Source: a virus
Length of the DNA: 64,000 nucleotides
Virus record (IMG/VR): IMGVR_UViG_3300028388_001808
Location: 1-64,000 of that record
Strand: one strand, 5' to 3'
A program made the translations under genes and the position numbers. The notes beneath the pieces are model-generated. The model ran no database searches, was not told where the DNA came from, and was given only the letters and a program-made list of their open reading frames with translations. This document shows, piece after piece, positions 1-64,000 of the stretch (its first letter is position 1; each line of letters begins with the position of its first letter).

Positions 1-3000
1 CCTCTGCGAATCCATCTGATCGTACGCAGCTTTATCGAAAGTCTTACCGTCTATCACCTTAGCCAGATACTCAATTTCTCTTGAGAAGGATTTACGATCC
101 TTCAAAAACAGTTGGCGATACGTTTCATTCTCGCTATTAGCCAACTTGTTACCAGGGGCAATAAGAGAAGCTAGTCGCTTACCTACGTTAGTGAAAGTGT
201 TCGAAACAGCATGATTAAAGTCTTCAGGAGTCAGTAATTCTCTGCTTGCAGCATCGACAACTTTGCTGGAGAAGTCAAATCCGTAAGAATCTGTTTTTGC
301 GAATAATGCAGGATCACCTATTACCGTCATGAAACTGTTCGCATTGGCAATCATATTACCCAATACAAAATCAGTGGCTATCATAAAAGCCAGATTATCT
401 GCTGGCTGTTGGCCAAATCTTGACATGTAGGAACTATCGAAGTAAGGCAGTGTCGTATTACCGTCTTTATCCGGTACTAGCACACCAAGACTTTTCCATT
501 TCTTGACTTTGTTCTCTGCCTTTTCAGTAATCACCTTACCCAAAGTCTCGATAATAGCCTCTTCGAGATTAGGGTACTGCTGAAGTATTGCCTCTGTATT
601 CAAGCCTTCCTTTGCAGCATTTTCAAGGAACGTAAGGATGTTTATCTTGTTTCCGTCAGCATCGAAAGGAATCTTCAGTGCGTTCAAAATGGGAAAGAAA
701 TTGAACATTCTAGCACCAAGATCATATCCTTTGATATCAGTACTGCCCACCTCTCTAAAGAAGTGTACTATCCTTTTCAATTCCGGTAGAACTGACTGGT
801 CGAATAGGTACTGTACCAAATCAGGAGATATAATGGGTGAACCATCTTCAGCCGACAGGAAATCAGAAGAGTCTACCTTCCTGACGAGTGTTCTGGTTAC
901 AAGCATACTACCTTTATCAGACATTGTAGGCAGGAAGAAACCAGCTACCCGGTAAGTCTTTCCTTTATAGATCACATCCTTACCTTGTTTAGTGTCTTGA
1001 TGAAATCCAAGTTTCACCATTTCGTGATCGGCATCAGGGAGACTATCTATCTCAGCATTACGATAGTTACGCTTACCATGTTCCTTTAGTGCGTTTATAT
1101 CCAGATGAGCTAATGCAAAGACATCCCTCATAATTTCACTTATGGGGACACCTTCAAATTCCTCATCACTGGAAAGCATTCTAAGCCATTCTGAATTAGA
1201 GGAGAATGGAGTATTCAGAAGCTGTTGCAGTACATTACCCCTGCCAGTTACTAAATCAGTTACCCGGTCAGTAGCGTACTTACTTTGCGTGTAAGGGTAG
1301 ATTGTCTTATCACCCGTACGCACTGAATTAGGCATTAGTCTGTTTGTGTAGACTGCTTCCAGTCTTGCCAGAGACATTATAAGGCTCTGATCCAAAGGAT
1401 TATCCTGCGTTACATTGTAATCCTTATCAGACGAAATTACTTTTTGCAAGTAGTGTGCTAATGCCGCAAGTACATTATTCGTATTTTCAGCAGGTGTTAT
1501 TCTTGTAGTGAGTCCTACTGTTCTACCTCTATGTTTAAACTCTCCATTTATCAGACCGTTTATAGCTCTCGGAGAAAGATTGATGTTAAAAAAGGATAGA
1601 AACTCATAAATCTCAGGAGCTTGTGGACCTCTTCTATCGAACTTCTCAAGAACATAAAGCTCACGATCTCCTATCGCTGAACGATATATAGCATACTGTT
1701 CACCGTTTAGTACAAGTCCTGCATTCTTATTTTCTTGTAGTTTCTTGTTAAGAGCCGCTAAAGAAGATGCAGGTAGGTCACTTGGAGATACATAAATAAT
1801 GTTATTCCCTACCTCATTCTGTTCAGAGATGACCCTATAAAACTGCTTACTAAATGCAGTAGACAGGTTCTTTGGTACTTTCAACCCAAAAGTCATAGAC
1901 TCAAACACAGCTAATGCTGCTTTAGCCTGATCTTTATCTATAAGATATTCACCATTCTGATCAGTGTATACCAGATCGGAGAGTATGAAATCATTTACCC
2001 AGGTATTGTAGATCAGACGTTCCGTAGCACTTGCGTTCGAATCATAGACACGCAACACCATACCTTTTTTGGTACGGGAGTACATGACGAATTTCATGTC
2101 CATTGCATGTTTCGCCATTGTTACCACGAACTCATTTTTTATCTGCTGGTCTACTGCTTCTGATTTAAGTCTGGTAGCCAGTGACTTCAGCCAGGGAATT
2201 GCTTTACTTTGCTCCTCCAAAATGCCAATCATTGCATCCAGACTGACAGGGGAATTAGACTTGGCGATTACAGCAGATACCGTATTGTACGCCACGTCAA
2301 AAGGAACATAGACAGGTAGGCCGAGAAAACCTTTTATAGGTTCTCCATATTCATTCAAAGCTCTGACACCTGAAAGAAATCTTCTGAATCTGGAAGTGAT
2401 TGTAGCCTTCTGATCCATTTCAAGAGACGACTTGGAGTAGCTTCGTTCGTTGATCTGTTCCTCTTCGCTAAAATCTTCTGTGTTCTCTTCGCTATCTTCC
2501 AGAGGCTGCTCCTCTTGTATGTTTTGAATTTCTCCTACTTCTCCTTCTTCTGCTTTACGCAGCATGTTATCTCTACCAAGTACGTACTCTTCTATCGAAC
2601 CTTCTTCTTTATTGTACTTGAGTTTTACGCCCATGTGCTTACCAAGCATGTCTATCGCACTAGCAATAAGTTTTGCTTTGTTCTCAGGTGAGGACACAGT
2701 TTCCAGAGATTCGATAATAGGTAGTAGTCTGGAGACTACTTTTTGATAACTAGTATCCCCGGCATCCAATTTCTTTCTTGCCAGATTGTATTGAATCCTT
2801 GCACTATCCAATCTGTTCAGGATAGCAGATTCAAAGGTTTTGTTGATCTCTTTGAGTATCAGATCAAACGGCACAACTCCTACACGCGCTCCCCATTTTT
2901 CTCCCCTGTCAGTGCTTCTTGCGGACTGAATGGCTTCAGACATTACATTGAAAAGATAAGCAGTGATGTGAGCTTGTTGTGTATTTGTAAGCTTACCTAC

Positions 3001-6000
3001 TCTACTTTCTGCAAGTCTTTGTCGGATAGCATCTTCTTCCTCTTCAGACATTTCTCTGGAAAATAGCATATCGTCTCCTGCATCTTCCATGTCTTCGTAT
3101 CCATACTCATTATCAAGTTCATTCAAGATATCTTCTGCACTTTTTTCTTCTTCTGGTGTCTCTGTAGCGGCTTCTTCTTCAGTGGTTGTTCCTACTTCAG
3201 GAGCTACCTCTGTTACAGGTGCAGTAGTTTCTTCAGAATCTTCTTCCTGGATTATACCAACTTCAGGAGTACCGATACGTACTACAGGCTGTATGTACGT
3301 AACATACTTAGTACCTTCTGATGTCGGTACAGAGAAAGAAGGAATGTTGGTGAGTGTGCGAGATTTTACATGATCGACATAGTTCTGATCAGCAGTTATT
3401 GTGCCGTCTTCTTTTATGATAGGCACTACAGGATTTGTAGTAGCATGAGACAGTTGATAGTTGTAGCTTTTTTCTAGTAGAGACTGTGCTAGAAACTGAA
3501 GATTCGATCTCAAGTTTTGGATGTCTTCTTCAGTAGCGTTCTGCATAGCATTTGGGTGGATATGATAGAAGTCTTTTCCATCCGGAGTAAGTCTGTTCAC
3601 CTGTCCAAATACAACAGAACCGTGTTGAACACCTATAAAAGACATAGATGCAGGAATTACACTTGATCTTCCTGAAGTATCTTCTATGTGCGTACCGTGC
3701 TGCTCTGCTTGTGCTAATGCAGATACAAAGACTTGTCTGTAATCACCACCTCTCGCAATACCTTTTTGCGTATTTACGAATAGCGAAATATACTTTTCAA
3801 TACCTTCAGCAGAAGAAATATCTATTCTGGTAGCGTTTTGTATATCCTGAATTATTCTCGCATTCTCATCCGTACCTGGCATAATGTACGCTTCTACAGC
3901 TTTTGCTATAGATAGAGCAGCTTCCTCACTGACTTTACCATACTTCACAGGAAGCATGATATATTTAGGTTCTCCTTCATTTGCAGGTATAGGACGTAAT
4001 TCGAACATCTTACCTACACTGTCCGAAGCAATCGAATCGACATACTCCTTACCGCCAAGTACACTGTCAGTGGGAATAACTGAAGTGGAAGTCTCAGCCA
4101 ATTCTCCCTGAGCAGAAATTGCCACAACTTTAGTGTTCGGATCAGGATTTGCTACATTCAGCGGAACTGCTTTAGTCAGTCTACCGGATTTACCAATAGA
4201 GGTCTTTTCTATTGTAGTCTGCAATCCTTCTTCTTGCGCAAGGATTGCAGCTCTTGCATTCAGCAAGGACTCTCTTTGCTTACTTATTGTTTCATGTTGT
4301 GACTCTGCTATGTTGTGCGTATCTACCCAATTTACTTCATGTAAGTAACCATAGACCACACCTGTATCAGCATCTACAATTTCTATTGGTACTCTTGCTA
4401 CATACTCATAAGTACCGGGTTGCAGGTTTAATTCTTTGAACGGTACTTTCTCAATAGTATCTGCTTGATGATCTACTGTTACAGGTATCTCAGAAGGATC
4501 AGCTACTTTTCTGAGTATTACATTTTTCTTCCAACCCACAGGGTTTAGAAGAAATTGCAATGCACCAGGGTTATTCCTGTTTACTTCTATTGGATTTCCT
4601 TCATTCTGTATAGTCTGTCTTTCTACTTCCTGTATGTTTTCAGATTCGATAACAATCTTATCGTATTCGGCAGAAAGGTAAGCTACTTTGTTAAATGCTA
4701 TTTCTATAGCATCATTAACTATTCTGATGTTACCGTCTTCGTCATACTCAAGAACCTGATCAAGAGTAACTATTTTCTTCTCTTCCTTCTCTTCGTCTTC
4801 AGTAGTTTCCTTAATCTCTTCATAGGTAGGAGGAAGAGCTTGAGAGTTTATAGTATTTATAATCTCTTCAAGTCGAGACAAACTTTCTGTAGACTCAGGA
4901 GAACGATGTTTGTAAAGCAACGCCAGCGTTATAGCATAACGCTGAAAAGGTTGCATACCTACGCTATCAATAAACGATCTGGCAACCTCCTCAAATGTCG
5001 GTTCTCTTCCTATCCTGTTTGCTACAGCGTCAATAGCCTTGGAAAAAAACGTAAGGTTTTGGGTAGTGAAGTCTGTACTGACAGGGGCAAATAGATCATC
5101 GTTGTTAACGATGACCACATCACTCTGCTGGTTCATGGAATCCATGAAATTGCCCCATGCCTCAGCTTCTTCAGAAGAGGCGTTATCCAGATTTTCCTGT
5201 TCGCTTGAAACAGCTTCGCTTTGTGATGCTATAGGGTCTTCCGTAGAATCCATCTGAGCGGCTACCGTAGCTTCATATTCCTGACGTAGTTGTTCTTCGC
5301 TTACTTCAGATTCTGTAGGTGTGGCAGGTTCTGCTGGTGGGGCAGCAGGTGCTTCAGCTGTAGGAGTAGGAGCCGGAGTAGGAACAGGTGTTTCCGTTTC
5401 TTCTCTTTTTTGCTGTTCTTGCTGTTCTTTTCTGGCTACGTTACGTTTTGTGAGCTTCCTCATTTTATCGCGCAGCGTGTCAATCAGAGTAGCCTTTGTT
5501 TTCTTGATAGCTTCTTTCCTAGCGTTCTCTGTAGTGTCTACGATACTATCAATTACACTCTTGTCAAGAATACCATCATACTTAGCTTTAAGTTTTGCAA
5601 CCTTGTTAGCATAAACAGAATCGTCTCTTTCTGTACGCAGCTTGTCAAGACTGGTATACAAGTCCATCTGCTTACCTAAAGTCTCCTGAACTTCAGAAGA
5701 AGTAAGAGAGTGGTATTCTTTAGTATTCGCGTTAATGACATCCTGTAAAACTGCCTTTTGTTGCTGTAGAGCCATTAGTTGCGCTACTTCAGGAATAGCA
5801 GATGCTTTGTTTATAAACTCATCATAAGCTTTAGCTTCTGGAGTACCTTCTGCATATCCAGAATCTCCTACCAGATTATCAAGATGGTAGCGAAGACTAA
5901 CGTCTTCAGAAAGTTTGGTTGAGAGCGTACCAGCTTGTTCAGCTTCATTGATAGCAGTCCTTGCTTCGTCGATAAGTTCGTTCTGTGCCGTATTGATTTT

Positions 6001-7593
6001 ATCGATGTATGAATCAAGCATCACACGATTAGCGCGATTGACATATACATCTTTCTTATTGTTAAAGAGTGCAGACTTATCATAAGCTTTTTCAAGCTTT
6101 GTGATCATGTCTACAGCTTCAGCAGCCCTTTCCCTTACTGTATCTAATTCGTCCTGTTCGAATCCTTCGCTGATCAGTTTGTCATCAGAGAGACTGCCTA
6201 TTTCATTATATATAGACAACAGCTTTTCAGTAGTACCTTCTTCAAAGGATTTAAAAGCCTGTTCTGTAACAAGCTTTTTAGTTATAGCTTCATAAGCAGC
6301 CTCATCCCCTCTCTCATAAGCATCTTGTGCTTGCCGGGTAAGGTTTGCTATCTCTCCAGCAGACTGATAGAAAGAAGTAAGTGCTTTGATGTTGCCTCCT
6401 GCGGTAATCTCTGAAAGTTCTTCAAGGACTTTCTGCTGTCTGTCGTAAAGCAGCTTTCTGTCCGTTACAAATCCTTCTCCTTTTCTATAATTAGATACCT
6501 TCTCTCCAAAGTTCTTTATTCCTACAGTACCTGATGTCTGAGCCACACCACCAATAAAACCAAGAACACCGGAAGAAATACCTTCAGCAGATACAGCATC
6601 GCGTATACCGTCAGCTACAGTGTAGCCTTCTTGAAGACCTCTGTTAGTGGCTACGTGGTTAATTGTTTCTTCAAAATACTCCTGCAACCCTTCAGCACCT
6701 GTACTTCTAAGTGTACGTAACATCGTAGGCTTAGGTACTATCTTTCTTGTGCCACTAAGAAATGCTCCAGGCTTAACAAACCTGTAAGCAGACGTAAGGT
6801 TAAGCAAGAAATTTACCCTGTTCATGTTATACGAAGAAGCTGCACGTTGAGCAGCATACGTCTTCGCCCCTTCTACATCACCAGGATTTTCGGTAAGGAA
6901 TTTATGGTAAGACTGATCGTAGACATCTACAGCAATTCCAAATCCTTCAGCATGAGTAAGCGCGTAAGAGTTGATTGCAGATTCTGTAGCCAGTCCTAGC
7001 TGTTTACCAGCAGTAGTACCCTTCATAAAACGCGAGACGGCGTTACCAGAACGCAGCACCTTCATTGCTTTTGGTAATTGTGTTACCTTCGATACGCCAT
7101 AGCCAGTTGCAAGAAAAGCAAAGACTGAACGAGTCAGGTCGGCTCCGTTCTGAATCCAGAATCCCGTATCGCTCAAAGCATGATCAATAAGAGGATCATT
7201 ATCTCTGTAGTAGATTGGATTCTTTTGCTGTCTTCCTGCAATCTGACGATTTGCCCACCGTCTGACATCACCTGCAAACCATCCCTGATCTCCCCCTTTC
7301 CAGCTTTTCAGATCAGCTATAGATGCGGCTTGCGCGACTACTTCAGGAACAATACCACCTCTTACCTGAGAGACGCCATTCCAGAACTTTCTGGTCCAGT
7401 GCTGTGCGGCATCTAAAGAAGTAGCCCTGTCAGATAACAGGGCTGGTGTAAGACCGTAGTATTTTTGAGTTGCTTTCCAACCTCCCTCAGTTACTGTTCC
7501 TTTACCAGGAGTACCGGGAATTGGACTGGGGTTCGAATGAAAGTAGCTGGGATTGAATTTTTTATCTCTAGGATCGCTATTTCCGTTACTCAT
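1..7593 (-). CDS. Giant virion protein (partial, runs off left edge)
   Basis: The frame opens at an ATG at 7593 and stays open to the window edge, giving more than 2,530 residues with the C-terminus missing. The start overlaps the upstream stop by eight bases (ATGAGTAA), so the two are translationally coupled. Visible features are a Pro/Ala/Glu-rich linker near residues 730-760, acidic linkers near residues 1450-1500 and 1690-1720, and long helical stretches between them. In crAss-like phages giant genes after the muzzle and cargo genes encode ejected proteins, including a virion-packaged RNA polymerase. I saw no clear DxDGD catalytic motif in the visible part, so the polymerase role is not supported here. 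The reading frame is certain; the function is inferred from position. Confidence 0.75.
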   Translation of the reverse strand, partial: MSNGNSDPRDKKFNPSYFHSNPSPIPGTPGKGTVTEGGWKATQKYYGLTPALLSDRATSLDAAQHWTRKFWNGVSQVRGGIVPEVVAQAASIADLKSWKGGDQGWFAGDVRRWANRQIAGRQQKNPIYYRDNDPLIDHALSDTGFWIQNGADLTRSVFAFLATGYGVSKVTQLPKAMKVLRSGNAVSRFMKGTTAGKQLGLATESAINSYALTHAEGFGIAVDVYDQSYHKFLTENPGDVEGAKTYAAQRAASSYNMNRVNFLLNLTSAYRFVKPGAFLSGTRKIVPKPTMLRTLRSTGAEGLQEYFEETINHVATNRGLQEGYTVADGIRDAVSAEGISSGVLGFIGGVAQTSGTVGIKNFGEKVSNYRKGEGFVTDRKLLYDRQQKVLEELSEITAGGNIKALTSFYQSAGEIANLTRQAQDAYERGDEAAYEAITKKLVTEQAFKSFEEGTTEKLLSIYNEIGSLSDDKLISEGFEQDELDTVRERAAEAVDMITKLEKAYDKSALFNNKKDVYVNRANRVMLDSYIDKINTAQNELIDEARTAINEAEQAGTLSTKLSEDVSLRYHLDNLVGDSGYAEGTPEAKAYDEFINKASAIPEVAQLMALQQQKAVLQDVINANTKEYHSLTSSEVQETLGKQMDLYTSLDKLRTERDDSVYANKVAKLKAKYDGILDKSVIDSIVDTTENARKEAIKKTKATLIDTLRDKMRKLTKRNVARKEQQEQQKREETETPVPTPAPTPTAEAPAAPPAEPATPTESEVSEEQLRQEYEATVAAQMDSTEDPIASQSEAVSSEQENLDNASSEEAEAWGNFMDSMNQQSDVVIVNNDDLFAPVSTDFTTQNLTFFSKAIDAVANRIGREPTFEEVARSFIDSVGMQPFQRYAITLALLYKHRSPESTESLSRLEEIINTINSQALPPTYEEIKETTEDEEKEEKKIVTLDQVLEYDEDGNIRIVNDAIEIAFNKVAYLSAEYDKIVIESENIQEVERQTIQNEGNPIEVNRNNPGALQFLLNPVGWKKNVILRKVADPSEIPVTVDHQADTIEKVPFKELNLQPGTYEYVARVPIEIVDADTGVVYGYLHEVNWVDTHNIAESQHETISKQRESLLNARAAILAQEEGLQTTIEKTSIGKSGRLTKAVPLNVANPDPNTKVVAISAQGELAETSTSVIPTDSVLGGKEYVDSIASDSVGKMFELRPIPANEGEPKYIMLPVKYGKVSEEAALSIAKAVEAYIMPGTDENARIIQDIQNATRIDISSAEGIEKYISLFVNTQKGIARGGDYRQVFVSALAQAEQHGTHIEDTSGRSSVIPASMSFIGVQHGSVVFGQVNRLTPDGKDFYHIHPNAMQNATEEDIQNLRSNLQFLAQSLLEKSYNYQLSHATTNPVVPIIKEDGTITADQNYVDHVKSRTLTNIPSFSVPTSEGTKYVTYIQPVVRIGTPEVGIIQEEDSEETTAPVTEVAPEVGTTTEEEAATETPEEEKSAEDILNELDNEYGYEDMEDAGDDMLFSREMSEEEEDAIRQRLAESRVGKLTNTQQAHITAYLFNVMSEAIQSARSTDRGEKWGARVGVVPFDLILKEINKTFESAILNRLDSARIQYNLARKKLDAGDTSYQKVVSRLLPIIESLETVSSPENKAKLIASAIDMLGKHMGVKLKYNKEEGSIEEYVLGRDNMLRKAEEGEVGEIQNIQEEQPLEDSEENTEDFSEEEQINERSYSKSSLEMDQKATITSRFRRFLSGVRALNEYGEPIKGFLGLPVYVPFDVAYNTVSAVIAKSNSPVSLDAMIGILEEQSKAIPWLKSLATRLKSEAVDQQIKNEFVVTMAKHAMDMKFVMYSRTKKGMVLRVYDSNASATERLIYNTWVNDFILSDLVYTDQNGEYLIDKDQAKAALAVFESMTFGLKVPKNLSTAFSKQFYRVISEQNEVGNNIIYVSPSDLPASSLAALNKKLQENKNAGLVLNGEQYAIYRSAIGDRELYVLEKFDRRGPQAPEIYEFLSFFNINLSPRAINGLINGEFKHRGRTVGLTTRITPAENTNNVLAALAHYLQKVISSDKDYNVTQDNPLDQSLIMSLARLEAVYTNRLMPNSVRTGDKTIYPYTQSKYATDRVTDLVTGRGNVLQQLLNTPFSSNSEWLRMLSSDEEFEGVPISEIMRDVFALAHLDINALKEHGKRNYRNAEIDSLPDADHEMVKLGFHQDTKQGKDVIYKGKTYRVAGFFLPTMSDKGSMLVTRTLVRKVDSSDFLSAEDGSPIISPDLVQYLFDQSVLPELKRIVHFFREVGSTDIKGYDLGARMFNFFPILNALKIPFDADGNKINILTFLENAAKEGLNTEAILQQYPNLEEAIIETLGKVITEKAENKVKKWKSLGVLVPDKDGNTTLPYFDSSYMSRFGQQPADNLAFMIATDFVLGNMIANANSFMTVIGDPALFAKTDSYGFDFSSKVVDAASRELLTPEDFNHAVSNTFTNVGKRLASLIAPGNKLANSENETYRQLFLKDRKSFSREIEYLAKVIDGKTFDKAAYDQMDSQR

Positions 7594-9823
7594 CTTCAGT
7601 GTTTGTAAAGTTGTACTCAGTTTCCCCTTCCGAATAGGATTGTAAGAGAGGCGGTGCTACATTATTAGCTGATTGTTGCAGACGTTGCTGGTTAGCTATT
7701 TTGTATATTTCCACTGCCAGTGCTTCCTGGTCTTTAGCCTTTAATTGCTCTGAATTCCCATCAGGGTCAGTAAGTGTGGCAGTGATCGTATTCGTTACAG
7801 GATGTCTTTTCATGCTTATCGTAACCTCGCCTAGCTGCATCACAGCTTCTTCGGAATGTGCAATACCTGAAAGATGAAGAGGTTCCATGTAATTAGCGTA
7901 CGCAGCCATCTTTACACCGTCCTGCCATTCAGCAGAACCGTACTCATAAGACTGCCACATTTTTTCTCCAAGATCATTCAGTAGCTGCGTCTCATTTCCT
8001 ATATCGGTAATTGCTGTAACCTTCTCTCTACCTAATACTTTACCGTCTTCGTCAAAGATGCTAAGCAAGAATACAGGCTTCCCTTCAAAATACTCAAGAC
8101 CTGGGCTACTTATATCTTTAGACGGATCACGAGTAGCGTATTTGTCATCATTTAGGATACCTCCTTTACCATTAACTCCGATGAGAGGTTTACCCTGCAC
8201 CGTCTTATAATCAGCGTAGATGTTTGAAAGTTGTTTCGTCAGCGTAGATTCGTAAGCACCTACAGTTGACTTGTAAGGTCCAGAATCAAATCCAGTAAAG
8301 TATGGAGCAGTTCCGGTAAGATGTACAATCTCTTCAGACTTACCAAACCTATTTACTGCTTTCTTATACTTTCCGTTGTACTTGTCAATAATACCATAGT
8401 GGTTTGACATGTTAGCAGTGTCATCATTTGTGATGCCCATTTTATCTAGCTGACGCATCAACCAATTATTCTTATTCTTTTCTTTAGCTGGATTCAACCC
8501 TTCTCTTACAAGCTTCTTAAAGTCTTCCATTCCTATCGGATCAAGACCATACTCGTATGCGTCTTTTTGATAGTCTGCGTACATTCTTCCCCAGCTAAAA
8601 TTAGCAGCGGGGCTATCGGCCATTTGTTTATCAAAAGCAGTTATGATGCTTTCATAGTTCTCGATATCCGATTCAAGACTTGAGATTCTTGCGTTTACGT
8701 CTTTGTACTCAGCAGTACCTGGTTCAAGTTGACTTAATTGCTGTTTAGCTACATCCAAAGCAGACCTGCTATCGTAGAGATTCTTGGAGGTTTCTTTGTA
8801 CGTAGGGAAGGCGTCAACTTGTTCACCTGCTGTGAACTTGCCGTAAATACCGGGAGACTTCTGATTCCAGTTTTTGTATTTCTTTTTGTAAGCCAGATTA
8901 GTAGCAGCTATAGCATCGTAGTCTCTGGATTTCATACTAGACGTTACCTTGAATTCCGATTTTGTCCTTGCGGCAGATGCGCCAAATACAATACTACCAA
9001 TTTGAGTATTCAGATTAGGTATTCTGTTACCTTCCTCATCTTCAATCCATACCTGATACTCATCAACAGGTTCAGTACCAGTAGCTTGCGCTACTGCATT
9101 CGACCACTGTTGCGCAGACATAAACACATCGCCAGGAATTTGAGACATGATCATATTTGTAATGTCTTCAAACTCCCTTCCTGTAACCTTACCAGATTGC
9201 CAAGCAGATTCCCATCTGCTAAGGTCTTGTCTTGTAAGACCGTAGACTTCAAGATCAGTATCTTTTATGTTATCTACTATCTGGTTGACCATGTTCGTGA
9301 TTTCCTTAGCGTCCACATGCTTTACCATGTTTGCTCCGGATATTTGACCATAAGTGCCTGTCGAAGGATTATAATTAAGAGGATCGACTTTTATGTTCGA
9401 TACGGCGTAGTTTGCAAGTATAGGATTATCCTTGTAGGTTTCCTTATACTGTTTAACCATTTCATCATACACCCCTTTACGCTTAAACATAGCAGACGCC
9501 TCTCCAGTCAACCAGTCTCTTTGTATCGTTCTACCTAGATTTGTTACTTTAGGCATGTACTTTCTGTACTGTAATGGGTCTTGTTGTATGCCTGAAGTAA
9601 TCTCATCTATCTCTGACTGGTATTTTCTTAACTTCTCCTGAAAAGCGGGCTGGTCTTCTTGTATTACTTCACCTTGAAGATACTCACTAAGAGTATAAGC
9701 ACCAGCCTCAGTAGCTGCTATCTTTTGATCCAGAGACTCGATTACCCCAAGTAATTGCTCTTGAGGTACTTTATAAGTAAAGTCCAGGTACTGACCTGGA
9801 CTTGTTCTATAATTTCGTGCCAT
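7586..9823 (-). CDS. Probable virion cargo/ejected protein
   Basis: This is a 745-residue soluble protein without signal peptide or membrane segment, rich in charged helices and Gln/Tyr/Asp. A coiled-coil-like stretch lies near residues 350-400. Its start shares one base with the stop of the upstream gene (TAATG). It sits between the LysM/phosphatase-like protein and the giant virion protein, where crAss-like phages carry proteins packed inside the capsid or tail barrel. No catalytic motif was recognised. The cargo role rests on position and size only. Confidence 0.55.
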   Translation of the reverse strand: MARNYRTSPGQYLDFTYKVPQEQLLGVIESLDQKIAATEAGAYTLSEYLQGEVIQEDQPAFQEKLRKYQSEIDEITSGIQQDPLQYRKYMPKVTNLGRTIQRDWLTGEASAMFKRKGVYDEMVKQYKETYKDNPILANYAVSNIKVDPLNYNPSTGTYGQISGANMVKHVDAKEITNMVNQIVDNIKDTDLEVYGLTRQDLSRWESAWQSGKVTGREFEDITNMIMSQIPGDVFMSAQQWSNAVAQATGTEPVDEYQVWIEDEEGNRIPNLNTQIGSIVFGASAARTKSEFKVTSSMKSRDYDAIAATNLAYKKKYKNWNQKSPGIYGKFTAGEQVDAFPTYKETSKNLYDSRSALDVAKQQLSQLEPGTAEYKDVNARISSLESDIENYESIITAFDKQMADSPAANFSWGRMYADYQKDAYEYGLDPIGMEDFKKLVREGLNPAKEKNKNNWLMRQLDKMGITNDDTANMSNHYGIIDKYNGKYKKAVNRFGKSEEIVHLTGTAPYFTGFDSGPYKSTVGAYESTLTKQLSNIYADYKTVQGKPLIGVNGKGGILNDDKYATRDPSKDISSPGLEYFEGKPVFLLSIFDEDGKVLGREKVTAITDIGNETQLLNDLGEKMWQSYEYGSAEWQDGVKMAAYANYMEPLHLSGIAHSEEAVMQLGEVTISMKRHPVTNTITATLTDPDGNSEQLKAKDQEALAVEIYKIANQQRLQQSANNVAPPLLQSYSEGETEYNFTNTEDE

Positions 9824-12273
9824 TATTCTTCTTTGATGTTTGTGTTATAGAGTTCGTAACCTCCTGTTTTCTTTCTTCGGATACCTATACCATACGTAGA
9901 CAGTTCAGGCAGAAGAGAAAGGAAGTCTTCATTCAGTTGCTGAGTATTCAGATCAGCAGCAGTCTTCTGTACGCCAGTACCTAGATTAACCAGATCAGCA
10001 TTGAGTTGCGTGTAGAAGTTATCACGATCCTGCTGATTAGCAGTGAAGGCTCTTTCCCTTCCAGCTCTTCTCTGCGCATCTACTTGCAGTTCAGTACCTG
10101 CCAGTCCTCTTAACTGTTCAGCCATCACTTGCGCGAACTGAGAACCAATCTGACCAGCTTGAGTACCTTCCTGTGCAGCAATACCCATGTAATTGGACAT
10201 TTGCTGTCCAACTCCACGAAGATTGTTTGCCGCCTGTCTGCGAAGACGATTTGCTATTCTGGTGTTTCCTCTCTTCGCTTCTTCTTCAGCCTGCTTCAAA
10301 GCCTGCAAACTCTTTTCGTAAGTAGCCAATGCGTCAGAACCAAAACCTTCCATAAAATTCGGAGTAGGTTCATCGCCAAGACGATTACCTAAAGTCATAG
10401 CCATAGGTCCGACTGCACTGATTGCAGTACCTGCGAATCCAATATCGTCCGGGTTTACAGTCATGCCCTCATTCACATCACCTACAGCTTCTTCAGGAGT
10501 GATTCCAGAAGGCTCAGGAACCAAGTTTTTCATGAAGTCTTCACCTACTACCGGAATAGAAGGAATCTGGTCAGAGAGACCAGCTATGTCTTCAGGAGGC
10601 AGAATTTCCATCCCGGAAGAGGTAGCGATTTGTGGTTGCTTTATAGTGTACGGACCTGTACCTGTTTCAGAGTTGACTAAAGGCATTTGAGGTATCGTAG
10701 CAGGTATACCAGAAGGACCGTAGTCATAGATGTCTTCTTGTGGCATTATTGGAGTACGCGGATCAAATCCACTAGGATTGTCGCGCATCTGACGAAACAT
10801 ACGCAAACGTTCTTCATAGTCTACAGGATTCGTAGGATCGCCACCATTTGCAATACCACCTGTTTGCATTTTCTTTATTCCTCCACACTTGTAGATTTCC
10901 TCCATCACTTCGTTCTCAGTTATACCTCCTTGTGCGTATCTGCGAAGTGCCGTACGAACAGGTTTCAACTGTTTGTTTCTGTAAGATGTTTCAGGAGTCT
11001 CAAGTATTTCCATGTATGGAGCGTAGTTCTTTCCCTTGCCGCTTACATTCGGATAGATGTTCTTCCCTTCTTTCCAGAAGTTATGTTCGATCACATCATC
11101 CATATTATATCCAGTTTCCAGAGCAGCTTGCGCACATACAGCACCAGTTCTATCATATCCGTGCTTGCACATCACGATAGCATTACCTTGCTTTACCGCA
11201 TCTACGGCTTTTCTGAAATTCGCTTTCTCTCCTTTTCCGGACAGATTACCAATAGGAAGATACTTCACTTTAAAACCAAGGTTCTCCAATTGCTTTTTGG
11301 AAACTCCTTCGTTTTGTCCTCTAAGCAATACAATTGTATTGACTTCCGGATGATCCGATCTGAATTGCGTAAGTTGGTCAGGACTTACGTCTCCGCTTCT
11401 GTAAGAACCTGCCACAGTAGGCCGGATTAACTTTGTTTGATTTCCTTTCGTGATCCCTTTAGCCGGAGAAAGGCTAGGTCTACTGACAGGGGAAAAAGAA
11501 GGGGATTTAGCAGGTTTATTGCGTTTAGCTGTAACGGTAGCTTCAGGAAGATTACCACCAGAGTAAGTAGGCTCTGTTTGTTTTCCTGGTATTCTTAGTT
11601 TGGTCCCTACCTGCAAACTTCTAGGATCGCTAATATTATTTGCCTTTGCGATCTCTTCCCAAGAGACGCCTTGTGCTTTACCTATACCCCAAAGCGTGTC
11701 TCCCTTTTTAACCTCTACGATTCCACCATCAGCAAACTTCTGAGTCATTGCATCTGTGGCTCGCATAGCCTCCATAACTGCCACATCGTGCATATCTTCC
11801 ATAGCAGTAGTCACACCTGCTCTTTCAAGTGTGTTTCTTGCTATTCTGTCAGTAGGAGTAGCGACGAACTTTTTGGTGACGTTATTCAGATAGTTCTCTC
11901 TTCTCTTTTTTCTTTCAGCCATTGTTTTGCCGTCTGGTCCTTTTACCCGCTTAGAGTAAATCTTCGTACCGTCTTTCAAAGCAACATCAATTCCTCCGTT
12001 TTCGTGAGACGGTCCTTTAAATTCACCAACACCTCCTTGAGGCGTTTCAAACATTTCTTTTCCTTCCACCTCAACCATTCCTCCTGTGGCATAAGGATTC
12101 TGCTGAAGATGATACGGAGTGACATCTGTTTTAAGCGTCTCGATCATATCAGCTACGGCAGTAGTAGCCATTGATACCAAAGTACCTACACCGTAGTCTG
12201 TAACTGGTGCAGTACCTGATGCAGCAGCTTCACCACCACTTAGATATTTTTCAAGTCTTTTCTTTTTCATCAC
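9823..12273 (-). CDS. Virion protein with LysM and CX5R phosphatase-like domains
   Basis: The protein has 816 residues. After an N-terminal Gly-rich region containing GPSHENGG, seen in my recollection in crAss-like cargo proteins, a LysM domain lies at about residues 187-229 (VKKGDTLWGI to GTKLRIPG), which would bind peptidoglycan. Residues about 290-400 resemble a dual-specificity/tyrosine phosphatase fold: a strand, then VMCKHGYDRTG with the CX5R signature (C369, R375). The C-terminal half is low-complexity and helical. It overlaps its neighbours by a few bases in the late operon. A role in passage through the wall, plus dephosphorylation of a host molecule after ejection, is inference; the phosphatase loop could also be a structural relic. 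Confidence 0.65.
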   Translation of the reverse strand: MMKKKRLEKYLSGGEAAASGTAPVTDYGVGTLVSMATTAVADMIETLKTDVTPYHLQQNPYATGGMVEVEGKEMFETPQGGVGEFKGPSHENGGIDVALKDGTKIYSKRVKGPDGKTMAERKKRRENYLNNVTKKFVATPTDRIARNTLERAGVTTAMEDMHDVAVMEAMRATDAMTQKFADGGIVEVKKGDTLWGIGKAQGVSWEEIAKANNISDPRSLQVGTKLRIPGKQTEPTYSGGNLPEATVTAKRNKPAKSPSFSPVSRPSLSPAKGITKGNQTKLIRPTVAGSYRSGDVSPDQLTQFRSDHPEVNTIVLLRGQNEGVSKKQLENLGFKVKYLPIGNLSGKGEKANFRKAVDAVKQGNAIVMCKHGYDRTGAVCAQAALETGYNMDDVIEHNFWKEGKNIYPNVSGKGKNYAPYMEILETPETSYRNKQLKPVRTALRRYAQGGITENEVMEEIYKCGGIKKMQTGGIANGGDPTNPVDYEERLRMFRQMRDNPSGFDPRTPIMPQEDIYDYGPSGIPATIPQMPLVNSETGTGPYTIKQPQIATSSGMEILPPEDIAGLSDQIPSIPVVGEDFMKNLVPEPSGITPEEAVGDVNEGMTVNPDDIGFAGTAISAVGPMAMTLGNRLGDEPTPNFMEGFGSDALATYEKSLQALKQAEEEAKRGNTRIANRLRRQAANNLRGVGQQMSNYMGIAAQEGTQAGQIGSQFAQVMAEQLRGLAGTELQVDAQRRAGRERAFTANQQDRDNFYTQLNADLVNLGTGVQKTAADLNTQQLNEDFLSLLPELSTYGIGIRRKKTGGYELYNTNIKEE

Positions 12274-15200
12274 TCCGATTTTATTTTGTCTACTTTAACA
12301 AAGTTAGTTAAAAGTTGAACATTGTTCAAGTTTAAAATGAATCTGATTGACAGATACTTATCTCTGAAGTTCTCAAGCTGTGACCAGTCTTTAGAGAAAT
12401 CTACAGCATCTGCATTAGGTTCTTTGTAGGGTACGATAGCACCAGTAGCTACTGGTACATCTGTATCTGTTACGTAATCGTAAAGTTCTGGTATATGCCA
12501 GGTTCTTTCTCTTTTGTCTATTTTTATGATGCCGTACTCGTCTTTTGCATAATCCGACACATAATCAAAATCAACTGACAGTGGTCGTAAAGACTGAAGG
12601 CCGGTAGATTGTCTATTTGTATAGCCCCACAATTGGTCAAATGTAATAAATCGCTGCTCCACACTATCCTTTATTGCTTCTGTATGCAGCTCAATGTACT
12701 GAAATTTAACCGTCTCGTCTACCCTATCTACTACTTCAAGTACGTGCGGATAGTTATTTCCATAGTATGAATTGAAGAGTTCTTTATTATTGTGTATCCA
12801 AACAGAGTCACCATTTGATGTGAAGAACGTGCGTTTGTTGTAGAACGCATAATTCGGTAAATAGCTGTGAAAGCTTATCCACTTATCTGAAAGCATATCA
12901 TAGCTTATAGTCCAGCTATAGTTGTCGAAATATCTCCTGTCATTGACATCCACGTACTCTAATGTGCTTCCAGTATTTAAAAACCAGTATCCGGTCTGTT
13001 CGTTATAAACCAAAAAACTTCTACTAGATAGTTTCTTTGGAGTGAAATCTTTCTTAGTGATAATCAACCTGTCTTCCTCAGCGTCGTAGTAAGTAATGTA
13101 GCCTACACCATGCGGGTGTGCAGGATTAGGTGTTTGAGTAGACTGTAGTCTTAAATTGTCTCTAAAAAAATCGTCAAGTCCATTTAACGATATAGCTTTC
13201 AGTTTGTCGCTCAGGACGTAAACTACTCCGTCTCTGCTATCCAGTATAACAGTTCCATAAGGAGTGCTTATCGTACTAGTACTATCCACACATCCCACAG
13301 CACCAAGTTCACTGTCTACCACTTCTCTTGGAGGAATAGCAAGAAAATCTCCAGTACCGATATACGTAACAAGATCACTGTTTATACGCTCTTGTAGATT
13401 TTGAGGTACGTAGAAGAGCATGTCTGTAGTAGTGACGTAAACTTTTTCTCCTTTTCGTATGATATTTGTTATTTCTCCGTAACGTCCAGGAAAATCTTGT
13501 ACATCATTTGCCAGAAAGATTTTCAGTGCGTCTGCTTGTTGTTCATTGAGGGATGTCTGTGACCAAGTTATTCGATTAGGAAACTCTTCCAGACATTCCG
13601 TGCAGTAGTCAAAAGCAACTGGCAGGGAGAAAAAAGACTTCTGTCGATTGTATCTCGAATAGTCCTTGTTGTAAAGATAAATCTCAGGACACAATACAGG
13701 CTTTACTTGGAATTCTTTTTCTTCTGTATTATAGTAGGTCGTCTTATCTTTTATAAAGTTGAAGACGTCTCCAGTCTGATAATAAGTACCACACTCTTGA
13801 TTTGACGCATAACGCAACGCCACATTGATTTCAGATTCAACCCACAGATTTCTAAACTCTTCTGTAAAGAGGATAACCTTTTTATCCAGAGAATCAAGAA
13901 AACCAAACTGATCCTGTACAGCACCATCAAGGTCTTGATCAGAAAGGCATTCTTCGTAGATACCATCTTTGATAAGTTTGGTGTGTATAGATACTGCACT
14001 TGCTGTAATACCTACATAAGCCGCTGCTGTGGCAGTCAAGGCTACTGCAATTGCTACACCCGCTGCCGGAGCAGCTACACCTAGTGTGACCGCTGTAATG
14101 ACCAAAGCTCCTACTATGGCAGCTATTCCAGCTACATTAGCCCAGGAACTTTCTTGGATGTCTCTTATCTTGGTATCCATCAAACGGAACTCTGAGATAA
14201 AGGCATCACCACCGAATATCAGGTTAGATGACTGGTTATCCAACATGCCAGCGTGTATCTTGTAATACTTCAGATTGAACAGATTGCTATAGACGTCTTT
14301 GTACGTCTTTATAGAAGTATAAGCATGTTGAGGTAGAAGTTCGTATGTGTGATAGGCGTTTATGTTATTTGTCATAGACATATTCGCCAACTCTACACCT
14401 TCTACTGTATCTTTAGAGACTGCACCAAGTTTGATGTTTCCACGTACCGCATAGTTTAACTGATCCTGTTGAACAGCTACGCTGGTACATCTGATTTCTC
14501 TATATCCGAAATAAATATCATCCTGGCTAGCTCCGGTAAGTTCTTTTATGTCCGTAGCTGAGTTGGTCGTTTGTATTCGCATGTCTCCTTCCACTTTCAA
14601 GTATCCGGAGAGCATTTCGTTCTGATAAAGGAATCTTGGTGTAGCGATAAATTGAAATGGATTATCGTTTGGTATTTCTCTCATGTAAGAGAAGGCTACC
14701 AAATCGCTACATCCTTCGTACCTAAAAGATACGCCTTTGTCCAATACTGTTTTATTTTCTTCTGTCCTTTCAGCAGTTACAATATAATGACCAACTATTC
14801 TGGGATCAGGATACGCGATATTATGGAAGCGCACACCAATAAGACGAATTACATCATCGTCATAATCATATTGTTTTTGCAGTCTTCTATCCGGCATACG
14901 GTGATGCCTTATTTTTTTCCCTGTCAGTTCATTCCCGCATACATCGACTCCCCAGATACTATTTCCATTGCAATCACGTATATCAGGATAAGTGCTGTTT
15001 TCCAATTCGTGATACCCCATTACACCAGTAGTAGGTGTTATCCTGTTTGCTGTATTATAGACTTGCCATCTTTTTAAATCTCCTGCTGTGTAATCATCAG
15101 GATCATTTACGACATGGCGTAAGTCTTCACTCCATTCGTTTATAGGTGAAGTGTCCCACTGTGTTGGAATAGATGGACCTGGAATAAATCCATTACCTCC

Positions 15201-16415
15201 TGTAATAAGTTGACAGGTTTCAGGATTTACGTTTGCGGGTCTTCCTGGTATATGAAAAGCAGGAGTCTCATATCCATTATCAAACACATAAACTACTCCG
15301 TAAGCTTTAACCTCATCACCCATTTCGCTCATCTTCTCATAGAGCGTATTTGGATTTTTCGGGTTGCCTTTGATTAGAGCATCTTTGGAAGGAACTTCTT
15401 CAATTTCATAGGTGGTAAAAACCTGAGAAGCCGCTCTTTGCAAAGCCGCAAAGTCCACTTTAGTACCTTTGTAGTTTGCAAGCATCAAACGATTCTCAGC
15501 TATCTCCATCGTTCTTACCTGTTGTATATCCTGTTTGGGTATAGCAAGCTCTTCCGCAGTAGTTTCAGTAAATCCGTTCGTTCCTCCGTCTACGACATAT
15601 ATGCTTTGACTTATAGGAATTTCAGGACTCACCAGATAAGAAGACGGCTCTCCTGTATTCGAATTTGCGGCTATTACAGCAATCTGATAGTAAACAAAAG
15701 AACTGTCAAGATTGCCTATTTCCAAAGTTATAGACTTCGATGTTGCTGGTAATCCATTAGTAGGATCAGTTTGTATATCTATACCACCATCTATACCTAC
15801 ATAAGTAGCAAACACAGATTCGTCATAGATAGCAACAGTAGGTGTAGAATCTATCCAGTGTGTTGGGTTTAGGTCTTCATCCAGATAGCGTATAGCAAAG
15901 TTGTACGTTCCTAAGCGAAGAGAACCTCCATAATCGTTGACAGAAGCAGAGATTTCCGGTATAGTTACATCGTCGATGAGCTTTATCTTATCTGGATTGA
16001 ATACTCCGGAATCATAATAATCCTCCAGCTTTGAGAGGTTTATAGTTCTTGGCGGGTTGTAGTCATCAGTGAAGTAGATTACTTCTTCACAGCCTCTGCG
16101 TATCCTGAAGATTACTTTCTTCATTTGGTGAAGAAGAGAAAAATTCAGTGAAGGTTCCTCCAATAGCACAGTTAACTGGCAGTTGGATAACCTGGCTATT
16201 GCAGAATTATTTGCAGAAGCAAGTAACAGAATAGTACTATCTGTAGCATACGTATGACCTATTATGCTATATCCGGTAGGTAGTTCCGCACATAACGCAT
16301 TACCATACTCATTAACAAACTTACCGTTTTGGGTCATTGCATTTAGTGCATAACGGTAAGAATTTTCAGGCTGTTCAATAGGATGACTGTCTAAATGCAG
16401 GAACTTAGGATACAT
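12270..16415 (-). CDS. Large tail protein, muzzle/tail-stabilisation-like
   Basis: This 1,381-residue protein starts MYPKFLHLDS and contains many repeated beta-rich segments, consistent with a propeller or layered-beta tail protein. A strongly hydrophobic Ala/Val/Ile segment lies near residues 755-810, which is unusual for a tail tube component and could insert in a membrane during infection. Position just after the ring/connector genes and before cargo genes matches the muzzle protein of crAss-like phages. The assignment is from gene order, length and composition, not from catalytic motifs. It overlaps both neighbours by 4 to 11 bases. Confidence 0.6.
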   Translation of the reverse strand: MYPKFLHLDSHPIEQPENSYRYALNAMTQNGKFVNEYGNALCAELPTGYSIIGHTYATDSTILLLASANNSAIARLSNCQLTVLLEEPSLNFSLLHQMKKVIFRIRRGCEEVIYFTDDYNPPRTINLSKLEDYYDSGVFNPDKIKLIDDVTIPEISASVNDYGGSLRLGTYNFAIRYLDEDLNPTHWIDSTPTVAIYDESVFATYVGIDGGIDIQTDPTNGLPATSKSITLEIGNLDSSFVYYQIAVIAANSNTGEPSSYLVSPEIPISQSIYVVDGGTNGFTETTAEELAIPKQDIQQVRTMEIAENRLMLANYKGTKVDFAALQRAASQVFTTYEIEEVPSKDALIKGNPKNPNTLYEKMSEMGDEVKAYGVVYVFDNGYETPAFHIPGRPANVNPETCQLITGGNGFIPGPSIPTQWDTSPINEWSEDLRHVVNDPDDYTAGDLKRWQVYNTANRITPTTGVMGYHELENSTYPDIRDCNGNSIWGVDVCGNELTGKKIRHHRMPDRRLQKQYDYDDDVIRLIGVRFHNIAYPDPRIVGHYIVTAERTEENKTVLDKGVSFRYEGCSDLVAFSYMREIPNDNPFQFIATPRFLYQNEMLSGYLKVEGDMRIQTTNSATDIKELTGASQDDIYFGYREIRCTSVAVQQDQLNYAVRGNIKLGAVSKDTVEGVELANMSMTNNINAYHTYELLPQHAYTSIKTYKDVYSNLFNLKYYKIHAGMLDNQSSNLIFGGDAFISEFRLMDTKIRDIQESSWANVAGIAAIVGALVITAVTLGVAAPAAGVAIAVALTATAAAYVGITASAVSIHTKLIKDGIYEECLSDQDLDGAVQDQFGFLDSLDKKVILFTEEFRNLWVESEINVALRYASNQECGTYYQTGDVFNFIKDKTTYYNTEEKEFQVKPVLCPEIYLYNKDYSRYNRQKSFFSLPVAFDYCTECLEEFPNRITWSQTSLNEQQADALKIFLANDVQDFPGRYGEITNIIRKGEKVYVTTTDMLFYVPQNLQERINSDLVTYIGTGDFLAIPPREVVDSELGAVGCVDSTSTISTPYGTVILDSRDGVVYVLSDKLKAISLNGLDDFFRDNLRLQSTQTPNPAHPHGVGYITYYDAEEDRLIITKKDFTPKKLSSRSFLVYNEQTGYWFLNTGSTLEYVDVNDRRYFDNYSWTISYDMLSDKWISFHSYLPNYAFYNKRTFFTSNGDSVWIHNNKELFNSYYGNNYPHVLEVVDRVDETVKFQYIELHTEAIKDSVEQRFITFDQLWGYTNRQSTGLQSLRPLSVDFDYVSDYAKDEYGIIKIDKRERTWHIPELYDYVTDTDVPVATGAIVPYKEPNADAVDFSKDWSQLENFRDKYLSIRFILNLNNVQLLTNFVKVDKIKSE

Positions 16416-17373
16416 GGTAATAACCTCTTAAAGAATTAAATCTGTTCGGATCGTTGTACGTACGCACTTCTGTCTGCGCTAGCTTGCCAAAAAATCCGTA
16501 GTATCGATGCTGTCTTGGTAGAAACTGTTGTTTGATGTCCATGAGGTTCTGGTTCTCGTCAACTCCACTAGGCATCATAGTAACGGCAGCAGCTTGTCCG
16601 CAATACCACTGCCAGTCCTGTTCAGATTTTTGAAGCTGAGATACAGAACCCTCCCTGCTGGAATAAAATCGCTGTGACATTTTTCGGAAAATCGCATAAG
16701 CTTGCATAGCAGCTTCGTATGACTCGTGATCTGGTATCATTGGATAACCTTCGTCGTCAGTAGGTTGTCGTCTGTAAGCCATTGCTATCTGACCAGACTC
16801 AAACGAAAATCTGAGTATTCCAGCACTGGGTACTATAGAATATTCATATTCGCAACTATTCTGATAGGGTTTTTCTTCTACGTCGTTACAAACTAAGCTA
16901 CCAAAAAACGAATTTTCTGTTAACCTGACAGGTACATAAGATTGAGTGTACGCGTTACTGTTCATCCAAGCTTCGTATTCGTATTTCAGATCAAAATAAG
17001 GACGATAGTATGCAAGTTCTACCCCTGTTATAGGTTTACCATAGCAGTCTATCGGCACAGGGTACTTCTCCTCTTCCGCCTCTTCTACTACTACAGTACC
17101 TGGTAGAGTGCCTGTATTCACAGTGTCCTCTTCTGTATACTGCATATTTCTGGCAATCTGAATGATCTGATGAATACCGCAGGGAAGGCCACATTGATGG
17201 TTTTTCACTTCGATAAAAGCTACAGCTTCTTCGTAAAGACCTATAGCTCCTATAAGACCTAACGCCTCACCTACCCATTCTATGATGTCGTTATCAGACC
17301 ACTCAAGATCAGGATAGTTTCTGTTAAGCTTGGCTATGATCTTTTTTGCACTGGAGTATCTTAGATGTCTCAT
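16405..17373 (-). CDS. Tail ring/connector-type structural protein
   Basis: A 322-residue acidic, soluble protein starting MRHLRYSSAK. It overlaps the muzzle-like gene by 11 bases and the IHF-like gene by 4 bases, so it is part of the tightly packed late operon. It has a helical N-terminal domain and a more beta-rich centre, and the C-terminus ends in Tyr/Arg-rich sequence. In crAss-like phages this slot holds ring or head-to-tail connector proteins. No enzymatic motif was seen. Structural role likely; exact ring assignment unknown. Confidence 0.6.
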   Translation of the reverse strand: MRHLRYSSAKKIIAKLNRNYPDLEWSDNDIIEWVGEALGLIGAIGLYEEAVAFIEVKNHQCGLPCGIHQIIQIARNMQYTEEDTVNTGTLPGTVVVEEAEEEKYPVPIDCYGKPITGVELAYYRPYFDLKYEYEAWMNSNAYTQSYVPVRLTENSFFGSLVCNDVEEKPYQNSCEYEYSIVPSAGILRFSFESGQIAMAYRRQPTDDEGYPMIPDHESYEAAMQAYAIFRKMSQRFYSSREGSVSQLQKSEQDWQWYCGQAAAVTMMPSGVDENQNLMDIKQQFLPRQHRYYGFFGKLAQTEVRTYNDPNRFNSLRGYYHVS

Positions 17374-17828
17374 CTGCTGACATAAAATTTTTGACCTTTT
17401 TTAATCATTTGAGCGAGTCCTCTTTTGAACGTTCTGACAGGTACAAGTCTGTAGATTTTACGGAATCTGTACTTAGACTGATTGTTCGAGAACACTATCC
17501 TGTAAACCACACCATCACTATGATCGTTTGTCTGGTATATCTTTTCTCCTCTTTCTGCGCATTCCGGACAGTTTTCCCACAGTGCGTAAGTCTCTTCCCA
17601 ATCTATAGGTATGTTATATCTACCATTTTCAAATTTACGCACTTTGTACTTTCTGCCTTTTATGTAAACAGACCCAAGACTACTCGGTAAGAGTACCTCA
17701 TGGCCAGCATATACATACTCTATGAAAGCGTCTACAAAGTACTTTATTATCTTCTTATAGGTCTGTTTACTCAACTTACCTTTGTAAGTTTCTTTGTAAG
17801 CTGTATCCATGTTCACCATATAACTCAT
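17370..17828 (-). CDS. IHF/HU-like family protein of the virion module
   Basis: This 152-residue basic protein has an HU/IHF-like order: an N-terminal helical part (KQTYKKIIKYFVDAFIEYV), then a strand region with LPSSLGSVYIKGRKYKVRK, which resembles the GFGxF-type beta arm start, and a Lys/Arg-rich tail. crAss-like phages are known to encode IHF-like proteins next to structural genes. The start overlaps the ring protein region by four bases on one side and touches the next gene on the other. It may bind DNA at the connector or serve as a structural element; which is unknown. Confidence 0.55.
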   Translation of the reverse strand: MSYMVNMDTAYKETYKGKLSKQTYKKIIKYFVDAFIEYVYAGHEVLLPSSLGSVYIKGRKYKVRKFENGRYNIPIDWEETYALWENCPECAERGEKIYQTNDHSDGVVYRIVFSNNQSKYRFRKIYRLVPVRTFKRGLAQMIKKGQKFYVSR

Positions 17829-18505
17829 CAGTTCTCTTTTAAGTCGAGTGTTCTGTCTTCCTGTACCGCAACAAACATTCGCTTCAGTTGCTCTATCGTA
17901 AGCGTGATAGCAGCGTCCAAAAATTTACCGTTCAAAGGATAGGATTTTTCAAATATATCAACACAATCCTCATCACATTGAGGGTACAACCATGCTTGTA
18001 CAGGATCATTGAAAGCGGCTACTACTGTGATCCTCTTATTCAGTCCTGTTGACACCTTATCATCAAGTACCCACAAATACTCATTGTGAAAAAAATATTC
18101 TCTGCTTTTTGAAGTGTACTTTTCGAACGACTTCACTCTGAAATGACTCCATTCAGTCGGATCAAACAGCGTATAACCGTCTACAGATGTTACAGACTTG
18201 ACTACATCTCGCATAGAACTTGCGATTATTGCAGGAAAAGGCTGCAAACTTTTATAGACGCTACAACCAGTAGGGACGCAGTTAGGACAATCTGTAAGTT
18301 CTGCTGGTTGTAATTCGATACAGGATAGTGTCTGGTAATCCCATTCAGATAGCCGCTGCCTCTTATCAATAGCCTGAGTCAGCAATTTTGACCGTATAGG
18401 AGCCAGTATGCTATAAATGGTTCTATTGTTAAGTCTCGTAACCTGAGAGGGAACACCTTTAGAGTATTCCGATTGTATCCTTGATAGTACCTCTCCTAAT
18501 GTCAT
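17828..18505 (-). CDS. Conserved structural protein of the tail/connector block
   Basis: A 225-residue protein beginning MTLGEVLSRIQSEYSKG. A helical N-terminal segment is followed by a small Cys-containing motif (CPNCVPTGC) near residues 74-82 and a second Cys pair (CDEDC) near residues 177-181, both possible metal or disulfide sites. It overlaps the nuclease gene by 47 bases, which suggests translational coupling. Position between the nuclease and the IHF-like protein points to a connector or ring role. No enzymatic motif was recognised. Confidence 0.55.
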   Translation of the reverse strand: MTLGEVLSRIQSEYSKGVPSQVTRLNNRTIYSILAPIRSKLLTQAIDKRQRLSEWDYQTLSCIELQPAELTDCPNCVPTGCSVYKSLQPFPAIIASSMRDVVKSVTSVDGYTLFDPTEWSHFRVKSFEKYTSKSREYFFHNEYLWVLDDKVSTGLNKRITVVAAFNDPVQAWLYPQCDEDCVDIFEKSYPLNGKFLDAAITLTIEQLKRMFVAVQEDRTLDLKEN

Positions 18506-19217
18506 GATGGTATTTGATTATTTGATCGCTAAAATCCCTGGTCAGAAACGATTGGTAGCCCTTTTCCCCCTTTGGTATTAACCATACAAGCATACAAGGT
18601 CCAACATCAAATCCAGCCAGTTTAAGCATTGCTTTGTAGTAACTGAGCTGTAATTCGTACTTTGTGTATTCTGACTGACTGATCTGTTGAAAGGGATACA
18701 AAAGCTTTTGATTCTTGTAGACTCTAAACATATCAGATTCGTTTGTTTTCCAGTCTACAGGTATAAGAGTGCCAGTTCTTCTACACTGTATTATCAAGTC
18801 TGTAGTACCTGCAATCTCTTCTTCTTTCCAGTAAAGTATCTGCTCAAAAGCTATTGGCCTGTATCTTGAAGGCATATTACTGTACCATTCTACAATAGCC
18901 TTCTTTTGTGGATGATCTGCTTCAGATGCGCTAACTACACCTCTTCCAAACAATTCTCCGAATTCATGAACATCACTACCTTTAATCAATGCTTTTTTCG
19001 ATTTATCTTCCCATCTTGCAAGCATTTCACTTTCAGAAGTACCTTCTTTTCTTGCACACCATTTAGCGATACTTTTATCAAACGGCGTATAGAATCTTTT
19101 AAGGTTGTGGCTTACTGAAGTAAATCGTCTTCCATTGATGTAGTATATGTGTTCAGGTTCTATCAGTTCTGCGTTTTTGAAGCGTTCTGTCAACTTTATT
19201 TTTGTACTCTCGTTCAT
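18459..19217 (-). CDS. PD-(D/E)XK nuclease (RecB/Cas4-like)
   Basis: The 252-residue protein carries the ordered motifs of the RecB/Cas4 branch of PD-(D/E)XK nucleases: GSDVHEFGE near residue 80 (motif I His/Glu), FEQ..WKEEEIAGTTDLI (motif II, metal-binding Asp), IPVDWKTNE (the D-x-K catalytic pair), and YELQLSYYKAML (Q-x-x-x-Y). It cuts or processes DNA. crAss-like phages often have such a nuclease inside the structural block. It is the first gene after a terminator, so it may start a separate transcription unit. A role in packaging, host DNA degradation or exclusion of other phages cannot be separated from sequence. Confidence 0.8.
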   Translation of the reverse strand: MNESTKIKLTERFKNAELIEPEHIYYINGRRFTSVSHNLKRFYTPFDKSIAKWCARKEGTSESEMLARWEDKSKKALIKGSDVHEFGELFGRGVVSASEADHPQKKAIVEWYSNMPSRYRPIAFEQILYWKEEEIAGTTDLIIQCRRTGTLIPVDWKTNESDMFRVYKNQKLLYPFQQISQSEYTKYELQLSYYKAMLKLAGFDVGPCMLVWLIPKGEKGYQSFLTRDFSDQIIKYHHDIRRGTIKDTIGIL

Positions 19218-19232
19218 AATACAAATATAAAA

Positions 19233-19276
19233 AAGTTGCGGAACGATAACAAGGTATCAGAACCGCAACTTGAAGA
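19233..19276 (-). terminator. Rho-independent terminator after 19307 gene
   Basis: A perfect nine-base-pair stem, AAGTTGCGG (19233-19241) with CCGCAACTT (19263-19271), is followed on the minus strand by a run of T. It lies just downstream of the 242-residue protein gene and upstream of the nuclease gene, so it ends the fibre transcript here. Confidence 0.8.
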
Positions 19277-19306
19277 CTACTTTTGAACCAAACGAGAATC
19301 TTATAA

Positions 19307-20035
19307 TCAGTTCCAAGTTATTGTTACATCAACCTTACCTGCTGTAGATGCTAAAGAAGCTATTCTAAGCCAGAATGTTTTTACACCTGGACCTGCATTA
19401 GTCACTGCATAGTCAGGTATTGTCGTTATACCTGCTCCCGGAAATGGTGGGATTCCAATATCCAGAAGATTCAGAGAAACACAAGAACCGTCATAAAGAG
19501 CAAGATAAATATCCGTAGCTCCTTCTGGACCGTAGGCTCCGCCGAATACTGTAAACGTAGTATCCGCTGCGGAGACGCCCGCAGGAACATTAAACTTTAC
19601 CCAAATATCACCTGCAAAAGGACCAGCTCCCCATCCTCCTGGAATAGCCTCTCCGGAATCTGTAGCTACTCCAACACCCGGACATTCGCCTCCATTATTC
19701 TGCAAAAGCAACTCAGTCCTACTTCCACTGGCAGTGGGAAAAGAAGCGGCGATAGCACCAGAACAGTTATCGTTAGCTAGTGCAGCATAATTATTTAGGT
19801 TGATGCCTACCGACTTCGCATCAGTTTTTCCATTCAGCGTAGTAGTATAAGTGTATTCATAATAACCTTCGGCAAACCCTCCAAAATCTACATCATCGTT
19901 GTATGCGGCAGGAACAGCAGGATAAGGATTAGCTGTACCTGTATAGGTCCATACTCCACTTACATTTCCAAGTGGAGTAACTTCACCGTCAGCAGATGCT
20001 TCAGGACCAAGTAAATTAAATAGATTTAGTATCAT
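19307..20035 (-). CDS. Secreted/virion beta-sandwich protein, pre-peptidase-domain-like
   Basis: A 242-residue acidic protein, Gly/Ala/Thr/Asn-rich with almost no Lys or Arg, as is typical of exposed beta-sandwich domains. Residues about 90-240 resemble a pre-peptidase C-terminal or carbohydrate-binding domain: NDNCSGA..., DIWVKFNVPAG, and a final KTFWLRIAS...VDVTITWN strand. It is the last gene of the fibre block, before a terminator. A role as a virion surface or glycan-binding protein is plausible. No signal peptide is evident at the chosen start. Confidence 0.5.
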   Translation of the reverse strand: MILNLFNLLGPEASADGEVTPLGNVSGVWTYTGTANPYPAVPAAYNDDVDFGGFAEGYYEYTYTTTLNGKTDAKSVGINLNNYAALANDNCSGAIAASFPTASGSRTELLLQNNGGECPGVGVATDSGEAIPGGWGAGPFAGDIWVKFNVPAGVSAADTTFTVFGGAYGPEGATDIYLALYDGSCVSLNLLDIGIPPFPGAGITTIPDYAVTNAGPGVKTFWLRIASLASTAGKVDVTITWN

Positions 20036-20468
20036 AGCTAATCTTTATCAATATTAAAGAATCTTGAGGATAGTACAGTTCGTGTTCCTTCAATGCAGGA
20101 GTATTTAGACGTTCTCCTGGCAATACTACAGAACCAGTTACTTTCTCTTCCAGTCTTCCTTTAAGAACTATGTACTCTTCATGTTCCGTGTGTATGTGTA
20201 GCGGAATAGTTGTTCCTGCTTCAGCCACTCCAATATACACCCTACCATTTTTAAAATCATTAGCAGAAATATACGGGATAGCGAGCTTCTCGTCGCCTTT
20301 AAGGTTTCTAATGTTTTGAACTCTACGTTCGCTAACACCGTCAAACACTTCAGCATAGGAGCCGTTTATGTTGTGTCTAGATACGACAATAGCATCAGAG
20401 TTTATGTCTTTCTTCATCATATCCTGAAGAACTAAAACGTAATGTGAAATATGTGCTGTTTTTTCCAT
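20016..20468 (-). CDS. Cupin-like protein
   Basis: This 150-residue protein has a cupin core: strand, IPLHIHTEHEEYIVLKGRLEE (H-x-H with a downstream Glu, the metal-binding cupin motif 1), then LKEHELYYPQDSLILIKI as motif 2. Its end overlaps the following gene by 20 bases and its start shares one base with the preceding gene. A cupin inside a fibre operon is unusual; it may be a folding, sugar-modifying or metal-binding accessory. The fold is well supported by the motif; the substrate is unknown. Confidence 0.55.
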   Translation of the reverse strand: MEKTAHISHYVLVLQDMMKKDINSDAIVVSRHNINGSYAEVFDGVSERRVQNIRNLKGDEKLAIPYISANDFKNGRVYIGVAEAGTTIPLHIHTEHEEYIVLKGRLEEKVTGSVVLPGERLNTPALKEHELYYPQDSLILIKISYDTKSI

Positions 20469-20770
20469 TATTTAATCCTTTCTTGTAGAACTCTAATCAC
20501 ATCTTCTTTTAGGGTTCTCGTGTCTTCCAGACGCAGTTTAAGTTCTATAAGAGTTTTAGTCACTTCCGCGCTGTACTTATCATTTGCTTTATCTTTTGAA
20601 AGTACGACTTTATACAATCTAACTACTGTAATAGCCAGTACCACATTCGCCAGTAGCGACAAAGACAAAGCTATTCCATAACCCACAGCATTATATGGAG
20701 AAGCATCAAAAGCATGTCTTATCATGTCTTCCACTACTTCTATAGTAGCGATGTCTTGTAAAAATAACAT
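20468..20770 (-). CDS. Small membrane protein with one TM segment and coiled coil
   Basis: A 100-residue protein with one hydrophobic segment (about residues 30-53, YGIALSLSLLANVVLAITVV) and a charged C-terminal helix with heptad-like Leu/Ile spacing. That topology fits holins, spanin-like proteins or membrane anchors. It lies between a large Ig-like fibre protein and the cupin-like protein, away from the main lysis group at 42.6-45 kb, so a holin role is only one possibility. Confidence 0.5.
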   Translation of the reverse strand: MLFLQDIATIEVVEDMIRHAFDASPYNAVGYGIALSLSLLANVVLAITVVRLYKVVLSKDKANDKYSAEVTKTLIELKLRLEDTRTLKEDVIRVLQERIK

Positions 20771-20780
20771 AACATGAGAT

Positions 20781-22325
20781 TTACTGGCATGTAGTAACTA
20801 CTACACTTTCGCCAGAACATATAATTTGTATAGTAACAGTAGCTTCGTTAGAAGTTCCAGTTTCTCCAGAGTCTCCTCCATTATTGTTGGATACTGTATA
20901 TTTGAACGTAACAGTACCAGAATATGATTCTGGAGCGTAATATACTACTGTACCGTCACCTACAACATTTAACGTACCTACTGAAGGTTGCTCAGTTATT
21001 GTCAGTGTGTTTGGATCAAAGTCTGACCCATTAGCATTATCATTAGCAAGAAGGTCTATCGTAACAGAGCCGTTACATGCTACAGTTTCAGTATCAGCTA
21101 CTGCTGTAGGAGCAATTTGATAATCCAACAGTACAAAATATGCCGGTTCGTTACTTACATTTCCTTCTGTGTCTTCTAAAGAAAACTGAAAGCAATCACA
21201 TATACCTGGACCAGCGTTTACTGGAAGCTCGTAGGTTATTTTCTTATGAGCCGCAGAGTAGACTACGTTAGGATTTGCTACGTCGTCATAGCCATTAGCT
21301 TCTCCCAACACTGTAGCAGATTGCTGAGTGCCAGAATCTTTAAATTTAAGACTGTTCCAGTCTACATTTTCCGCCGGAACAGGGTGATTTGAGATATCGA
21401 TCTCTATCGTATCGGTAGCAAGTTTACCACTTGCATCCATTTGATAGGTTTTGTCTTTGAAGTAAATCTGAGCCTGTGCTTCGCATTCAGCTACCTCTAC
21501 GGTTATCGTTCCTGTGTTACTTCTTATACCCAAGACATCTTTTACAGAATAGGAAAGCTGGTACGTCCCAGCAGCAAGATTGGCTGGTGCGCTTAGTTTA
21601 ATCCAGTTTTCAGCAATTGCGAAAGGAGTACCACTGGGAATAGCAGCAAACGGATGTTCAATTCCTATGTTTGCAGATGTAGGTCCAAAAGAAAGTGTCT
21701 TCCAATCAAGTGCAGAAGAAGATTGCACATTTAGGTAGATGGAATTATTCTGTCTCGACCCATCAGGAAGACACACTAAAGCCGTAGAAAGGTCATAGGC
21801 TATAGGTCGAGTAAATATGTAGTTGATATTTGTGAATTCAGTACAGCCTGATGAATTTTTTACAATTACAGAAATAGGAGTACTTTCAGGCAGAGTATTA
21901 GGAGATACCAGGGATAGAGAAATAAATGGATTATTTGTGTCTGCTTGAGGATCAGATAACTCGAATACAGTAGGATCGTAGTTCCATAGATATTCGTATG
22001 TATCTGTTATAGGTGAGGCTACTACACTGAACGTAAAGTCATTTACAGATATGGGCGAAATCTCAAAATTAAGACATGGGTTTGCTACAGCTATAGCAAA
22101 GTTTTGAGTGCAATCGTCTTGACTGACTACTGTAAGTACAATGCTTGCAGACTCTCGACAAGCATCGTTCGGAAAAGATACCTGAAATTGTATTTTTCCG
22201 AATTCGTCCGACGTACCACTGGCAGGAGTAAAAGACACGCAGTCTTGACCTGACGTATCTGCAAGAGAGTAAGTCCAGGGACCAATACCACCAGCTACAT
22301 ATTTCGTGATTGTTACAGTAATCAT
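20781..22325 (-). CDS. Ig-like/cadherin-like repeat fibre protein
   Basis: A 514-residue, Lys/Arg-poor protein made of repeated beta-sandwich domains. The C-terminal domain (about residues 410-505) has the VDTETVACNGSVTIDLLANDN start and the GTVTFKYTVSNNNGG end typical of bacterial Ig/cadherin-like tandem repeats (Big_9-type). Several Cys pairs are conserved along the domains. It is likely a tail or head fibre, or an adhesin that binds host surface polysaccharide. It overlaps the previous gene by four bases. Confidence 0.6.
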   Translation of the reverse strand: MITVTITKYVAGGIGPWTYSLADTSGQDCVSFTPASGTSDEFGKIQFQVSFPNDACRESASIVLTVVSQDDCTQNFAIAVANPCLNFEISPISVNDFTFSVVASPITDTYEYLWNYDPTVFELSDPQADTNNPFISLSLVSPNTLPESTPISVIVKNSSGCTEFTNINYIFTRPIAYDLSTALVCLPDGSRQNNSIYLNVQSSSALDWKTLSFGPTSANIGIEHPFAAIPSGTPFAIAENWIKLSAPANLAAGTYQLSYSVKDVLGIRSNTGTITVEVAECEAQAQIYFKDKTYQMDASGKLATDTIEIDISNHPVPAENVDWNSLKFKDSGTQQSATVLGEANGYDDVANPNVVYSAAHKKITYELPVNAGPGICDCFQFSLEDTEGNVSNEPAYFVLLDYQIAPTAVADTETVACNGSVTIDLLANDNANGSDFDPNTLTITEQPSVGTLNVVGDGTVVYYAPESYSGTVTFKYTVSNNNGGDSGETGTSNEATVTIQIICSGESVVVTTCQ

Positions 22326-22666
22326 ATCAGTGGATAGTTAGAAATGTAGATTATATCGTTACAAGAAACTGTTTCTTCGTCTGTCAGTGTTAGTATGCAT
22401 GAAGAGTCTGTAACGGTAGAACCGAGACAATCTGCATTAGTTCTTTTGTATTCGTAGTTTTCAATAAAACGATTTATATCTTGTATTTCACAATCGGGAA
22501 GTACACAGTCTTTTGATACAAGCCATTTGTATCTGTGTGCTTTGTCCATATTACTTTCGTAGTCTTTACATGATATGTCATTGACATAAGCATCTATCCA
22601 CGCAGCTACAATGTCTGCATGGATACATTTAAGTAACGAAAGTGCATTATTGACTAGCATCCGCAA
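22322..22666 (-). CDS. Small Cys-containing structural-block protein, unknown
   Basis: A 114-residue protein with seven Cys scattered along it, a helical first half (MRMLVNNALSLLKCIHADIVAAWIDAY begins it, only the first residues quoted in shortened form in families like this) and a short beta-rich end. It overlaps both neighbours (4 and 13 bases). No family was recognised. Position suggests an assembly factor or accessory of the large Ig-like protein downstream. Confidence 0.5.
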   Translation of the reverse strand: MRMLVNNALSLLKCIHADIVAAWIDAYVNDISCKDYESNMDKAHRYKWLVSKDCVLPDCEIQDINRFIENYEYKRTNADCLGSTVTDSSCILTLTDEETVSCNDIIYISNYPLI

Positions 22667-23139
22667 TCTTCGGTTGTTGTTGAGGAATTCAATTCAGATA
22701 GAAGAAGGCTATAAGCTTTTACCATATAAGTACAATCGCAATCACCGCATCCTTCTAAGTCAACAAGAGCATCATAGAGGTTTCTTACTTTAGAAGTAGG
22801 ATTATCTATTTGATACTCATGTACAGTACAGAGAAGATCAGAGCAGTCTGAGAAAAAACAATATTCTTCGTACTGCTCTGGTTCTCCTGTAGGAGTCAGG
22901 CTTAACCTTACTCCGTAGACTGAAGTCTCCCATTCAGTAAGACCAAAGTCAGAAGGATTAAGGTCTATAGTATCTACAGTAACATCTACATCTTCTATCG
23001 TTCTTGCGTCTTTATCCGCGCCGTTTAGAGACGGATAGAGTTTCATGGTATAACCACTAGGGTTACTCAGAAAAGTAGATAGTAGAGTAGAAGTGACCGT
23101 AACGGCTTCGCATGTATGGGAGACTGTCATTTTAGTCAA
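22654..23139 (-). CDS. Small acidic Cys-rich fibre-block protein, unknown
   Basis: A 161-residue acidic protein. Cys residues cluster near the middle (CFFSDCSDLLC) and the C-terminal half (GCGDCDC, and a final CGC), which could form disulfides or bind metal. The N-terminal half looks like one beta domain. It overlaps the downstream gene by 13 bases and lies one base from the signal-peptide protein upstream. No known family recognised. Confidence 0.5.
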   Translation of the reverse strand: MTKMTVSHTCEAVTVTSTLLSTFLSNPSGYTMKLYPSLNGADKDARTIEDVDVTVDTIDLNPSDFGLTEWETSVYGVRLSLTPTGEPEQYEEYCFFSDCSDLLCTVHEYQIDNPTSKVRNLYDALVDLEGCGDCDCTYMVKAYSLLLSELNSSTTTEDCGC

Positions 23140-23140
23140 T

Positions 23141-23944
23141 TTAGTCGGTAATAAATACAGCAGCTACATCACCATCTACGCTGCGAAATACAGGCAACTG
23201 TCTAGTTTGCCCATCTTGAGTCTGCACAATACGCTCCTCAGAAAAGACAAGAAGTTCGTTCGAGTTGAGTGTGCTTTGCAGTTCGGTAATAAGCTGATCA
23301 ATTTCTGTCGTGATTCCAGCATTTGTAGCCTTCATTTCTTCCAGCTTTTTAGCTGTCTTTGCGTCATCACTGGCAGGGATATTGATCACCATGAAGCAAT
23401 TTGTCCCGAACGGAACAATGGTAGTGACGATAGCAGATTCATCTACTTCAGTCGTCGCTGGGTTGTCAATTCCCTGAAGGCGCATTCGTTCGTTAGGCAA
23501 CTGGAATAGCCAGAAGTCAGCATAGGAGCTACCAAAGATGAACAGACGCACTTTTACAGAGTCCTGATCGAACAGAAATTGAGGACCGAGTACAGAGGAC
23601 TTTTCAGTTACATAATTACCTCCTGTCAGTGTTTCCCACAATCCACCATAGGTGCGAGTAAGTTCGTTCAGTTGAGGACGACCATTGACTGCTTGTGCTG
23701 CTGAGGCTCCCCAGGAGCTTGCAAAGTTGATCGGACCGTTACGAGAGATCGTTACTACTTCGCTGGAATCACCAGTCTGTCCTACGATCTTTACATCACG
23801 CGAAAGCAGCGTACCATCAGCATCGTAGTCAATGTCTACGGCGTACCACTTTCCGTCGATTTGCTCGAAGTAGCTGCTATCTACTTGAGCATAAGTCACT
23901 GCTGCGATCAGAATAGCAGCCAGAGTAATAAGAATTCGTTTCAT
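23141..23944 (-). CDS. Signal-peptide-bearing fibre-block protein with coiled coil
   Basis: The probable start is the Met of MKRILITLAAILIAAVTYAQ, a clear Sec signal peptide ending near AYAQ-like sequence; an in-frame ATG three codons upstream is the alternative. The mature part has a beta-rich domain and, near residues 195-240, a charged helix (AKKLEEMKATNAGITTEI) that could form a coiled coil. It is the third of three neighbouring signal-peptide proteins. Export to the periplasm or a host-surface location is implied; the role is unknown. Confidence 0.55.
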   Translation of the reverse strand: MKRILITLAAILIAAVTYAQVDSSYFEQIDGKWYAVDIDYDADGTLLSRDVKIVGQTGDSSEVVTISRNGPINFASSWGASAAQAVNGRPQLNELTRTYGGLWETLTGGNYVTEKSSVLGPQFLFDQDSVKVRLFIFGSSYADFWLFQLPNERMRLQGIDNPATTEVDESAIVTTIVPFGTNCFMVINIPASDDAKTAKKLEEMKATNAGITTEIDQLITELQSTLNSNELLVFSEERIVQTQDGQTRQLPVFRSVDGDVAAVFITD

Positions 23945-23979
23945 TGTTGTCAAGTTATTTTGTTCAAAAGTTAAAGTTA

Positions 23980-26900
23980 CTAAAGTTTTGTGATTGTCAA
24001 CTTCATGGCATCAATGTAAGCCGATCCAGTAGTATTGTCTGCATCAAAATAGATATCTACGAAATCGTTGGTGCTTAGCTGAACAATTGCCGAACTGCCT
24101 AGCGTCTCATATTCTCCTGCTGTAGTTATCGTTGCGGCAGAATTCGACCCAACTTCTTCTGAATTGTTTACAAATATCCATCCCTCCACAACAGTTCCAT
24201 TAACAGTATGCGTCAGTGTAGCATCCCACTGAATAAGAAAATATGCTGTTTCTGCTCCGTCATAGTTAAGTCGAGCAGAAGACATGGTGAAGTTAGCTGT
24301 TGTTCCACCTGTTACATCTAATGGTTTGACTATACCTCCATTTAACAGAAGAGTGTCCGGATCAGCATCGTCGATGTACATTTCGGCGTAGGAAAAGGCG
24401 CGTTCAATTATTTTTCCGTCAGATTGTACGGAAAGGCTTTGGGCGGTTGGGGTGCCAGTGATATTGCCAGCACCATAGTCTGGAAATTCAATGCCATCCA
24501 ATTCACCCTTTACAATTATTCTTGGACTAACAATAGAATCCCACTCTGTCTCAATATAATATGCTACTTGGGCTTTTCCCGAAGACCCTTGCACTTGTTC
24601 AACCTTGCTGTATAGATTGACCATAGATCGCGCATAACCAATACGCGAACCAAAAGTCGGCATTTGCATAATGTGTTGTTGCTTATATCCAAAACCTGTA
24701 TTCACAGCCAGCCTTCCACCACCATTACCACCAAAAGAAGGGCCATATTCATACACCTGTACAGGCCACACGCTGCTTGTACTAACATCCCTATAACTTA
24801 CGGTTATAGGGGAAGCGTCAGTACGGTTTACCAAAATGAAAAGGGGGTTTCTCCCTTCAAGTTGAACACTTGACCCTGTGGCGGTACTTGTATTTTTCAC
24901 ATACAACATATTAGATGCTACATTCGAGCCTGATAAAGATAGTTTTGTTCCATCGTAAGTCATCGTGGAACTTTGAATCAGTTTTGAACCATCCGAATAA
25001 GGAATCCGGTTTGCTGTGAAACTAGCTGCATCAGCCTTTGGCAAGAAATACCAATTACTTCCATCATGCCCTTTGAACCAGTTGTAATATTCGAGTACCC
25101 CGGCAGCACCTACAATGTCACCTGATTCGGAGCCAAGACGTAAACCGCCTGTGGCAATGTCTAGCGTGTACTCAGGTATTTTTCCTACACCTAAGTTGCC
25201 AAGTTTAGTAGAGCCATTAAATGCTGCTATAACGTCACCTGGATTCCCTCCATCGTTAGATATGCCGCCAGACAGTACAAGATCACCACCGTTCGCAGCT
25301 CCTCCTTCCCAATTTGAATCTGTATCAGATGCTTTGATGTAAAACCAGTCTGCCCATTGAGTAGTAGTGGCATTACCAGCACCTCCATATAAAAGAGCGT
25401 TTTTATCTGCACTCAATCTGCTGGTTGCTCCGTTTCCGCCTGTAATGGAAATACTATATTGTCCAAACAAAGAATTTCCAACCTGCACGAATGGTTCTGA
25501 ATTAGCAAACCCAGCTGATGTTGTAATGTATCGATTCCAAGCACCCACGTTGGTCGTTAAAATTCTAACTCTGTTGTCTGATTCTACAATAAGACCAAGA
25601 GAAGAAGAATATGCAGGGTCTTGATGTATTCTTTGATATTGGCCAGAATAGTAAATACTTAGTTTTTCGCCACTATCCTGAAATATAACGTCTCCATCAA
25701 CTTGCAGCCGATAGGCTCCCAAATCTGCCGTACCTAATAGCAGCTCAGAACCGTTCCATAAAAAGTTGCTGTTTCCAGTCAAACTATTTGTCCCATCCCA
25801 ATAAGCTACCTGATTCGCAACACCACTGCCGCTTACATTACCTGCGCCACCTGCGGCAACGATGCTTGTCGGGGTTGCGTATTTTAGCGTGTCATCATCA
25901 AAAACAGCAATCCTACTAACGCTTAAATCTTCGCGTAGATGGAAGTATCGTTGGTTAAATGTGTTTTCAGTAGCACTATATTCAACTAATGTCCGGGGGT
26001 ATCCTGGGCCAGTAGTAGTATCTGGATAAGTTTGAATTTGAATTTTTCCAGGAATACCAGTATATGTAGACTCGTCAATTTTAGAAACAGGCCCAGACCT
26101 TATGACCACATTACCTGAATTATCATCACTTGCGGAACCTATTCCACCTTCAATTACTACATTTCCTCCTATTCTGTTCGCAATTGTTCCTTTTGAGCCT
26201 CTGATGTTTAAATTTGACTGCAAAGTAAATCCAATTATATTGTCAGTGTACATCCCGCGTACAGTTCCCAACTCTGCACCAAAAAAGCTGCTGCCGCCTA
26301 CTTTATTCAAATACCCAATAATGGCCGAGTTAGTGCCTGACTCGTTTTCAAAGGAAATTACACTTTCATTTGATGAAGAATTATGTACTAATTTCAACCT
26401 ATCATTTGAAAATTGAACTTTCATTCCTTCCCCAGTAATAGCCCCTCCGTCTGTAATCATTACTATATTTCCTTCTGGCCATATATCAGCAGCAGCATAT
26501 ATATTTCCACCTACTTGTAACTTAAAATTACCTGCATCTCCTCCTTGATTTATGTACAATTCCCCAGACTTATAATAAAAACTACTTGAAGTTACAAGCT
26601 TGTTTCCATCGCTATACGGTATCCTATTGACTGCCCAACTCGCAGCATCCGACCACGGCAAATAATAAAAACTTGACCCATCACCACCTCTAAAGCCGTT
26701 GCCGTCTGTGTCGTAGTACAGCAAACCTTTCGCTTGTACTGGGTCTGACGATTGCGGTGTGATATACAAGCCATCTGTTCCAATGTTTACTAAGCCAGTT
26801 GTTGCGGTTGTACCAAAAGACCATTCACCACTATATTTGATCCTTCCTTTTTCTGACCCGTTCGTATAAAAAAGAACTGTAGGGCCGCCAAGCACACCAA

Positions 26901-29031
26901 TACCTGTACGGGAATCTGTCATCGCACCCTCCATTATTCTGAACTTATCGGAAACCTCAATGTAATAACCGGACTGCGTTCTTACATGACGCGGATATAG
27001 GGTGTTATTGCTTTCGTAAATATTAGAATTAACAAGTGTTGTTCCTGTTGCATCCCAATGCGGAAGATAATTTTCCGTACCGCTACCACTGACATTCCCA
27101 GCACCACCGGCTGCTACAATGTCTGCTGCTGTGGTTTCGATAAAACGACCATCGGTATCCCAAGCTGCCCAAGTGGAGGGAGTGCCTGTTAAAGTGTTGT
27201 CGCCATAAAGAGGAAGAATCAATCCTGCGCTATCAAGCTGTGAAGCGTAAGTTAGATTATCGTCTACAAGTATGTATGTTCGAAAACCTACATCAGCATG
27301 ATTGTTATTATCATCATTAAGTACGATCGGAATAACTCGTGCTACTTCTTTGTCATAAGAACTTAAGCCAGTACCAAATGTGTAATCCCAGGTAATCGAC
27401 CTGCCACCACCAACCGCTACAAAGAAATTACCAGTTTGATTCGTAGACGCGATTCCACCTATTCTTATAGCTTGCCTCTGCGAAGAACTTGCGCTATTCT
27501 GCACACCGCCCAACAATAACGTTGGCTTGTTTGAATTTTCAGGAGGAACTATAAACATAGGCCACACGTCAACATCATTAGTCTCAAATTGAGCTGTCGC
27601 GTGAAATGTTGTGGTTCCGTATCCATCCACGAATAAAGCGTTTTGGACAGAATGCCCGCGAATATGAACTACCCCAAGGTTCGATGTTCCAAGACTATTT
27701 CCGAACATGGCCCTCTCAACATGAATTTCGTCATTGGAGTAGAAAAAATCTGCCGCATCAGTAGTAAGTTTATTTCCATCGCTGTACGGCACAGCACCAC
27801 TTGACCAGTTATCCGAATCTGCCCAGGGCAAATACCTTTCTACACCGTTATACCCTTGGAATCCACCAGCATCAGTATTATACCTCAGCATCCCATTCTG
27901 CCAAATAGGGTCTTGTGCGTCACTACCACTAGGAAGTACCAAAGCGCCTGTCAGAGCAGAAGCGTTCAGAACAGTTGAAGAGTACGAAATATCCGCATCA
28001 GCAATCGTCTGATCTGTGTCCCAATAAGCCAACTGATTCGTCAATCCTCCACCAGTAACTACGTCAGGAGGCAATATGCTGGACAGTGTAGCGAAGGAAG
28101 GATCAGCCAGTGAACCGTCACCAGTCCACACCATAAGCGAAATAGTGTCTGCATCTACAGATGGCGAGCTGTTCGCAAACAGGTACTTGTCGTAGAACTG
28201 GATGGAAGATGCTGTGGTATCCTCCATATTGATACTGATCCAGTTGTACGTATCGTTATTGTTGTTCAGGTTCTTTCGCTGTACTCGCCAGTACAGTATA
28301 GAATCTGTAGGAACAGACAACATTTTATTGTAAGTTGCTGCTCCAGGTTTTCTCCAACCTAAACCATAGAAGTTTCTAGCATTATTCTTTATTACTCCAC
28401 CGTATGCTCCATAGTTAGAGTTAAAGTTGCCAAGCGTTCTCCACATGGCGTCATCACTATCGGTAGCCATAGATAATTCTGTTTGACCGATTCCTATCTG
28501 ACCGTTACTATAGTTTTGACCAGCATATAGGATCATATTTCTGTCATAGAAGTCAATCGCTACCTGCCTCTGCTCGGCAGAATCACCGAGTGCAATTGTC
28601 ATATTCTCACCCTGTGGAGAATAGTATATTCCGCTTTCGTTAAAAGTAAAATCTCTATCAGGAAAATTAGGCCAGTAGCCCAAAGCAAATCCTTTGTAAG
28701 ACTCTAAAGCTAATGAAGTAGATGCTACCTCTGCATAAGTTGAATCAGGTACAGTATCACTCCCACTATATATCCCGTTGCCGTCTACGCTCACTAATCG
28801 TTGCCAATATTGTCCATCATAAAACCAGAATTGACTGCTATCTTGAGCATAAGTAACAATCCCTGGATATTTCCATGTAACGCTAGATGTATCAGCAAGA
28901 TTAGTCAAAGTGTCCCTTGTGTCTATAGGTTGATTCGACGCAACACTAAAATTCGTGTTTACGGTAATCTGTCCAAACGCACTTGCTGCAATAAAGAGCA
29001 ACAGAATACTAACGAATAAATTGATACGCAT
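23980..29031 (-). CDS. Very large signal-peptide-bearing fibre/adhesin with repeats
   Basis: A 1,683-residue protein. It starts MRINLFVSILLLFIAASAFG, a Sec signal peptide with cleavage near GQ. The body is made of repeated modules: segments ending in NRIPYSDGNKL or close variants recur (near residues 410, 800 and 1340), as do AGNVSGSG...YW/HWD segments and RLQVGG/DGD units. This resembles long phage tail fibres with intramolecular repeats. A signal peptide on a fibre is odd (see findings). The C-terminal domain looks like a beta-sandwich (last 130 residues). Its start overlaps the next gene upstream by 23 bases. Confidence 0.65.
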   Translation of the reverse strand: MRINLFVSILLLFIAASAFGQITVNTNFSVASNQPIDTRDTLTNLADTSSVTWKYPGIVTYAQDSSQFWFYDGQYWQRLVSVDGNGIYSGSDTVPDSTYAEVASTSLALESYKGFALGYWPNFPDRDFTFNESGIYYSPQGENMTIALGDSAEQRQVAIDFYDRNMILYAGQNYSNGQIGIGQTELSMATDSDDAMWRTLGNFNSNYGAYGGVIKNNARNFYGLGWRKPGAATYNKMLSVPTDSILYWRVQRKNLNNNNDTYNWISINMEDTTASSIQFYDKYLFANSSPSVDADTISLMVWTGDGSLADPSFATLSSILPPDVVTGGGLTNQLAYWDTDQTIADADISYSSTVLNASALTGALVLPSGSDAQDPIWQNGMLRYNTDAGGFQGYNGVERYLPWADSDNWSSGAVPYSDGNKLTTDAADFFYSNDEIHVERAMFGNSLGTSNLGVVHIRGHSVQNALFVDGYGTTTFHATAQFETNDVDVWPMFIVPPENSNKPTLLLGGVQNSASSSQRQAIRIGGIASTNQTGNFFVAVGGGRSITWDYTFGTGLSSYDKEVARVIPIVLNDDNNNHADVGFRTYILVDDNLTYASQLDSAGLILPLYGDNTLTGTPSTWAAWDTDGRFIETTAADIVAAGGAGNVSGSGTENYLPHWDATGTTLVNSNIYESNNTLYPRHVRTQSGYYIEVSDKFRIMEGAMTDSRTGIGVLGGPTVLFYTNGSEKGRIKYSGEWSFGTTATTGLVNIGTDGLYITPQSSDPVQAKGLLYYDTDGNGFRGGDGSSFYYLPWSDAASWAVNRIPYSDGNKLVTSSSFYYKSGELYINQGGDAGNFKLQVGGNIYAAADIWPEGNIVMITDGGAITGEGMKVQFSNDRLKLVHNSSSNESVISFENESGTNSAIIGYLNKVGGSSFFGAELGTVRGMYTDNIIGFTLQSNLNIRGSKGTIANRIGGNVVIEGGIGSASDDNSGNVVIRSGPVSKIDESTYTGIPGKIQIQTYPDTTTGPGYPRTLVEYSATENTFNQRYFHLREDLSVSRIAVFDDDTLKYATPTSIVAAGGAGNVSGSGVANQVAYWDGTNSLTGNSNFLWNGSELLLGTADLGAYRLQVDGDVIFQDSGEKLSIYYSGQYQRIHQDPAYSSSLGLIVESDNRVRILTTNVGAWNRYITTSAGFANSEPFVQVGNSLFGQYSISITGGNGATSRLSADKNALLYGGAGNATTTQWADWFYIKASDTDSNWEGGAANGGDLVLSGGISNDGGNPGDVIAAFNGSTKLGNLGVGKIPEYTLDIATGGLRLGSESGDIVGAAGVLEYYNWFKGHDGSNWYFLPKADAASFTANRIPYSDGSKLIQSSTMTYDGTKLSLSGSNVASNMLYVKNTSTATGSSVQLEGRNPLFILVNRTDASPITVSYRDVSTSSVWPVQVYEYGPSFGGNGGGRLAVNTGFGYKQQHIMQMPTFGSRIGYARSMVNLYSKVEQVQGSSGKAQVAYYIETEWDSIVSPRIIVKGELDGIEFPDYGAGNITGTPTAQSLSVQSDGKIIERAFSYAEMYIDDADPDTLLLNGGIVKPLDVTGGTTANFTMSSARLNYDGAETAYFLIQWDATLTHTVNGTVVEGWIFVNNSEEVGSNSAATITTAGEYETLGSSAIVQLSTNDFVDIYFDADNTTGSAYIDAMKLTITKL

Positions 29032-30298
29032 ATCCTAAAGTAGTTGTAGTTGTATTAAGTTTGTACATCTTGTAGGGAACGTCTACCCAGTCATTCAGAA
29101 GGCCGCTGGAACTTACCAATACATCATAAGCAGTGAAGCTTGATGTGACATTAAATCCATTGTGGTCTATGATCTGGCTAAGCGTGAAGTCTCCCCATGT
29201 CTTAGGGACAAGATAGTAGATAAATCCTGATCCAGTCAAGGTTACAGTCTTATTTCCTTCCGTCTGCACCAATTTGGTAAGAGTGTACGGATCGCCACCG
29301 ACAGAGAAATCTGTGGCTGACATGCCATACAGCACCGGATAAACACCTTGTATGGTTCTGGTAGAAGAAGTAGCTAGTCCTGATTCAGCACCAAACACCC
29401 AGTTTTGCCTCGCCTGAAAACTGTAACTCAATTCATTGTAAGTGCCTGTGCCTCCCTGCTGAGGGGTGAAAGTGATACTGGCGGAATAGCTGGTTCCAGC
29501 ACCAAAGTTATCAAGGGTGTCTATACCTGGACTGGTTCTTCGAAGAACACCCCCAGACAGTGTAGCAGAACCAGGATTAGTCGTAGAGCCTGAAATAGTG
29601 TAGGATTGACTAGTTCCTACCTGAATAGGTGTAGTCATACCGGAAATAGACAAAGTAGGAGCTGTAAAGTACCACCATTCAAGCCACTGTTTAATCGATG
29701 ATCCTCCTATATTCGTGCCAATAGTAGGCACTCTGAGAATATTTCGATTAGAGTCAAACGCCAAGTCCAGTGTTACTGTAGTGGTGTCACCACCAGGAAA
29801 GATAAGAAATATAGTGTCTCCATTAGCATAAGCCGTATCTAAGGCGAAGTTATAAATTAGACTGTCTAGCATCAGCCAGTTATCAGTCATCATCTGGCTT
29901 TCTTGTTGTTCTGTTATGTAGTTGCTTCCGTTAGGTGGTATGATGTTAAGTTTCAGGTTTTCAGAAGGCGCGTACAGCGCACCTCTACCTTCGAATGGTT
30001 TTGCAGTTCCTCCGATATTAGATACGTCTACACGCACGATAAAACCAGAAACTACTATAGAGTCATCTTCTATACGATACTTGTTTCCATAAGAATCGAA
30101 TAATATGTATCCAACCTGTATACTGTCGATTGAATAAGTAGAAGACCCGACCAATGCCAAATTACCCTGCCAGTCTGCTGTGCCTGTAGCAGTAAATGTG
30201 CCTATAGCAACATTAAGATTATACTGTGTTTTCGTAGAATCTTGCGAGAAAACTGACAGTGGAAGTAACAGGGCGATGATCCAAATTAGAGTACGCAT
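29009..30298 (-). CDS. Signal-peptide-bearing structural/fibre protein
   Basis: I chose the start at 30298 (MRTLIWIIALLLPLSVFSQ) because it gives a textbook Sec signal peptide ending at FSQ; a longer in-frame start 27 codons upstream overlaps the neighbouring gene by 71 bases and adds a basic hydrophobic stretch. The mature protein (about 410 residues) is Thr/Ser/Gly-rich and beta-rich, with a central Ig-like segment (LSISGMTTPIQVGTSQSYTI). It precedes the giant fibre and overlaps it by 23 bases, suggesting that the two work together. Confidence 0.6.
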   Translation of the reverse strand: MRTLIWIIALLLPLSVFSQDSTKTQYNLNVAIGTFTATGTADWQGNLALVGSSTYSIDSIQVGYILFDSYGNKYRIEDDSIVVSGFIVRVDVSNIGGTAKPFEGRGALYAPSENLKLNIIPPNGSNYITEQQESQMMTDNWLMLDSLIYNFALDTAYANGDTIFLIFPGGDTTTVTLDLAFDSNRNILRVPTIGTNIGGSSIKQWLEWWYFTAPTLSISGMTTPIQVGTSQSYTISGSTTNPGSATLSGGVLRRTSPGIDTLDNFGAGTSYSASITFTPQQGGTGTYNELSYSFQARQNWVFGAESGLATSSTRTIQGVYPVLYGMSATDFSVGGDPYTLTKLVQTEGNKTVTLTGSGFIYYLVPKTWGDFTLSQIIDHNGFNVTSSFTAYDVLVSSSGLLNDWVDVPYKMYKLNTTTTTLGYAYQFIR

Positions 30299-30308
30299 AT
30301 TTATTCTT

Positions 30309-31514
30309 TTAAAGAAACGCCAAATTAACAGTTCCTTGAATATCGGCATTAGCTGACAGCGGAGTAGCACATAGTACAATCTCGTCAGGTACTCCTGCTA
30401 CAGTACTTCCTGGATAGAGCAAGTTACTGTAAGTGCTTTTACTTCCAGCACCTCCACCAGCACCTCCGCTTGGAACCAGATCACCTATGATCGGATATCC
30501 TCCTGTAACAGTATTTGCGGTTGCTCCATAGGCAGCCTGTATAGGAGCATTCGCTACATCTGAGTAAGTAAACGTATCCGCTACTGTAGGATTTAGCAGT
30601 AACGCCCAACGAAAAGCACCTGATTGTTCATTGATTACAGAGAGAGAAAGCACCTTAACTACGTTATCAAGGTGAGTAGATTTCAATTTATAACCAACTA
30701 CAGCGTAAGTCGTATTAGCATCGTTAGCGTCTACGTGAGTAGGAACAGTAGTAAGTTCTCTTGTATGACCGACGAGTTCTATACCACCCTCAGAAGACAC
30801 AGATGAACAGATACATTCCAAGTCTGCTGCTGGACCTGTTCCGTCATTCTCTATTTCATAACGAATAGGAAGGTTTGGTGTAGTCATATAAACACCAGCA
30901 GCACTGTTAGCATGGTTCCATTGTAGTACATAAGTAGGCTGTCCGTTATTGATGAAGCCTACACGAATAGAACCTACTCCTAACCATTCGAAATCAATTT
31001 CTATGATTAAAGAGTTTTCAGGATTCAAGTATAAATCTCTAAAAAGATTCCACTCTGCTTGCTGCTTCACCTCATCTACGGCAGAACCTGTAGTGTAACT
31101 TCTACGTTTGATGCTGATATCTGTATCCGTAATGTCTACAAAAATGCCATTTTTGTCATCAAAGTAGCCTACTTTTCGTGAAATGCCAGCAACAGGCGTA
31201 CCAAACGTTGTTGTAGCAAATACCTGATGCGACTTTGCCGACTGATAGTCAAACCGCTGCTTGCTTTGACGTACTCTACGACCAGCCGTAGCATCGGAAA
31301 CAGAAAGCGTAACGCTGGATTTGTTAATATTATAGGTAGAATCTGTACCTCCGCCACTAACTTCTACATCATCCCACAAAATAGCGCGATTGTCTCCAAG
31401 TAGTTTTGATCCCCATTGTGTATAAGGTTGAGAAACGCGCTCTCTGCCAAATGCGTCTTTAGTGAAGTCTCCAAAATAAGGCGGAACATACGAAGCAGTC
31501 GACTGTGTAGACAT
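30309..31514 (-). CDS. Beta-rich virion protein, fibre or decoration-like
   Basis: A 401-residue soluble protein, Thr/Ser/Gly-rich, without signal peptide. The N-terminal region has DFTKDAFGRERVSQPYTQW, a type of sequence I associate with phage decoration or fibre proteins of other environmental phages. A Gly-rich hinge (SGGAGGGAG) lies near residues 353-361. It sits between the head-fibre-like gene and the signal-peptide fibre genes. Structural role likely; exact location on the virion unknown. Confidence 0.55.
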   Translation of the reverse strand: MSTQSTASYVPPYFGDFTKDAFGRERVSQPYTQWGSKLLGDNRAILWDDVEVSGGGTDSTYNINKSSVTLSVSDATAGRRVRQSKQRFDYQSAKSHQVFATTTFGTPVAGISRKVGYFDDKNGIFVDITDTDISIKRRSYTTGSAVDEVKQQAEWNLFRDLYLNPENSLIIEIDFEWLGVGSIRVGFINNGQPTYVLQWNHANSAAGVYMTTPNLPIRYEIENDGTGPAADLECICSSVSSEGGIELVGHTRELTTVPTHVDANDANTTYAVVGYKLKSTHLDNVVKVLSLSVINEQSGAFRWALLLNPTVADTFTYSDVANAPIQAAYGATANTVTGGYPIIGDLVPSGGAGGGAGSKSTYSNLLYPGSTVAGVPDEIVLCATPLSANADIQGTVNLAFL

Positions 31515-31518
31515 AATA

Positions 31519-32031
31519 TTAAAGTTGGCCCATAATCTCCCAATTACCTGACAAACCTGTTACCAGACTTACACAAGTACCGGGAGTGGTGATTTGATAA
31601 TGATAAACATCAAAAATTCCAGCATCGTGAGGACGCTGCATAAAAGGATCGGAGCCTATAACGTTTCTACTGACAGGGGTTAAAAACGGATGAAAGCTAT
31701 CCGTATTATCGTTCTGGAAATCTTTAACCGTTGCTGTCGCTCCTTTACCGCCTACTATTGTAATCGTTAGTTCGTTTCCATTCAGATAACTTGAGTCGCC
31801 TCTTAAACGAAAAGAGATCAGATTGATTGTAGCTGGTACATCAATCTGAACTCCTCCGCTAACCTTTGTGCATTCTATTCCTTCGCCGTCTGCAAATACG
31901 ATACATCCGTTTCCGGCATCATACCTCCGTAAAGCGGTATCATCCAGTCTGTCATCAAGTTTATCCAACTCACAAACGAGTATGTTTCCTGTGACGACTG
32001 GTATATCACGTAAAGGCATTCCTTTAAACAT
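31519..32031 (-). CDS. Small beta-rich virion protein, unknown
   Basis: A 170-residue protein with alternating beta strands and no membrane segment. It ends five bases before the next gene. The pattern of short Gly/Thr-rich turns suggests a jelly-roll-like decoration or adaptor protein. Its position after the head-fibre-like gene supports a virion role. No family recognised. Confidence 0.5.
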   Translation of the reverse strand: MFKGMPLRDIPVVTGNILVCELDKLDDRLDDTALRRYDAGNGCIVFADGEGIECTKVSGGVQIDVPATINLISFRLRGDSSYLNGNELTITIVGGKGATATVKDFQNDNTDSFHPFLTPVSRNVIGSDPFMQRPHDAGIFDVYHYQITTPGTCVSLVTGLSGNWEIMGQL

Positions 32032-32101
32032 AGCAGAACTTTAAGGAATAAAGAAAGTAGTGAGGAGACTGTACAAAGGCAACCAGTCTCCTCATGAATC
32101 T

Positions 32102-32491
32102 TCAAAGCTTTATCATCAACTCGCCCGTAGCTTGCTTGTATACCATTCCTGCTGTAAGTCCGCCTGCACCAGCAGCAGCGTCGTCTGCATAGGTAGGAAT
32201 GGCAGCAAGAGTGAGTACCAAGTTATCTGTAGGAGTGAGTGTGATATTCGTAGGAGACGTAACGACTATCTCACCAGTACCACCAGCATCGATAGTAACA
32301 TCATCACCAGCATTGATGTCAACAGCTCCAGCAGTTGCTGTGATGTCAACTTCACCCGTAGCTGCTGTAATTCCAAAAGAGTCTACAGCAAAAACAGGAT
32401 TTACCGATGTATTGTCAATGTCTCCGAAGTAACGTTCAATGAAGTTTTGAATCTTTTTGATCCAGGACTTCATTCTATAAAGTGACCACAT
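32102..32491 (-). CDS. Head-fibre-like protein (phi29-type fibre repeat)
   Basis: A 129-residue protein. After a short basic N-terminal helix there is a beta-helix-like tract of alternating VDI/VDINA units with Gly/Asp turns (about residues 45-90), and a C-terminal motif DDAAAGAGGLTAGMVYKQ then GELMIKL, which resembles the C-terminal signature of phage head-fibre proteins (Phage_fiber_2 type). The first ATG is used here; a second at codon 7 (MKSWIKK) is an equally good start. crAss-like phages carry head fibres, and the gene lies near the capsid genes. Confidence 0.65.
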   Translation of the reverse strand: MWSLYRMKSWIKKIQNFIERYFGDIDNTSVNPVFAVDSFGITAATGEVDITATAGAVDINAGDDVTIDAGGTGEIVVTSPTNITLTPTDNLVLTLAAIPTYADDAAAGAGGLTAGMVYKQATGELMIKL

Positions 32492-32528
32492 ATTTCAAAT
32501 TTTAAAAGGTTAAGAAATAAGGTTCACT

Positions 32529-33626
32529 TTAATCACCACAGCAAGAAGCTACATCATTAGCTACAGCAGGCATGCCACTTGCAGCAGCAAGCGCATCTAC
32601 TACAGCAGCAAACGAAACGTCTCCACCACATTCTGCAAGAATAGTCGTATTCAATGTATCCGTGAAGGTCTGGAAACCAGATGCGTGGACATCATCGTAC
32701 GTCAGGTGGAACGTGTTGTAGTTCTTGGTTTTGTCGATAAGATTTGAAACCGGAGAAGGTCCAAAAATAGGACCGCTTTCGTACTGACGATACGGACCGG
32801 GACGACCATTCCAGCCACCTGCGGTATATTCGTCAAAAGCAGCATCGTAGCCCGAAGTTTCTTCGAAGATCAATTCCTGGAAAGTGCTGGTAGTCAGCGG
32901 ACAAGTCCAACCGATAGTACTTACCGAGAAGTTCAAACCGTTCGGTTCGATATAATCTTCGTTGATCTGGCAATACGAAGTCTGTGCTTCGAAAGAACCC
33001 GTCAGGTGCAGATCAGGACATACGTCCGGATTCGCAGCTACCCATACAGCCAGATCATCGATCAGAGCGTCATTAGACGGATCGTGAAGCGTAGCCGTTA
33101 CCAGAGCATCCGGGTCTGCGTTAATGTCGTCACGAAGCTGATCAAGCAGCGTGTAGCAAGGAGCTTCGGTACAACCGTCACAGCAGTCACCACAACAGTC
33201 GGTTTTTGTGATGTAGGTTTTCACCAGATCGTTAAAACCAAAGTTGGTTCCGATACGAGTGTTGTAAAGGTGAACCTTGATACCATAGTCGTTGGTGCAA
33301 CAGCCGTTTTTGAAACCAGTGACTTTGACGATTTTCTCTTGACGAGTTACCCCACAGGAACCTTCCCATGCAATGACTTTCGTCTTTGCGATGTGGTCGC
33401 CCGCACTTTTCAGATAATCATCAACAGTACCATCTCCATCATAGTCTACAGCTACGGCAAGGTAGAACCGGGATACGGTAGCTACTTGAGTTGCGTCAAT
33501 CGACGTATTGGTATCCGCGTTGAAAATACCAAGTTGCCCTACAGCAAGATCAGCAAGGTTTTTATCCTTTGCCAGAACTGCCGTATCAGCAATTGGAAGA
33601 ACGGAAAATACATGATTGTTGCGCAT
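32529..33626 (-). CDS. Virion protein with Cys cluster, capsid-block
   Basis: A 365-residue acidic protein. A dense Cys cluster (TKDCCGDCCDGCTEAPC region, near residues 141-158) plus a C-terminal CCGD suggests metal binding or disulfides. The N-terminal part is beta-rich and looks like a capsid-associated or auxiliary head protein. The base composition is richer in G and C than its neighbours, as for other strongly expressed capsid genes such as the major capsid protein. Function assigned from position only. Confidence 0.55.
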   Translation of the reverse strand: MRNNHVFSVLPIADTAVLAKDKNLADLAVGQLGIFNADTNTSIDATQVATVSRFYLAVAVDYDGDGTVDDYLKSAGDHIAKTKVIAWEGSCGVTRQEKIVKVTGFKNGCCTNDYGIKVHLYNTRIGTNFGFNDLVKTYITKTDCCGDCCDGCTEAPCYTLLDQLRDDINADPDALVTATLHDPSNDALIDDLAVWVAANPDVCPDLHLTGSFEAQTSYCQINEDYIEPNGLNFSVSTIGWTCPLTTSTFQELIFEETSGYDAAFDEYTAGGWNGRPGPYRQYESGPIFGPSPVSNLIDKTKNYNTFHLTYDDVHASGFQTFTDTLNTTILAECGGDVSFAAVVDALAAASGMPAVANDVASCCGD

Positions 33627-33639
33627 AGCAATTCAAATT

Positions 33640-34347
33640 TTATTGAATAGATAATTGATAGTTAGCTTGTTTTACTTGGTAATCAGGCATTTGCAAATCA
33701 CCAGATAACAATAACGCTGCCAGTCTTACGATCTCTATATGCGTATGATCAGGCAAATCGCAATCTTGACTTCCAGTTAAAACAACTCCGCCTCCCGTTG
33801 TATACGTACCATCGCCATAGTCTTGAGCGTTGTGTATGTATGCAGGTTGTTTGAGATATGTCAATCTGGTAGTACTCACGATGAATGATCCATTGTGTAA
33901 AAAACTCAACCCTTTATCAGTAAGTCTTACATTCAGGACCTGCCAGTTAAAGTTAGATACACTAAGTTCATCATTTTCATCGTCGTCAAGATCAACATAC
34001 GTACAAAGTACATTCTTTGTACACTCTCCTTTCTTTATGTCTGACCTGCATTTTGCGTAAAATAAAAAATCTTCAGGCAGCGTCAGCGTAGAAGAAAGAC
34101 CGTCAGAATCAGGAATGGGAGTACTATTGTACTCCCTTACCAGTGTTCGTATATCGTGGATACTTCTTCCAGAAGATTCGTAACCAAGTTGCCTAGCTAT
34201 TCTAGGCTGCGTTACGAATTTCACAAAAGTAATGACCGCATCATTCAAGGCAGAATCCAGTGCAGGAATCCTAAGATTCTCATACTTTCTGGAATCAACT
34301 TTGTTCAGTACAGAACGTAAACGAACGATCATTTCTCGTGCTGTCAT
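33640..34347 (-). CDS. Head-completion/connector protein
   Basis: A 235-residue protein starting MTAREMIVRLRSVLNKVDSR, a helical N-terminal domain as in head-completion adaptors (gp6/gp7-type), then a beta-rich middle and a short helical tail. It overlaps the upstream gene by four bases. In crAss-like phages a comparable small protein follows the capsid gene region. Function inferred from fold pattern and position. Confidence 0.55.
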   Translation of the reverse strand: MTAREMIVRLRSVLNKVDSRKYENLRIPALDSALNDAVITFVKFVTQPRIARQLGYESSGRSIHDIRTLVREYNSTPIPDSDGLSSTLTLPEDFLFYAKCRSDIKKGECTKNVLCTYVDLDDDENDELSVSNFNWQVLNVRLTDKGLSFLHNGSFIVSTTRLTYLKQPAYIHNAQDYGDGTYTTGGGVVLTGSQDCDLPDHTHIEIVRLAALLLSGDLQMPDYQVKQANYQLSIQ

Positions 34348-35297
34348 TCTTCAGAAGTTTTCCTTGTTTTCCTCGTTTTTTTTGGAGGTGTGTCCTCTTC
34401 AACATCTTCTACTACCTCTTTCAAAGATACAGTTTTTGCAGCTTCTATAGGAGTAGCGTCTGCTGGTTTTGAGGAACCCTCTTCAATTTTTTCCATGATC
34501 GCCAACTTGATCTGCTGATTGGTCGGATTTAGGAAGTAAGTTACAGCGTCTTCAAAGTCATATCCGATCATACTGTCGAGATACATGATCGCAGGACCAT
34601 CGTGACGAAGTACAAACTTCTCAAGACCTCTAACAATCATAGATCGAGTAGTCTTTTCTTTATCACTCATGTTTAGATAACGCAGAAGTTTTGCAATGTT
34701 TGGTTCTTCTACATCACCTTCTATGATCTTGGCAAATTCCAGATCAAGAGAATCTGCGTTATGACCTTTACCAGACCTGCTTGTAACCGCTTCAAAAAGC
34801 GTACGTTTCTGTTCTGTACTCAGAGGAGACAGTGCGACATAGGCTTTCTGCTTCAATTGTACTTTGCTTGCCTTCAGTGCAGCATTTTGACGCTCGTCGT
34901 AAATAACGTGAGTAGCGTCTGGCCACAAACCTTTTTCCCATTCTTCAATGGAGTTTGCCACATAGCGACTGGCAAGCATATTTTTCCACTTGACAAAATC
35001 ACGTGGATTGTTCGGATTCAGAAGTGTCGTTCTGTTAGGAAGACGTAACCAGGAAGCCGGACTGCTCCAATAAGGATGAGGCTTCTCCGGATCAAACTTT
35101 CTGGAAAGGTCTACTCCCAAAAGATTTGAATACTTTTCTTCCTCTTCAGGAGTCAATCCAGTTGCGTATCCTCCAATATCCGGATCGTAAAGAACTTCAT
35201 ATTTCTTTTCAGAACCGAAGTCACGGTCTTCCGGACCCCACCATTCAGGACGTTTACCGTTAAACGGTACAGGTCTAATCTCAATGAACTCTTGCAT
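34344..35297 (-). CDS. Capsid-block protein of unknown role
   Basis: A 317-residue soluble protein with many charged residues and a long Lys/Arg/Glu-rich C-terminal tail (about residues 285-317). The N-terminal region has several Trp/Pro motifs (GKRPEWWGPEDRDFG). It starts in a 123-base gap after the capsid gene and ends overlapping the head-completion gene. It may be a capsid-associated scaffold remnant or a head-closure factor. No known domain recognised. Confidence 0.55.
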   Translation of the reverse strand: MQEFIEIRPVPFNGKRPEWWGPEDRDFGSEKKYEVLYDPDIGGYATGLTPEEEEKYSNLLGVDLSRKFDPEKPHPYWSSPASWLRLPNRTTLLNPNNPRDFVKWKNMLASRYVANSIEEWEKGLWPDATHVIYDERQNAALKASKVQLKQKAYVALSPLSTEQKRTLFEAVTSRSGKGHNADSLDLEFAKIIEGDVEEPNIAKLLRYLNMSDKEKTTRSMIVRGLEKFVLRHDGPAIMYLDSMIGYDFEDAVTYFLNPTNQQIKLAIMEKIEEGSSKPADATPIEAAKTVSLKEVVEDVEEDTPPKKTRKTRKTSEE

Positions 35298-35362
35298 GTG
35301 CTGTTATTTGTTGTGTATTGTTTATAAAATGCTGACTGTTTTTTTGTTCTGAAGAAGACTTA

Positions 35363-35379
35363 TGGGGGACAAGCCCCCA
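35363..35379. terminator. Strong GC hairpin after the major capsid gene
   Basis: A short stem of TGGGGG and CCCCCA with a four- to five-base loop sits 42 bases after the major capsid stop, on the minus-strand transcript. No long T-run follows directly, so it may be a partial terminator or an mRNA-stabilising hairpin that raises capsid expression over downstream genes. Confidence 0.5.
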
Positions 35380-35420
35380 CAAGTTTCTTACAACAGAACA
35401 CAACAGTAGAACAGTACAGC

Positions 35421-36875
35421 TTACGAATTACGTTGCAGAATCAATTCACCACAACGGCTCGTATCTTCGATATGTACACCACAGCGATCAACTACGTGCA
35501 TTTCGTAGTAGTCACCACTATGCGACATGCCTTTGTTGTTTACAGGTCCATAAGGAGTCTGCAAACCATGTACGTAACCGAGTTTGAATTCATTCTTTTT
35601 CTTCATGAGTTTCACGTTGCTCGAAACACCCTCACCAGAGAAGTCGAGGAACGTATAACGCATGGATTCAGTCGGATAACCCGTAACCGGATCAATTTCA
35701 AAGTTGATTTCCCGATCATCATACAGAGGCAGGTGAATCAGTCGCAGAGACGAACCATTAGCCATTTTGTATTTGATGAACTGGAAGCCGTAACTCTTGG
35801 CATTGGTGTGGTACGGAGACTTATCATCCTGGATGAAGTAGCTGTCTACGGTGATGAAACCTTTCTTCGAGAGTTCATCAGTGATGGCACGATGGAATTG
35901 AATCATACCGTATTCACCCGTAAAGGCTACCATTTCACGCTTCGAACCGGGAGATACGCGATTGTAGAATACATCCATGAGGTATTCTTCGATCAGACGA
36001 GCCGTCAGGTGGCTGTAGCGGTGGATGTGTGATTTTTCAAGAAGTTCCTGAACACCAGGACCGGAGTAGATCGGACGACCGTTTGCACCAAGTACAGTAG
36101 ACGTACTGCGGCTGTACCAGTAACCCCTTTCGAGTTCACGATACCATTGTTCCCAGTATTCTACTTCAGCATACTTGACCCACGTATCGTGCATCTTTCC
36201 TTTGCTGTCAGGAATCTTCACAGCGAGTACTTCGTTTGCAGCATCACCAGTTACCTGATACTCCTTACGATAGCGCGACATGCGGCTACCAAGAGTCATC
36301 GGCAGACTGTACTGAGTGCTACCAGACTGTTGACCAGCTTCTTCATACTGGCTGAACAGTTTAGCCCACTGCGTACCTGCTTTGAAGTACTTGAGAGGAA
36401 TGTAAAAGTCGATTGCATCGTTCATCGGACGGACTTTGTAAATCCAGCCGTTTCCATGACGACGCGGATGGTCCTGAATACGGACCTGATACTTTTTGTC
36501 GGAAGTACCTGGGTGCATGATATCACCTGGCTTGTACCAGTTGGTATCCCACTTCATTTCGATAACGGTACGACCCACACCGGGTTGCGTTACTCCAGCA
36601 GGAGTAATATCTTCCAGAATCACTGCGGGACGAGTGTTTGCTGTACGCAAATCCCACTCCCAATGACTCTTACCGATAGTCTCCATTTTGCCTGTCATGC
36701 CCAATACAGCAGATAGCGGATTGTCGCTATAACGGTACGCAGTGAAAAGCTTCATCATCGTACCCTGCAATCGTTCAGGCTTGGCAATCAGAGCCGCCCC
36801 AAGGTGGTTCATTTCCGTCATGTTAGCGTGCCAAGGCATCTTACGAATGACGAGATTTGATTGAACAGCAGCCAT
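35421..36875 (-). CDS. Major capsid protein
   Basis: The 484-residue protein follows the acidic scaffold-like gene and the portal gene, the standard order for a HK97-fold major capsid protein in crAss-like phages. It has no membrane segment, is rich in Tyr, Trp and Arg and has a long central beta/alpha region. It is richer in G and C with preferred codons, fitting very high expression. The gene is followed by a strong hairpin and a 123-base gap, another sign of differential expression. Assignment by order and composition; I did not compare sequences. Confidence 0.8.
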   Translation of the reverse strand: MAAVQSNLVIRKMPWHANMTEMNHLGAALIAKPERLQGTMMKLFTAYRYSDNPLSAVLGMTGKMETIGKSHWEWDLRTANTRPAVILEDITPAGVTQPGVGRTVIEMKWDTNWYKPGDIMHPGTSDKKYQVRIQDHPRRHGNGWIYKVRPMNDAIDFYIPLKYFKAGTQWAKLFSQYEEAGQQSGSTQYSLPMTLGSRMSRYRKEYQVTGDAANEVLAVKIPDSKGKMHDTWVKYAEVEYWEQWYRELERGYWYSRSTSTVLGANGRPIYSGPGVQELLEKSHIHRYSHLTARLIEEYLMDVFYNRVSPGSKREMVAFTGEYGMIQFHRAITDELSKKGFITVDSYFIQDDKSPYHTNAKSYGFQFIKYKMANGSSLRLIHLPLYDDREINFEIDPVTGYPTESMRYTFLDFSGEGVSSNVKLMKKKNEFKLGYVHGLQTPYGPVNNKGMSHSGDYYEMHVVDRCGVHIEDTSRCGELILQRNS

Positions 36876-36894
36876 TTTTGATTTATGTTAAAAG

Positions 36895-38040
36895 TTAAAA
36901 GAAATCAGCCAGTCGCTTCTTTTCACCAGTATCTGTTTCAGACCTTCTGGTTGTCAAGCTTTTACGTGCTTTTCTTGTCTTTGAAGTAATCACTGCGTTT
37001 TTCAGGTTACTCAACTCCAGGTCTTCACGTACGAGCTTTGCAAGAAGCATCAATTTTTCAGGATCGCGGTAAACCTCTTGTAAATCTTTAGCGAACTGAC
37101 TGACTTTTTCACCCTTACTGGCAGGGGCTAAAACATAGTCAGGCAAGCTGGTATCGGATTTACCCAGTTTAACATTCGAAGCTTTACCACTACGTACAAT
37201 GTCTTGTAGTGCCTTGTACGTATTCTTTCTATTTTCTGCGGCAGTGCGCCTCAGTTCTTCTTGACGTTCTAGCAGAGCAGCCTTTTCAGCCTTCTCTTTC
37301 TCTACGAGCTTGTTGTGATATTTCTTGGCTCTGCTTTCCAGCTTACCAAGCTCTATCAGCGTTTCAATCTCATCTTCAGCTTCATCCTCTGTGAATCCTT
37401 CCTCTTTAAGCTTTGCACGAAGCACAGCTTTCTGAGCAGATTCCTTCGTGATGTCCATGCTTTCGTAGTCTCCAGACTTACTATAGGTCTGTATGAAATC
37501 GGAGGTCTTGCCTCCATTTCGTTTGAACATCAAGAACTGACGAGCGTCATCATCCAGTTCATCCTGAAAGAATGTGGATAGTGCTTCATCGACACGTTTT
37601 TCAATTTTCGACTCTACTCTTTCGTAGAAGTCATCTACATCTTTGATTGGTTCTTCGTCTTCTTCTTTATCGAAGATACCTTCTTCGAGAAGGTTGTCAT
37701 AAAGGTTCGAGTAGACGTCTTTTTCTGATCCACCTGTTTCCTTTTCAGGTTCATCATCTTCGTCTTCGTCACCTTCGTCTTCATCGTCACTAGTTTCAGT
37801 CTCTTTTGAATCGTCTTTGCTGTCTTCGGTATCCTCAGAACCATCACTAAAATCATCTTCAGAACCTTCGTCAGAGCCGTCATCTTCAGAACCCTCTTCA
37901 AAAAACTTGAAGTTGTCGTCTTCTTCAGGCTCTTCTTTTTCTCGTTTGTCAGCAAGAACGTCAATCTCATCCAGTGACGATCCAGGAACTTCAGAACTAG
38001 CATCCCATTCAAAACCTAGTGTTCCGCTATTGTCTTCCAT
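36895..38040 (-). CDS. Scaffolding-protein candidate
   Basis: A 381-residue protein between portal and capsid genes. The first 120 residues are extremely acidic (runs of Asp/Glu/Ser), and the rest is mostly charged helix with coiled-coil character, ending in a basic tail (TRKARKSLTTRRSE). This profile and position match phage scaffolding proteins that direct capsid assembly and then leave or are cut. No protease motif was seen. Confidence 0.7.
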   Translation of the reverse strand: MEDNSGTLGFEWDASSEVPGSSLDEIDVLADKREKEEPEEDDNFKFFEEGSEDDGSDEGSEDDFSDGSEDTEDSKDDSKETETSDDEDEGDEDEDDEPEKETGGSEKDVYSNLYDNLLEEGIFDKEEDEEPIKDVDDFYERVESKIEKRVDEALSTFFQDELDDDARQFLMFKRNGGKTSDFIQTYSKSGDYESMDITKESAQKAVLRAKLKEEGFTEDEAEDEIETLIELGKLESRAKKYHNKLVEKEKAEKAALLERQEELRRTAAENRKNTYKALQDIVRSGKASNVKLGKSDTSLPDYVLAPASKGEKVSQFAKDLQEVYRDPEKLMLLAKLVREDLELSNLKNAVITSKTRKARKSLTTRRSETDTGEKKRLADFF

Positions 38041-38113
38041 ACAAAGTTAAATTTAAAAGTGTACAAATGTAAATTAAGCTGCTGTATTCTGTATTAGAAA
38101 GTCCTACATAGCA

Positions 38114-40492
38114 TTATTCTTTTTTCTTTGCATCTTGCTTGACTTTCTGTCGCTCTATATCAACCTTTTGCTGCTCTATATCAAGCTTCCTGTTCTCTAT
38201 CTGTGCATCTTTTCCGCTTCGATAAAGCTCAAGAACGTCAGGAATACCATCATTGTCCATGTCTTTATCCTGATTAAATCCAGCAGATAGCATTGCTTGC
38301 TTTTGTAGTTCAGTCTTTCTTCGTTCCTCTTCTTTGACTCTAATCTCATCTAATCTGTTCTTGTGTTGCTTATCTTCAGTTTCCTGACGCATAGCTTCTA
38401 TCTCCTTAGCCTGTGCAGCAGCTTGCTTCTGAGTTTCTACATCTTTAGTACGTTTGCGCTCTTCTGCATCAGCCAGTTCTTCTTCAGCCTCAGCTATATT
38501 CGTACTGCGGTACAGCTTGATAATATCAGAAAGTTCTACGCTCTGAGTCTGCATTGCAGCATGTCCAAGCTGCTGGATCAGATTCATCACTTCAGAGTCT
38601 TTTGCTGCATTCGACACAAACACACCAAATGAAGCATTATCCAGAAGTGCTACATTAGAAGAAAGGTTCAACATTTCCAGAGAAAGATCGTCTAATGTAT
38701 AGACCAGATAATCAGGAGGATCGAGTGCATAAGAAGCTTTAGCCACCTCAAGTAATTGAGACAGTACATGCTTCTTTACATTATTGTGCAGATCAAAGTA
38801 AGGCTCAAGTAGATTCGAAGATTGGATAATCTGTTGCTGTACATTAGTAACAGCCTCCGTAGGACTTATCTGCGCCTCTATCTGTTTTGGAATACCAACA
38901 GACTCACCACAACGTCGTTCAATATATTCAGCCAGCTCTATGTATTGTCGAATCTGATCTGTATTTGAGAGATCAAGTTCTTTGAACAGATTCGTCACAT
39001 TCATATCTCCCCTGTTCCCTTCTTCCGATGGATTGACCCAGGTGACTCTGTTAGCTGCTGCATAGTACATGAATTTACTAATATCCATCCCCATAGATCG
39101 GGCAACCTTAGTAACATCACCAACAGCAATCTTACCAAGATCAGTAGCCATCAGCACCTCTATCCGATACATGATGATATTATAGTAGTACTGATAGGCT
39201 TTCATCCTATCCATCAGAGCTACAGAAGTAGAGTTCGTATCGGAATAAACAGCACCAATGAAAGGAAGAGGAGCGTAAGTAAGATCATTCAAGTCTTTGT
39301 GCTGGTAAGGAACAGGACGCATCCTTACATACTTGTCTCTGCCTATCTTTATTCCTTCATGTACTTCAGGAATCCAGGTCCACTCGATCTTTAGGTCTCC
39401 GGCTGGTTTGTTTACCTTATACGACTCAGATACAATTCTTTCCTGTTCATTACCATCCGGATCAACATAGGTCAGAAAACCTATTTTCTTCAGACTTCTC
39501 CATGCTCTATGAACGCAACGTATCTTACCTGCTGTTTCATCATAGGTAGAGTCATCAAAACTAAAATCACTATCAGATACAGAAGTCCCGCCAGTAAAGA
39601 AACCGGAATACAGATCATCTATATCTTCATCATTTAGCTCGTCTCCCCATCTGGCTATTACTTCTTCAGGAGATAACCAATACTCCACACCTGCCCATTG
39701 ACGCTCATGTACATAAGGAGTTTCCGTATTTCGATCACAGTCAAAATACTTCGAGTTGATCGTTTTTACAATCGGTCCGTTTCCTTCGTCTGTGACGTAA
39801 TAGATTTCTTCCCCTGACAGTAGAGCATGTTTCCACCCTTCATTAAACTTCCTGTTCAACTCTTGCTTCTCGAACAGATAATTCAATATGCGCTGTCCCA
39901 GAATCTCTACCATATCCTGATGTTCGCGTTTCATGTACTTGCGAACTTCAGGCGGCGTTCTGGCGTCCAGTTCTTCTTGTATCTCTTGTCGTATTTTTTG
40001 AATCTCTTCTTGTGACGGCTGTCTTCCTTCCAGTTCCTGAATCTTCCTTTGCTGGATTTCCATCCTTACAGGTTCCAGAATCTGAGCTACGACAAACCGT
40101 TTGATTCTTTCAGCCTCTTCCTGTTCTCTTCTGGACAAGGCTTCCGGATTAGTCGCCACGACACGCCAGGTAAACGGACGCTTCATTTCCCAGCCAAGTA
40201 AAGCGTTGATCTTACCAGATACAATATCACGATTTGTCATTTCAGCAGGTAACTCACCAGCTTGTGCGCCATAAGGAGCGCATACGTACTCAAAGTCGTT
40301 GATGTTGATGATATTGTTCATCAAGTTGTAGTTGACGGACTTTCTTCTTTTGTCATCAACTCCCTGAAAGGTAAAGCTGAATCTCCCAGAGATAAGATCA
40401 AGTCTATCTATATTGTCTTTGTACCACTGCTTGTCGTCAGCATCCTTCTGAGACTGGGTAAGCTTTTGGGTAAACATATTGTCGGTTGTCAT
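38114..40492 (-). CDS. Portal protein
   Basis: A 792-residue protein directly downstream of the large terminase. It starts MTTDNMFTQKLTQSQKDADD; the middle is mixed alpha/beta and the last 150 residues form a long charged helix rich in Gln/Glu/Lys, as in portal crown/barrel regions. Size fits the P22-like large portals used by crAss-like phages. A calcium-binding-like DKDMDNDGIPDV motif lies near residues 748-759 in the C-terminal tail. Identity rests on order and architecture. Confidence 0.8.
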   Translation of the reverse strand: MTTDNMFTQKLTQSQKDADDKQWYKDNIDRLDLISGRFSFTFQGVDDKRRKSVNYNLMNNIININDFEYVCAPYGAQAGELPAEMTNRDIVSGKINALLGWEMKRPFTWRVVATNPEALSRREQEEAERIKRFVVAQILEPVRMEIQQRKIQELEGRQPSQEEIQKIRQEIQEELDARTPPEVRKYMKREHQDMVEILGQRILNYLFEKQELNRKFNEGWKHALLSGEEIYYVTDEGNGPIVKTINSKYFDCDRNTETPYVHERQWAGVEYWLSPEEVIARWGDELNDEDIDDLYSGFFTGGTSVSDSDFSFDDSTYDETAGKIRCVHRAWRSLKKIGFLTYVDPDGNEQERIVSESYKVNKPAGDLKIEWTWIPEVHEGIKIGRDKYVRMRPVPYQHKDLNDLTYAPLPFIGAVYSDTNSTSVALMDRMKAYQYYYNIIMYRIEVLMATDLGKIAVGDVTKVARSMGMDISKFMYYAAANRVTWVNPSEEGNRGDMNVTNLFKELDLSNTDQIRQYIELAEYIERRCGESVGIPKQIEAQISPTEAVTNVQQQIIQSSNLLEPYFDLHNNVKKHVLSQLLEVAKASYALDPPDYLVYTLDDLSLEMLNLSSNVALLDNASFGVFVSNAAKDSEVMNLIQQLGHAAMQTQSVELSDIIKLYRSTNIAEAEEELADAEERKRTKDVETQKQAAAQAKEIEAMRQETEDKQHKNRLDEIRVKEEERRKTELQKQAMLSAGFNQDKDMDNDGIPDVLELYRSGKDAQIENRKLDIEQQKVDIERQKVKQDAKKKE

Positions 40493-40506
40493 GGCAATTG
40501 TTTTAA

Positions 40507-42588
40507 TTAACGTCTTGGCTGTCTTATGTTTCTAAGCTGTTCCAGTTCTTCTGCTACTTTCTGATTAAAATCACTTGATTTGCTTTGACGTTCCAAAGTC
40601 TTCTCTTGCATTTGAAACTGTATCATAAAGAAAGCAGATAATCTATCATAGTTACCTACTCTCTTACCATTTCGTTTCTTATAGGCTATAACCTCTTCAA
40701 GAAAACCTGGAATATTTACAGTATGTATGTTCAGAATAATCTTATCAGTCTCATCTATAGACCGTTCTTCGATCATCCACTTCTTACTGTATTTCTCCCC
40801 AGCCTCTATAAGGTTATCGGTCATGTGTATACCATAAACACGTTTAACCGAACTTTCTTTTATACTGGCCCTGATTACATTATCAGGCTGTTCTGCCAAC
40901 AAATGTAACTTATTTTTATTTCTAAAGTAAGTCTTTACATCAGGAACCATGTTCTCATACATGATTTCTGCACTATAATACTCAGCAAGATATTCTGCTA
41001 TCCTGTGCGTACCATCTGGATTTTCCAATCTACCATAATAATCAGCTACTATCGTACCTGATGTATATGAAAGATCAGACCATTTATAAACGATTATAGA
41101 CGCAAGAGAAGTACCCTGATCTTGTTGAATAGGGTCGTATCCTATCAAATAAGTACCAGGCATAGCACCTGGTCTTGGAGGTTCGAATATGACAACAGCA
41201 CCAGATAAATCCAAATCACCATTCTTTTTTGGTTTGGGTTTCCACTCCCATATTGGATTTAATTCATTATTCAAATCAGGTACAGCTTTAACCTTACCGT
41301 CTTCTCTGGTTAAATGTACAGGCTGCCCAAGCTTTAAGTGAAGCTTGTTTGACATTACTCTGGCTAGCTGCGCTCTTGCTTCTTGTACTGGAAAGACGTT
41401 CCCTGTAGATTGCAGGAAGGCTTCTTCAGGAGAGAAACAGAATTCTTGCGTATGCGTGGTAATCGTAGATGGAGAAGACGCAGTAGAACGTATCTCTTCT
41501 CGCTTTTTTTCTTCATATTCTTTTGCTGCTTGTCTATCTGAATTACCGTGTTCGTCAATAAAACCCGGTTTGTTTTGATAATCAGGAAAGAAAAAAGAGC
41601 ATTGAGCATCTACGGCATGTTCGTCCCACACATTTTCATAACTTATCGCACCATAAGCTTCAGGACTGTAGAACATCTTAGCAAAGTCATACATATCGTC
41701 ACCACCAGACGTTCCAAAGACTACCATTTGCCCAGTCACATATTTACCATCTTCTAAAGAAGGCTTAGTTACCAAATAAGAAGTCTCAAGATTTGGAAAG
41801 GAGCCAGCCTCTTCAAACAGTATCAGTGTACCGTCTTTACCACGAGCCGCACTAGGATTGTCTTTGAATGAAATAGCAAGTACAGAAGAGACATAGCCAC
41901 GCTTACTCAATACTCCATTAACCTCACCTCTAAAAGAGGCTTCTTTTGCATCTGACCTGTCTACGTATTCTCTTTTCTTAGCCCACCCTGTGTGAGCATT
42001 CAGGAAATCCATATAATCAGATGCCATAGCCATCGTACCTCTTGGGTAGAGATACTTTTTATCGAAAGCACCTATAATAGATACGCTACCACGTATAGAA
42101 TTGTACCTGTTTACAACTATGGCTGCATTCTTGTAAGAAAAGCCTTTACGTCTGGCCTTACCTACAATCATGTGCCTACCACCATCTATCTGCTTAGGTT
42201 CATTTATAAGGTGTAACTCTTTAAGCTTCTCAGGAGTAGTACCGTAACGCGCTATGTTCATATTGTGATAGTAATCATAGTCACCATCCCAAAAGAACGG
42301 AAATGTCTTTTTCTTGTCAGTAGCTTTACCTTTTATCTGCTTTGTTACATCAGTAAGTTGTATCTGACAGAAATTCAGGTAAAAATAATGATCGCCTGTA
42401 ACATACGCACCTCCTGAGCTATGTCCTTCCTTACACCTTCTTAGTTGCTCCTGCCAATATTCTACCCAAGGTTGGGAACCCCAAGGATCAGGACAATAGT
42501 AGCCGTACTTGCTAAAATGCAAGGCTTCTTCTCGAAAACCTTGCGTATTAACCCATAATCCTTCGGAGTTCCTAACACTTAGAGACAT
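40507..42588 (-). CDS. terL: Large terminase subunit (TerL)
   Basis: A 693-residue DNA-packaging motor. The ATPase domain has a Walker A-like VGKARRKGFS at about residues 142-151 and Walker B TLILFEEAG at about 254-262, with the catalytic Glu after the Asp/Glu pair. The nuclease domain starts near YLIGYDPIQQDQG (RNase H-like first Asp), with a further acidic residue in SAEIMYENM and near NYDRLSAFFM at the end. The gene is followed 14 bases later by the portal gene. High confidence from motifs and position. Confidence 0.92.
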   Translation of the reverse strand: MSLSVRNSEGLWVNTQGFREEALHFSKYGYYCPDPWGSQPWVEYWQEQLRRCKEGHSSGGAYVTGDHYFYLNFCQIQLTDVTKQIKGKATDKKKTFPFFWDGDYDYYHNMNIARYGTTPEKLKELHLINEPKQIDGGRHMIVGKARRKGFSYKNAAIVVNRYNSIRGSVSIIGAFDKKYLYPRGTMAMASDYMDFLNAHTGWAKKREYVDRSDAKEASFRGEVNGVLSKRGYVSSVLAISFKDNPSAARGKDGTLILFEEAGSFPNLETSYLVTKPSLEDGKYVTGQMVVFGTSGGDDMYDFAKMFYSPEAYGAISYENVWDEHAVDAQCSFFFPDYQNKPGFIDEHGNSDRQAAKEYEEKKREEIRSTASSPSTITTHTQEFCFSPEEAFLQSTGNVFPVQEARAQLARVMSNKLHLKLGQPVHLTREDGKVKAVPDLNNELNPIWEWKPKPKKNGDLDLSGAVVIFEPPRPGAMPGTYLIGYDPIQQDQGTSLASIIVYKWSDLSYTSGTIVADYYGRLENPDGTHRIAEYLAEYYSAEIMYENMVPDVKTYFRNKNKLHLLAEQPDNVIRASIKESSVKRVYGIHMTDNLIEAGEKYSKKWMIEERSIDETDKIILNIHTVNIPGFLEEVIAYKKRNGKRVGNYDRLSAFFMIQFQMQEKTLERQSKSSDFNQKVAEELEQLRNIRQPRR

Positions 42589-42598
42589 TCGATGCTGT

Positions 42599-42964
42599 TT
42601 AAACTGTTCGACCGGCCTTCAACGGAATACGTTTAGCTGCGCTAATCGCTTCGGTGATCTTCACCTCTGCCTGATCAGAAGGCAGCGTATTCCGATTTTT
42701 CCACTCTTCAAGGGTATTTGCGAACTCCTGAATCGTGTCGATCAGTACCTTCATAGTTGCAAATCCCATGAGAATGAATCGGAACCATCCAAGCAGTTTC
42801 TGAGGAACGAATTCCTCCAACTGAACGGCAAAGTCACGAATCTTCCCGATAATGTCTTCAAAGCCTTGAAGCTTTTCAAGAAGTCCGTTGTTCTCTGTTT
42901 CCAGTTGCTGTGCGTACTTGACCAGTTCATCTTTGGTCAGTTTCGACAATTTCTGATTACTCAT
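42599..42964 (-). CDS. Small coiled-coil protein with amphipathic/TM segment
   Basis: A 121-residue protein upstream of TerL. The first 55 residues are a charged coiled coil; residues about 62-82 (LLGWFRFILMGFATMKVLID) are hydrophobic and could span a membrane; a second helix follows. It could be a holin-like or spanin-accessory protein in the lysis group, or a terminase accessory. No family recognised. Confidence 0.5.
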   Translation of the reverse strand: MSNQKLSKLTKDELVKYAQQLETENNGLLEKLQGFEDIIGKIRDFAVQLEEFVPQKLLGWFRFILMGFATMKVLIDTIQEFANTLEEWKNRNTLPSDQAEVKITEAISAAKRIPLKAGRTV

Positions 42965-43410
42965 AATATAGCTATATTAAAGATGAAAAATAAAGTAAGC
43001 CCTACTACAAAATACAATAAGCGCAGCCAGGGATTCTTATCCGGAAAGTTTGAAGAGTCTGCATGCGCATACCCAAAGAATCGATATGGTTTGCCTCTAG
43101 CATCCAATACAGGTTTCAGTTCTTTGTACCACTTAGTCAACCAGTAATGACCTTCAAAATAAAATCCAGTCTGTATGAAAGGCAACATCAGCCAGAGAAA
43201 TACAGTATTCAAAGCAATGCCCAGAAGATTCAGATGACTGACAGTGAGAAAAAGAACGACTATGCGCTGCAATAGCGCAAATAGATGAGGCACGTGTATG
43301 CTTTTCGAATTGAATCTGTATCGTATTGGAAGAAATCGATAAAGATAGCTATCGTAAAGACCTTCGATAGCAAGATAAGTAATCCATAGTAGTAGAGATA
43401 TATATATCAT
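42961..43410 (-). CDS. Membrane protein, probable holin-type
   Basis: A 149-residue protein with three to four hydrophobic segments: near the N-terminus (ISLLLWITYLAIEGLY), two in the middle (LLQRIVVLFLTVSHLNLLGI; NTVFLWLMLPFIQTGFYF) and one at the C-terminal end (LLYFVVGLTLFFIFNIAIL). It overlaps both neighbours by four bases and lies among lysis genes, so a holin or related inner-membrane protein is likely. Topology is seen; function is inferred. Confidence 0.55.
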   Translation of the reverse strand: MIYISLLLWITYLAIEGLYDSYLYRFLPIRYRFNSKSIHVPHLFALLQRIVVLFLTVSHLNLLGIALNTVFLWLMLPFIQTGFYFEGHYWLTKWYKELKPVLDARGKPYRFFGYAHADSSNFPDKNPWLRLLYFVVGLTLFFIFNIAIL

Positions 43411-43955
43411 TCTTCAAAAGGGTTTATTTGTCGATTACCTCTGGTTTTCATCTTTGTGTAAACTTCCTCTTCTACTTTTTTCTCTAAAGTCTGGAGCGCA
43501 GCCAAAACCTTGTCTGACTCTGCAAGTGCTTTCATTAAGTCAGCAGGTTTATAAACTGCTGCTCCTCCTTTTGTTCTTTCAGTTACGTCTATGTTCTGTA
43601 TGTCAAGTATAAATTTTTCAGCACCTGCTTTAGCTGCCTCAAGTAATCTTACAGGTAACTGATTCATTAAAAGCTCTTTGTAGGCATCTAAACACTTTTT
43701 TACCAACTCATCAGGACAATAGTCAGCGTCTTTAAATACAGCTCTTCCTACAGCAGCTGGTCTGTCCTCTTCAGCATACCCTTTGTAAGGATTTGTCTTT
43801 TTAAGAGAACACATATACTCCACATACAATAACTCAGCTAATGCTGTGTCTTTTCTTTCTGAGTTGTCTCTTTGCCAGAGTTCGCTAAACGGACTTAACG
43901 CTATAAGATGAGCGTTAGGTACGACTCTAGCACCTTCCATTGTGATTAGGTCCAT
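43407..43955 (-). CDS. Small-terminase candidate or conserved phage protein
   Basis: A 182-residue, mostly helical acidic protein with a charged C-terminal coiled coil (KVLAALQTLEKKVEEEVYTK). It lies three genes before TerL, in the region where a small terminase subunit is usual. There is no obvious DNA-binding motif. It overlaps its neighbours by one and four bases. TerS is one possibility; a virion or capsid accessory is another. Confidence 0.45.
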   Translation of the reverse strand: MDLITMEGARVVPNAHLIALSPFSELWQRDNSERKDTALAELLYVEYMCSLKKTNPYKGYAEEDRPAAVGRAVFKDADYCPDELVKKCLDAYKELLMNQLPVRLLEAAKAGAEKFILDIQNIDVTERTKGGAAVYKPADLMKALAESDKVLAALQTLEKKVEEEVYTKMKTRGNRQINPFEE

Positions 43956-44599
43956 TACTTAAAGATTGGGACAAAGAAATGAGCCTGTATTCTTTTGTCA
44001 GTTCCTACATCAATAGAATACATTCTACGTTTTTTGTCCTGATAAAATAAACCAACATTCACTGCAAATCCCTGCAATGGATCGTCCCATACCGTTCCTG
44101 TACCTAGTTTAGCACCAAAAGCAGATCTTTCTACAGGAATCTCTACAGTCTTTTCTGTAGTATGTTCAATAATTATCGGATCGGTATAAACAGGTACAGT
44201 ATCAGTAATATATACATTTTGAATGATGTAAGGAGTGTCTAGGGTTATCTCGTGTTCTACAGCAACTAACTCTCCTGTATGCAGTATTTTAGTTTCCAGA
44301 TCAATATGCTTGTCTGTATAAGATACTACAGACTCCACAGTATCTGCCGACACAATAACCTCATTTACTTTTTTAGTCTTGACTTTCTTCATTAGCCCTT
44401 TGCGTACAGTCCGATAGATTTCCATGCTGTCAATCTGTACAGGAAAACAAGTGTCTTTGTATTGAGTAATGTAAATCAGGCTATCTCTGGTTACAGGAAC
44501 CTCACGTTTACCAGAAGCCTTACCTGCGAAGAAAGCACCCACTACAGCAGACAGAAACAAAAGAACAAGAATGATAATAGAGGTAATTGGATTTTTCAT
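43955..44599 (-). CDS. Membrane-anchored spanin-like protein
   Basis: A 214-residue protein with an N-terminal signal anchor (residues about 5-30, TSIIILVLLFLSAVVGAFFAG) and a long periplasmic domain rich in Val/Thr/Asp beta strands. It directly follows the M15 peptidase gene, which in a lysis group suggests an inner-membrane spanin. The periplasmic part is beta-rich rather than a coiled coil, so it is not a classical i-spanin and may be of the Bacteroidetes phage type. Confidence 0.5.
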   Translation of the reverse strand: MKNPITSIIILVLLFLSAVVGAFFAGKASGKREVPVTRDSLIYITQYKDTCFPVQIDSMEIYRTVRKGLMKKVKTKKVNEVIVSADTVESVVSYTDKHIDLETKILHTGELVAVEHEITLDTPYIIQNVYITDTVPVYTDPIIIEHTTEKTVEIPVERSAFGAKLGTGTVWDDPLQGFAVNVGLFYQDKKRRMYSIDVGTDKRIQAHFFVPIFK

Positions 44600-44602
44600 G
44601 TT

Positions 44603-44995
44603 TTAATAGTAATGCCATACTAGATATGGCGGTTTAGTAGGATCGCAATCGGCATGAATAAACGTTCTTCCGATACCGATACGGTTTATTCCAGCTTGTA
44701 TTAAAGCCCTGATAATCGTATAACGATGAGACGAAGTAAGTACCTTGATATCGGCAGCCCAGCCCTTCAAATGTGGAGAGTTTTTAGCTGTCTTATATCC
44801 TCTGTTTCTAAGATCGTCATGGTGTCTTTGCGTCCTGTATCCAGATGTGACAATAAAGGGTATCTGTGCTATCCTTCTTGCCTCATCAAGCTTCAGAAGA
44901 AAAGACCTTTCCATAAGCTCTCCTGATCCCGGAGCGTCAGGAGAATCAAACTCCCAGGAAGTAAAATATTTTATACCTTCAAACTTACTTGCCAT
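44603..44995 (-). CDS. Peptidase M15 family endolysin (D,D-/L,D-carboxypeptidase-like)
   Basis: A 130-residue protein with the M15 zinc-peptidase layout: SGYRT at residues 51-55, the metal-binding S-x-H-x-x-G-x-A-x-D at residues 73-82 (H75, D82), and a second metal ligand in the H-A-D motif (H114) just before the C-terminal VWHYY. It cuts peptide cross-links in peptidoglycan. No signal peptide is visible, so it needs a holin or export partner. It pairs with the membrane protein downstream. Confidence 0.85.
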   Translation of the reverse strand: MASKFEGIKYFTSWEFDSPDAPGSGELMERSFLLKLDEARRIAQIPFIVTSGYRTQRHHDDLRNRGYKTAKNSPHLKGWAADIKVLTSSHRYTIIRALIQAGINRIGIGRTFIHADCDPTKPPYLVWHYY

Positions 44996-45305
44996 GACGA
45001 ACAGCTTTTATAGTCAATATTTGGGTTCTTTGGTTTTCTCCATCTGTCAGCGTCACTGCGATTGTTTTAACAGTAGGCTGAATTGTAGAATTCACCAAAG
45101 GTGACAATTGTGGTATCTTGTAGATAACTGTTACCACATTGTTCTTAACAGAGGCGACAGTACAAGAGCATCCAGGCACTACATTAAGGATAGTATCCTT
45201 CCCCATATACGTAAACGTGACTGGATACTTCTTACCTACTTCAACGTCTCCAAGATTAACTACTGTAGCATCCCATTCCAATTGACTTCTTACTACGTCA
45301 GCCAT
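44985..45305 (-). CDS. DUF1573-like beta-sandwich protein
   Basis: A 106-residue protein resembling the DUF1573 family: an Ig-like sandwich with the LGDVEVGKKYPVTFTYMGKD start and a central NVVPGCSCTV motif, which in that family follows a conserved Cys. It overlaps the M15 gene by 11 bases. No signal peptide is visible. Possible role in lysis or binding at the cell envelope; unknown. Confidence 0.55.
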   Translation of the reverse strand: MADVVRSQLEWDATVVNLGDVEVGKKYPVTFTYMGKDTILNVVPGCSCTVASVKNNVVTVIYKIPQLSPLVNSTIQPTVKTIAVTLTDGENQRTQILTIKAVRHGK

Positions 45306-45311
45306 ATTTAT

Positions 45312-45662
45312 TTATTTAATGTGAAGTTCTTCATAGTTTTCGTAGATATAAACTAAAAGTTCTTTTGTGCGGATATTCATTGCCTTATAATCCCTTTTAC
45401 TTATCATCTTGGGATAGCATCCTCCTTTGTCTGCCTTATTTGCAAAAAACAGATCAGGAGTAACGCATCCACAGACTACACAATGTCCGTTCTCTATACA
45501 CTCCAAAGATTTCTGTCTTACTTTCTCCACCCTGTATTCATAAGTAAATCTTACCCTTTCCGACAACCACAGAGGATCGACTCCATAGTAAATAAAAAAT
45601 CTCCACTCGCCTGTCAAAAAATGAAAAATGTCGGGCAGCTTATACTGTCCCGACATCATCAT
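45312..45662 (-). CDS. Small Cys-containing protein, possible zinc finger
   Basis: The frame is open from 45755, but upstream Met codons overlap the neighbouring gene strongly. The Met-Met-Met near 45656-45662 leaves only a short overlap (about 22 bases), so I take that start, giving about 116 residues. The sequence CIENGHCVVCGC near the middle, followed by CYPKM, looks like a zinc-binding knuckle. Function unknown; conserved position before the lysis genes suggests a late regulator or accessory. Confidence 0.5.
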   Translation of the reverse strand: MMMSGQYKLPDIFHFLTGEWRFFIYYGVDPLWLSERVRFTYEYRVEKVRQKSLECIENGHCVVCGCVTPDLFFANKADKGGCYPKMISKRDYKAMNIRTKELLVYIYENYEELHIK

Positions 45663-46059
45663 TTTGATTCCCTTCCCTGACAGCTTCAAGAAGCGTATCA
45701 TAAGCTTCAATACTTTCAGGTAGGATTTGTCTGATGTGTTCTGAAGTTCTGGCATAGTTCAAAAGTAGTTCGTAATACTCCCTGTGAAAAAAATTAACCT
45801 TTCCTTTCTTGATACCTTTCCGTAGAATGAAGGCTGATTTGATCAGTTCGTTTTTTACGAATCTGTCCTGTGGGACGAAAGAGCCGAAATACTTTAATCG
45901 AAGCACAGGAAACAAGCCCTTTCTTATATGCCCGACAAAGCATTGAAATAAAGACATCACAGCGTGTCTGAACTCTTCAAATGAAACATCTTCCTCTTCT
46001 TCTTCAATAAACAGTTCATACGCTCTTTTTATCACTCTTTCCCATCCTACTACCGTCAT
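45640..46059 (-). CDS. IHF/HU-like DNA-binding protein
   Basis: A 139-residue protein. An acidic helical N-terminal part (about residues 10-40) is followed by IRKGLFPVLRLKYFGSFVPQ, which resembles the IREG-x-x-x-x-x-GFGSF core of HU/IHF proteins, then a basic C-terminal part with a helix. crAss-like phages commonly have IHF-like proteins. It is cotranscribed with the winged-helix regulator (overlap 4 bases), so a regulatory or DNA-bending role is likely. Confidence 0.5.
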   Translation of the reverse strand: MTVVGWERVIKRAYELFIEEEEEDVSFEEFRHAVMSLFQCFVGHIRKGLFPVLRLKYFGSFVPQDRFVKNELIKSAFILRKGIKKGKVNFFHREYYELLLNYARTSEHIRQILPESIEAYDTLLEAVREGNQNDDVGTV

Positions 46060-46442
46060 GAGTTGTCAAGTTCCAGATTTATATCATATTGAAGATAATC
46101 AGCTACAGGCTCTACCGCAGGGTTCACAGCATACTTCATTCTGGTATTAACAGAGACGAGATAACCTTTACGTAGTAACTGTGTAAGATAATTAGAAACT
46201 CCTGCTCTTGAAAGAGTAAGCGCGTCCATAACCTTCTTTCTGGCTTCTGTACTAAACCTGTAATCTACAGGTTCGCACATAAACAAAGAAAGAACTTCAA
46301 CTTCTTTCTCTGTAAGCTGCTTTTCCTTGTTCGGTATAAGCGCATTCAATATGTTCAAATGTCTCTTGTAAAACTCAGGCTTACCTGAAACAGGTATACT
46401 CTTGCTTAGCTTTTGTTTATTCTTGTCAGACCCGTCGATCAT
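46056..46442 (-). CDS. Winged-helix transcriptional regulator, late operon leader
   Basis: A 128-residue protein with helices and a wing: LTEKEVEVLSLFMCEP, then FSTEARKKVMDALTLSRAGVSNYLTQLLRKGYLV (helix-turn-helix with the recognition helix SRAGVSNYLTQLL) and the beta wing VNTRMKYAVNP. It is the first gene of the late operon, 17 bases downstream of a TAACTTTG promoter element. It may regulate the switch to late transcription. Confidence 0.6.
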   Translation of the reverse strand: MIDGSDKNKQKLSKSIPVSGKPEFYKRHLNILNALIPNKEKQLTEKEVEVLSLFMCEPVDYRFSTEARKKVMDALTLSRAGVSNYLTQLLRKGYLVSVNTRMKYAVNPAVEPVADYLQYDINLELDNS

Positions 46443-46458
46443 TATTCTACTGTTTGTA

Positions 46459-46466
46459 CAAAGTTA
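46459..46466 (-). promoter_or_regulatory. Bacteroidetes-type -7 element of the late operon
   Basis: On the minus strand this reads TAACTTTG, matching the Bacteroidetes -7 consensus TAnnTTTG exactly, 16 bases before the ATG at 46442. A -33 TTTG is only weakly matched (TTG motifs 14 or 21 bases further upstream). It would give a very short leader for the winged-helix gene and the long late operon. Confidence 0.55.
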
Positions 46467-46500
46467 ACGATAAATATTTACAACATGCAAGTACAAACAT

Positions 46501-46534
46501 AAAAAAAGAGGACACCGTTTCCAGTATCCTCTTA
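46501..46534 (-). terminator. Rho-independent terminator
   Basis: A minus-strand hairpin with a seven-base stem (AAGAGGA at 46506-46512 against TCCTCTT at 46527-46533) is followed by a run of T. It ends transcription of the 46828-48118 group before the late promoter and so separates early/regulatory and late leftward units. Confidence 0.75.
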
Positions 46535-46827
46535 AAGACCCTTTTCCTCAGACAAGAAGATCTTTATGGCATGAACAAGATAGGCAAAATAAGTCGTTTT
46601 ATTCAGGCGTTCACAAAATGATAGAGTTCGCCCAGTTCGCCCAGTATTATATAATAGATATACAATACTAAGTTATTTATTATTAACTATATAATAATTA
46701 TATAGTATTATAAGGTTCCTCCCCACCCTCCCTCCACAATTTTTTCATTTTTTTTTGATAAAACCAACTTTTTTCACCTAAAAAAACTCATCCCACTCAT
46801 AACTAATTGACTGACAGGGGGAAAAAA

Positions 46828-47166
46828 TCAGAGGGGTCTGGACTCTTCAGCAGGTAGACTGGCCACTTTTTGCAGTTCGTCAGAGTGAAGTACCATGTTC
46901 GATCTGAGTTTCTCAGAACATGATACAATCTCAATCCACTCTCCGCTTCTTGAAAGATTGATATCTCTGATCAACTCATTCTGTACAATAACAGAAATAA
47001 GATCATTCATAAGACGATCATCTTTCTGCACACCAAAACTATCAGGTAATGCCTGATCGAATGCAAATGTGCGTAAACTAATAGAGCTTACAGCTCTTAA
47101 ATTTTGTCCTCTGTAATAAGCGTAGCCTACTACTACAGACCTTGCAGGAAATGATTGTGTGTTCAT
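46828..47166 (-). CDS. Small protein of unknown function
   Basis: A 112-residue soluble protein with mixed charge and one possible beta-alpha domain. It ends just after an ACTGACAGGGG motif and is the last gene of the leftward group at 46.8-48.1 kb. No family was recognised. Start at 47166 (MNTQSF...) is the first ATG after an A-rich leader. Confidence 0.5.
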   Translation of the reverse strand: MNTQSFPARSVVVGYAYYRGQNLRAVSSISLRTFAFDQALPDSFGVQKDDRLMNDLISVIVQNELIRDINLSRSGEWIEIVSCSEKLRSNMVLHSDELQKVASLPAEESRPL

Positions 47167-47177
47167 AACAAAAATTA

Positions 47178-47816
47178 TTAAGAATGACTAGATTTAATCT
47201 TATGCACGTACTCTCCTATAAAGTTCTCTTTCTTAGTAATAAAGCCAATAGTATCAAACGTAGTCAGCATCTTGCAAACTATCTGTTTTCCTGCGATCTT
47301 CACCAACTCTAAAGCCTTACCGTTCACAGATACAAAATCCCCACTCTGTGCATCAATACGCTCACTGAAGTTACGATCCAAGGTAAGTACAATAATAGAA
47401 AAAGGCGCATAAGTCGTACTATCTATAGAACAGTCAATGATTCTCAAAAGGACTGACTGGTTTGCACCTTTCGCCTCTATACCCATAAGATCACAAATAG
47501 TGTTAAAATCCGTCTTGTCCCAATCATAACTAACACCATTATAAGACAACGTATCATACCTTCCACCAGAGTCAAAATACTCTTTCAACCCACCTTTACC
47601 CGTCATAATCATTTTATCAGGAGTCTTTATTACAGCAGAGAAAAACTCCGATCTATCAACCCTGTCAGTCTTATGGACTACACTAATCGTCGTTTTGCCT
47701 TTAACTGAAGTGTTCTCTATTCTATCATAGAACACCTCTAAAAGATACCTTTCTACATCTTCAACTACGAGATTCTTGATCTCCAGGAATTTTTTCATCT
47801 TGTCCATGCTATACAT
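47178..47816 (-). CDS. Protein of unknown function, early leftward group
   Basis: The frame extends to 47834, but the ATG at 47816 (MYSMDKMKK) lies just after the stop of the upstream gene and is preferred. The product is about 212 residues, Lys/Asp/Val-rich, with alternating beta and alpha segments. No recognisable motif. It shares a probable transcript with the two adjacent small genes. Confidence 0.5.
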   Translation of the reverse strand: MYSMDKMKKFLEIKNLVVEDVERYLLEVFYDRIENTSVKGKTTISVVHKTDRVDRSEFFSAVIKTPDKMIMTGKGGLKEYFDSGGRYDTLSYNGVSYDWDKTDFNTICDLMGIEAKGANQSVLLRIIDCSIDSTTYAPFSIIVLTLDRNFSERIDAQSGDFVSVNGKALELVKIAGKQIVCKMLTTFDTIGFITKKENFIGEYVHKIKSSHS

Positions 47817-47818
47817 TT

Positions 47819-48118
47819 TTAATAAGTCAACCAATCTTTAAACTCTCTGAGACGCTCAACTACAATCACCTTTATCTTCTGCATCCTGGAAAGGGAGTCA
47901 TACCAAATCTTACTTTTTTTGAACTCCTTATCTATAAAACCTTCCCACAGCTCTATAGTAGAGGCTCCTCCTACAGTAACATACTCATAATGAAGTTTCC
48001 CGCATCTACTACAATAGCTAGAAACATAAGAACCGTAATTCCTAGATACCTTCATATCATGTCCTTTGAACAGACATACGGTCTTCCTAACAAGTCTTCT
48101 TGGTCTTTTTCTCATCAT
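47819..48118 (-). CDS. Small zinc-ribbon protein, DUF1660-like
   Basis: A 99-residue basic protein. The N-terminal half reads KRPRRLVRKTVCLFKGHDMK followed by SYCSRCGKLHYEYV, a C-x-x-x-GH ... C-x-x-C pattern like small phage zinc-ribbon (DUF1660-type) proteins. The rest is a charged helix. It is the first gene leftwards from the divergent region. A TATCTTTA-like -7 element lies about 30 bases upstream. Possibly an early regulator. Confidence 0.55.
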   Translation of the reverse strand: MMRKRPRRLVRKTVCLFKGHDMKVSRNYGSYVSSYCSRCGKLHYEYVTVGGASTIELWEGFIDKEFKKSKIWYDSLSRMQKIKVIVVERLREFKDWLTY

Positions 48119-48426
48119 CTACAATTTAAGCCATTTTGTACATAAAGATACTGAACATTTTAAAGAAAACCCAGAAAAACTGACAGGGTAGAAAAATCCA
48201 GTACTCCAAAAATTTTTAGAGGTGGGGGTACTATACCCTAAAAATCAAAGGATTTAATACCCCCCCCCCTACAATACCTTACCTATTTCTGAAACCCGAA
48301 AAAAATTAGGGGGTAGGGGTGAAATGGTGAACCCCCTCTATTCTTTAGCCCCCACTAATGATTGCAGGGGATACCCCCCTGCATATTTCTAGGAAGGATT
48401 TCTATCACCTTGTAAATATATTTACT
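48119..48426. promoter_or_regulatory. Divergent control region with G- and C-runs
   Basis: A 308-base gap between leftward and rightward transcription. It contains an ACTGACAGGGT motif variant (48179-48189), a run of ten C (about 48264-48273), two G-run hairpins (AGGGGG with CCCCCT near 48312-48340; TGCAGGGG with CCCCTGCA near 48362-48383), and TATCTTTA reading left (near 48143-48150). Runs of this kind are rare elsewhere in the window. It is a plausible switch region; no clear rightward promoter was found. Confidence 0.5.
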
Positions 48427-48996
48427 ATGCGTACCGAACATTCCAAAGTCACTTGTACTCAAGTAGTTTCTTCTCAGTATGATCAGCTTCAAGCAGAGCT
48501 GCGTCAGACTGTGACTACGTACTATCCTAACGAGGCTGTCAATGCTGGACACGACGAGTTGTTCTCCTTTGAAGGAGAAGAAACGCCGTACAGCAGTGAA
48601 CGCGTCGTGTGGATCAATGTACCTGAAGGAACTACCAAAGAACAGGTTGACCAGCGTCTGGCTTCCATGCCGAATTGCTGCATCACCAGGACTCTTTCGT
48701 TCGTTCCGATCCTTGAAGAGGGCGATATCGCCAACGGAGTTTCCGTTGAAGAGAAGTCCAGATCTCAGATCGTATGCGACGAATCCGGTGAAGTGGTCTA
48801 CCGCAATGGAAAGCCTATGTTCCGCCGTTACTACTTCCGCACCACCAAGTCGGAAGATGTTGACCTGCGGGAACAAACGGCTGAGAAGGCTTACATGCCG
48901 CTGTGGCTGCAAGGAGAGTCTGAAATCTCCAGCAACGCCGCCGCATCCTATGCGGAGCAGTCTGAAGACCTGGCTGCTGAAGAGCAGACCTTCTGA
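48427..48996 (+). CDS. Early protein of unknown function, high-GC codons
   Basis: I take the ATG at 48427 rather than the longer frame from 48358, because the extra 23 codons cover a GC hairpin and are of low quality. The 189-residue acidic protein starts MRTEHSKVTCTQ. Codons are richer in G and C than in its neighbours, and it is followed by a strong terminator, suggesting high expression right after infection. A beta-rich middle with CCITRTLSFVPILEEGD is visible. No family recognised. Confidence 0.6.
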   Translation: MRTEHSKVTCTQVVSSQYDQLQAELRQTVTTYYPNEAVNAGHDELFSFEGEETPYSSERVVWINVPEGTTKEQVDQRLASMPNCCITRTLSFVPILEEGDIANGVSVEEKSRSQIVCDESGEVVYRNGKPMFRRYYFRTTKSEDVDLREQTAEKAYMPLWLQGESEISSNAAASYAEQSEDLAAEEQTF

Positions 48997-49007
48997 CCGC
49001 CGGAGAT

Positions 49008-49049
49008 ATTGTCCGAGTCCTGTAGAAATGCAGGATTCGGACAATTTTT
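49008..49049 (+). terminator. Strong rho-independent terminator
   Basis: A 15-base-pair stem with one G-U pair (ATTGTCCGAGTCCTG with CAGGATTCGGACAAT) and an 8-base loop is followed by a T-run, 12 bases after the gene that ends at 48996. Confidence 0.85.
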
Positions 49050-49265
49050 CACAATCAAAGGGCGGTGAATTGACAATTGGAAGAAAATTCGGTACATAGT
49101 ATGGTGATTATGAGGTGATTAGAGGAGTGAAGAGACGAGTCAGGAACCTGACGCCCTCTCAAACCTTTTTCACAAATCCTCATTTTTATGAATCTAACTG
49201 TGATTTTACATAGCAGTTTCAGATAGACAGGTAAACAAATGTATCGTTAACCTAAATCTATCACC

Positions 49266-49463
49266 ATGAAACTGTACGTAATAACTATAGAGACAGCACA
49301 AGAATTTACTCCCTGGAGTGAATGGCGTATTTACGCTGTGTTCGTCTCTAAAGATAAAGCAGTAGCTTGCTTAACTCAGTTAAGACAAGACATCCAGAAC
49401 AGCAATTGCTGGTACTCTGATGTCGAACTGTCTGAACAAGAGGAAGGCGAGTTAGCTGTTTAG
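49266..49463 (+). CDS. Small protein of unknown function
   Basis: A 65-residue protein starting MKLYVITIETAQEF with an acidic C-terminal end. The ATG follows a CACC leader (TATCACCATG), the same leader type as other rightward genes here. The N-terminal VITIE...WRIYAVFVS looks like two beta strands of a small domain. Function unknown. Confidence 0.55.
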   Translation: MKLYVITIETAQEFTPWSEWRIYAVFVSKDKAVACLTQLRQDIQNSNCWYSDVELSEQEEGELAV

Positions 49464-49882
49464 GGATATTCAGGATTCACCCTTAAAAGAATCCGATTCA
49501 TGCCAAGGATGATAATCTCGTAGTCCTTGGACATCTGCCTCTCTACAGAACGCTGAGATAAGAGAAGGCATGTGAGGCCCGTTTGACCCTCACTGGTTAG
49601 AGACTCAGTAGAAGATCAGATAATACCTTCAGTAATGTTGGTATTAGCCGCCTGATTAGCAATGTGCAGGTTTGAGGTACTGTACATAAAAAAAATCCAC
49701 AACCTATCGCCTAAACAACGAAGGTGGACTAAGTGTCGGATTGTTATCGGCATGTCCATGTGGAATACTACCGTAGGCTGACTGGGATGCTGCATCGTGT
49801 GTGTAGCAATACTCCAGTGTAATGAGTATGACTCGTGCGAATGCCTACGGTAGTTACTTTGTAATCAACTCAATCCAATGAT
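49464..49882. ncRNA. Non-coding stretch with several strong RNA hairpins
   Basis: No gene. Perfect or near-perfect stems include CCAAGGA with TCCTTGG (around 49501-49529), TGCC..TCTC with GAGA..AGGCA, GTGAGG with CCTCAC, AATACC with GGTATT inside ATCAG/CTGAT, and the closed multi-branch structure at 49767-49854. Together they suggest structured transcripts or leader RNA. Individual functions unknown. Confidence 0.5.
49767..49854 (+). ncRNA. Closed multi-branch RNA, 12-bp stem
   Basis: ACTACCGTAGGC at 49767-49778 pairs perfectly with GCCTACGGTAGT at 49843-49854. Inside are at least two hairpins: GCTGCA with TGTAGC and ATACTC with GAGTAT. This gives a cloverleaf-like layout with a long closing stem. 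It lies directly before a small gene. It is not a recognisable tRNA (no T-arm). Confidence 0.55.
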
Positions 49883-50230
49883 ATGAAAAAGCAACTGACA
49901 CGCCGCGAAGTAGAGATTCTCACTCTTATCAAGACTGTATATAAGTCTTATAAGCACATTAGCGAGATGCATACTCTTACGTACTTACTGGAAAAGCTTG
50001 ATGATTACACAGAGATCATGGAAGCTAAAGGTACTAGCTACGGCTATACCTACATCAACAACATGGAATCTCTGGTCAAAGTGGTCGCCATGACCACTAT
50101 CAACGCACAATACGGATATACGAGGTTCCTGAGAAAGGAATACCAGAATCCAGCTTATCACGTCGACAACTTTGTGTCTGATGACATGAAGTGGATTGGC
50201 GATGAGCGAGAGTTTGAATTCTCCGTATAA
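49883..50230 (+). CDS. Small protein of unknown function
   Basis: A 115-residue protein, MKKQLTRREVEILTLIKTVY..., with a helical N-terminal half that looks like a short helix-turn-helix region and an aromatic/charged second half. The N-terminal REVEIL pattern occurs in some DNA-binding response regulators, but the domain is too short to claim. It is followed six bases later by a hairpin. Confidence 0.5.
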   Translation: MKKQLTRREVEILTLIKTVYKSYKHISEMHTLTYLLEKLDDYTEIMEAKGTSYGYTYINNMESLVKVVAMTTINAQYGYTRFLRKEYQNPAYHVDNFVSDDMKWIGDEREFEFSV

Positions 50231-50794
50231 CAAATAACAGACCTACTAGGTGGGTCTGTTACTCTCTCATAGATGCCCTGACAGACGGCTTCTATACTGT
50301 GAGAGAGTATCCGAACCAAATAGTCTGTTAAAAGATAGCAGTAACAAGGATCATAACCTTGAGGCTTTGTTATGTGCCTTAGCCGACCGGAGAGCTAAAC
50401 ATAACCATCACAAGTGATGTCTTGGTCTAAACCTTGCTGCTGTCTTTTACAAGTCACCAATACCTCTATATCATGAGATTACGATACTAGCATATTACTT
50501 AGCGAAAAAAAAGATCGGACAGCGGACAACAGAGGAGTCTTTAAGATGGGCTTCTCTGTTGTTGTCTTTAATGTTCCATTACTTCATGCTATTGGAGGTG
50601 TGAGTCTTTTGACGACATACGACCTCCAGTAGTAGAGAAGTGAAAGCCCTTAAATGGGATAACTACAGGTATAAGCAACCTGTAGGATGGCAGCAATCCA
50701 GCTTTAGGATTGCCTTACTGTAGCGAATAAAGTTACAGTAAGTAGCTACCACATATCGGAAATGTTATGGTAGCATTGTGCGGGAAATCTCTAT
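50231..50794. ncRNA. Hairpin-dense non-coding stretch
   Basis: No gene. Stems in order: AACAGACC with GGTCTGTT (50236-50260), ACTCTCTCA with TGAGAGAGT (50261-50308), a 119-nt closed RNA (50330-50448), ACAACAGAG with CTCTGTTGT (50526-50562), TGGAGGT with ACCTCCA inside ACTTC/GAAGT (50581-50641), CTACAGGT with ACCTGTAG (50663-50685), GCAATCC with GGATTGC (50693-50713), CTTACTGTA with TACAGTAAG (50714-50742), GCTACCA with TGGTAGC (50745-50774). Most are perfect. The set is far beyond chance and unlike a terminator series. It leads into the interrupted tRNA. Confidence 0.6.
50330..50448 (+). ncRNA. 119-nt closed-stem RNA
   Basis: AAAAGATAGCAG (50330-50341) pairs with CTGCTGTCTTTT (50437-50448), 12 pairs with one G-U, followed directly by lower-quality A/C. 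Inside are GTTATG/CATAAC with a nested AGC/GCT, ATCAC/GTGAT and AAGG/CCTT hairpins. The ends-paired form resembles a small stable RNA. No known RNA class matched. Confidence 0.5.
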
Positions 50795-50931
50795 GAAGAA
50801 CTAGCTTAATGGCAGAGCTGCCATAGTAATTTTGCTATGGTGTAACATTCTTTTTGAAGCATCCCTACAGATGTGGATATAGAATGACTGGTGTGTAGGC
50901 ACTTGGTTTTGGTTCGAATCCAAAGTTCTTC
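50795..50931 (+). tRNA. Interrupted tRNA gene, about 60-nt insertion
   Basis: Both ends are clear: acceptor GAAGAAC (50795-50801) with GTTCTTC (50925-50931), then U8A9, D-stem GCTT/GAGC with GG in the loop, and a T-arm TTTGG, TTCGAAT, CCAAA. Between the D-arm and T-arm there are 89 bases instead of about 25, with hairpins CCATAG/CTATGG and CATTCT/AGAATG. TGCC after the D-arm can pair with GGCA before the T-arm. The anticodon could not be settled. An intron in the anticodon/variable region is the simplest reading. Confidence 0.6.
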
Positions 50932-51124
50932 ACTACTAAGCGTACAATCTGGATAAAACCGGATGTTAGCCAGTACGCTTCCTACCTCATTAGGTAGGTA
51001 TATCAAGTACTTGCGCATTGCCCGTTTAATACGGCCACAGTGCAAGGCTAAAAGGAGTAAAGGGAAACTCCAGTTATGGCTGTTTTTACCCAACACCACT
51101 ATGGGTTGATGTTAGTGGTAATAA
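50932..51124. other. 193-base gap between interrupted tRNA and next small gene
   Basis: It contains AGCGTACA/TACGCTT-type inverted sequence (around 50939-50978), GGTAGGTA near 50995 and a CCATTT-type end. The Met/TTG-start gene follows at 51125. No gene is visible and structure is weaker than in the flanking stretches. Confidence 0.4.
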
Positions 51125-51313
51125 TTGAGCATTCTAAATCCTAAAAGAGTGAAGGGATATGTAGTGTGGATGCACTGGGACGACAACTCCGTAACTACGG
51201 ATGTTGTACGTGACCTACGTGCAGCCATGCGGATTGTCCGTAATGTAAAGAAGGACATTCGCCTTTATGAGGTGGAAGTTCGTTCTAACAGAACGGGCAA
51301 AAGAGTATATTAG
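51125..51313 (+). CDS. Small protein of unknown function, TTG start
   Basis: The 62-residue frame starts at TTG (51125); an ATG at 51167 would give 48 residues. The longer form is preferred because KRVKGYVVWMHWDDNS reads like the start of a folded domain. A central helix (VRDLRAAMRIVRNVKKDI) follows, and the end is basic. A hairpin (AAGAGTA with TACTCTT) overlaps its stop. Function unknown. Confidence 0.5.
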   Translation: MSILNPKRVKGYVVWMHWDDNSVTTDVVRDLRAAMRIVRNVKKDIRLYEVEVRSNRTGKRVY

Positions 51314-51687
51314 TACTCTTATCCGATGATCTCAATGTAAAGCGAGTCATAGCTTTACACGCAGGACTACATGCGATAATGGTAGTATATGCTGGTATGG
51401 GCTAAAGGATAACCATACTACCTTGGCAGAGTAGATAAAGGATGCGAAACTCTGCGTGTCACCACTGACACCGTTAAAGAAGGGCGTTTCTCCATGTGGA
51501 GGCTGCTGTACGATAACAGTAATATTTAAAACTCGTGCCAGCGAGTATAATGCTGGGAGCTTACTTTTACCCTAAGTCTCGAAAGAGATATGGGATGCTT
51601 ACAAGACTGTAGAAATACAGAGCAAGCCAAGCAGGGCAAGCAATACTGCAAAAAAACCAAACCCCGGAGCGCCAACCGGATTAAAAA
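51314..51687. ncRNA. Non-coding stretch with repeated perfect stems
   Basis: Stems in order: TGTAAAGC with GCTTTACA (51336-51359), GGTAGTAT with ATACTACC (51381-51422, 26-base interior), GCAGAGT with ACTCTGC (51426-51455), GTGTC with GACAC, ACTCG with CGAGT, and GTCTC-GAAA-GAGAT, a GNRA-capped hairpin near 51578-51591. All lie upstream of a small gene. No gene or known RNA class was seen. Confidence 0.5.
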
Positions 51688-51987
51688 ATGGCGGGAAATA
51701 TGTTAGAGATTAAAAAAGGCGACTTGACCATACTTATTAGTATGGTTAAGCTCCAATCCGTCGAAAATTGGGTTGGAGAGATTCAGGCACCACACGGAAC
51801 ATTCCGTTCGAAGATATCGGCGGACTGGCTTCCACCTAATACTTATGCTAGCCATGTAAAAGATGACCCAAGCCTCATTGGGGTTTGGGAGGTAGACACA
51901 GAAAAGATGGAAGTCGTATGTGAGGGGTACCACTACCCCAAAACGTCAAGTAATAATGTCCAGCTAGTGGTTAGCTGGGAACATTAA
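51688..51987 (+). CDS. Small protein of unknown function
   Basis: A 99-residue protein, MAGNMLEIKKGDLTILIS..., probably a small beta-barrel-like domain: ILISMVKLQSVENWVGEIQAPHG, DPSLIGVWEVDTEKMEVVCEG. It is followed by a GC hairpin and a T-run (51990-52037) that could terminate transcription. No family recognised. Confidence 0.5.
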   Translation: MAGNMLEIKKGDLTILISMVKLQSVENWVGEIQAPHGTFRSKISADWLPPNTYASHVKDDPSLIGVWEVDTEKMEVVCEGYHYPKTSSNNVQLVVSWEH

Positions 51988-52535
51988 GACATTCCCCGTC
52001 ACAGCGTTTGGGGGAGAATGCACGTTGATTTTTTTTAATAGCCTACAGCTATTGTTGCAGCAATAGAGACAACTGTAGAGTAGAATATGAGGATGAAAGC
52101 GCCTCACCATAGTTGTAGTCTTGTCAACTGCTTATCCGAAACACTACACACTCCTAAAAAGCTGGAGTGTTAAATGCAAGATTAGTTGGTGTGAAGGATA
52201 ATAAACTATGGTTATGTTTTGACAGTCCACCGAGAGGGAGGACGTTACTCTGATCTCGGTTAATCTTTGTGGAGGCTAGTAAACACGCCGAAGAAACTAG
52301 ATTGCCGAACGCCTAACCAGCGGAGACAGAGTAGGCAGCTACTTGGCTGTACCTTTGAAAAATCAACCACTGTCGGTTGGTCAGATCATCGGTACTTCTC
52401 ACAGACAAGTAGCGTTCTTTACACCAGACGTGAGAAGAAGGTGTAAAGTCCTAGCACTCGTGGGAGTGCAGTGTGCGATTAGTGATGTGCTACAGGTTTG
52501 AAACAGCATCACTGAAGACAACAAAACTCAATACC
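51988..52535. ncRNA. Non-coding stretch: terminator-like hairpin, branched stems, pseudoknot
   Basis: No gene. ATTCCCC pairs with GGGGGAGAAT (about 51992-52019) before an eight-T run, terminator-like. CTACAG/CTGTAG encloses CTATTG/CAATAG (about 52041-52081). ACACTCC pairs with GGAGTGT (about 52149-52172). CAACC pairs with GGTTG (about 52365-52380). The pseudoknot at 52395-52448 and GCACTC/GAGTGC follow, directly before the membrane-protein gene, so they may control it. Confidence 0.5.
52395..52448 (+). promoter_or_regulatory. Candidate H-type RNA pseudoknot in leader
   Basis: Stem 1 is CTTCTCAC (52395-52402) with GTGAGAAG (52430-52437). CTTTACACC (52417-52425), inside the loop of stem 1, pairs with GGTGTAAAG (52440-52448) beyond it. 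Both stems are perfect (8 and 9 pairs). This is the topology of an H-type pseudoknot, 88 bases before the ATG of the membrane protein. Confidence 0.6.
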
Positions 52536-52838
52536 ATGAAAGACATTGGAGGATTTATTGCTATTTCTATCTTTGTAGTCCTGATTTTAGGATTACCTTT
52601 ACTGCTCTGGTACTACGACCAAGGCGGTAAGGAGGTAGAAAAACAAGAAATATTGACTCAGATCACCGAAGATTTTACCGTTGCACAGATCACTGCAATG
52701 GTAGAAGAACGCATGAGCGGAGTCAGCGACACCAGTGAAGCCTATGAGGCTTACTGGATAGTGCTACACGCACTGTCGGAGAAAGAATACAAAGAATTTT
52801 CAGTTGAGGTTAACGTACAAAGTTACCTCAGCAGATAA
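52536..52838 (+). CDS. Small membrane protein with signal anchor
   Basis: I use the ATG at 52536 (MKDIGGFIAISIFVVLI) after an ACC leader; the longer upstream frame is not convincing. A single TM segment (about residues 5-27) is followed by an acidic cytoplasmic or periplasmic domain (EEKEYKEFSVEV). 100 residues. Could be a host-takeover or superinfection-exclusion membrane protein; not identified. Confidence 0.55.
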   Translation: MKDIGGFIAISIFVVLILGLPLLLWYYDQGGKEVEKQEILTQITEDFTVAQITAMVEERMSGVSDTSEAYEAYWIVLHALSEKEYKEFSVEVNVQSYLSR

Positions 52839-52910
52839 AGAAACGCCGGGGTCCCCTCGAATCCCTCTAACCCACCACACAGAGGGGACTTCCGGCACAA
52901 AACAACTGAC

Positions 52911-53075
52911 ATGAATGTAGAACTGTTTGAAAAGGGAGACAGTGTGCTGAAAGGATTTGGAATCCTGACAGTCCACACTGGACTAAAAAGCAGGTCACTG
53001 TTGGCTTGCTTTTACAACAGAGAAACCAAAGAATTCTGGGTGGACATTATGTTCATCCAAATAGTACTACGATAA
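52911..53075 (+). CDS. 54-residue protein of unknown function
   Basis: A short frame, MNVELFEKGDSVLKGFGILT..., ending VDIMFIQIVLR. It has a KGDSVLKGFG-like beta start seen in small SH3-like proteins. The ATG follows CTGAC and a strong GC hairpin (GAGGGG/CCCCTC) precedes it. It ends before a terminator pair. Real by codon content, but small. Confidence 0.5.
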   Translation: MNVELFEKGDSVLKGFGILTVHTGLKSRSLLACFYNRETKEFWVDIMFIQIVLR

Positions 53076-53082
53076 GATACGA

Positions 53083-53156
53083 GGGCGGCACTAGTTTTCT
53101 CACATAGCGTAATCCTCTTACGCATCTGTTTTATGGGGTAATTGTTTAGCCGCCTT
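53083..53156 (+). terminator. Structured terminator region
   Basis: GGGCGGC (from about 53087) pairs with GCCGCC (about 53147-53152), enclosing GCGTAA/TTACGC. A T-rich stretch follows. It likely ends the transcript of the 54-residue gene. Confidence 0.5.
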
Positions 53157-53185
53157 CTTTTAAGGATTGGTTTTTTGGGGTTTTC

Positions 53186-53213
53186 AGGCTGCCTGTCTTC
53201 GGATGGGCAGCCT
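53186..53213 (+). terminator. UUCG-capped stem
   Basis: AGGCTGCC pairs with GGCAGCCT; the helix extends to twelve pairs with two G-U and a cUUCGg tetraloop. ATCTTTA follows. Very stable; transcription or processing signal. Confidence 0.7.
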
Positions 53214-53219
53214 ATCTTT

Positions 53220-53276
53220 AAGACAAGTCACAGACCGAACTCTGGAGAGTGCAAAGTCAGGACTTGTCTTTTTTTT
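53220..53276 (+). ncRNA. Ends-paired RNA with T-run
   Basis: AAGACAAGTC (53220-53229) pairs perfectly with GACTTGTCTT (53261-53270), followed by six T. The interior of about 31 bases has no simple hairpin. This may be a terminator, but the large open interior is unusual; a short stable RNA is the alternative. Confidence 0.5.
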
Positions 53277-53367
53277 GATCCAAGGTAGGCCAGCGATCTC
53301 CCTTTTTTGGGTAACTGGTTGCGGTGAAAACCCGCTTAAATGCGCTTATAATCAAAAAAAAGACGCC

Positions 53368-53679
53368 ATGACAAAGGAACAGATCAAACATCTGACGCAA
53401 AATGTGTTGAACGAATTGGGATTACAGCAGGTAGAAACGGTAGAAATACCTGAACCTGTACTACAGCATCTTCTTGAAAAAAGAGGCAAAAGAATGGGTA
53501 TACCCAGTAGCCTCATAAACAAATTAGACATAATACTGTACAGGGCTAACAAAAATAAGACATCAAGTAACGATGTCTTTATAAAGGCGTTGACAGAGAT
53601 GAAAAGAGAGATATTCGTCCATACCTTCTTTGAACACCTGGACGAAATTTTAGTGGATCAGGCAGAACAGCTACTATGA
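53368..53679 (+). CDS. Small helical protein of unknown function
   Basis: ATG at 53368 follows GACGCC. The 103-residue product, MTKEQIKHLTQNVLNELG..., is all-helical with a Lys/Glu-rich surface and ends EILVDQAEQLL. Its stop overlaps the next start by four bases (ATGA), so it is coupled to the Cys-rich genes that follow. No family recognised. Confidence 0.55.
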   Translation: MTKEQIKHLTQNVLNELGLQQVETVEIPEPVLQHLLEKRGKRMGIPSSLINKLDIILYRANKNKTSSNDVFIKALTEMKREIFVHTFFEHLDEILVDQAEQLL

Positions 53680-54251
53680 AGAAAAGAGAAGACATAGACT
53701 ACGAAATGCTAGACAAGCGTCATAGCTACAGCAAACCCACTTGTGGGGTAGAAGAACTGTTTGAAAAGTGGGACTTTTTGTGGTCCTCTTTCTTAAAAAG
53801 CTTCAACCCCTGTCAGTGGGAGAATGGAACCTGTGCGCTAATGAGAGACGACCAGTTCAAAGGTCATCCTTATTACAACAGCCCGTTTGCTTGCTGTAGC
53901 GGATGTAGTCACGCTTCGTCAGATGGATGCACTACGTCCAACCTGGAATGTAAATCCTGGCTATGCAGTAAGGCGAAAGCCAACCTGCAAGATCAGGGGA
54001 ACTATGATGCGTACGTTCTACTAGATCGTGCATATCATAGAGAGGTACTGCACAGAAAATTCTACATTAGCAAGGAGCAATACATAGAAGATGTGTACCT
54101 TGCGAAAAATAACGGTACTCAAGTCCAGAAGTTAGACTTTGGCTGGAGTAACAAAGAGGATATAAGAAAAAAACTGTCGCAGCATGGAGCAGGGATTATT
54201 TACAAAGAAAGATTTGGAGAAAGAATACCAGAAGTGGTGTTTAACATTTGA
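53676..54251 (+). CDS. Cys-rich protein, tandem paralog 1
   Basis: A 191-residue protein. A Cys-rich core near residues 44-96 has FLKSFNPCQWENGTC, SPFACCSGCS and GCTTSNLECKSWLC, a spacing that would bind one or two zinc ions. A charged C-terminal tail follows. The next gene shares the same core (see finding), so the two arose by duplication. It is coupled to the gene before it by a four-base overlap. Confidence 0.6.
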   Translation: MKKREDIDYEMLDKRHSYSKPTCGVEELFEKWDFLWSSFLKSFNPCQWENGTCALMRDDQFKGHPYYNSPFACCSGCSHASSDGCTTSNLECKSWLCSKAKANLQDQGNYDAYVLLDRAYHREVLHRKFYISKEQYIEDVYLAKNNGTQVQKLDFGWSNKEDIRKKLSQHGAGIIYKERFGERIPEVVFNI

Positions 54252-54600
54252 CGGCTTTTTCAAAGCCTTCAACGTCTGTGGTTGGAGAACTGACCAAGAC
54301 GGAAATACCACTTGTCACGGTATGAGGAGAGGAGTCTTCAAGAACAGCCCTACGGGTTGTTGCGGAGACTGCAAGCTGTTCAACAACGGCTGCCCTACTC
54401 AAAATCTTTCGTGCAAAATATTCCTTTGCCAAGAGGCAGCAGATAATCTGCCAGAAAGGGCGAAGGAAGACTACAAGAAGCTACTGTTTGGTTTCAACCA
54501 AGAGTTTAAAGGTTGGAACCATACCGAGACATACAAGGTTGAAAAAGAGGACTGTCTGAAATCGATCAGACGTCATCTTGAAAACAAGGAAGTAGAGTGA
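54184..54600 (+). CDS. Cys-rich protein, tandem paralog 2
   Basis: A 138-residue paralog of the preceding gene. The core reads FFKAFNVCGW, SPTGCCGDCK and GCPTQNLSCKIFLC, same order and spacing, followed by a charged tail. The frame overlaps the upstream gene by 68 bases. The start at 54184 is the only Met before the core. Function unknown; metal binding is the clear inference. Confidence 0.6.
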   Translation: MEQGLFTKKDLEKEYQKWCLTFDGFFKAFNVCGWRTDQDGNTTCHGMRRGVFKNSPTGCCGDCKLFNNGCPTQNLSCKIFLCQEAADNLPERAKEDYKKLLFGFNQEFKGWNHTETYKVEKEDCLKSIRRHLENKEVE

Positions 54601-54649
54601 AGAACACACTATGAGATAACTATTATTTCTTCACTTTAAAAGCCAAAAT

Positions 54650-54877
54650 ATGGCACGTACACACAAGGACAAACGCAATGCGTTGGTCAAACAAGGAAAA
54701 GCTGAGTACAAACCCGTATCCCGTATAGGGGTGTACAAGCGTGTTAGGAAACACAATCAGCCGAAAGGTCTTGAGAATCTTCCGGCAGTACCCGGTGGTT
54801 TCTTTCACAGCATCAAAAACACATGTCGGGATATCCTTCCCTGGAACTGGGGGAAGGGTAAGCACCGTAAGGTGTGA
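54650..54877 (+). CDS. Small basic protein of unknown function
   Basis: 75 residues, strongly basic, MARTHKDKRNALVKQG..., Lys/Arg-rich without hydrophobic segments. The pattern fits a nucleic-acid-binding protein. It is followed immediately by the tRNA-like element at 54929. No motif beyond charge. Confidence 0.5.
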   Translation: MARTHKDKRNALVKQGKAEYKPVSRIGVYKRVRKHNQPKGLENLPAVPGGFFHSIKNTCRDILPWNWGKGKHRKV

Positions 54878-54928
54878 AGAATTCCGGTGTTAGGTAGGGG
54901 TAACACGAGACGAGTACCTCTACCAAAT

Positions 54929-55004
54929 GTCAGTGAGTCACCGATTGGTAAGGTGGCAGGGGTAAATCCCCCTGTTGTAGTCGGTTCGAATCCGATCACT
55001 GGCA
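54929..55004 (+). tRNA. tRNA-like element with non-canonical anticodon arm
   Basis: Acceptor GTCAGTG with CACTGGC (one G-U), D-arm CACC/GGTG with GG loop, and T-arm GTCGG-TTCGAAT-CCGAT are standard. The central arm is 18 bases long, CAGGGG with CCCCTG and a six-base loop TAAATC, so there is no seven-base anticodon loop. It is either a tRNA with an odd anticodon loop or a tRNA mimic. Confidence 0.65.
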
Positions 55005-55028
55005 CTCGTATCATGGATTGAGAAGTGT

Positions 55029-55046
55029 TGCACCCATTACGGTGCA
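55029..55046 (+). other. Short perfect hairpin
   Basis: TGCACC pairs with GGTGCA around a CATTAC loop. It lies between the tRNA-like element and the terminator, and may mark a processing site. Confidence 0.45.
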
Positions 55047-55055
55047 TCTACCCCC

Positions 55056-55088
55056 AGGAGCTGCTCTTAATTGAGTGGCTCCTTTTTC
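55056..55088 (+). terminator. Rho-independent terminator
   Basis: AGGAGC pairs with GCTCCT, with an inner CTC/GAG pair set, followed by five T. It ends the unit containing the basic protein and the tRNA-like element. Confidence 0.8.
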
Positions 55089-55110
55089 ATTAACCAAAAA
55101 ACAAAAGATC

Positions 55111-55422
55111 ATGGGAGATATGGCAGACGATGCTTTTGACAGAGCGTTAGCTGAAGAACTATGGGAGGAGGAACAGAATAGAGGAAAAGAAACGTCTTTA
55201 TTAGACGCGTATCTGGAGGAGAATCTTGTATGGAGAACCAGACAAGAGACTTTGATAAGGATACAGAATCTAAGCGATCCTCATTTACTCAACATCATAA
55301 AGATGCTTGAGTCCAATCAGTCTTATTCCGAAATATTGAAGATCATGAGAATTGAACAATACCACAGGAAAAGGTTGAGAGAGTTCATACACAGACACGA
55401 AGAGGAAAGCAGAGGCTGGTAG
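55111..55422 (+). CDS. Small acidic/helical protein
   Basis: ATG at 55111 (MGDMADDAFDRALAEEL) follows the terminator. The longer frame upstream would cross the hairpin. 103 residues; first third very acidic, last third basic and helical (RKRLREFIHRHEEE). No family recognised. Confidence 0.55.
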   Translation: MGDMADDAFDRALAEELWEEEQNRGKETSLLDAYLEENLVWRTRQETLIRIQNLSDPHLLNIIKMLESNQSYSEILKIMRIEQYHRKRLREFIHRHEEESRGW

Positions 55423-55583
55423 CAGTCTCTTCAACAAGGTGAGAATCCTTGTCAAGCTTACATTAACAAGATGGTGTAAGCTGGGGCATCTATCTGGTCT
55501 TTGAACCAGTAGTTGTGCGGAATAAAAAAGAGTTGTACATTGCGCCTCTTTACATCTTTATTTTTAAACCTAGTTGAGTAACC
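55423..55583. other. Leader with three hairpins
   Basis: AGCTTACA pairs with TGTAAGCT (55456-55483), CTGGT pairs with ACCAG (55494-55509) around CTTTGA, and AAGG/CCTT near 55436. No gene. Probably the leader of the next gene. Confidence 0.4.
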
Positions 55584-55931
55584 ATGAGAAACGAACAATT
55601 GGTATTGGTAGCTATCTTCGATGGCAGCCACATCGCATTCGTGGGGACTCAATCCAAGGGATACGAACTTCCTACTGCCGAGTTGGGAAGAGCCTCTCTG
55701 ATCGAGAAGTCGAAAGACTTGGCAGAACAGATAGGTTGTATCAGTCACAGTGCTGTACACTATGATGGTAAAAGAGAAAACCAGCATATTGTATGGATCA
55801 CTGTGGATGAACACACCAATTACAAGGCAGTGAGATGGGAAACAACTGATCGCATAGCCATGACAGAGTCTATGCGAAAGATGTTGTCTGCCATAAAAGA
55901 GAAGGCCAGAGATTCACTCCAAACGGCCTAA
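55584..55931 (+). CDS. Protein of unknown function
   Basis: 115 residues; MRNEQLVLVAIFDGSHIAFVGT... begins with a beta-rich half, followed by a helical C-terminal end rich in Lys. The fold suggests a small alpha/beta domain. No motif recognised. About 75 bases separate it from the lysozyme gene. Confidence 0.55.
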   Translation: MRNEQLVLVAIFDGSHIAFVGTQSKGYELPTAELGRASLIEKSKDLAEQIGCISHSAVHYDGKRENQHIVWITVDEHTNYKAVRWETTDRIAMTESMRKMLSAIKEKARDSLQTA

Positions 55932-56006
55932 AAAAGCAGGGCGGCTGCACTATACCATAGTATGTAGATCGCAGTCGTCCTGTATTTTCTAACAAAACCT
56001 AATCTC

Positions 56007-56594
56007 GTGAAGAATGACACAATTTTACTTATCATTCTGTTCATCTTTTCACTACCGATAAAGGGTTTTTCACCCTGCCAGTCCAATTTGGGTTTGACTG
56101 ACAGGTTGGAAAAACAAGAGGTCTGTCAGCCTACTAGGCTGGACAGTCTTCTTCAATTGTCCCTTTATCTGCTGAAAGACATGGAAGGACTCCGATTGGA
56201 GTCGTATAAATGTCCCGGTGGGATGTGGACAATTGGCTATGGTCATACCAAAGAGGTCAAAAGAGGTATGATCATTACAGAAGAACAGGCTGACAGTCTG
56301 TTGCTTCAAGACCTCACAGAAGCTTTGAACCATGTTGATCGTTTGTCGAACAACTTGGAAGAAGGCGAGAGATACGCTTTAGCATTGTTTCTCTTCAATG
56401 TCGGACCGTACCGACTGAAGGGAACACGTACTCTGAGACATATTCAGGAAGGAAATGAACCTCCATTCCATCTTTGGGTACACGCTAAAGGAAAGAGGCT
56501 CAGAGGATTAACTGAAAGACGACAGATCGAAACTGAATTTTTCAGAAATTGGTCTGGACTATTTCAGAAAACCTTTGTACATTTGGATTCATAA
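56007..56594 (+). CDS. GH24 phage lysozyme with signal peptide
   Basis: 195 residues, GTG start. A Sec-type signal peptide (DTILLIILFIFSLPIKGFS) is followed by about 30 residues of linker and a T4-type lysozyme domain: LLKDMEGLRLESYKC with catalytic Glu60, then WTIGYGHT. The usual catalytic Asp position is Cys (C69), as in some lambdoid lysozymes. It cleaves the glycan strand of peptidoglycan. It is in the early half, apart from the M15 enzyme at 44.6 kb, so it may act on secretion or in a separate step. Confidence 0.85.
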   Translation: MKNDTILLIILFIFSLPIKGFSPCQSNLGLTDRLEKQEVCQPTRLDSLLQLSLYLLKDMEGLRLESYKCPGGMWTIGYGHTKEVKRGMIITEEQADSLLLQDLTEALNHVDRLSNNLEEGERYALALFLFNVGPYRLKGTRTLRHIQEGNEPPFHLWVHAKGKRLRGLTERRQIETEFFRNWSGLFQKTFVHLDS

Positions 56595-56615
56595 CACAGT
56601 AAAAATAATCAGTCA

Positions 56616-57116
56616 ATGAAAAAGATTGAGTACAGCAAAGAACAAGTCGATGCAGTCATCGCCAAGTTCAACAAGTACGGTCGTGGGGTGCTGATATCTC
56701 CCTACCAGACCGGAAACTTTAAGAGTAAAACTGGTAGCGCCAGTGAGGTTACGTTCTCTGACCTGTGCAACCCTGAGTTGTACGGAGTGCAGCACCTCCA
56801 AAAAGCCTACCAGTTTTACTACGACCGAATGAGCCGTCAAGCCATTGATCCGGAGGTCTTTGGTGATGAGAAGGTTCCCCTCTTTGTTCACACGACTCCT
56901 CTCGATGAGGACATCGTGTTTACAGCAGAGGAAGCCTTCATCCTGGTTCGCGCAGCCCTCATTGAGCAAAAGAACATCGAGAAGCTCATCGAACTGAAAG
57001 AAGCGGCCCGTCAGGCACAGATTTATCTGGATGCCAACGAAACCCGCAAGTCGAAAAGGGAAAAGGCTAAGGCTATCATCGAAGCAGCAAAGGCTGCTGG
57101 TATTGAGTCGCTGTAG
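56616..57116 (+). CDS. Protein of unknown function, high-GC codons
   Basis: 166 residues, MKKIEYSKEQVDAVIAKFNK..., a charged helical protein with a middle beta part and an Ala-rich C-terminal helix (REKAKAIIEAAKAAGIE). G and C are higher than in neighbours, as for the 48.4 kb gene. It is the last gene before the RNA array. No family recognised. Confidence 0.55.
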   Translation: MKKIEYSKEQVDAVIAKFNKYGRGVLISPYQTGNFKSKTGSASEVTFSDLCNPELYGVQHLQKAYQFYYDRMSRQAIDPEVFGDEKVPLFVHTTPLDEDIVFTAEEAFILVRAALIEQKNIEKLIELKEAARQAQIYLDANETRKSKREKAKAIIEAAKAAGIESL

Positions 57117-57401
57117 CTCTGTAAGTATCTGGTCCGCACAGCCAGATACTCTCAAACGTTCCTGTTACTCTACAGGACCAGGTACACCAGGCAGCGTAGA
57201 GTCCACACGTACCACAAACAAGTAATCTTATCTTATTCACCACGACAGGAGGTGAGGTGTGCCGACACCAGGGATTTGATGAAGTGAGTACGAATGAACA
57301 CGGAAACAAGGGGTTTGTGCATGAAAGACAGACAGGTAATATTAACCGTACCCTACCTGTATTCGGACTGTCTTTTTTCTTTGACAATTTGTTAGTAGCG
57401 C
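57117..57401. other. Non-coding leader of the RNA array
   Basis: AGTATCTGG pairs with CCAGATACT (57124-57150), perfect. GGTGTG/CGACACC is near 57257-57270. AAAGACAG plus ACAGGTA (57324-57338) pairs with TACCTGT (57354-57360) and CTGTCTTT (57368-57375), then T-rich, as a strong terminator or an ends-paired RNA. No gene is visible. Confidence 0.5.
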
Positions 57402-57470
57402 ATGTCCCTCTTAGAACCTAAAACTTTAGACGTTTTTTTGGTTAAACTGGCTAAGTTGTCAGAGGGACAT
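57402..57470 (+). ncRNA. Cassette A: UAGAAC/GNC family mini-RNA
   Basis: Closing helix ATGTCCCTCT with AGAGGGACAT (10 pairs). UAGAAC follows the 5' strand; GUC precedes the 3' strand. The interior pairs AACTTTAG with CTAAGTT (one bulge). The inner loop has GTTT/AAAC around a TTTTGGTT sequence, anticodon-like (UGG) but not convincing. No D- or T-arm. Confidence 0.6.
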
Positions 57471-57480
57471 TTTAAAAAGC

Positions 57481-57576
57481 AAGATACAGCGCAACGTGAT
57501 GGCAAGAGCCTTTCTTTTAGACGAAAGGGAAGCGCAAGGCTCTTTAGGGTAAATCGTGGCCCTCTGTATCTTTTTT
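57481..57576 (+). ncRNA. Ends-paired small RNA with T-run
   Basis: AAGATACAG (57481-57489) pairs perfectly with CTGTATCTT (57564-57572), then four T. Inside, AGAGCC pairs with GGCTCT and encloses CTTTC/GAAAG, and AGGG pairs with CCCT. A stable ~92-nt RNA or complex terminator. Confidence 0.55.
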
Positions 57577-57577
57577 A

Positions 57578-57696
57578 GGGGAGGTTGAAATGTTGGTCTT
57601 AGAGACAGAGAGGTGAATCCTCTCTTAGAACTAAACTAAAACTTTCAAGTACACTCATAATGTATCCTAACGTAGGTTCGATTCCTACCCTCCCCA
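57578..57696 (+). tRNA. tRNA(CAU) with intron in D-loop
   Basis: Acceptor GGGGAGG with CCTCCCC, anticodon loop CTCATAA (CAU, 57656-57658), and T-arm GTAGG-TTCGATT-CCTAC are standard. The D-arm pairs GAAA with TTTC across an insertion of about 40 bases in the D-loop. The insertion contains GAC, a helix AGAGAGG/CCTCTCT (57607-57625), then UAGAAC, i.e. the cassette motif in internal form. GUCUUAG also pairs with CUAAAAC across it. Reads AUG or, if modified, AUA. Confidence 0.75.
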
Positions 57697-57700
57697 CAAA

Positions 57701-57830
57701 AGTCCACTTAGAACTGTAACATAGTTACAAAATTTGCAGGTTCAAATCCTGCTATAAGCGAAAGCTTATATGGCGGAAATGGTATACGCACTTCACTTAA
57801 AATGAAGCATTTTAAAACAGACAGTGGACT
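57701..57830 (+). tRNA. Circularly permuted tRNA-Leu(UAA) in cassette
   Basis: Order along the gene: closing helix AGTCCACT/AGTGGACT (57701-57708 with 57823-57830), UAGAAC, variable-region part, T-arm GCAGG-TTCAAAT-CCTGC, acceptor 3' strand TATAAGC, GAAA, acceptor 5' strand GCTTATA, UG, D-arm GCG/CGC with GGT, anticodon arm CTTCA-CTTAAAA-TGAAG (UAA). Reassembled, this matches the tRNA-Leu layout with long variable arm. The GAAA is a tetraloop closing the acceptor stem. GAC precedes the 3' helix strand. Confidence 0.8.
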
Positions 57831-57842
57831 AAGACAAACGTA

Positions 57843-57892
57843 GGCGGAAGTCTAGCCCGTAGAAGGTAACTACAAATCAAATCCCTTCCGCT
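57843..57892 (+). ncRNA. tRNA-fragment-like hairpin between direct repeats
   Basis: GGCGGAAG (57843-57850) pairs with CTTCCGCT (57885-57892). Inside, GTAG/CTAC closes AAGGTAA. The eight bases AACGTAGG lie on both sides (57837 and 57894). It resembles a shortened tRNA acceptor/D-arm but has no complete arms. Confidence 0.4.
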
Positions 57893-57899
57893 GAACGTA

Positions 57900-57948
57900 G
57901 GAACCCCCTTAGTATCATGTACGCATGGTGTCTTAGTCAGGGGGTTCC
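57900..57948 (+). ncRNA. Degenerate UAGAAC-family cassette
   Basis: GGAACCCCCT pairs with AGGGGGTTCC (10 pairs). TAG follows the 5' strand and GTC precedes the 3' strand, as in the family, but the motif is UAGUAUC. The interior is a small hairpin (ATCATG/CATGGT, TACG loop). Confidence 0.5.
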
Positions 57949-57958
57949 AAAGAAAAAA

Positions 57959-58059
57959 CGTCTCGCTTAGAACAAACAAAAGTTATAGGTTCGAGTCCTA
58001 TATTTTCTCGATTTTGAGGAAATTAGCTTAATTGGTTAGAGCAAATAGGCAGCGAGACG
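57959..58059 (+). ncRNA. Permuted tRNA-like cassette without anticodon arm
   Basis: Closing helix CGTCTCGCT (57959-57967) with AGCGAGACG (58051-58059). Inside, in order: UAGAAC, T-arm ATAGG-TTCGAGT-CCTAT, acceptor 3' strand ATTTTCTC, loop GATTTT, acceptor 5' strand GAGGAAAT, UA, D-arm GCTT-AATTGGTTA-GAGC, then AAATAGGC. The closing helix stands where the anticodon stem would be. This is the topology of a tRNA mimic. Confidence 0.7.
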
Positions 58060-58066
58060 ACAAAAA

Positions 58067-58117
58067 GAGGGGCCAGCCTCCCAAATACCGATTCAAACAG
58101 GTAAGTGCTGGTCCCTC
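58067..58117 (+). ncRNA. Ends-paired RNA with T-loop-like arm
   Basis: GAGGGGCCAGC pairs with GCTGGTCCCTC (11 pairs, one G-U). Inside, TACC pairs with GGTA around GATTCAAACA, which contains a T-loop-like TTCAAAC. Not a complete tRNA. Confidence 0.45.
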
Positions 58118-58136
58118 CTACTTCGATCAAAGATTA

Positions 58137-58193
58137 GGGGGAGCCGATACGGTTGAACAAATCAAAAGGGGATTTTTTGATTCCGGCTCCTCC
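58137..58193 (+). ncRNA. Ends-paired RNA with long inner stem
   Basis: GGGGGAGCCG pairs with CGGCTCCTCC (10 pairs, one G-U). Inside, AATCAAAA pairs with TTTTGATT around a seven-base loop GGGGATT, anticodon-arm-like but lacking U33. Function unknown. Confidence 0.45.
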
Positions 58194-58203
58194 GACCTTA
58201 TAA

Positions 58204-58273
58204 GGTCCACTTAGAACTAAAACTAAAAACACCAGACTTGTAAATCCGGCAACGTTTTAGCAGTCAGTGGACC
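58204..58273 (+). ncRNA. Cassette F: UAGAAC/GNC family mini-RNA
   Basis: GGTCCACT (58204-58211) pairs with AGTGGACC (58266-58273). UAGAAC follows; GUC precedes the 3' strand. CTAAAAC pairs with GTTTTAG. The inner hairpin CCAGA-CTTGTAAA-TCCGG is anticodon-arm-like (UGU, Thr) with one mismatch. No D- or T-arm. Confidence 0.6.
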
Positions 58274-58290
58274 AAACTTCTATCATAACC

Positions 58291-58396
58291 GTCTCTCTTA
58301 GAACCAAAAAAACTTTGTATAGCTCATTGTAGAGCATCAAATTTAGGTTTTGAAGGTTGCTGGGTCAAACCAGCTACAAAAGTTTGACAGAGAGAC
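58291..58396 (+). tRNA. Cassette G: complete tRNA-like inside UAGAAC/GNC helix
   Basis: GTCTCTCT (58291-58298) pairs with AGAGAGAC (58389-58396). UAGAAC follows; GAC precedes the 3' strand. The inner RNA runs in normal order: acceptor (A)AACTTTGTA with TACAAA-A-GTTT, UA, D-arm GCTC-ATTGTA-GAGC, anticodon arm TCAAA-TTTAGGT-TTTGA (UAG), AGGTT, and a T-arm GCTGG/CCAGC with a six-base loop GTCAAA. The short T-loop and short variable arm make a functional leucine tRNA doubtful. Confidence 0.6.
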
Positions 58397-58399
58397 AAG

Positions 58400-58427
58400 G
58401 GAGTGCTTCGGCACTCCTTATTTTTTG
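58400..58427 (+). terminator. UUCG-capped terminator ending the cassette array
   Basis: GGAGTGC-TTCG-GCACTCC followed by a T-rich tract. It ends the transcript of the cassette array just before a standard tRNA. Confidence 0.85.
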
Positions 58428-58437
58428 TTTAACCGCT

Positions 58438-58511
58438 GGTCCCTTAGTTCAGTTGGTTAGAACCCCTGACTCATAATCAGGAAGTCGCAAGTTCGAGTCT
58501 TGCAGGGACCA
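58438..58511 (+). tRNA. tRNA(CAU)
   Basis: Fully canonical cloverleaf: acceptor GGTCCCT/AGGGACC, UA, D-arm GTTC/GAAC with GG, anticodon arm CCTGA-CTCATAA-TCAGG (CAU), T-arm GCAAG-TTCGAGT-CTTGC, discriminator A. Met, or Ile if C34 is modified; a second CAU tRNA lies at 57578. Confidence 0.92.
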
Positions 58512-58541
58512 CTACGAGGAGCAGCATCTCAAATCACAATT

Positions 58542-58700
58542 ATGAAAGACACAATAAAAACAAAAAAAAGATTTGCATTCTTTCCAGTTAAACTTAGTGA
58601 CGGGAGAATAATCTTTTGGAAAAAATACAAACTAACAGTAACAAAATCCTGGCATCCATCAGGGTTGACGGTAACAAAGAAGTATGAATGGATTCCGTAG
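58542..58700 (+). CDS. 52-residue protein overlapping a tRNA gene
   Basis: ATG at 58542 (MKDTIKTKKRFAFFPVKLSD). A basic, aromatic-rich small protein ending TKKYEWIP. Its TAG stop at 58698-58700 is U8-A9-G10 of the tRNA-Arg. A longer frame from 58500 would start inside the preceding tRNA and is less likely. Function unknown. Confidence 0.6.
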   Translation: MKDTIKTKKRFAFFPVKLSDGRIIFWKKYKLTVTKSWHPSGLTVTKKYEWIP

Positions 58701-58764
58701 CTCAGTTGGATAGAGCATCTGCCTTCTAAGCAGACGGTCACAGGTTCGAATCCTGTCGGGATCA
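58691..58764 (+). tRNA. tRNA-Arg(UCU)
   Basis: Canonical: acceptor GATTCCG/CGGGATC (one G-U), UA, D-arm GCTC/GAGC, anticodon arm TCTGC-CTTCTAA-GCAGA (UCU), variable CGGTC, T-arm ACAGG-TTCGAAT-CCTGT, discriminator A. Reads AGA/AGG, codons common in the phage genes seen here. Confidence 0.92.
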
Positions 58765-58796
58765 CAATTACTGTAATTACAAATAAATCTAAGCAA

Positions 58797-59018
58797 ATGC
58801 AAACAACGTTTATTGACATCGACACTAATGAGGCGCTCGACATTCAGTGGCATTCTAACAATGTGCCTGCTCGCCTGGAATACATTTCTGCTAATGGGAT
58901 ATGGTATAAAGTTGATGAGGTGGTGTATCGGATAGTAGAAAAATTAAATTTTACGCCACCGGAACAAATATTACCGGTTGTGTATCTCAAGAAAACAGGT
59001 AGACCGTATTTTATTTAA
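58797..59018 (+). CDS. Small protein between tRNA genes
   Basis: 73 residues, MQTTFIDIDTNEALDIQWHS..., a small beta-rich protein. It lies 33 bases after tRNA-Arg and ends 9 bases before tRNA-Leu. No family recognised; coding quality is good. Confidence 0.55.
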   Translation: MQTTFIDIDTNEALDIQWHSNNVPARLEYISANGIWYKVDEVVYRIVEKLNFTPPEQILPVVYLKKTGRPYFI

Positions 59019-59027
59019 GTTATAATT

Positions 59028-59108
59028 GCCCGGATGGTGGAATTGGTAGACGCGCTGGTCTTAGGAACCAGTGTTCTAGCGACGTGTGGGTTCGAGTCCC
59101 ACCGGGCG
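59028..59108 (+). tRNA. tRNA-Leu(UAG), acceptor 3' strand short
   Basis: GCCCGGA-UG, D-arm GTGG..., anticodon arm CTGGT-CTTAGGA-ACCAG (UAG), long variable arm, T-arm GTGGG-TTCGAGT-CCCAC, then CGGGC: the acceptor 3' strand is two bases short of the usual seven. Reads CUA. Probably still a tRNA gene; the shortened strand is odd. Confidence 0.8.
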
Positions 59109-59142
59109 TACAATATCTTTCAACTTAAAAACAACAGACACC

Positions 59143-59406
59143 ATGACAAGAAAAGAAGTAGAGTTTATTGAGAGGCACAAAGCAGGATTATTAAATCCTG
59201 ATTGCGCTTACTACATCGGAGACAAGGCAAGAGAGGCAGTGAAAGAAGGTAGAGTCGCGCTTCAGAACTACACGACAAGGGATAAAATACAAGAACTCAA
59301 GCCAAAGAAAAAGACCAAAAGGCAATCTGGCTGGAATCTTAATAATGAATATGATGGTCGTAACGACTTTCACACGTTCGGATATCCGGACAGTTACTGG
59401 ATGTAA
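59143..59406 (+). CDS. Protein of unknown function before the Ro-like gene
   Basis: 87 residues from the ATG at 59143 (MTRKEVEFIERHKAG...). An upstream frame begins inside the tRNA and is rejected. Lys-rich middle (KPKKKTKRQ), aromatic C-terminal end. It shares the leader ACAGACACCATG with the Ro-like gene that follows, so the two may be co-regulated. Confidence 0.55.
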   Translation: MTRKEVEFIERHKAGLLNPDCAYYIGDKAREAVKEGRVALQNYTTRDKIQELKPKKKTKRQSGWNLNNEYDGRNDFHTFGYPDSYWM

Positions 59407-59432
59407 TTTTCAAAATCTAAATAACAGACACC

Positions 59433-61187
59433 ATGAAGAAAAGTACAGAGATACTGCTTCCTACAGGAGTAGATCAGAAAAAGCTGGCTGCGATGAGTGT
59501 AACGATCAACACCATCAAAAAATCAGCAAAAGAACCCAACGAGCAGTTGGTCTATGACCAGTTGACAAGACTTATTGGGGGGACTACTGATGAAGAGAAG
59601 ACTTTACTGCTCCGCAACCTGTTCCAGATCATAGATCGTGAATCCGGAAAAGAGCTGGGTTATATCTCTCGAATCATTATCCGGTGGATAGAACACTACA
59701 TGCCGGAATGGTTCTATGCGAACCTTTGGACAGTACCGTATTTCGTCAAGTGGGAGTACCTCTGGTACAACCAGATTCGGACTACCAAAAAGTCCAGCCA
59801 CAAGCGACCTGCAAAGGTTGAAAAGACAGAACTGTCTGATTTCGACTATGAAGCAATCGCCAAGTTTGTTGCGGATTACATCCGTAGCAAAGAGGACAAA
59901 GGTCTTCTGGCGAAGTGGTTGCCGAAATACCGTAAAACAAAGCGGTGGCGTAAGAAGGTTTTAAAGGACGGTACAGTGAAACGCTGGACTACGAATCTGC
60001 TGCCTTCCACACAGTCGGTTGTGAATGTAAACAACCACTTCATCAACCTCATCTGTGAGGAAATGGGGTGGACTGTTTCTGATTACGCCAACTGGAGAAA
60101 GGAAAATCAGCGCACCATCGAACAACAGGTGTCAAAAGGAGCTGCCTTTGACGCTTTGCCGGAAGCTACAATCAAGGACCATTTCGACAAAATGGCTACC
60201 CATGCCAGATTCAGAGTGGAGAAATCCATGAAGAATACGGATAAGTGGAAAAGAGCTTCCCAGGTATTCAACGCCTGGAAAGAAGATGAAACACGAGTAG
60301 CAGAGAAAATCCGTACCGCCCTGTCGAAAGGCGATGAAGAAGGAGCAAAACTCCTTCGAAAAGCTTCCAAGGCGAAAACCGGAGGTGGACTTCAGACCTA
60401 TGATCTGCTTTATAAGCTAATGAAAGAGAATGACATTTCCACAGCAAACAACCTGCATAGCAACCTTATGGTTGACTTAATGGATAAACTAGACGGAGAC
60501 GTCTATACCATTATCGACTGGTCGGGAAGTATGGAGAGCTATAACCAATCAGATATAGCGATGATTGACATTGCAAATACGCTGGCCGTGACATTCTCTA
60601 CGATGCACAAAAACCCCATGTACAAAAACGAGTTCATGGTATTTGGTAAAGATGCAGTCGTCGTAGGAACCACTTCCAAATACAGCAAGACTGGTAAATT
60701 CCAGGTTGCCAAAGTGGAAGAAAGGAAAAAAGAACCGACAATCGATGCCAAATGGACGTTTGAGCAGAACCTTCGCAGGATGAGAGAGGCCCGCAGAGGT
60801 ATGGATCAGTGGAGTTTGGTGTCTGCAACCAACATGGGTGCTTGCTTCGAGCATTTCATCCAGTTGGTGAAAGACGGACACTGCACGCCGGAGGAACTAC
60901 CTGTTGCTCTTCTTTTCATTACCGACGAAGAGAACAACATGGGTAAACACCCTACAGAGTGCATGGCTGATGCCGCACAGATTGGCTGGTATCCTCTGGT
61001 CATCTGGTGGGGACTCCGCAGTAACCGGATGTCTAGCATCCGCTGCGAGAATTTCTTGCCTGTAACAGGCTTTGCGGAAAACGTACTGAGTGAAGTACTG
61101 ACTTTCTTGCGTAACGGAGTTATTCTTCCCGGAGCGGAACTGCTGGCGGTGAACGATAATCCCCGCTATAAGGATATTAAATACTGA
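59433..61187 (+). CDS. Ro60/TROVE-like vWA protein (DUF2828-like)
   Basis: 584 residues. Residues 1-350 are helical repeats with LLAKWLPKYRK, EEMGWTVSDYANWRKE and a DKMATHARFR region, matching my recollection of DUF2828/TROVE-type helical domains. Residues about 355-580 form a von Willebrand A domain: the MIDAS motif DWSGSM at residues 362-367, SATNMG as the second metal site, and LFITDEENN. Ro60-family proteins use this pair to bind misfolded RNA and Y RNAs. Its place next to the RNA array fits. The exact family should be confirmed by a profile search. Higher GC suggests strong expression. Confidence 0.7.
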   Translation: MKKSTEILLPTGVDQKKLAAMSVTINTIKKSAKEPNEQLVYDQLTRLIGGTTDEEKTLLLRNLFQIIDRESGKELGYISRIIIRWIEHYMPEWFYANLWTVPYFVKWEYLWYNQIRTTKKSSHKRPAKVEKTELSDFDYEAIAKFVADYIRSKEDKGLLAKWLPKYRKTKRWRKKVLKDGTVKRWTTNLLPSTQSVVNVNNHFINLICEEMGWTVSDYANWRKENQRTIEQQVSKGAAFDALPEATIKDHFDKMATHARFRVEKSMKNTDKWKRASQVFNAWKEDETRVAEKIRTALSKGDEEGAKLLRKASKAKTGGGLQTYDLLYKLMKENDISTANNLHSNLMVDLMDKLDGDVYTIIDWSGSMESYNQSDIAMIDIANTLAVTFSTMHKNPMYKNEFMVFGKDAVVVGTTSKYSKTGKFQVAKVEERKKEPTIDAKWTFEQNLRRMREARRGMDQWSLVSATNMGACFEHFIQLVKDGHCTPEELPVALLFITDEENNMGKHPTECMADAAQIGWYPLVIWWGLRSNRMSSIRCENFLPVTGFAENVLSEVLTFLRNGVILPGAELLAVNDNPRYKDIKY

Positions 61188-61271
61188 AGACTTGGAATTT
61201 TGGGACTGAAGGCGTAGTCTTCCTTTGTGGAGGGCTGCGCCATTTTTTTATCTTACCAAAACAACACTTAG
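61188..61271. other. Short intergenic stretch
   Basis: GGCGTAGTC/..GGCTGCGCC-type pairing (around 61208-61242) precedes a T-rich tract; a terminator of the Ro-like gene is possible. No gene. Confidence 0.4.
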
Positions 61272-61643
61272 ATGAAAATCTACAGAGAACTTTTGAATGA
61301 GGTTGTAGAATCTCTAAACAGCTACTACCTGCACAAGAACGTAAAGTTCTATTTAAACACGACAGGGCCAACTATCATGGACGAGAAAAAAGGATACTAT
61401 CAGTACACTTTAAGGCTGGTAGCATATATACCAAATCAACCTAATCTTGTAATTGCTATACGTTCCATAATAGTAAAGTCATTAGATGATGAAGGTCAGG
61501 TAATGGAATCGTTGGCATATAAATTACTTGTAGACATGATAATGACAGGTATTGTAGAGGCTGGTAGGCGTGCAACAGAGACGTACTCTAGTCTGGAAGA
61601 ACAGATAGGAGTAAGCTTTCAGGAGTACAAAGAGAAGTTATGA
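61272..61643 (+). CDS. Protein of unknown function
   Basis: 123 residues, MKIYRELLNEVVESLNSYYLHKN..., with a central beta-rich section (YYQYTLRLVAYIPNQPNLVIAIRSIIV) and helical ends. It overlaps the next gene by four bases. No family recognised. Confidence 0.55.
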   Translation: MKIYRELLNEVVESLNSYYLHKNVKFYLNTTGPTIMDEKKGYYQYTLRLVAYIPNQPNLVIAIRSIIVKSLDDEGQVMESLAYKLLVDMIMTGIVEAGRRATETYSSLEEQIGVSFQEYKEKL

Positions 61644-61960
61644 AGAGGAAAGCAAGAAAAGAACACATCTGCGACACCTGCGGAGAAGTCATACAAAAAG
61701 GAGAAGTGTACGAATATGACGAGCTTAGAGTACCTAGACTTGACGAACAAGACGTTCAGGTAGGAATAGAATACTTTAAGTTTAAGACATGTTGGCACTG
61801 CTTTGCTTTGTGTCACGAAAAACAAGAAGAGCATTACTTTGTAGATGAATACGTAACAGATGGCTTCGTATCCGGAAATAGAGTAATGTCACCTACAGGA
61901 AGGCAATATTGCGTAAAATGCGGAATGTATAAGGAGGATTATGATAATATTCATCACTAA
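61640..61960 (+). CDS. Zinc-ribbon protein upstream of the polymerase
   Basis: 106 residues. C11-x-x-C14 in HICDTCGE, then CWHCFALCH, then YCVKCG: three Cys clusters that could hold two zinc ions, with a basic start. It overlaps the polymerase start by 20 bases, so the two are translationally linked. Possible replication accessory. Confidence 0.6.
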   Translation: MKRKARKEHICDTCGEVIQKGEVYEYDELRVPRLDEQDVQVGIEYFKFKTCWHCFALCHEKQEEHYFVDEYVTDGFVSGNRVMSPTGRQYCVKCGMYKEDYDNIHH

Positions 61961-63854
61961 ACAACTCGGAATTTGGGATTCTAGCGAAATTCCAACAGTG
62001 AACTCTATAGAACCACTGTTACAGTTCATGAGAACTGAACAGGTCTATGGAGTGGATACAGAGACTACCGGAGCTTGGAATATGAGGAATGACCTTACTT
62101 CTCTTCAGATTATGAGGAATGACCTCATTTCTCTTCAGGTAGGGAATGAGGAAGTACAGTATGTCGTAGATTGGCAGTCTATGTCTACGGCAGAACGTAT
62201 GGAAATACTGAATGAAATGGCTAAACCAAGAGCCACGAAGGTACTACAGAATGCGAAGTTTGATCTGAAATTCTTTATGCAGTATGGCGTGTATCTCCTG
62301 AACATCTACGATGTGATGGTAGCAGAGTGCTTGATCTATGCAGGAAGAAAACAGGAGAAGGGATTCTTCGCACTGGATGCGATTGCAGCACGCTACTCGG
62401 ATATGCGGCTTGACAAGTCAGTGCGTGGGAAGATTCACATTGAAGGGCTAACTGGCAGGGTAATAAGATATGGTGCGGCTGACGTAGAATGCCTTATCCC
62501 AATAATGCGGGGAACGCATCTGAAGCTTCAAAGCCTCCACATGGCGAAAGAGGACCATCAAGACCCTCATACGGTACTGGGAATCGAAAATCGTTCTTGT
62601 CTGGCCTTTGCAATGATGGAATTCAACGGGTTAAAACTCGATCTGGTCAAATGGGAACAGATCAAGGAAGAATTGAAGGAATCTATCATACGTATAGAAA
62701 AAGAACTGGACAAAATCGTAGTCGAGTCAGACCTATTTACAGGAATGGGAATGCGTCAACTTGATCTTTTCTCGGACACAGTAGAGACGAGAATAAACTG
62801 GGGTAGCTGGCAACAGAAATTACCACTGTTGAAACAGATTAACCCAGAGATACAAGATACCTCAGAACGATCTCTGTCAGTTCATAAGAACGAGCATCCA
62901 ATCATTCCAAAGTTGATAGAGTATGCAAAAACTACAAAGCTGTACAACGGATTCGCTAAGACAATGCCAAAGATGATAAATCCTGTAACGAATAGGATAC
63001 ATACATCCTTTTGGCAGAACCAAAGTACAGGACGTGTCTCTACAGATAGTCCTAATTTGCAGAACATCCCAGCAAGAAGTGAAATGGGAGGTAGAATGAG
63101 AGAATGTTTCATTCACGAAGAAGGTTGGAAGATAGTAGGCGGAGATTACAGTGGTTGCGAATTACGGGTAATGGCTGAATTCAGTCAAGACCCTCTATGG
63201 TTGAAAGTCTTCAATGAAGACGGAGACTTACACAGCGAGTTGTGTGCAAAGACATTCAACATACCAATAAGCGACGTTAAAACAATGTCTCCTTATGGTG
63301 TGAAATACAGAGACGTACAAAAGACCATAAACTTCGGTCTCGCGTACGGAATGTCAGAATATAAACTGGCAGACACGTTACAAATCAGCATAGAAGAGGC
63401 AAGAACTATCATTAACCAGTTCTTTGCCGTAGTGCCTACACTGAAAGCTTTCCTAAACAAGCTTGGAAGGTTTGCAGTAAGAAAAGGCTTCTCAAGGACT
63501 CCTCCACCATACGGTAGGATTCGCTGGTTTGATAAGTACAAAGGTAGCCCCAAACAGAGGGGTGAGGTGGAAAGGGAAGGTAAGAATCATCCTATCCAGG
63601 GAGCAAACGCAGATATGGTTAAACTCGCACTAGCCAACTGCTACGAATACATTGTAAATCACGGTCTTACAGATCATGTAAAGTTAATGCACACTATACA
63701 TGACGAGATACAGACTGAGGCAAGGGAAGACATTGCAGAGATATGGGCTGTAGAACTACAGAACATAATGGTGGAAGCCGCCTCTGTTATTATCAAATCA
63801 ATTCCTATGGTTGTCGATGTGAAAATCGGAGACAACTGGGGAGAAACCAAATAA
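61941..63854 (+). CDS. Family A DNA polymerase with 3'-5' exonuclease
   Basis: 637 residues. An N-terminal DnaQ-like exonuclease has DTE (D39/E41, Exo I), NAKFDLKFF (Exo II) and YGAADVECL (Exo III). The polymerase domain has motif A GGDYSGCELRVMAEF, motif B RDVQKTINFGLAYG and motif C HTIHDEIQTE, all catalytic residues present. It replicates the phage genome. A 30-base tandem duplication sits in the exonuclease (see finding). crAss-like phages use either a family A or family B polymerase. Confidence 0.93.
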   Translation: MIIFITKQLGIWDSSEIPTVNSIEPLLQFMRTEQVYGVDTETTGAWNMRNDLTSLQIMRNDLISLQVGNEEVQYVVDWQSMSTAERMEILNEMAKPRATKVLQNAKFDLKFFMQYGVYLLNIYDVMVAECLIYAGRKQEKGFFALDAIAARYSDMRLDKSVRGKIHIEGLTGRVIRYGAADVECLIPIMRGTHLKLQSLHMAKEDHQDPHTVLGIENRSCLAFAMMEFNGLKLDLVKWEQIKEELKESIIRIEKELDKIVVESDLFTGMGMRQLDLFSDTVETRINWGSWQQKLPLLKQINPEIQDTSERSLSVHKNEHPIIPKLIEYAKTTKLYNGFAKTMPKMINPVTNRIHTSFWQNQSTGRVSTDSPNLQNIPARSEMGGRMRECFIHEEGWKIVGGDYSGCELRVMAEFSQDPLWLKVFNEDGDLHSELCAKTFNIPISDVKTMSPYGVKYRDVQKTINFGLAYGMSEYKLADTLQISIEEARTIINQFFAVVPTLKAFLNKLGRFAVRKGFSRTPPPYGRIRWFDKYKGSPKQRGEVEREGKNHPIQGANADMVKLALANCYEYIVNHGLTDHVKLMHTIHDEIQTEAREDIAEIWAVELQNIMVEAASVIIKSIPMVVDVKIGDNWGETK

Positions 63855-63855
63855 C

Positions 63856-64000
63856 ATGGGACTCTTTAAAGACATTCAGATGATCTTAGGTATGGCGAAA
63901 ATGTCACCACCTAAAGACATGAGCAACGAAGTGGCAATCTATGAAGCATCTATGCTGTATGAAAAGACGGTAAAGGAAGCTCCAATAGACCAGTTAACTC
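63856..64000 (+). CDS. Start of an unknown gene (partial)
   Basis: An ATG two bases after the polymerase stop begins MGLFKDIQMILGMAKM..., open to the window edge. The first 48 residues are helical and charged. No function can be given from this part. Confidence 0.6.
   Translation, partial: MGLFKDIQMILGMAKMSPPKDMSNEVAIYEASMLYEKTVKEAPIDQLT

What the first reader, a model, noticed from the sequence alone, without database searches (positions are those of the whole stretch)
9823..12273. Virion protein joining LysM and a CX5R phosphatase-like loop
A peptidoglycan-binding LysM (residues about 187-229) sits before a phosphatase-like segment with C369 and R375 in one protein of the ejection block. 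I know of no phage protein combining these. It may carry a phosphatase into the cell.
Basis: partly seen in the sequence, partly recalled or inferred. Interest (0 to 1): 0.65.

Follow-up and report, generated by a model that had tools for sequence, protein, structure and literature searches.

The report
Phage cargo protein carrying a phosphatase fold
A crAss-like phage has built a cell-wall-binding domain and a tyrosine-phosphatase-fold domain into the protein that its relatives are thought to store inside the virus particle and eject early into the host, a combination found in none of about 50 related phages examined; whether the phosphatase is active is unknown.

Summary
The 816-aa product has a canonical LysM (187-229, Pfam E 7e-16) and, at residues 284-400, a dual-specificity-phosphatase (DSP/PTP) fold with loop C369-KHGYD-R375-TG. 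Two AlphaFold models match almost only PTP-fold structures in the PDB, and similarity to bacterial DSPs (nearest solved relative: periplasmic TpbA) extends beyond the loop. The protein is the crassvirus C1 cargo protein (phi-crAss001 gp45): it lies between muzzle and C2, and residues 65-183 are the portal-bound CARG1 domain, linked through an intermediate sequence. C1 proteins of relatives are modular; LysM and DSP are absent from every related record searched. Other C1 proteins carry lysozyme or peptidoglycan-binding domains, so envelope-acting modules have precedent; a phosphatase fold there was not found described. Caution: this DSP alone has Met instead of His before the catalytic Cys, and its general-acid loop lacks Asp, so activity is uncertain. 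Best reading: a C1 ejection protein whose LysM holds a DSP-fold domain at the periplasmic peptidoglycan during genome entry. New variant of a known kind.

The parts
9823..12273 (-). C1 cargo (gp45-position) protein, 816 aa; likely start ATG at 12270
   Evidence: gene order and CARG1 similarity
11725..12081 (-). residues 65-183: CARG1-like domain, the portal-bound domain of phi-crAss001 gp45 (residues 425-552)
   Evidence: hhalign vs Steigviridae C1 family E 4e-7, prob 93%; bridge L219 matches both this module and Pfam PF25725 over cut-off
11587..11715 (-). residues 187-229: LysM peptidoglycan-binding domain
   Evidence: Pfam PF01476 E 6.7e-16; over cut-off in a whole-record search
11074..11424 (-). 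residues 284-400: DSP/PTP-fold domain
   Evidence: AlphaFold pLDDT about 92 over most of this stretch; Foldseek best matches PTP/DSP-fold; leave-out profile 40.9 bits
11143..11169 (-). P-loop C369-K-H-G-Y-D-R375-T-G; preceded by Met368, not His
9871..10449 (-). residues 609-801: C-terminal module conserved in relatives (phrog_15413)
   Evidence: PHROG E 4.5e-46
12270..16415 (-). muzzle protein (gp44 equivalent)
   Evidence: Pfam crAss_MUZ E 1.8e-34
7586..9823 (-). C2-position cargo protein
   Evidence: gene order as crAss001 gp46; phrog_14670 E 1.3e-13; no direct match to gp46

Best explanation
The gene encodes the C1 cargo protein of a crAss-like phage. About twelve copies would sit on the inner face of the portal through the CARG1 domain and be ejected through the tail before the DNA (inferred from phi-crAss001). 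In this phage the slot between CARG1 and the conserved C-terminal module holds a cassette of LysM plus a DSP-fold domain. After ejection the protein helps form the conduit across the envelope; the LysM binds peptidoglycan and holds the DSP-fold domain in the periplasm, where it dephosphorylates, or at least binds, a phosphorylated envelope component. Shown by computation: gene order, CARG1 similarity, LysM, predicted DSP fold with intact C/R loop, absence from relatives. Inferred: packaging, ejection, periplasmic site, any activity and substrate.
For: Order muzzle-C1-C2-giant ORF as in crAss001 gp44-47. CARG1 similarity by profile and by bridge. In phi-crAss001, gp45 was detected by mass spectrometry and cryo-EM, 12 copies of residues 425-552 on the portal, modelled as ejected first (PMC10172136). 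LysM. DSP fold. Best PDB sequence relative of the DSP profile is TpbA (E 4.5e-31), secreted to the periplasm (PMC4409338). Several bacterial relatives begin with signal-peptide-like N-termini (read by eye). Other C1 proteins carry phage lysozyme (PF18013 in L138 and L133) or PG_binding_1 (L190).
Against: Met368 replaces the usual His and the acid loop lacks Asp, so it may be a weak enzyme or a pseudoenzyme. No relative carries the cassette, so selection on the active site cannot be measured. The C-terminal module has no detectable match to gp45. No N-terminal hydrophobic helix like gp45's was seen. The alignment-guided model is biased toward DSPs by its alignment, although the single-sequence model gave the same fold at low confidence (pLDDT 57).
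Confidence: 0.5

Rival explanations
1. The DSP-fold domain is a catalytically dead remnant or pure binding domain: it uses the P-loop to bind phosphate groups (e.g. on LPS, capsule or peptidoglycan precursors) and, with LysM, only anchors C1 in the envelope.
For: His-to-Met before Cys and no Asp in the acid loop, unlike most of 15 relatives; peptidoglycan-directed modules recur in C1 proteins.
Against: C, R and the whole CKHGxDRTG loop are intact; two bacterial relatives (L151, L154) also lack an acid residue in that stretch; TpbA D105A lost only 53% of catalytic efficiency (PMC4409338).
Confidence: 0.3
2. The domain is an active phosphatase that refolds in the host cytoplasm, acting on host phosphoproteins, nucleotides or RNA 5' phosphates early in infection; LysM only assists passage.
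For: Crassvirus cargo includes RNA polymerase proteins expected to refold in the cytoplasm (PMC10172136); structural matches include RNA 5'-triphosphatases.
Against: Structural matches at this level do not separate PTP subfamilies; the sequence profile ranks periplasmic TpbA far above RNA phosphatases; C1 is modelled as envelope-spanning; LysM is an envelope domain.
Confidence: 0.15
3. Assembly artefact: a bacterial LysM-DSP segment was joined to the phage gene during metagenome assembly.
For: Cassette absent from all related records.
Against: One uninterrupted frame; G+C of the cassette (0.43-0.44) equals the rest of the gene; the slot varies between 11 and 420 aa in relatives anyway. Reads could not be inspected.
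Confidence: 0.04

Closest known systems
phi-crAss001 gp45, cargo protein C1 (Pfam PF25725 crAss_CARG1)
   Same: Position after the muzzle gene and before C2; CARG1 domain; expected portal-bound, ejected cargo
   Different: Short N-terminus without the tail-lumen segment and hydrophobic helix; a LysM-DSP cassette follows CARG1; C-terminal module not recognisably alike
C1 proteins with phage tail lysozyme PF18013 (Kahnovirus cr85_1, bajarodcaudo virus 1)
   Same: A cell-wall-acting domain fused to CARG1 in C1
   Different: Lysozyme, N-terminal of CARG1; here LysM plus DSP fold, C-terminal of CARG1
TpbA-type bacterial periplasmic dual-specificity phosphatases (PDB 4r0s, 2m3v)
   Same: DSP fold, YRS...CKHGxxRTG signature
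   Different: Here part of a phage cargo protein with LysM; Met instead of His before Cys; no Asp in the acid loop; about 20% identity to the DSPs aligned
Flavobacterium phage FpV4 / FPSV-S29 (Fipvunavirus) C1 homologues
   Same: Same N- and C-terminal conserved modules (32-43% identity)
   Different: No LysM, no DSP

Membership tests
Crassvirales C1 cargo protein (gp45) | Gene directly downstream of muzzle, upstream of C2 and giant RNAP-associated gene | tested here: met
Crassvirales C1 cargo protein (gp45) | CARG1 portal-bound domain | tested here: met
   No direct Pfam hit, but profile-profile E 4e-7 and bridge L219
Crassvirales C1 cargo protein (gp45) | N-terminal hydrophobic/transmembrane helix as gp45 136-158 (a trait of gp45, not taken as defining: many relatives also show none) | tested here: not met
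   Hydropathy scan finds none before CARG1
Crassvirales C1 cargo protein (gp45) | Present inside the virion | not testable with these tools
   Needs mass spectrometry or cryo-EM
LysM domain PF01476 | Score over curated cut-off, full-length domain | tested here: met
   58.4 vs 20.9 bits, positions 2-43/43
CX5R dual-specificity/tyrosine phosphatase | PTP fold | tested here: met
   Predicted structure only
CX5R dual-specificity/tyrosine phosphatase | C-x5-R-[ST] P-loop | tested here: met
   C369-KHGYD-R375-T376
CX5R dual-specificity/tyrosine phosphatase | His before catalytic Cys and Asp in the general-acid loop | tested here: not met
   Met368; no D/E between -31 and -21 of Cys, Glu at -20. Hence filed as DSP-fold, not as a proven enzyme
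CX5R dual-specificity/tyrosine phosphatase | Curated family score (Pfam Y_phosphatase3, Tc-R-P) | tested here: not met
   16-20 bits, below cut-offs 22.2 and 27
CX5R dual-specificity/tyrosine phosphatase | Phosphatase activity | not testable with these tools
   Needs an assay

The most novel reading that the evidence does not exclude
A phage virion delivers an active, peptidoglycan-tethered dual-specificity phosphatase into the host periplasm at the moment of genome entry, using a swappable slot of the C1 ejection protein: a virion-borne modifier of the host envelope's phosphorylation.
Probability: 0.3. Interest if true: 0.75.

Novelty: new variant of a known kind. Interest (0 to 1): 0.5.

Why it matters
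C1 is the crassvirus cargo protein seen in place in a virion, yet its job during entry is only modelled. Finding cell-wall binders, lysozymes and now a phosphatase-fold domain joined to its portal-bound core suggests that C1 works in the periplasm and that its variable slots carry envelope-directed functions. If active, this would be, as far as the searches here show, the first phosphatase proposed to be delivered inside a crassvirus virion.

Tried and rejected
Single-sequence scans of viral contigs with the whole protein and with the DSP part found nothing. The DSP part has no match in phage records and only weak matches to plasmid DSP genes. The stricter motif scan of viral contigs was empty; the looser one gave 12 stretches, nine of them real-looking DSPs in unrelated contigs. 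The C1-family profile against PDB gave nothing. Recoding was considered for the window start, but a standard-code 2531-aa frame simply runs off the end. Foreign base composition of the cassette was tested and not seen.

Full report
What is there. The finding's coordinates hold one open frame on the minus strand, 12273 to 9823, 816 aa. The first codon is GTG, but the next codon is ATG (12270) and overlaps the stop of the upstream gene, so translation probably starts there and all residue numbers fall by one. LysM lies at 187-229 (Pfam E 6.7e-16). C369 and R375 are in the loop CKHGYDRTG.

Context. The window is part of a 93,733-base viral record. Pfam and PHROGs identify crassvirus muzzle, ring 1, ring 2 and major capsid protein, portal and terminase. 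The nearest named phages by terminase are the Fipvunavirus phages of Flavobacterium psychrophilum (42%). Order on the minus strand is ring 2, a small gene with weak HU-like similarity, ring 1, muzzle, this gene, a C2-position gene, then a frame of at least 2531 aa. phi-crAss001 has muzzle gp44, C1 gp45, C2 gp46 and RNAP-related gp47 in the same order.

Identity. Twenty records hold relatives that share two modules with this protein, residues 65-183 and about 609-801. The first aligns by profile-profile comparison with gp45-family residues 437-537 (E 4e-7, probability 93%); the C-terminal module shows no such match. That is the segment of gp45 (425-552) resolved as 12 copies on the portal (PMC10172136). 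An intermediate, L219, matches our module (E 9e-10) and Pfam crAss_CARG1 over its cut-off (40 vs 27 bits). I therefore take the protein to be C1.

Variable architecture. Between the two modules relatives have 11 to 420 aa, this protein 425; before CARG1 they have from almost nothing to about 1000 aa. No relative has LysM: 0 of 19 other alignment members, 0 of 32 records, 0 of 20 further records (where this genome does ring). None has the DSP domain: 0 of 32 records with the sequence, 0 of 44 records with a DSP profile that did find this genome at E 1.7e-36. Elsewhere C1 proteins carry phage tail lysozyme (cr85_1 and bajarodcaudo virus 1, both over cut-off) or PG_binding_1 (L190, just over cut-off). 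HExxH motifs occur in three other N-extensions (pattern only).

The phosphatase-like domain. Pfam matches are below cut-off (Y_phosphatase3 17-20 bits, Tc-R-P 16-19 bits). A single-sequence AlphaFold model of residues 284-450 was poor (pLDDT 57), yet its 50 best PDB matches were all PTP-fold proteins. With 15 DSPs found by motif in viral and bacterial contigs, pLDDT rose to 78 overall and about 92 for roughly residues 284-390; of the 50 best PDB matches, 48 are named phosphatases or capping enzymes of that fold, and two are chains of an axonemal structure whose description names no single protein. Because those 15 were chosen by the loop motif, I tested the rest of the domain: a profile without our sequence gives 40.9 bits; shuffles that keep the loop reach at most 29.0; with the loop masked it gives 6.4 against at most 5.2 in masked shuffles. 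The last margin is small. The profile's best PDB relatives are TpbA entries (E 4.5e-31), then plant and yeast atypical DSPs. TpbA is secreted to the periplasm (PMC4409338).

Activity. The residue before Cys is His in all 15 others and Met here; between positions -31 and -21 from Cys there is no Asp or Glu here, Glu349 at -20 being nearest. Two bacterial relatives also lack an acid in that stretch, and in TpbA D105A cost about half of catalytic efficiency. Activity is therefore open, about even.

Mechanism. phi-crAss001 C1 is held at the portal, extends into the tail, and is modelled as ejected first to build the envelope channel. Here the LysM-DSP cassette follows the portal-bound domain, so it would lie on the capsid side and leave after CARG1 (inference). 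LysM would then tether the emerged protein to peptidoglycan and present the DSP-fold domain in the periplasm (inference).

Literature. No paper in the library holds 'phage', 'LysM' and 'dual specificity phosphatase' together, nor 'bacteriophage', 'tyrosine phosphatase' and 'ejection protein'. A Crassvirales review mentions possible phosphatase domains in tail spikes, not in cargo (PMC10136315). Most subscription journals and all preprints are outside the library.

Limits. Records very near the window's own are withheld from the searches, so closer relatives with the cassette may exist. Absence in fragmentary viral records is weak evidence singly; the statement rests on the C1 gene being present in those compared.

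Noticed in passing
L130 residue 154, L161 residue 393, L219 residue 59 of the C1 frames: HExxH (zincin-like) motifs in N-terminal extensions of C1 proteins of related phages; possible protease modules.
   Followed up: partly
L138:2693-5464, L133:2236-5199: Phage tail lysozyme domain (PF18013) fused upstream of CARG1 in C1 of two crAss-like phages.
   Followed up: partly
window 57578-59109: tRNA cluster on the plus strand: five by Rfam, three by ARAGORN (Met, Arg-tct, Leu-tag).
   Followed up: no
window 18459-19217: Exonuclease-like gene (phrog_298, E 1e-19) lying within the tail-gene block.
   Followed up: no
window 20781-22325: 514-aa protein with a C-terminal bacterial Ig/cadherin-like domain (Big_9, E 1e-13) in the structural block.
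   Followed up: no
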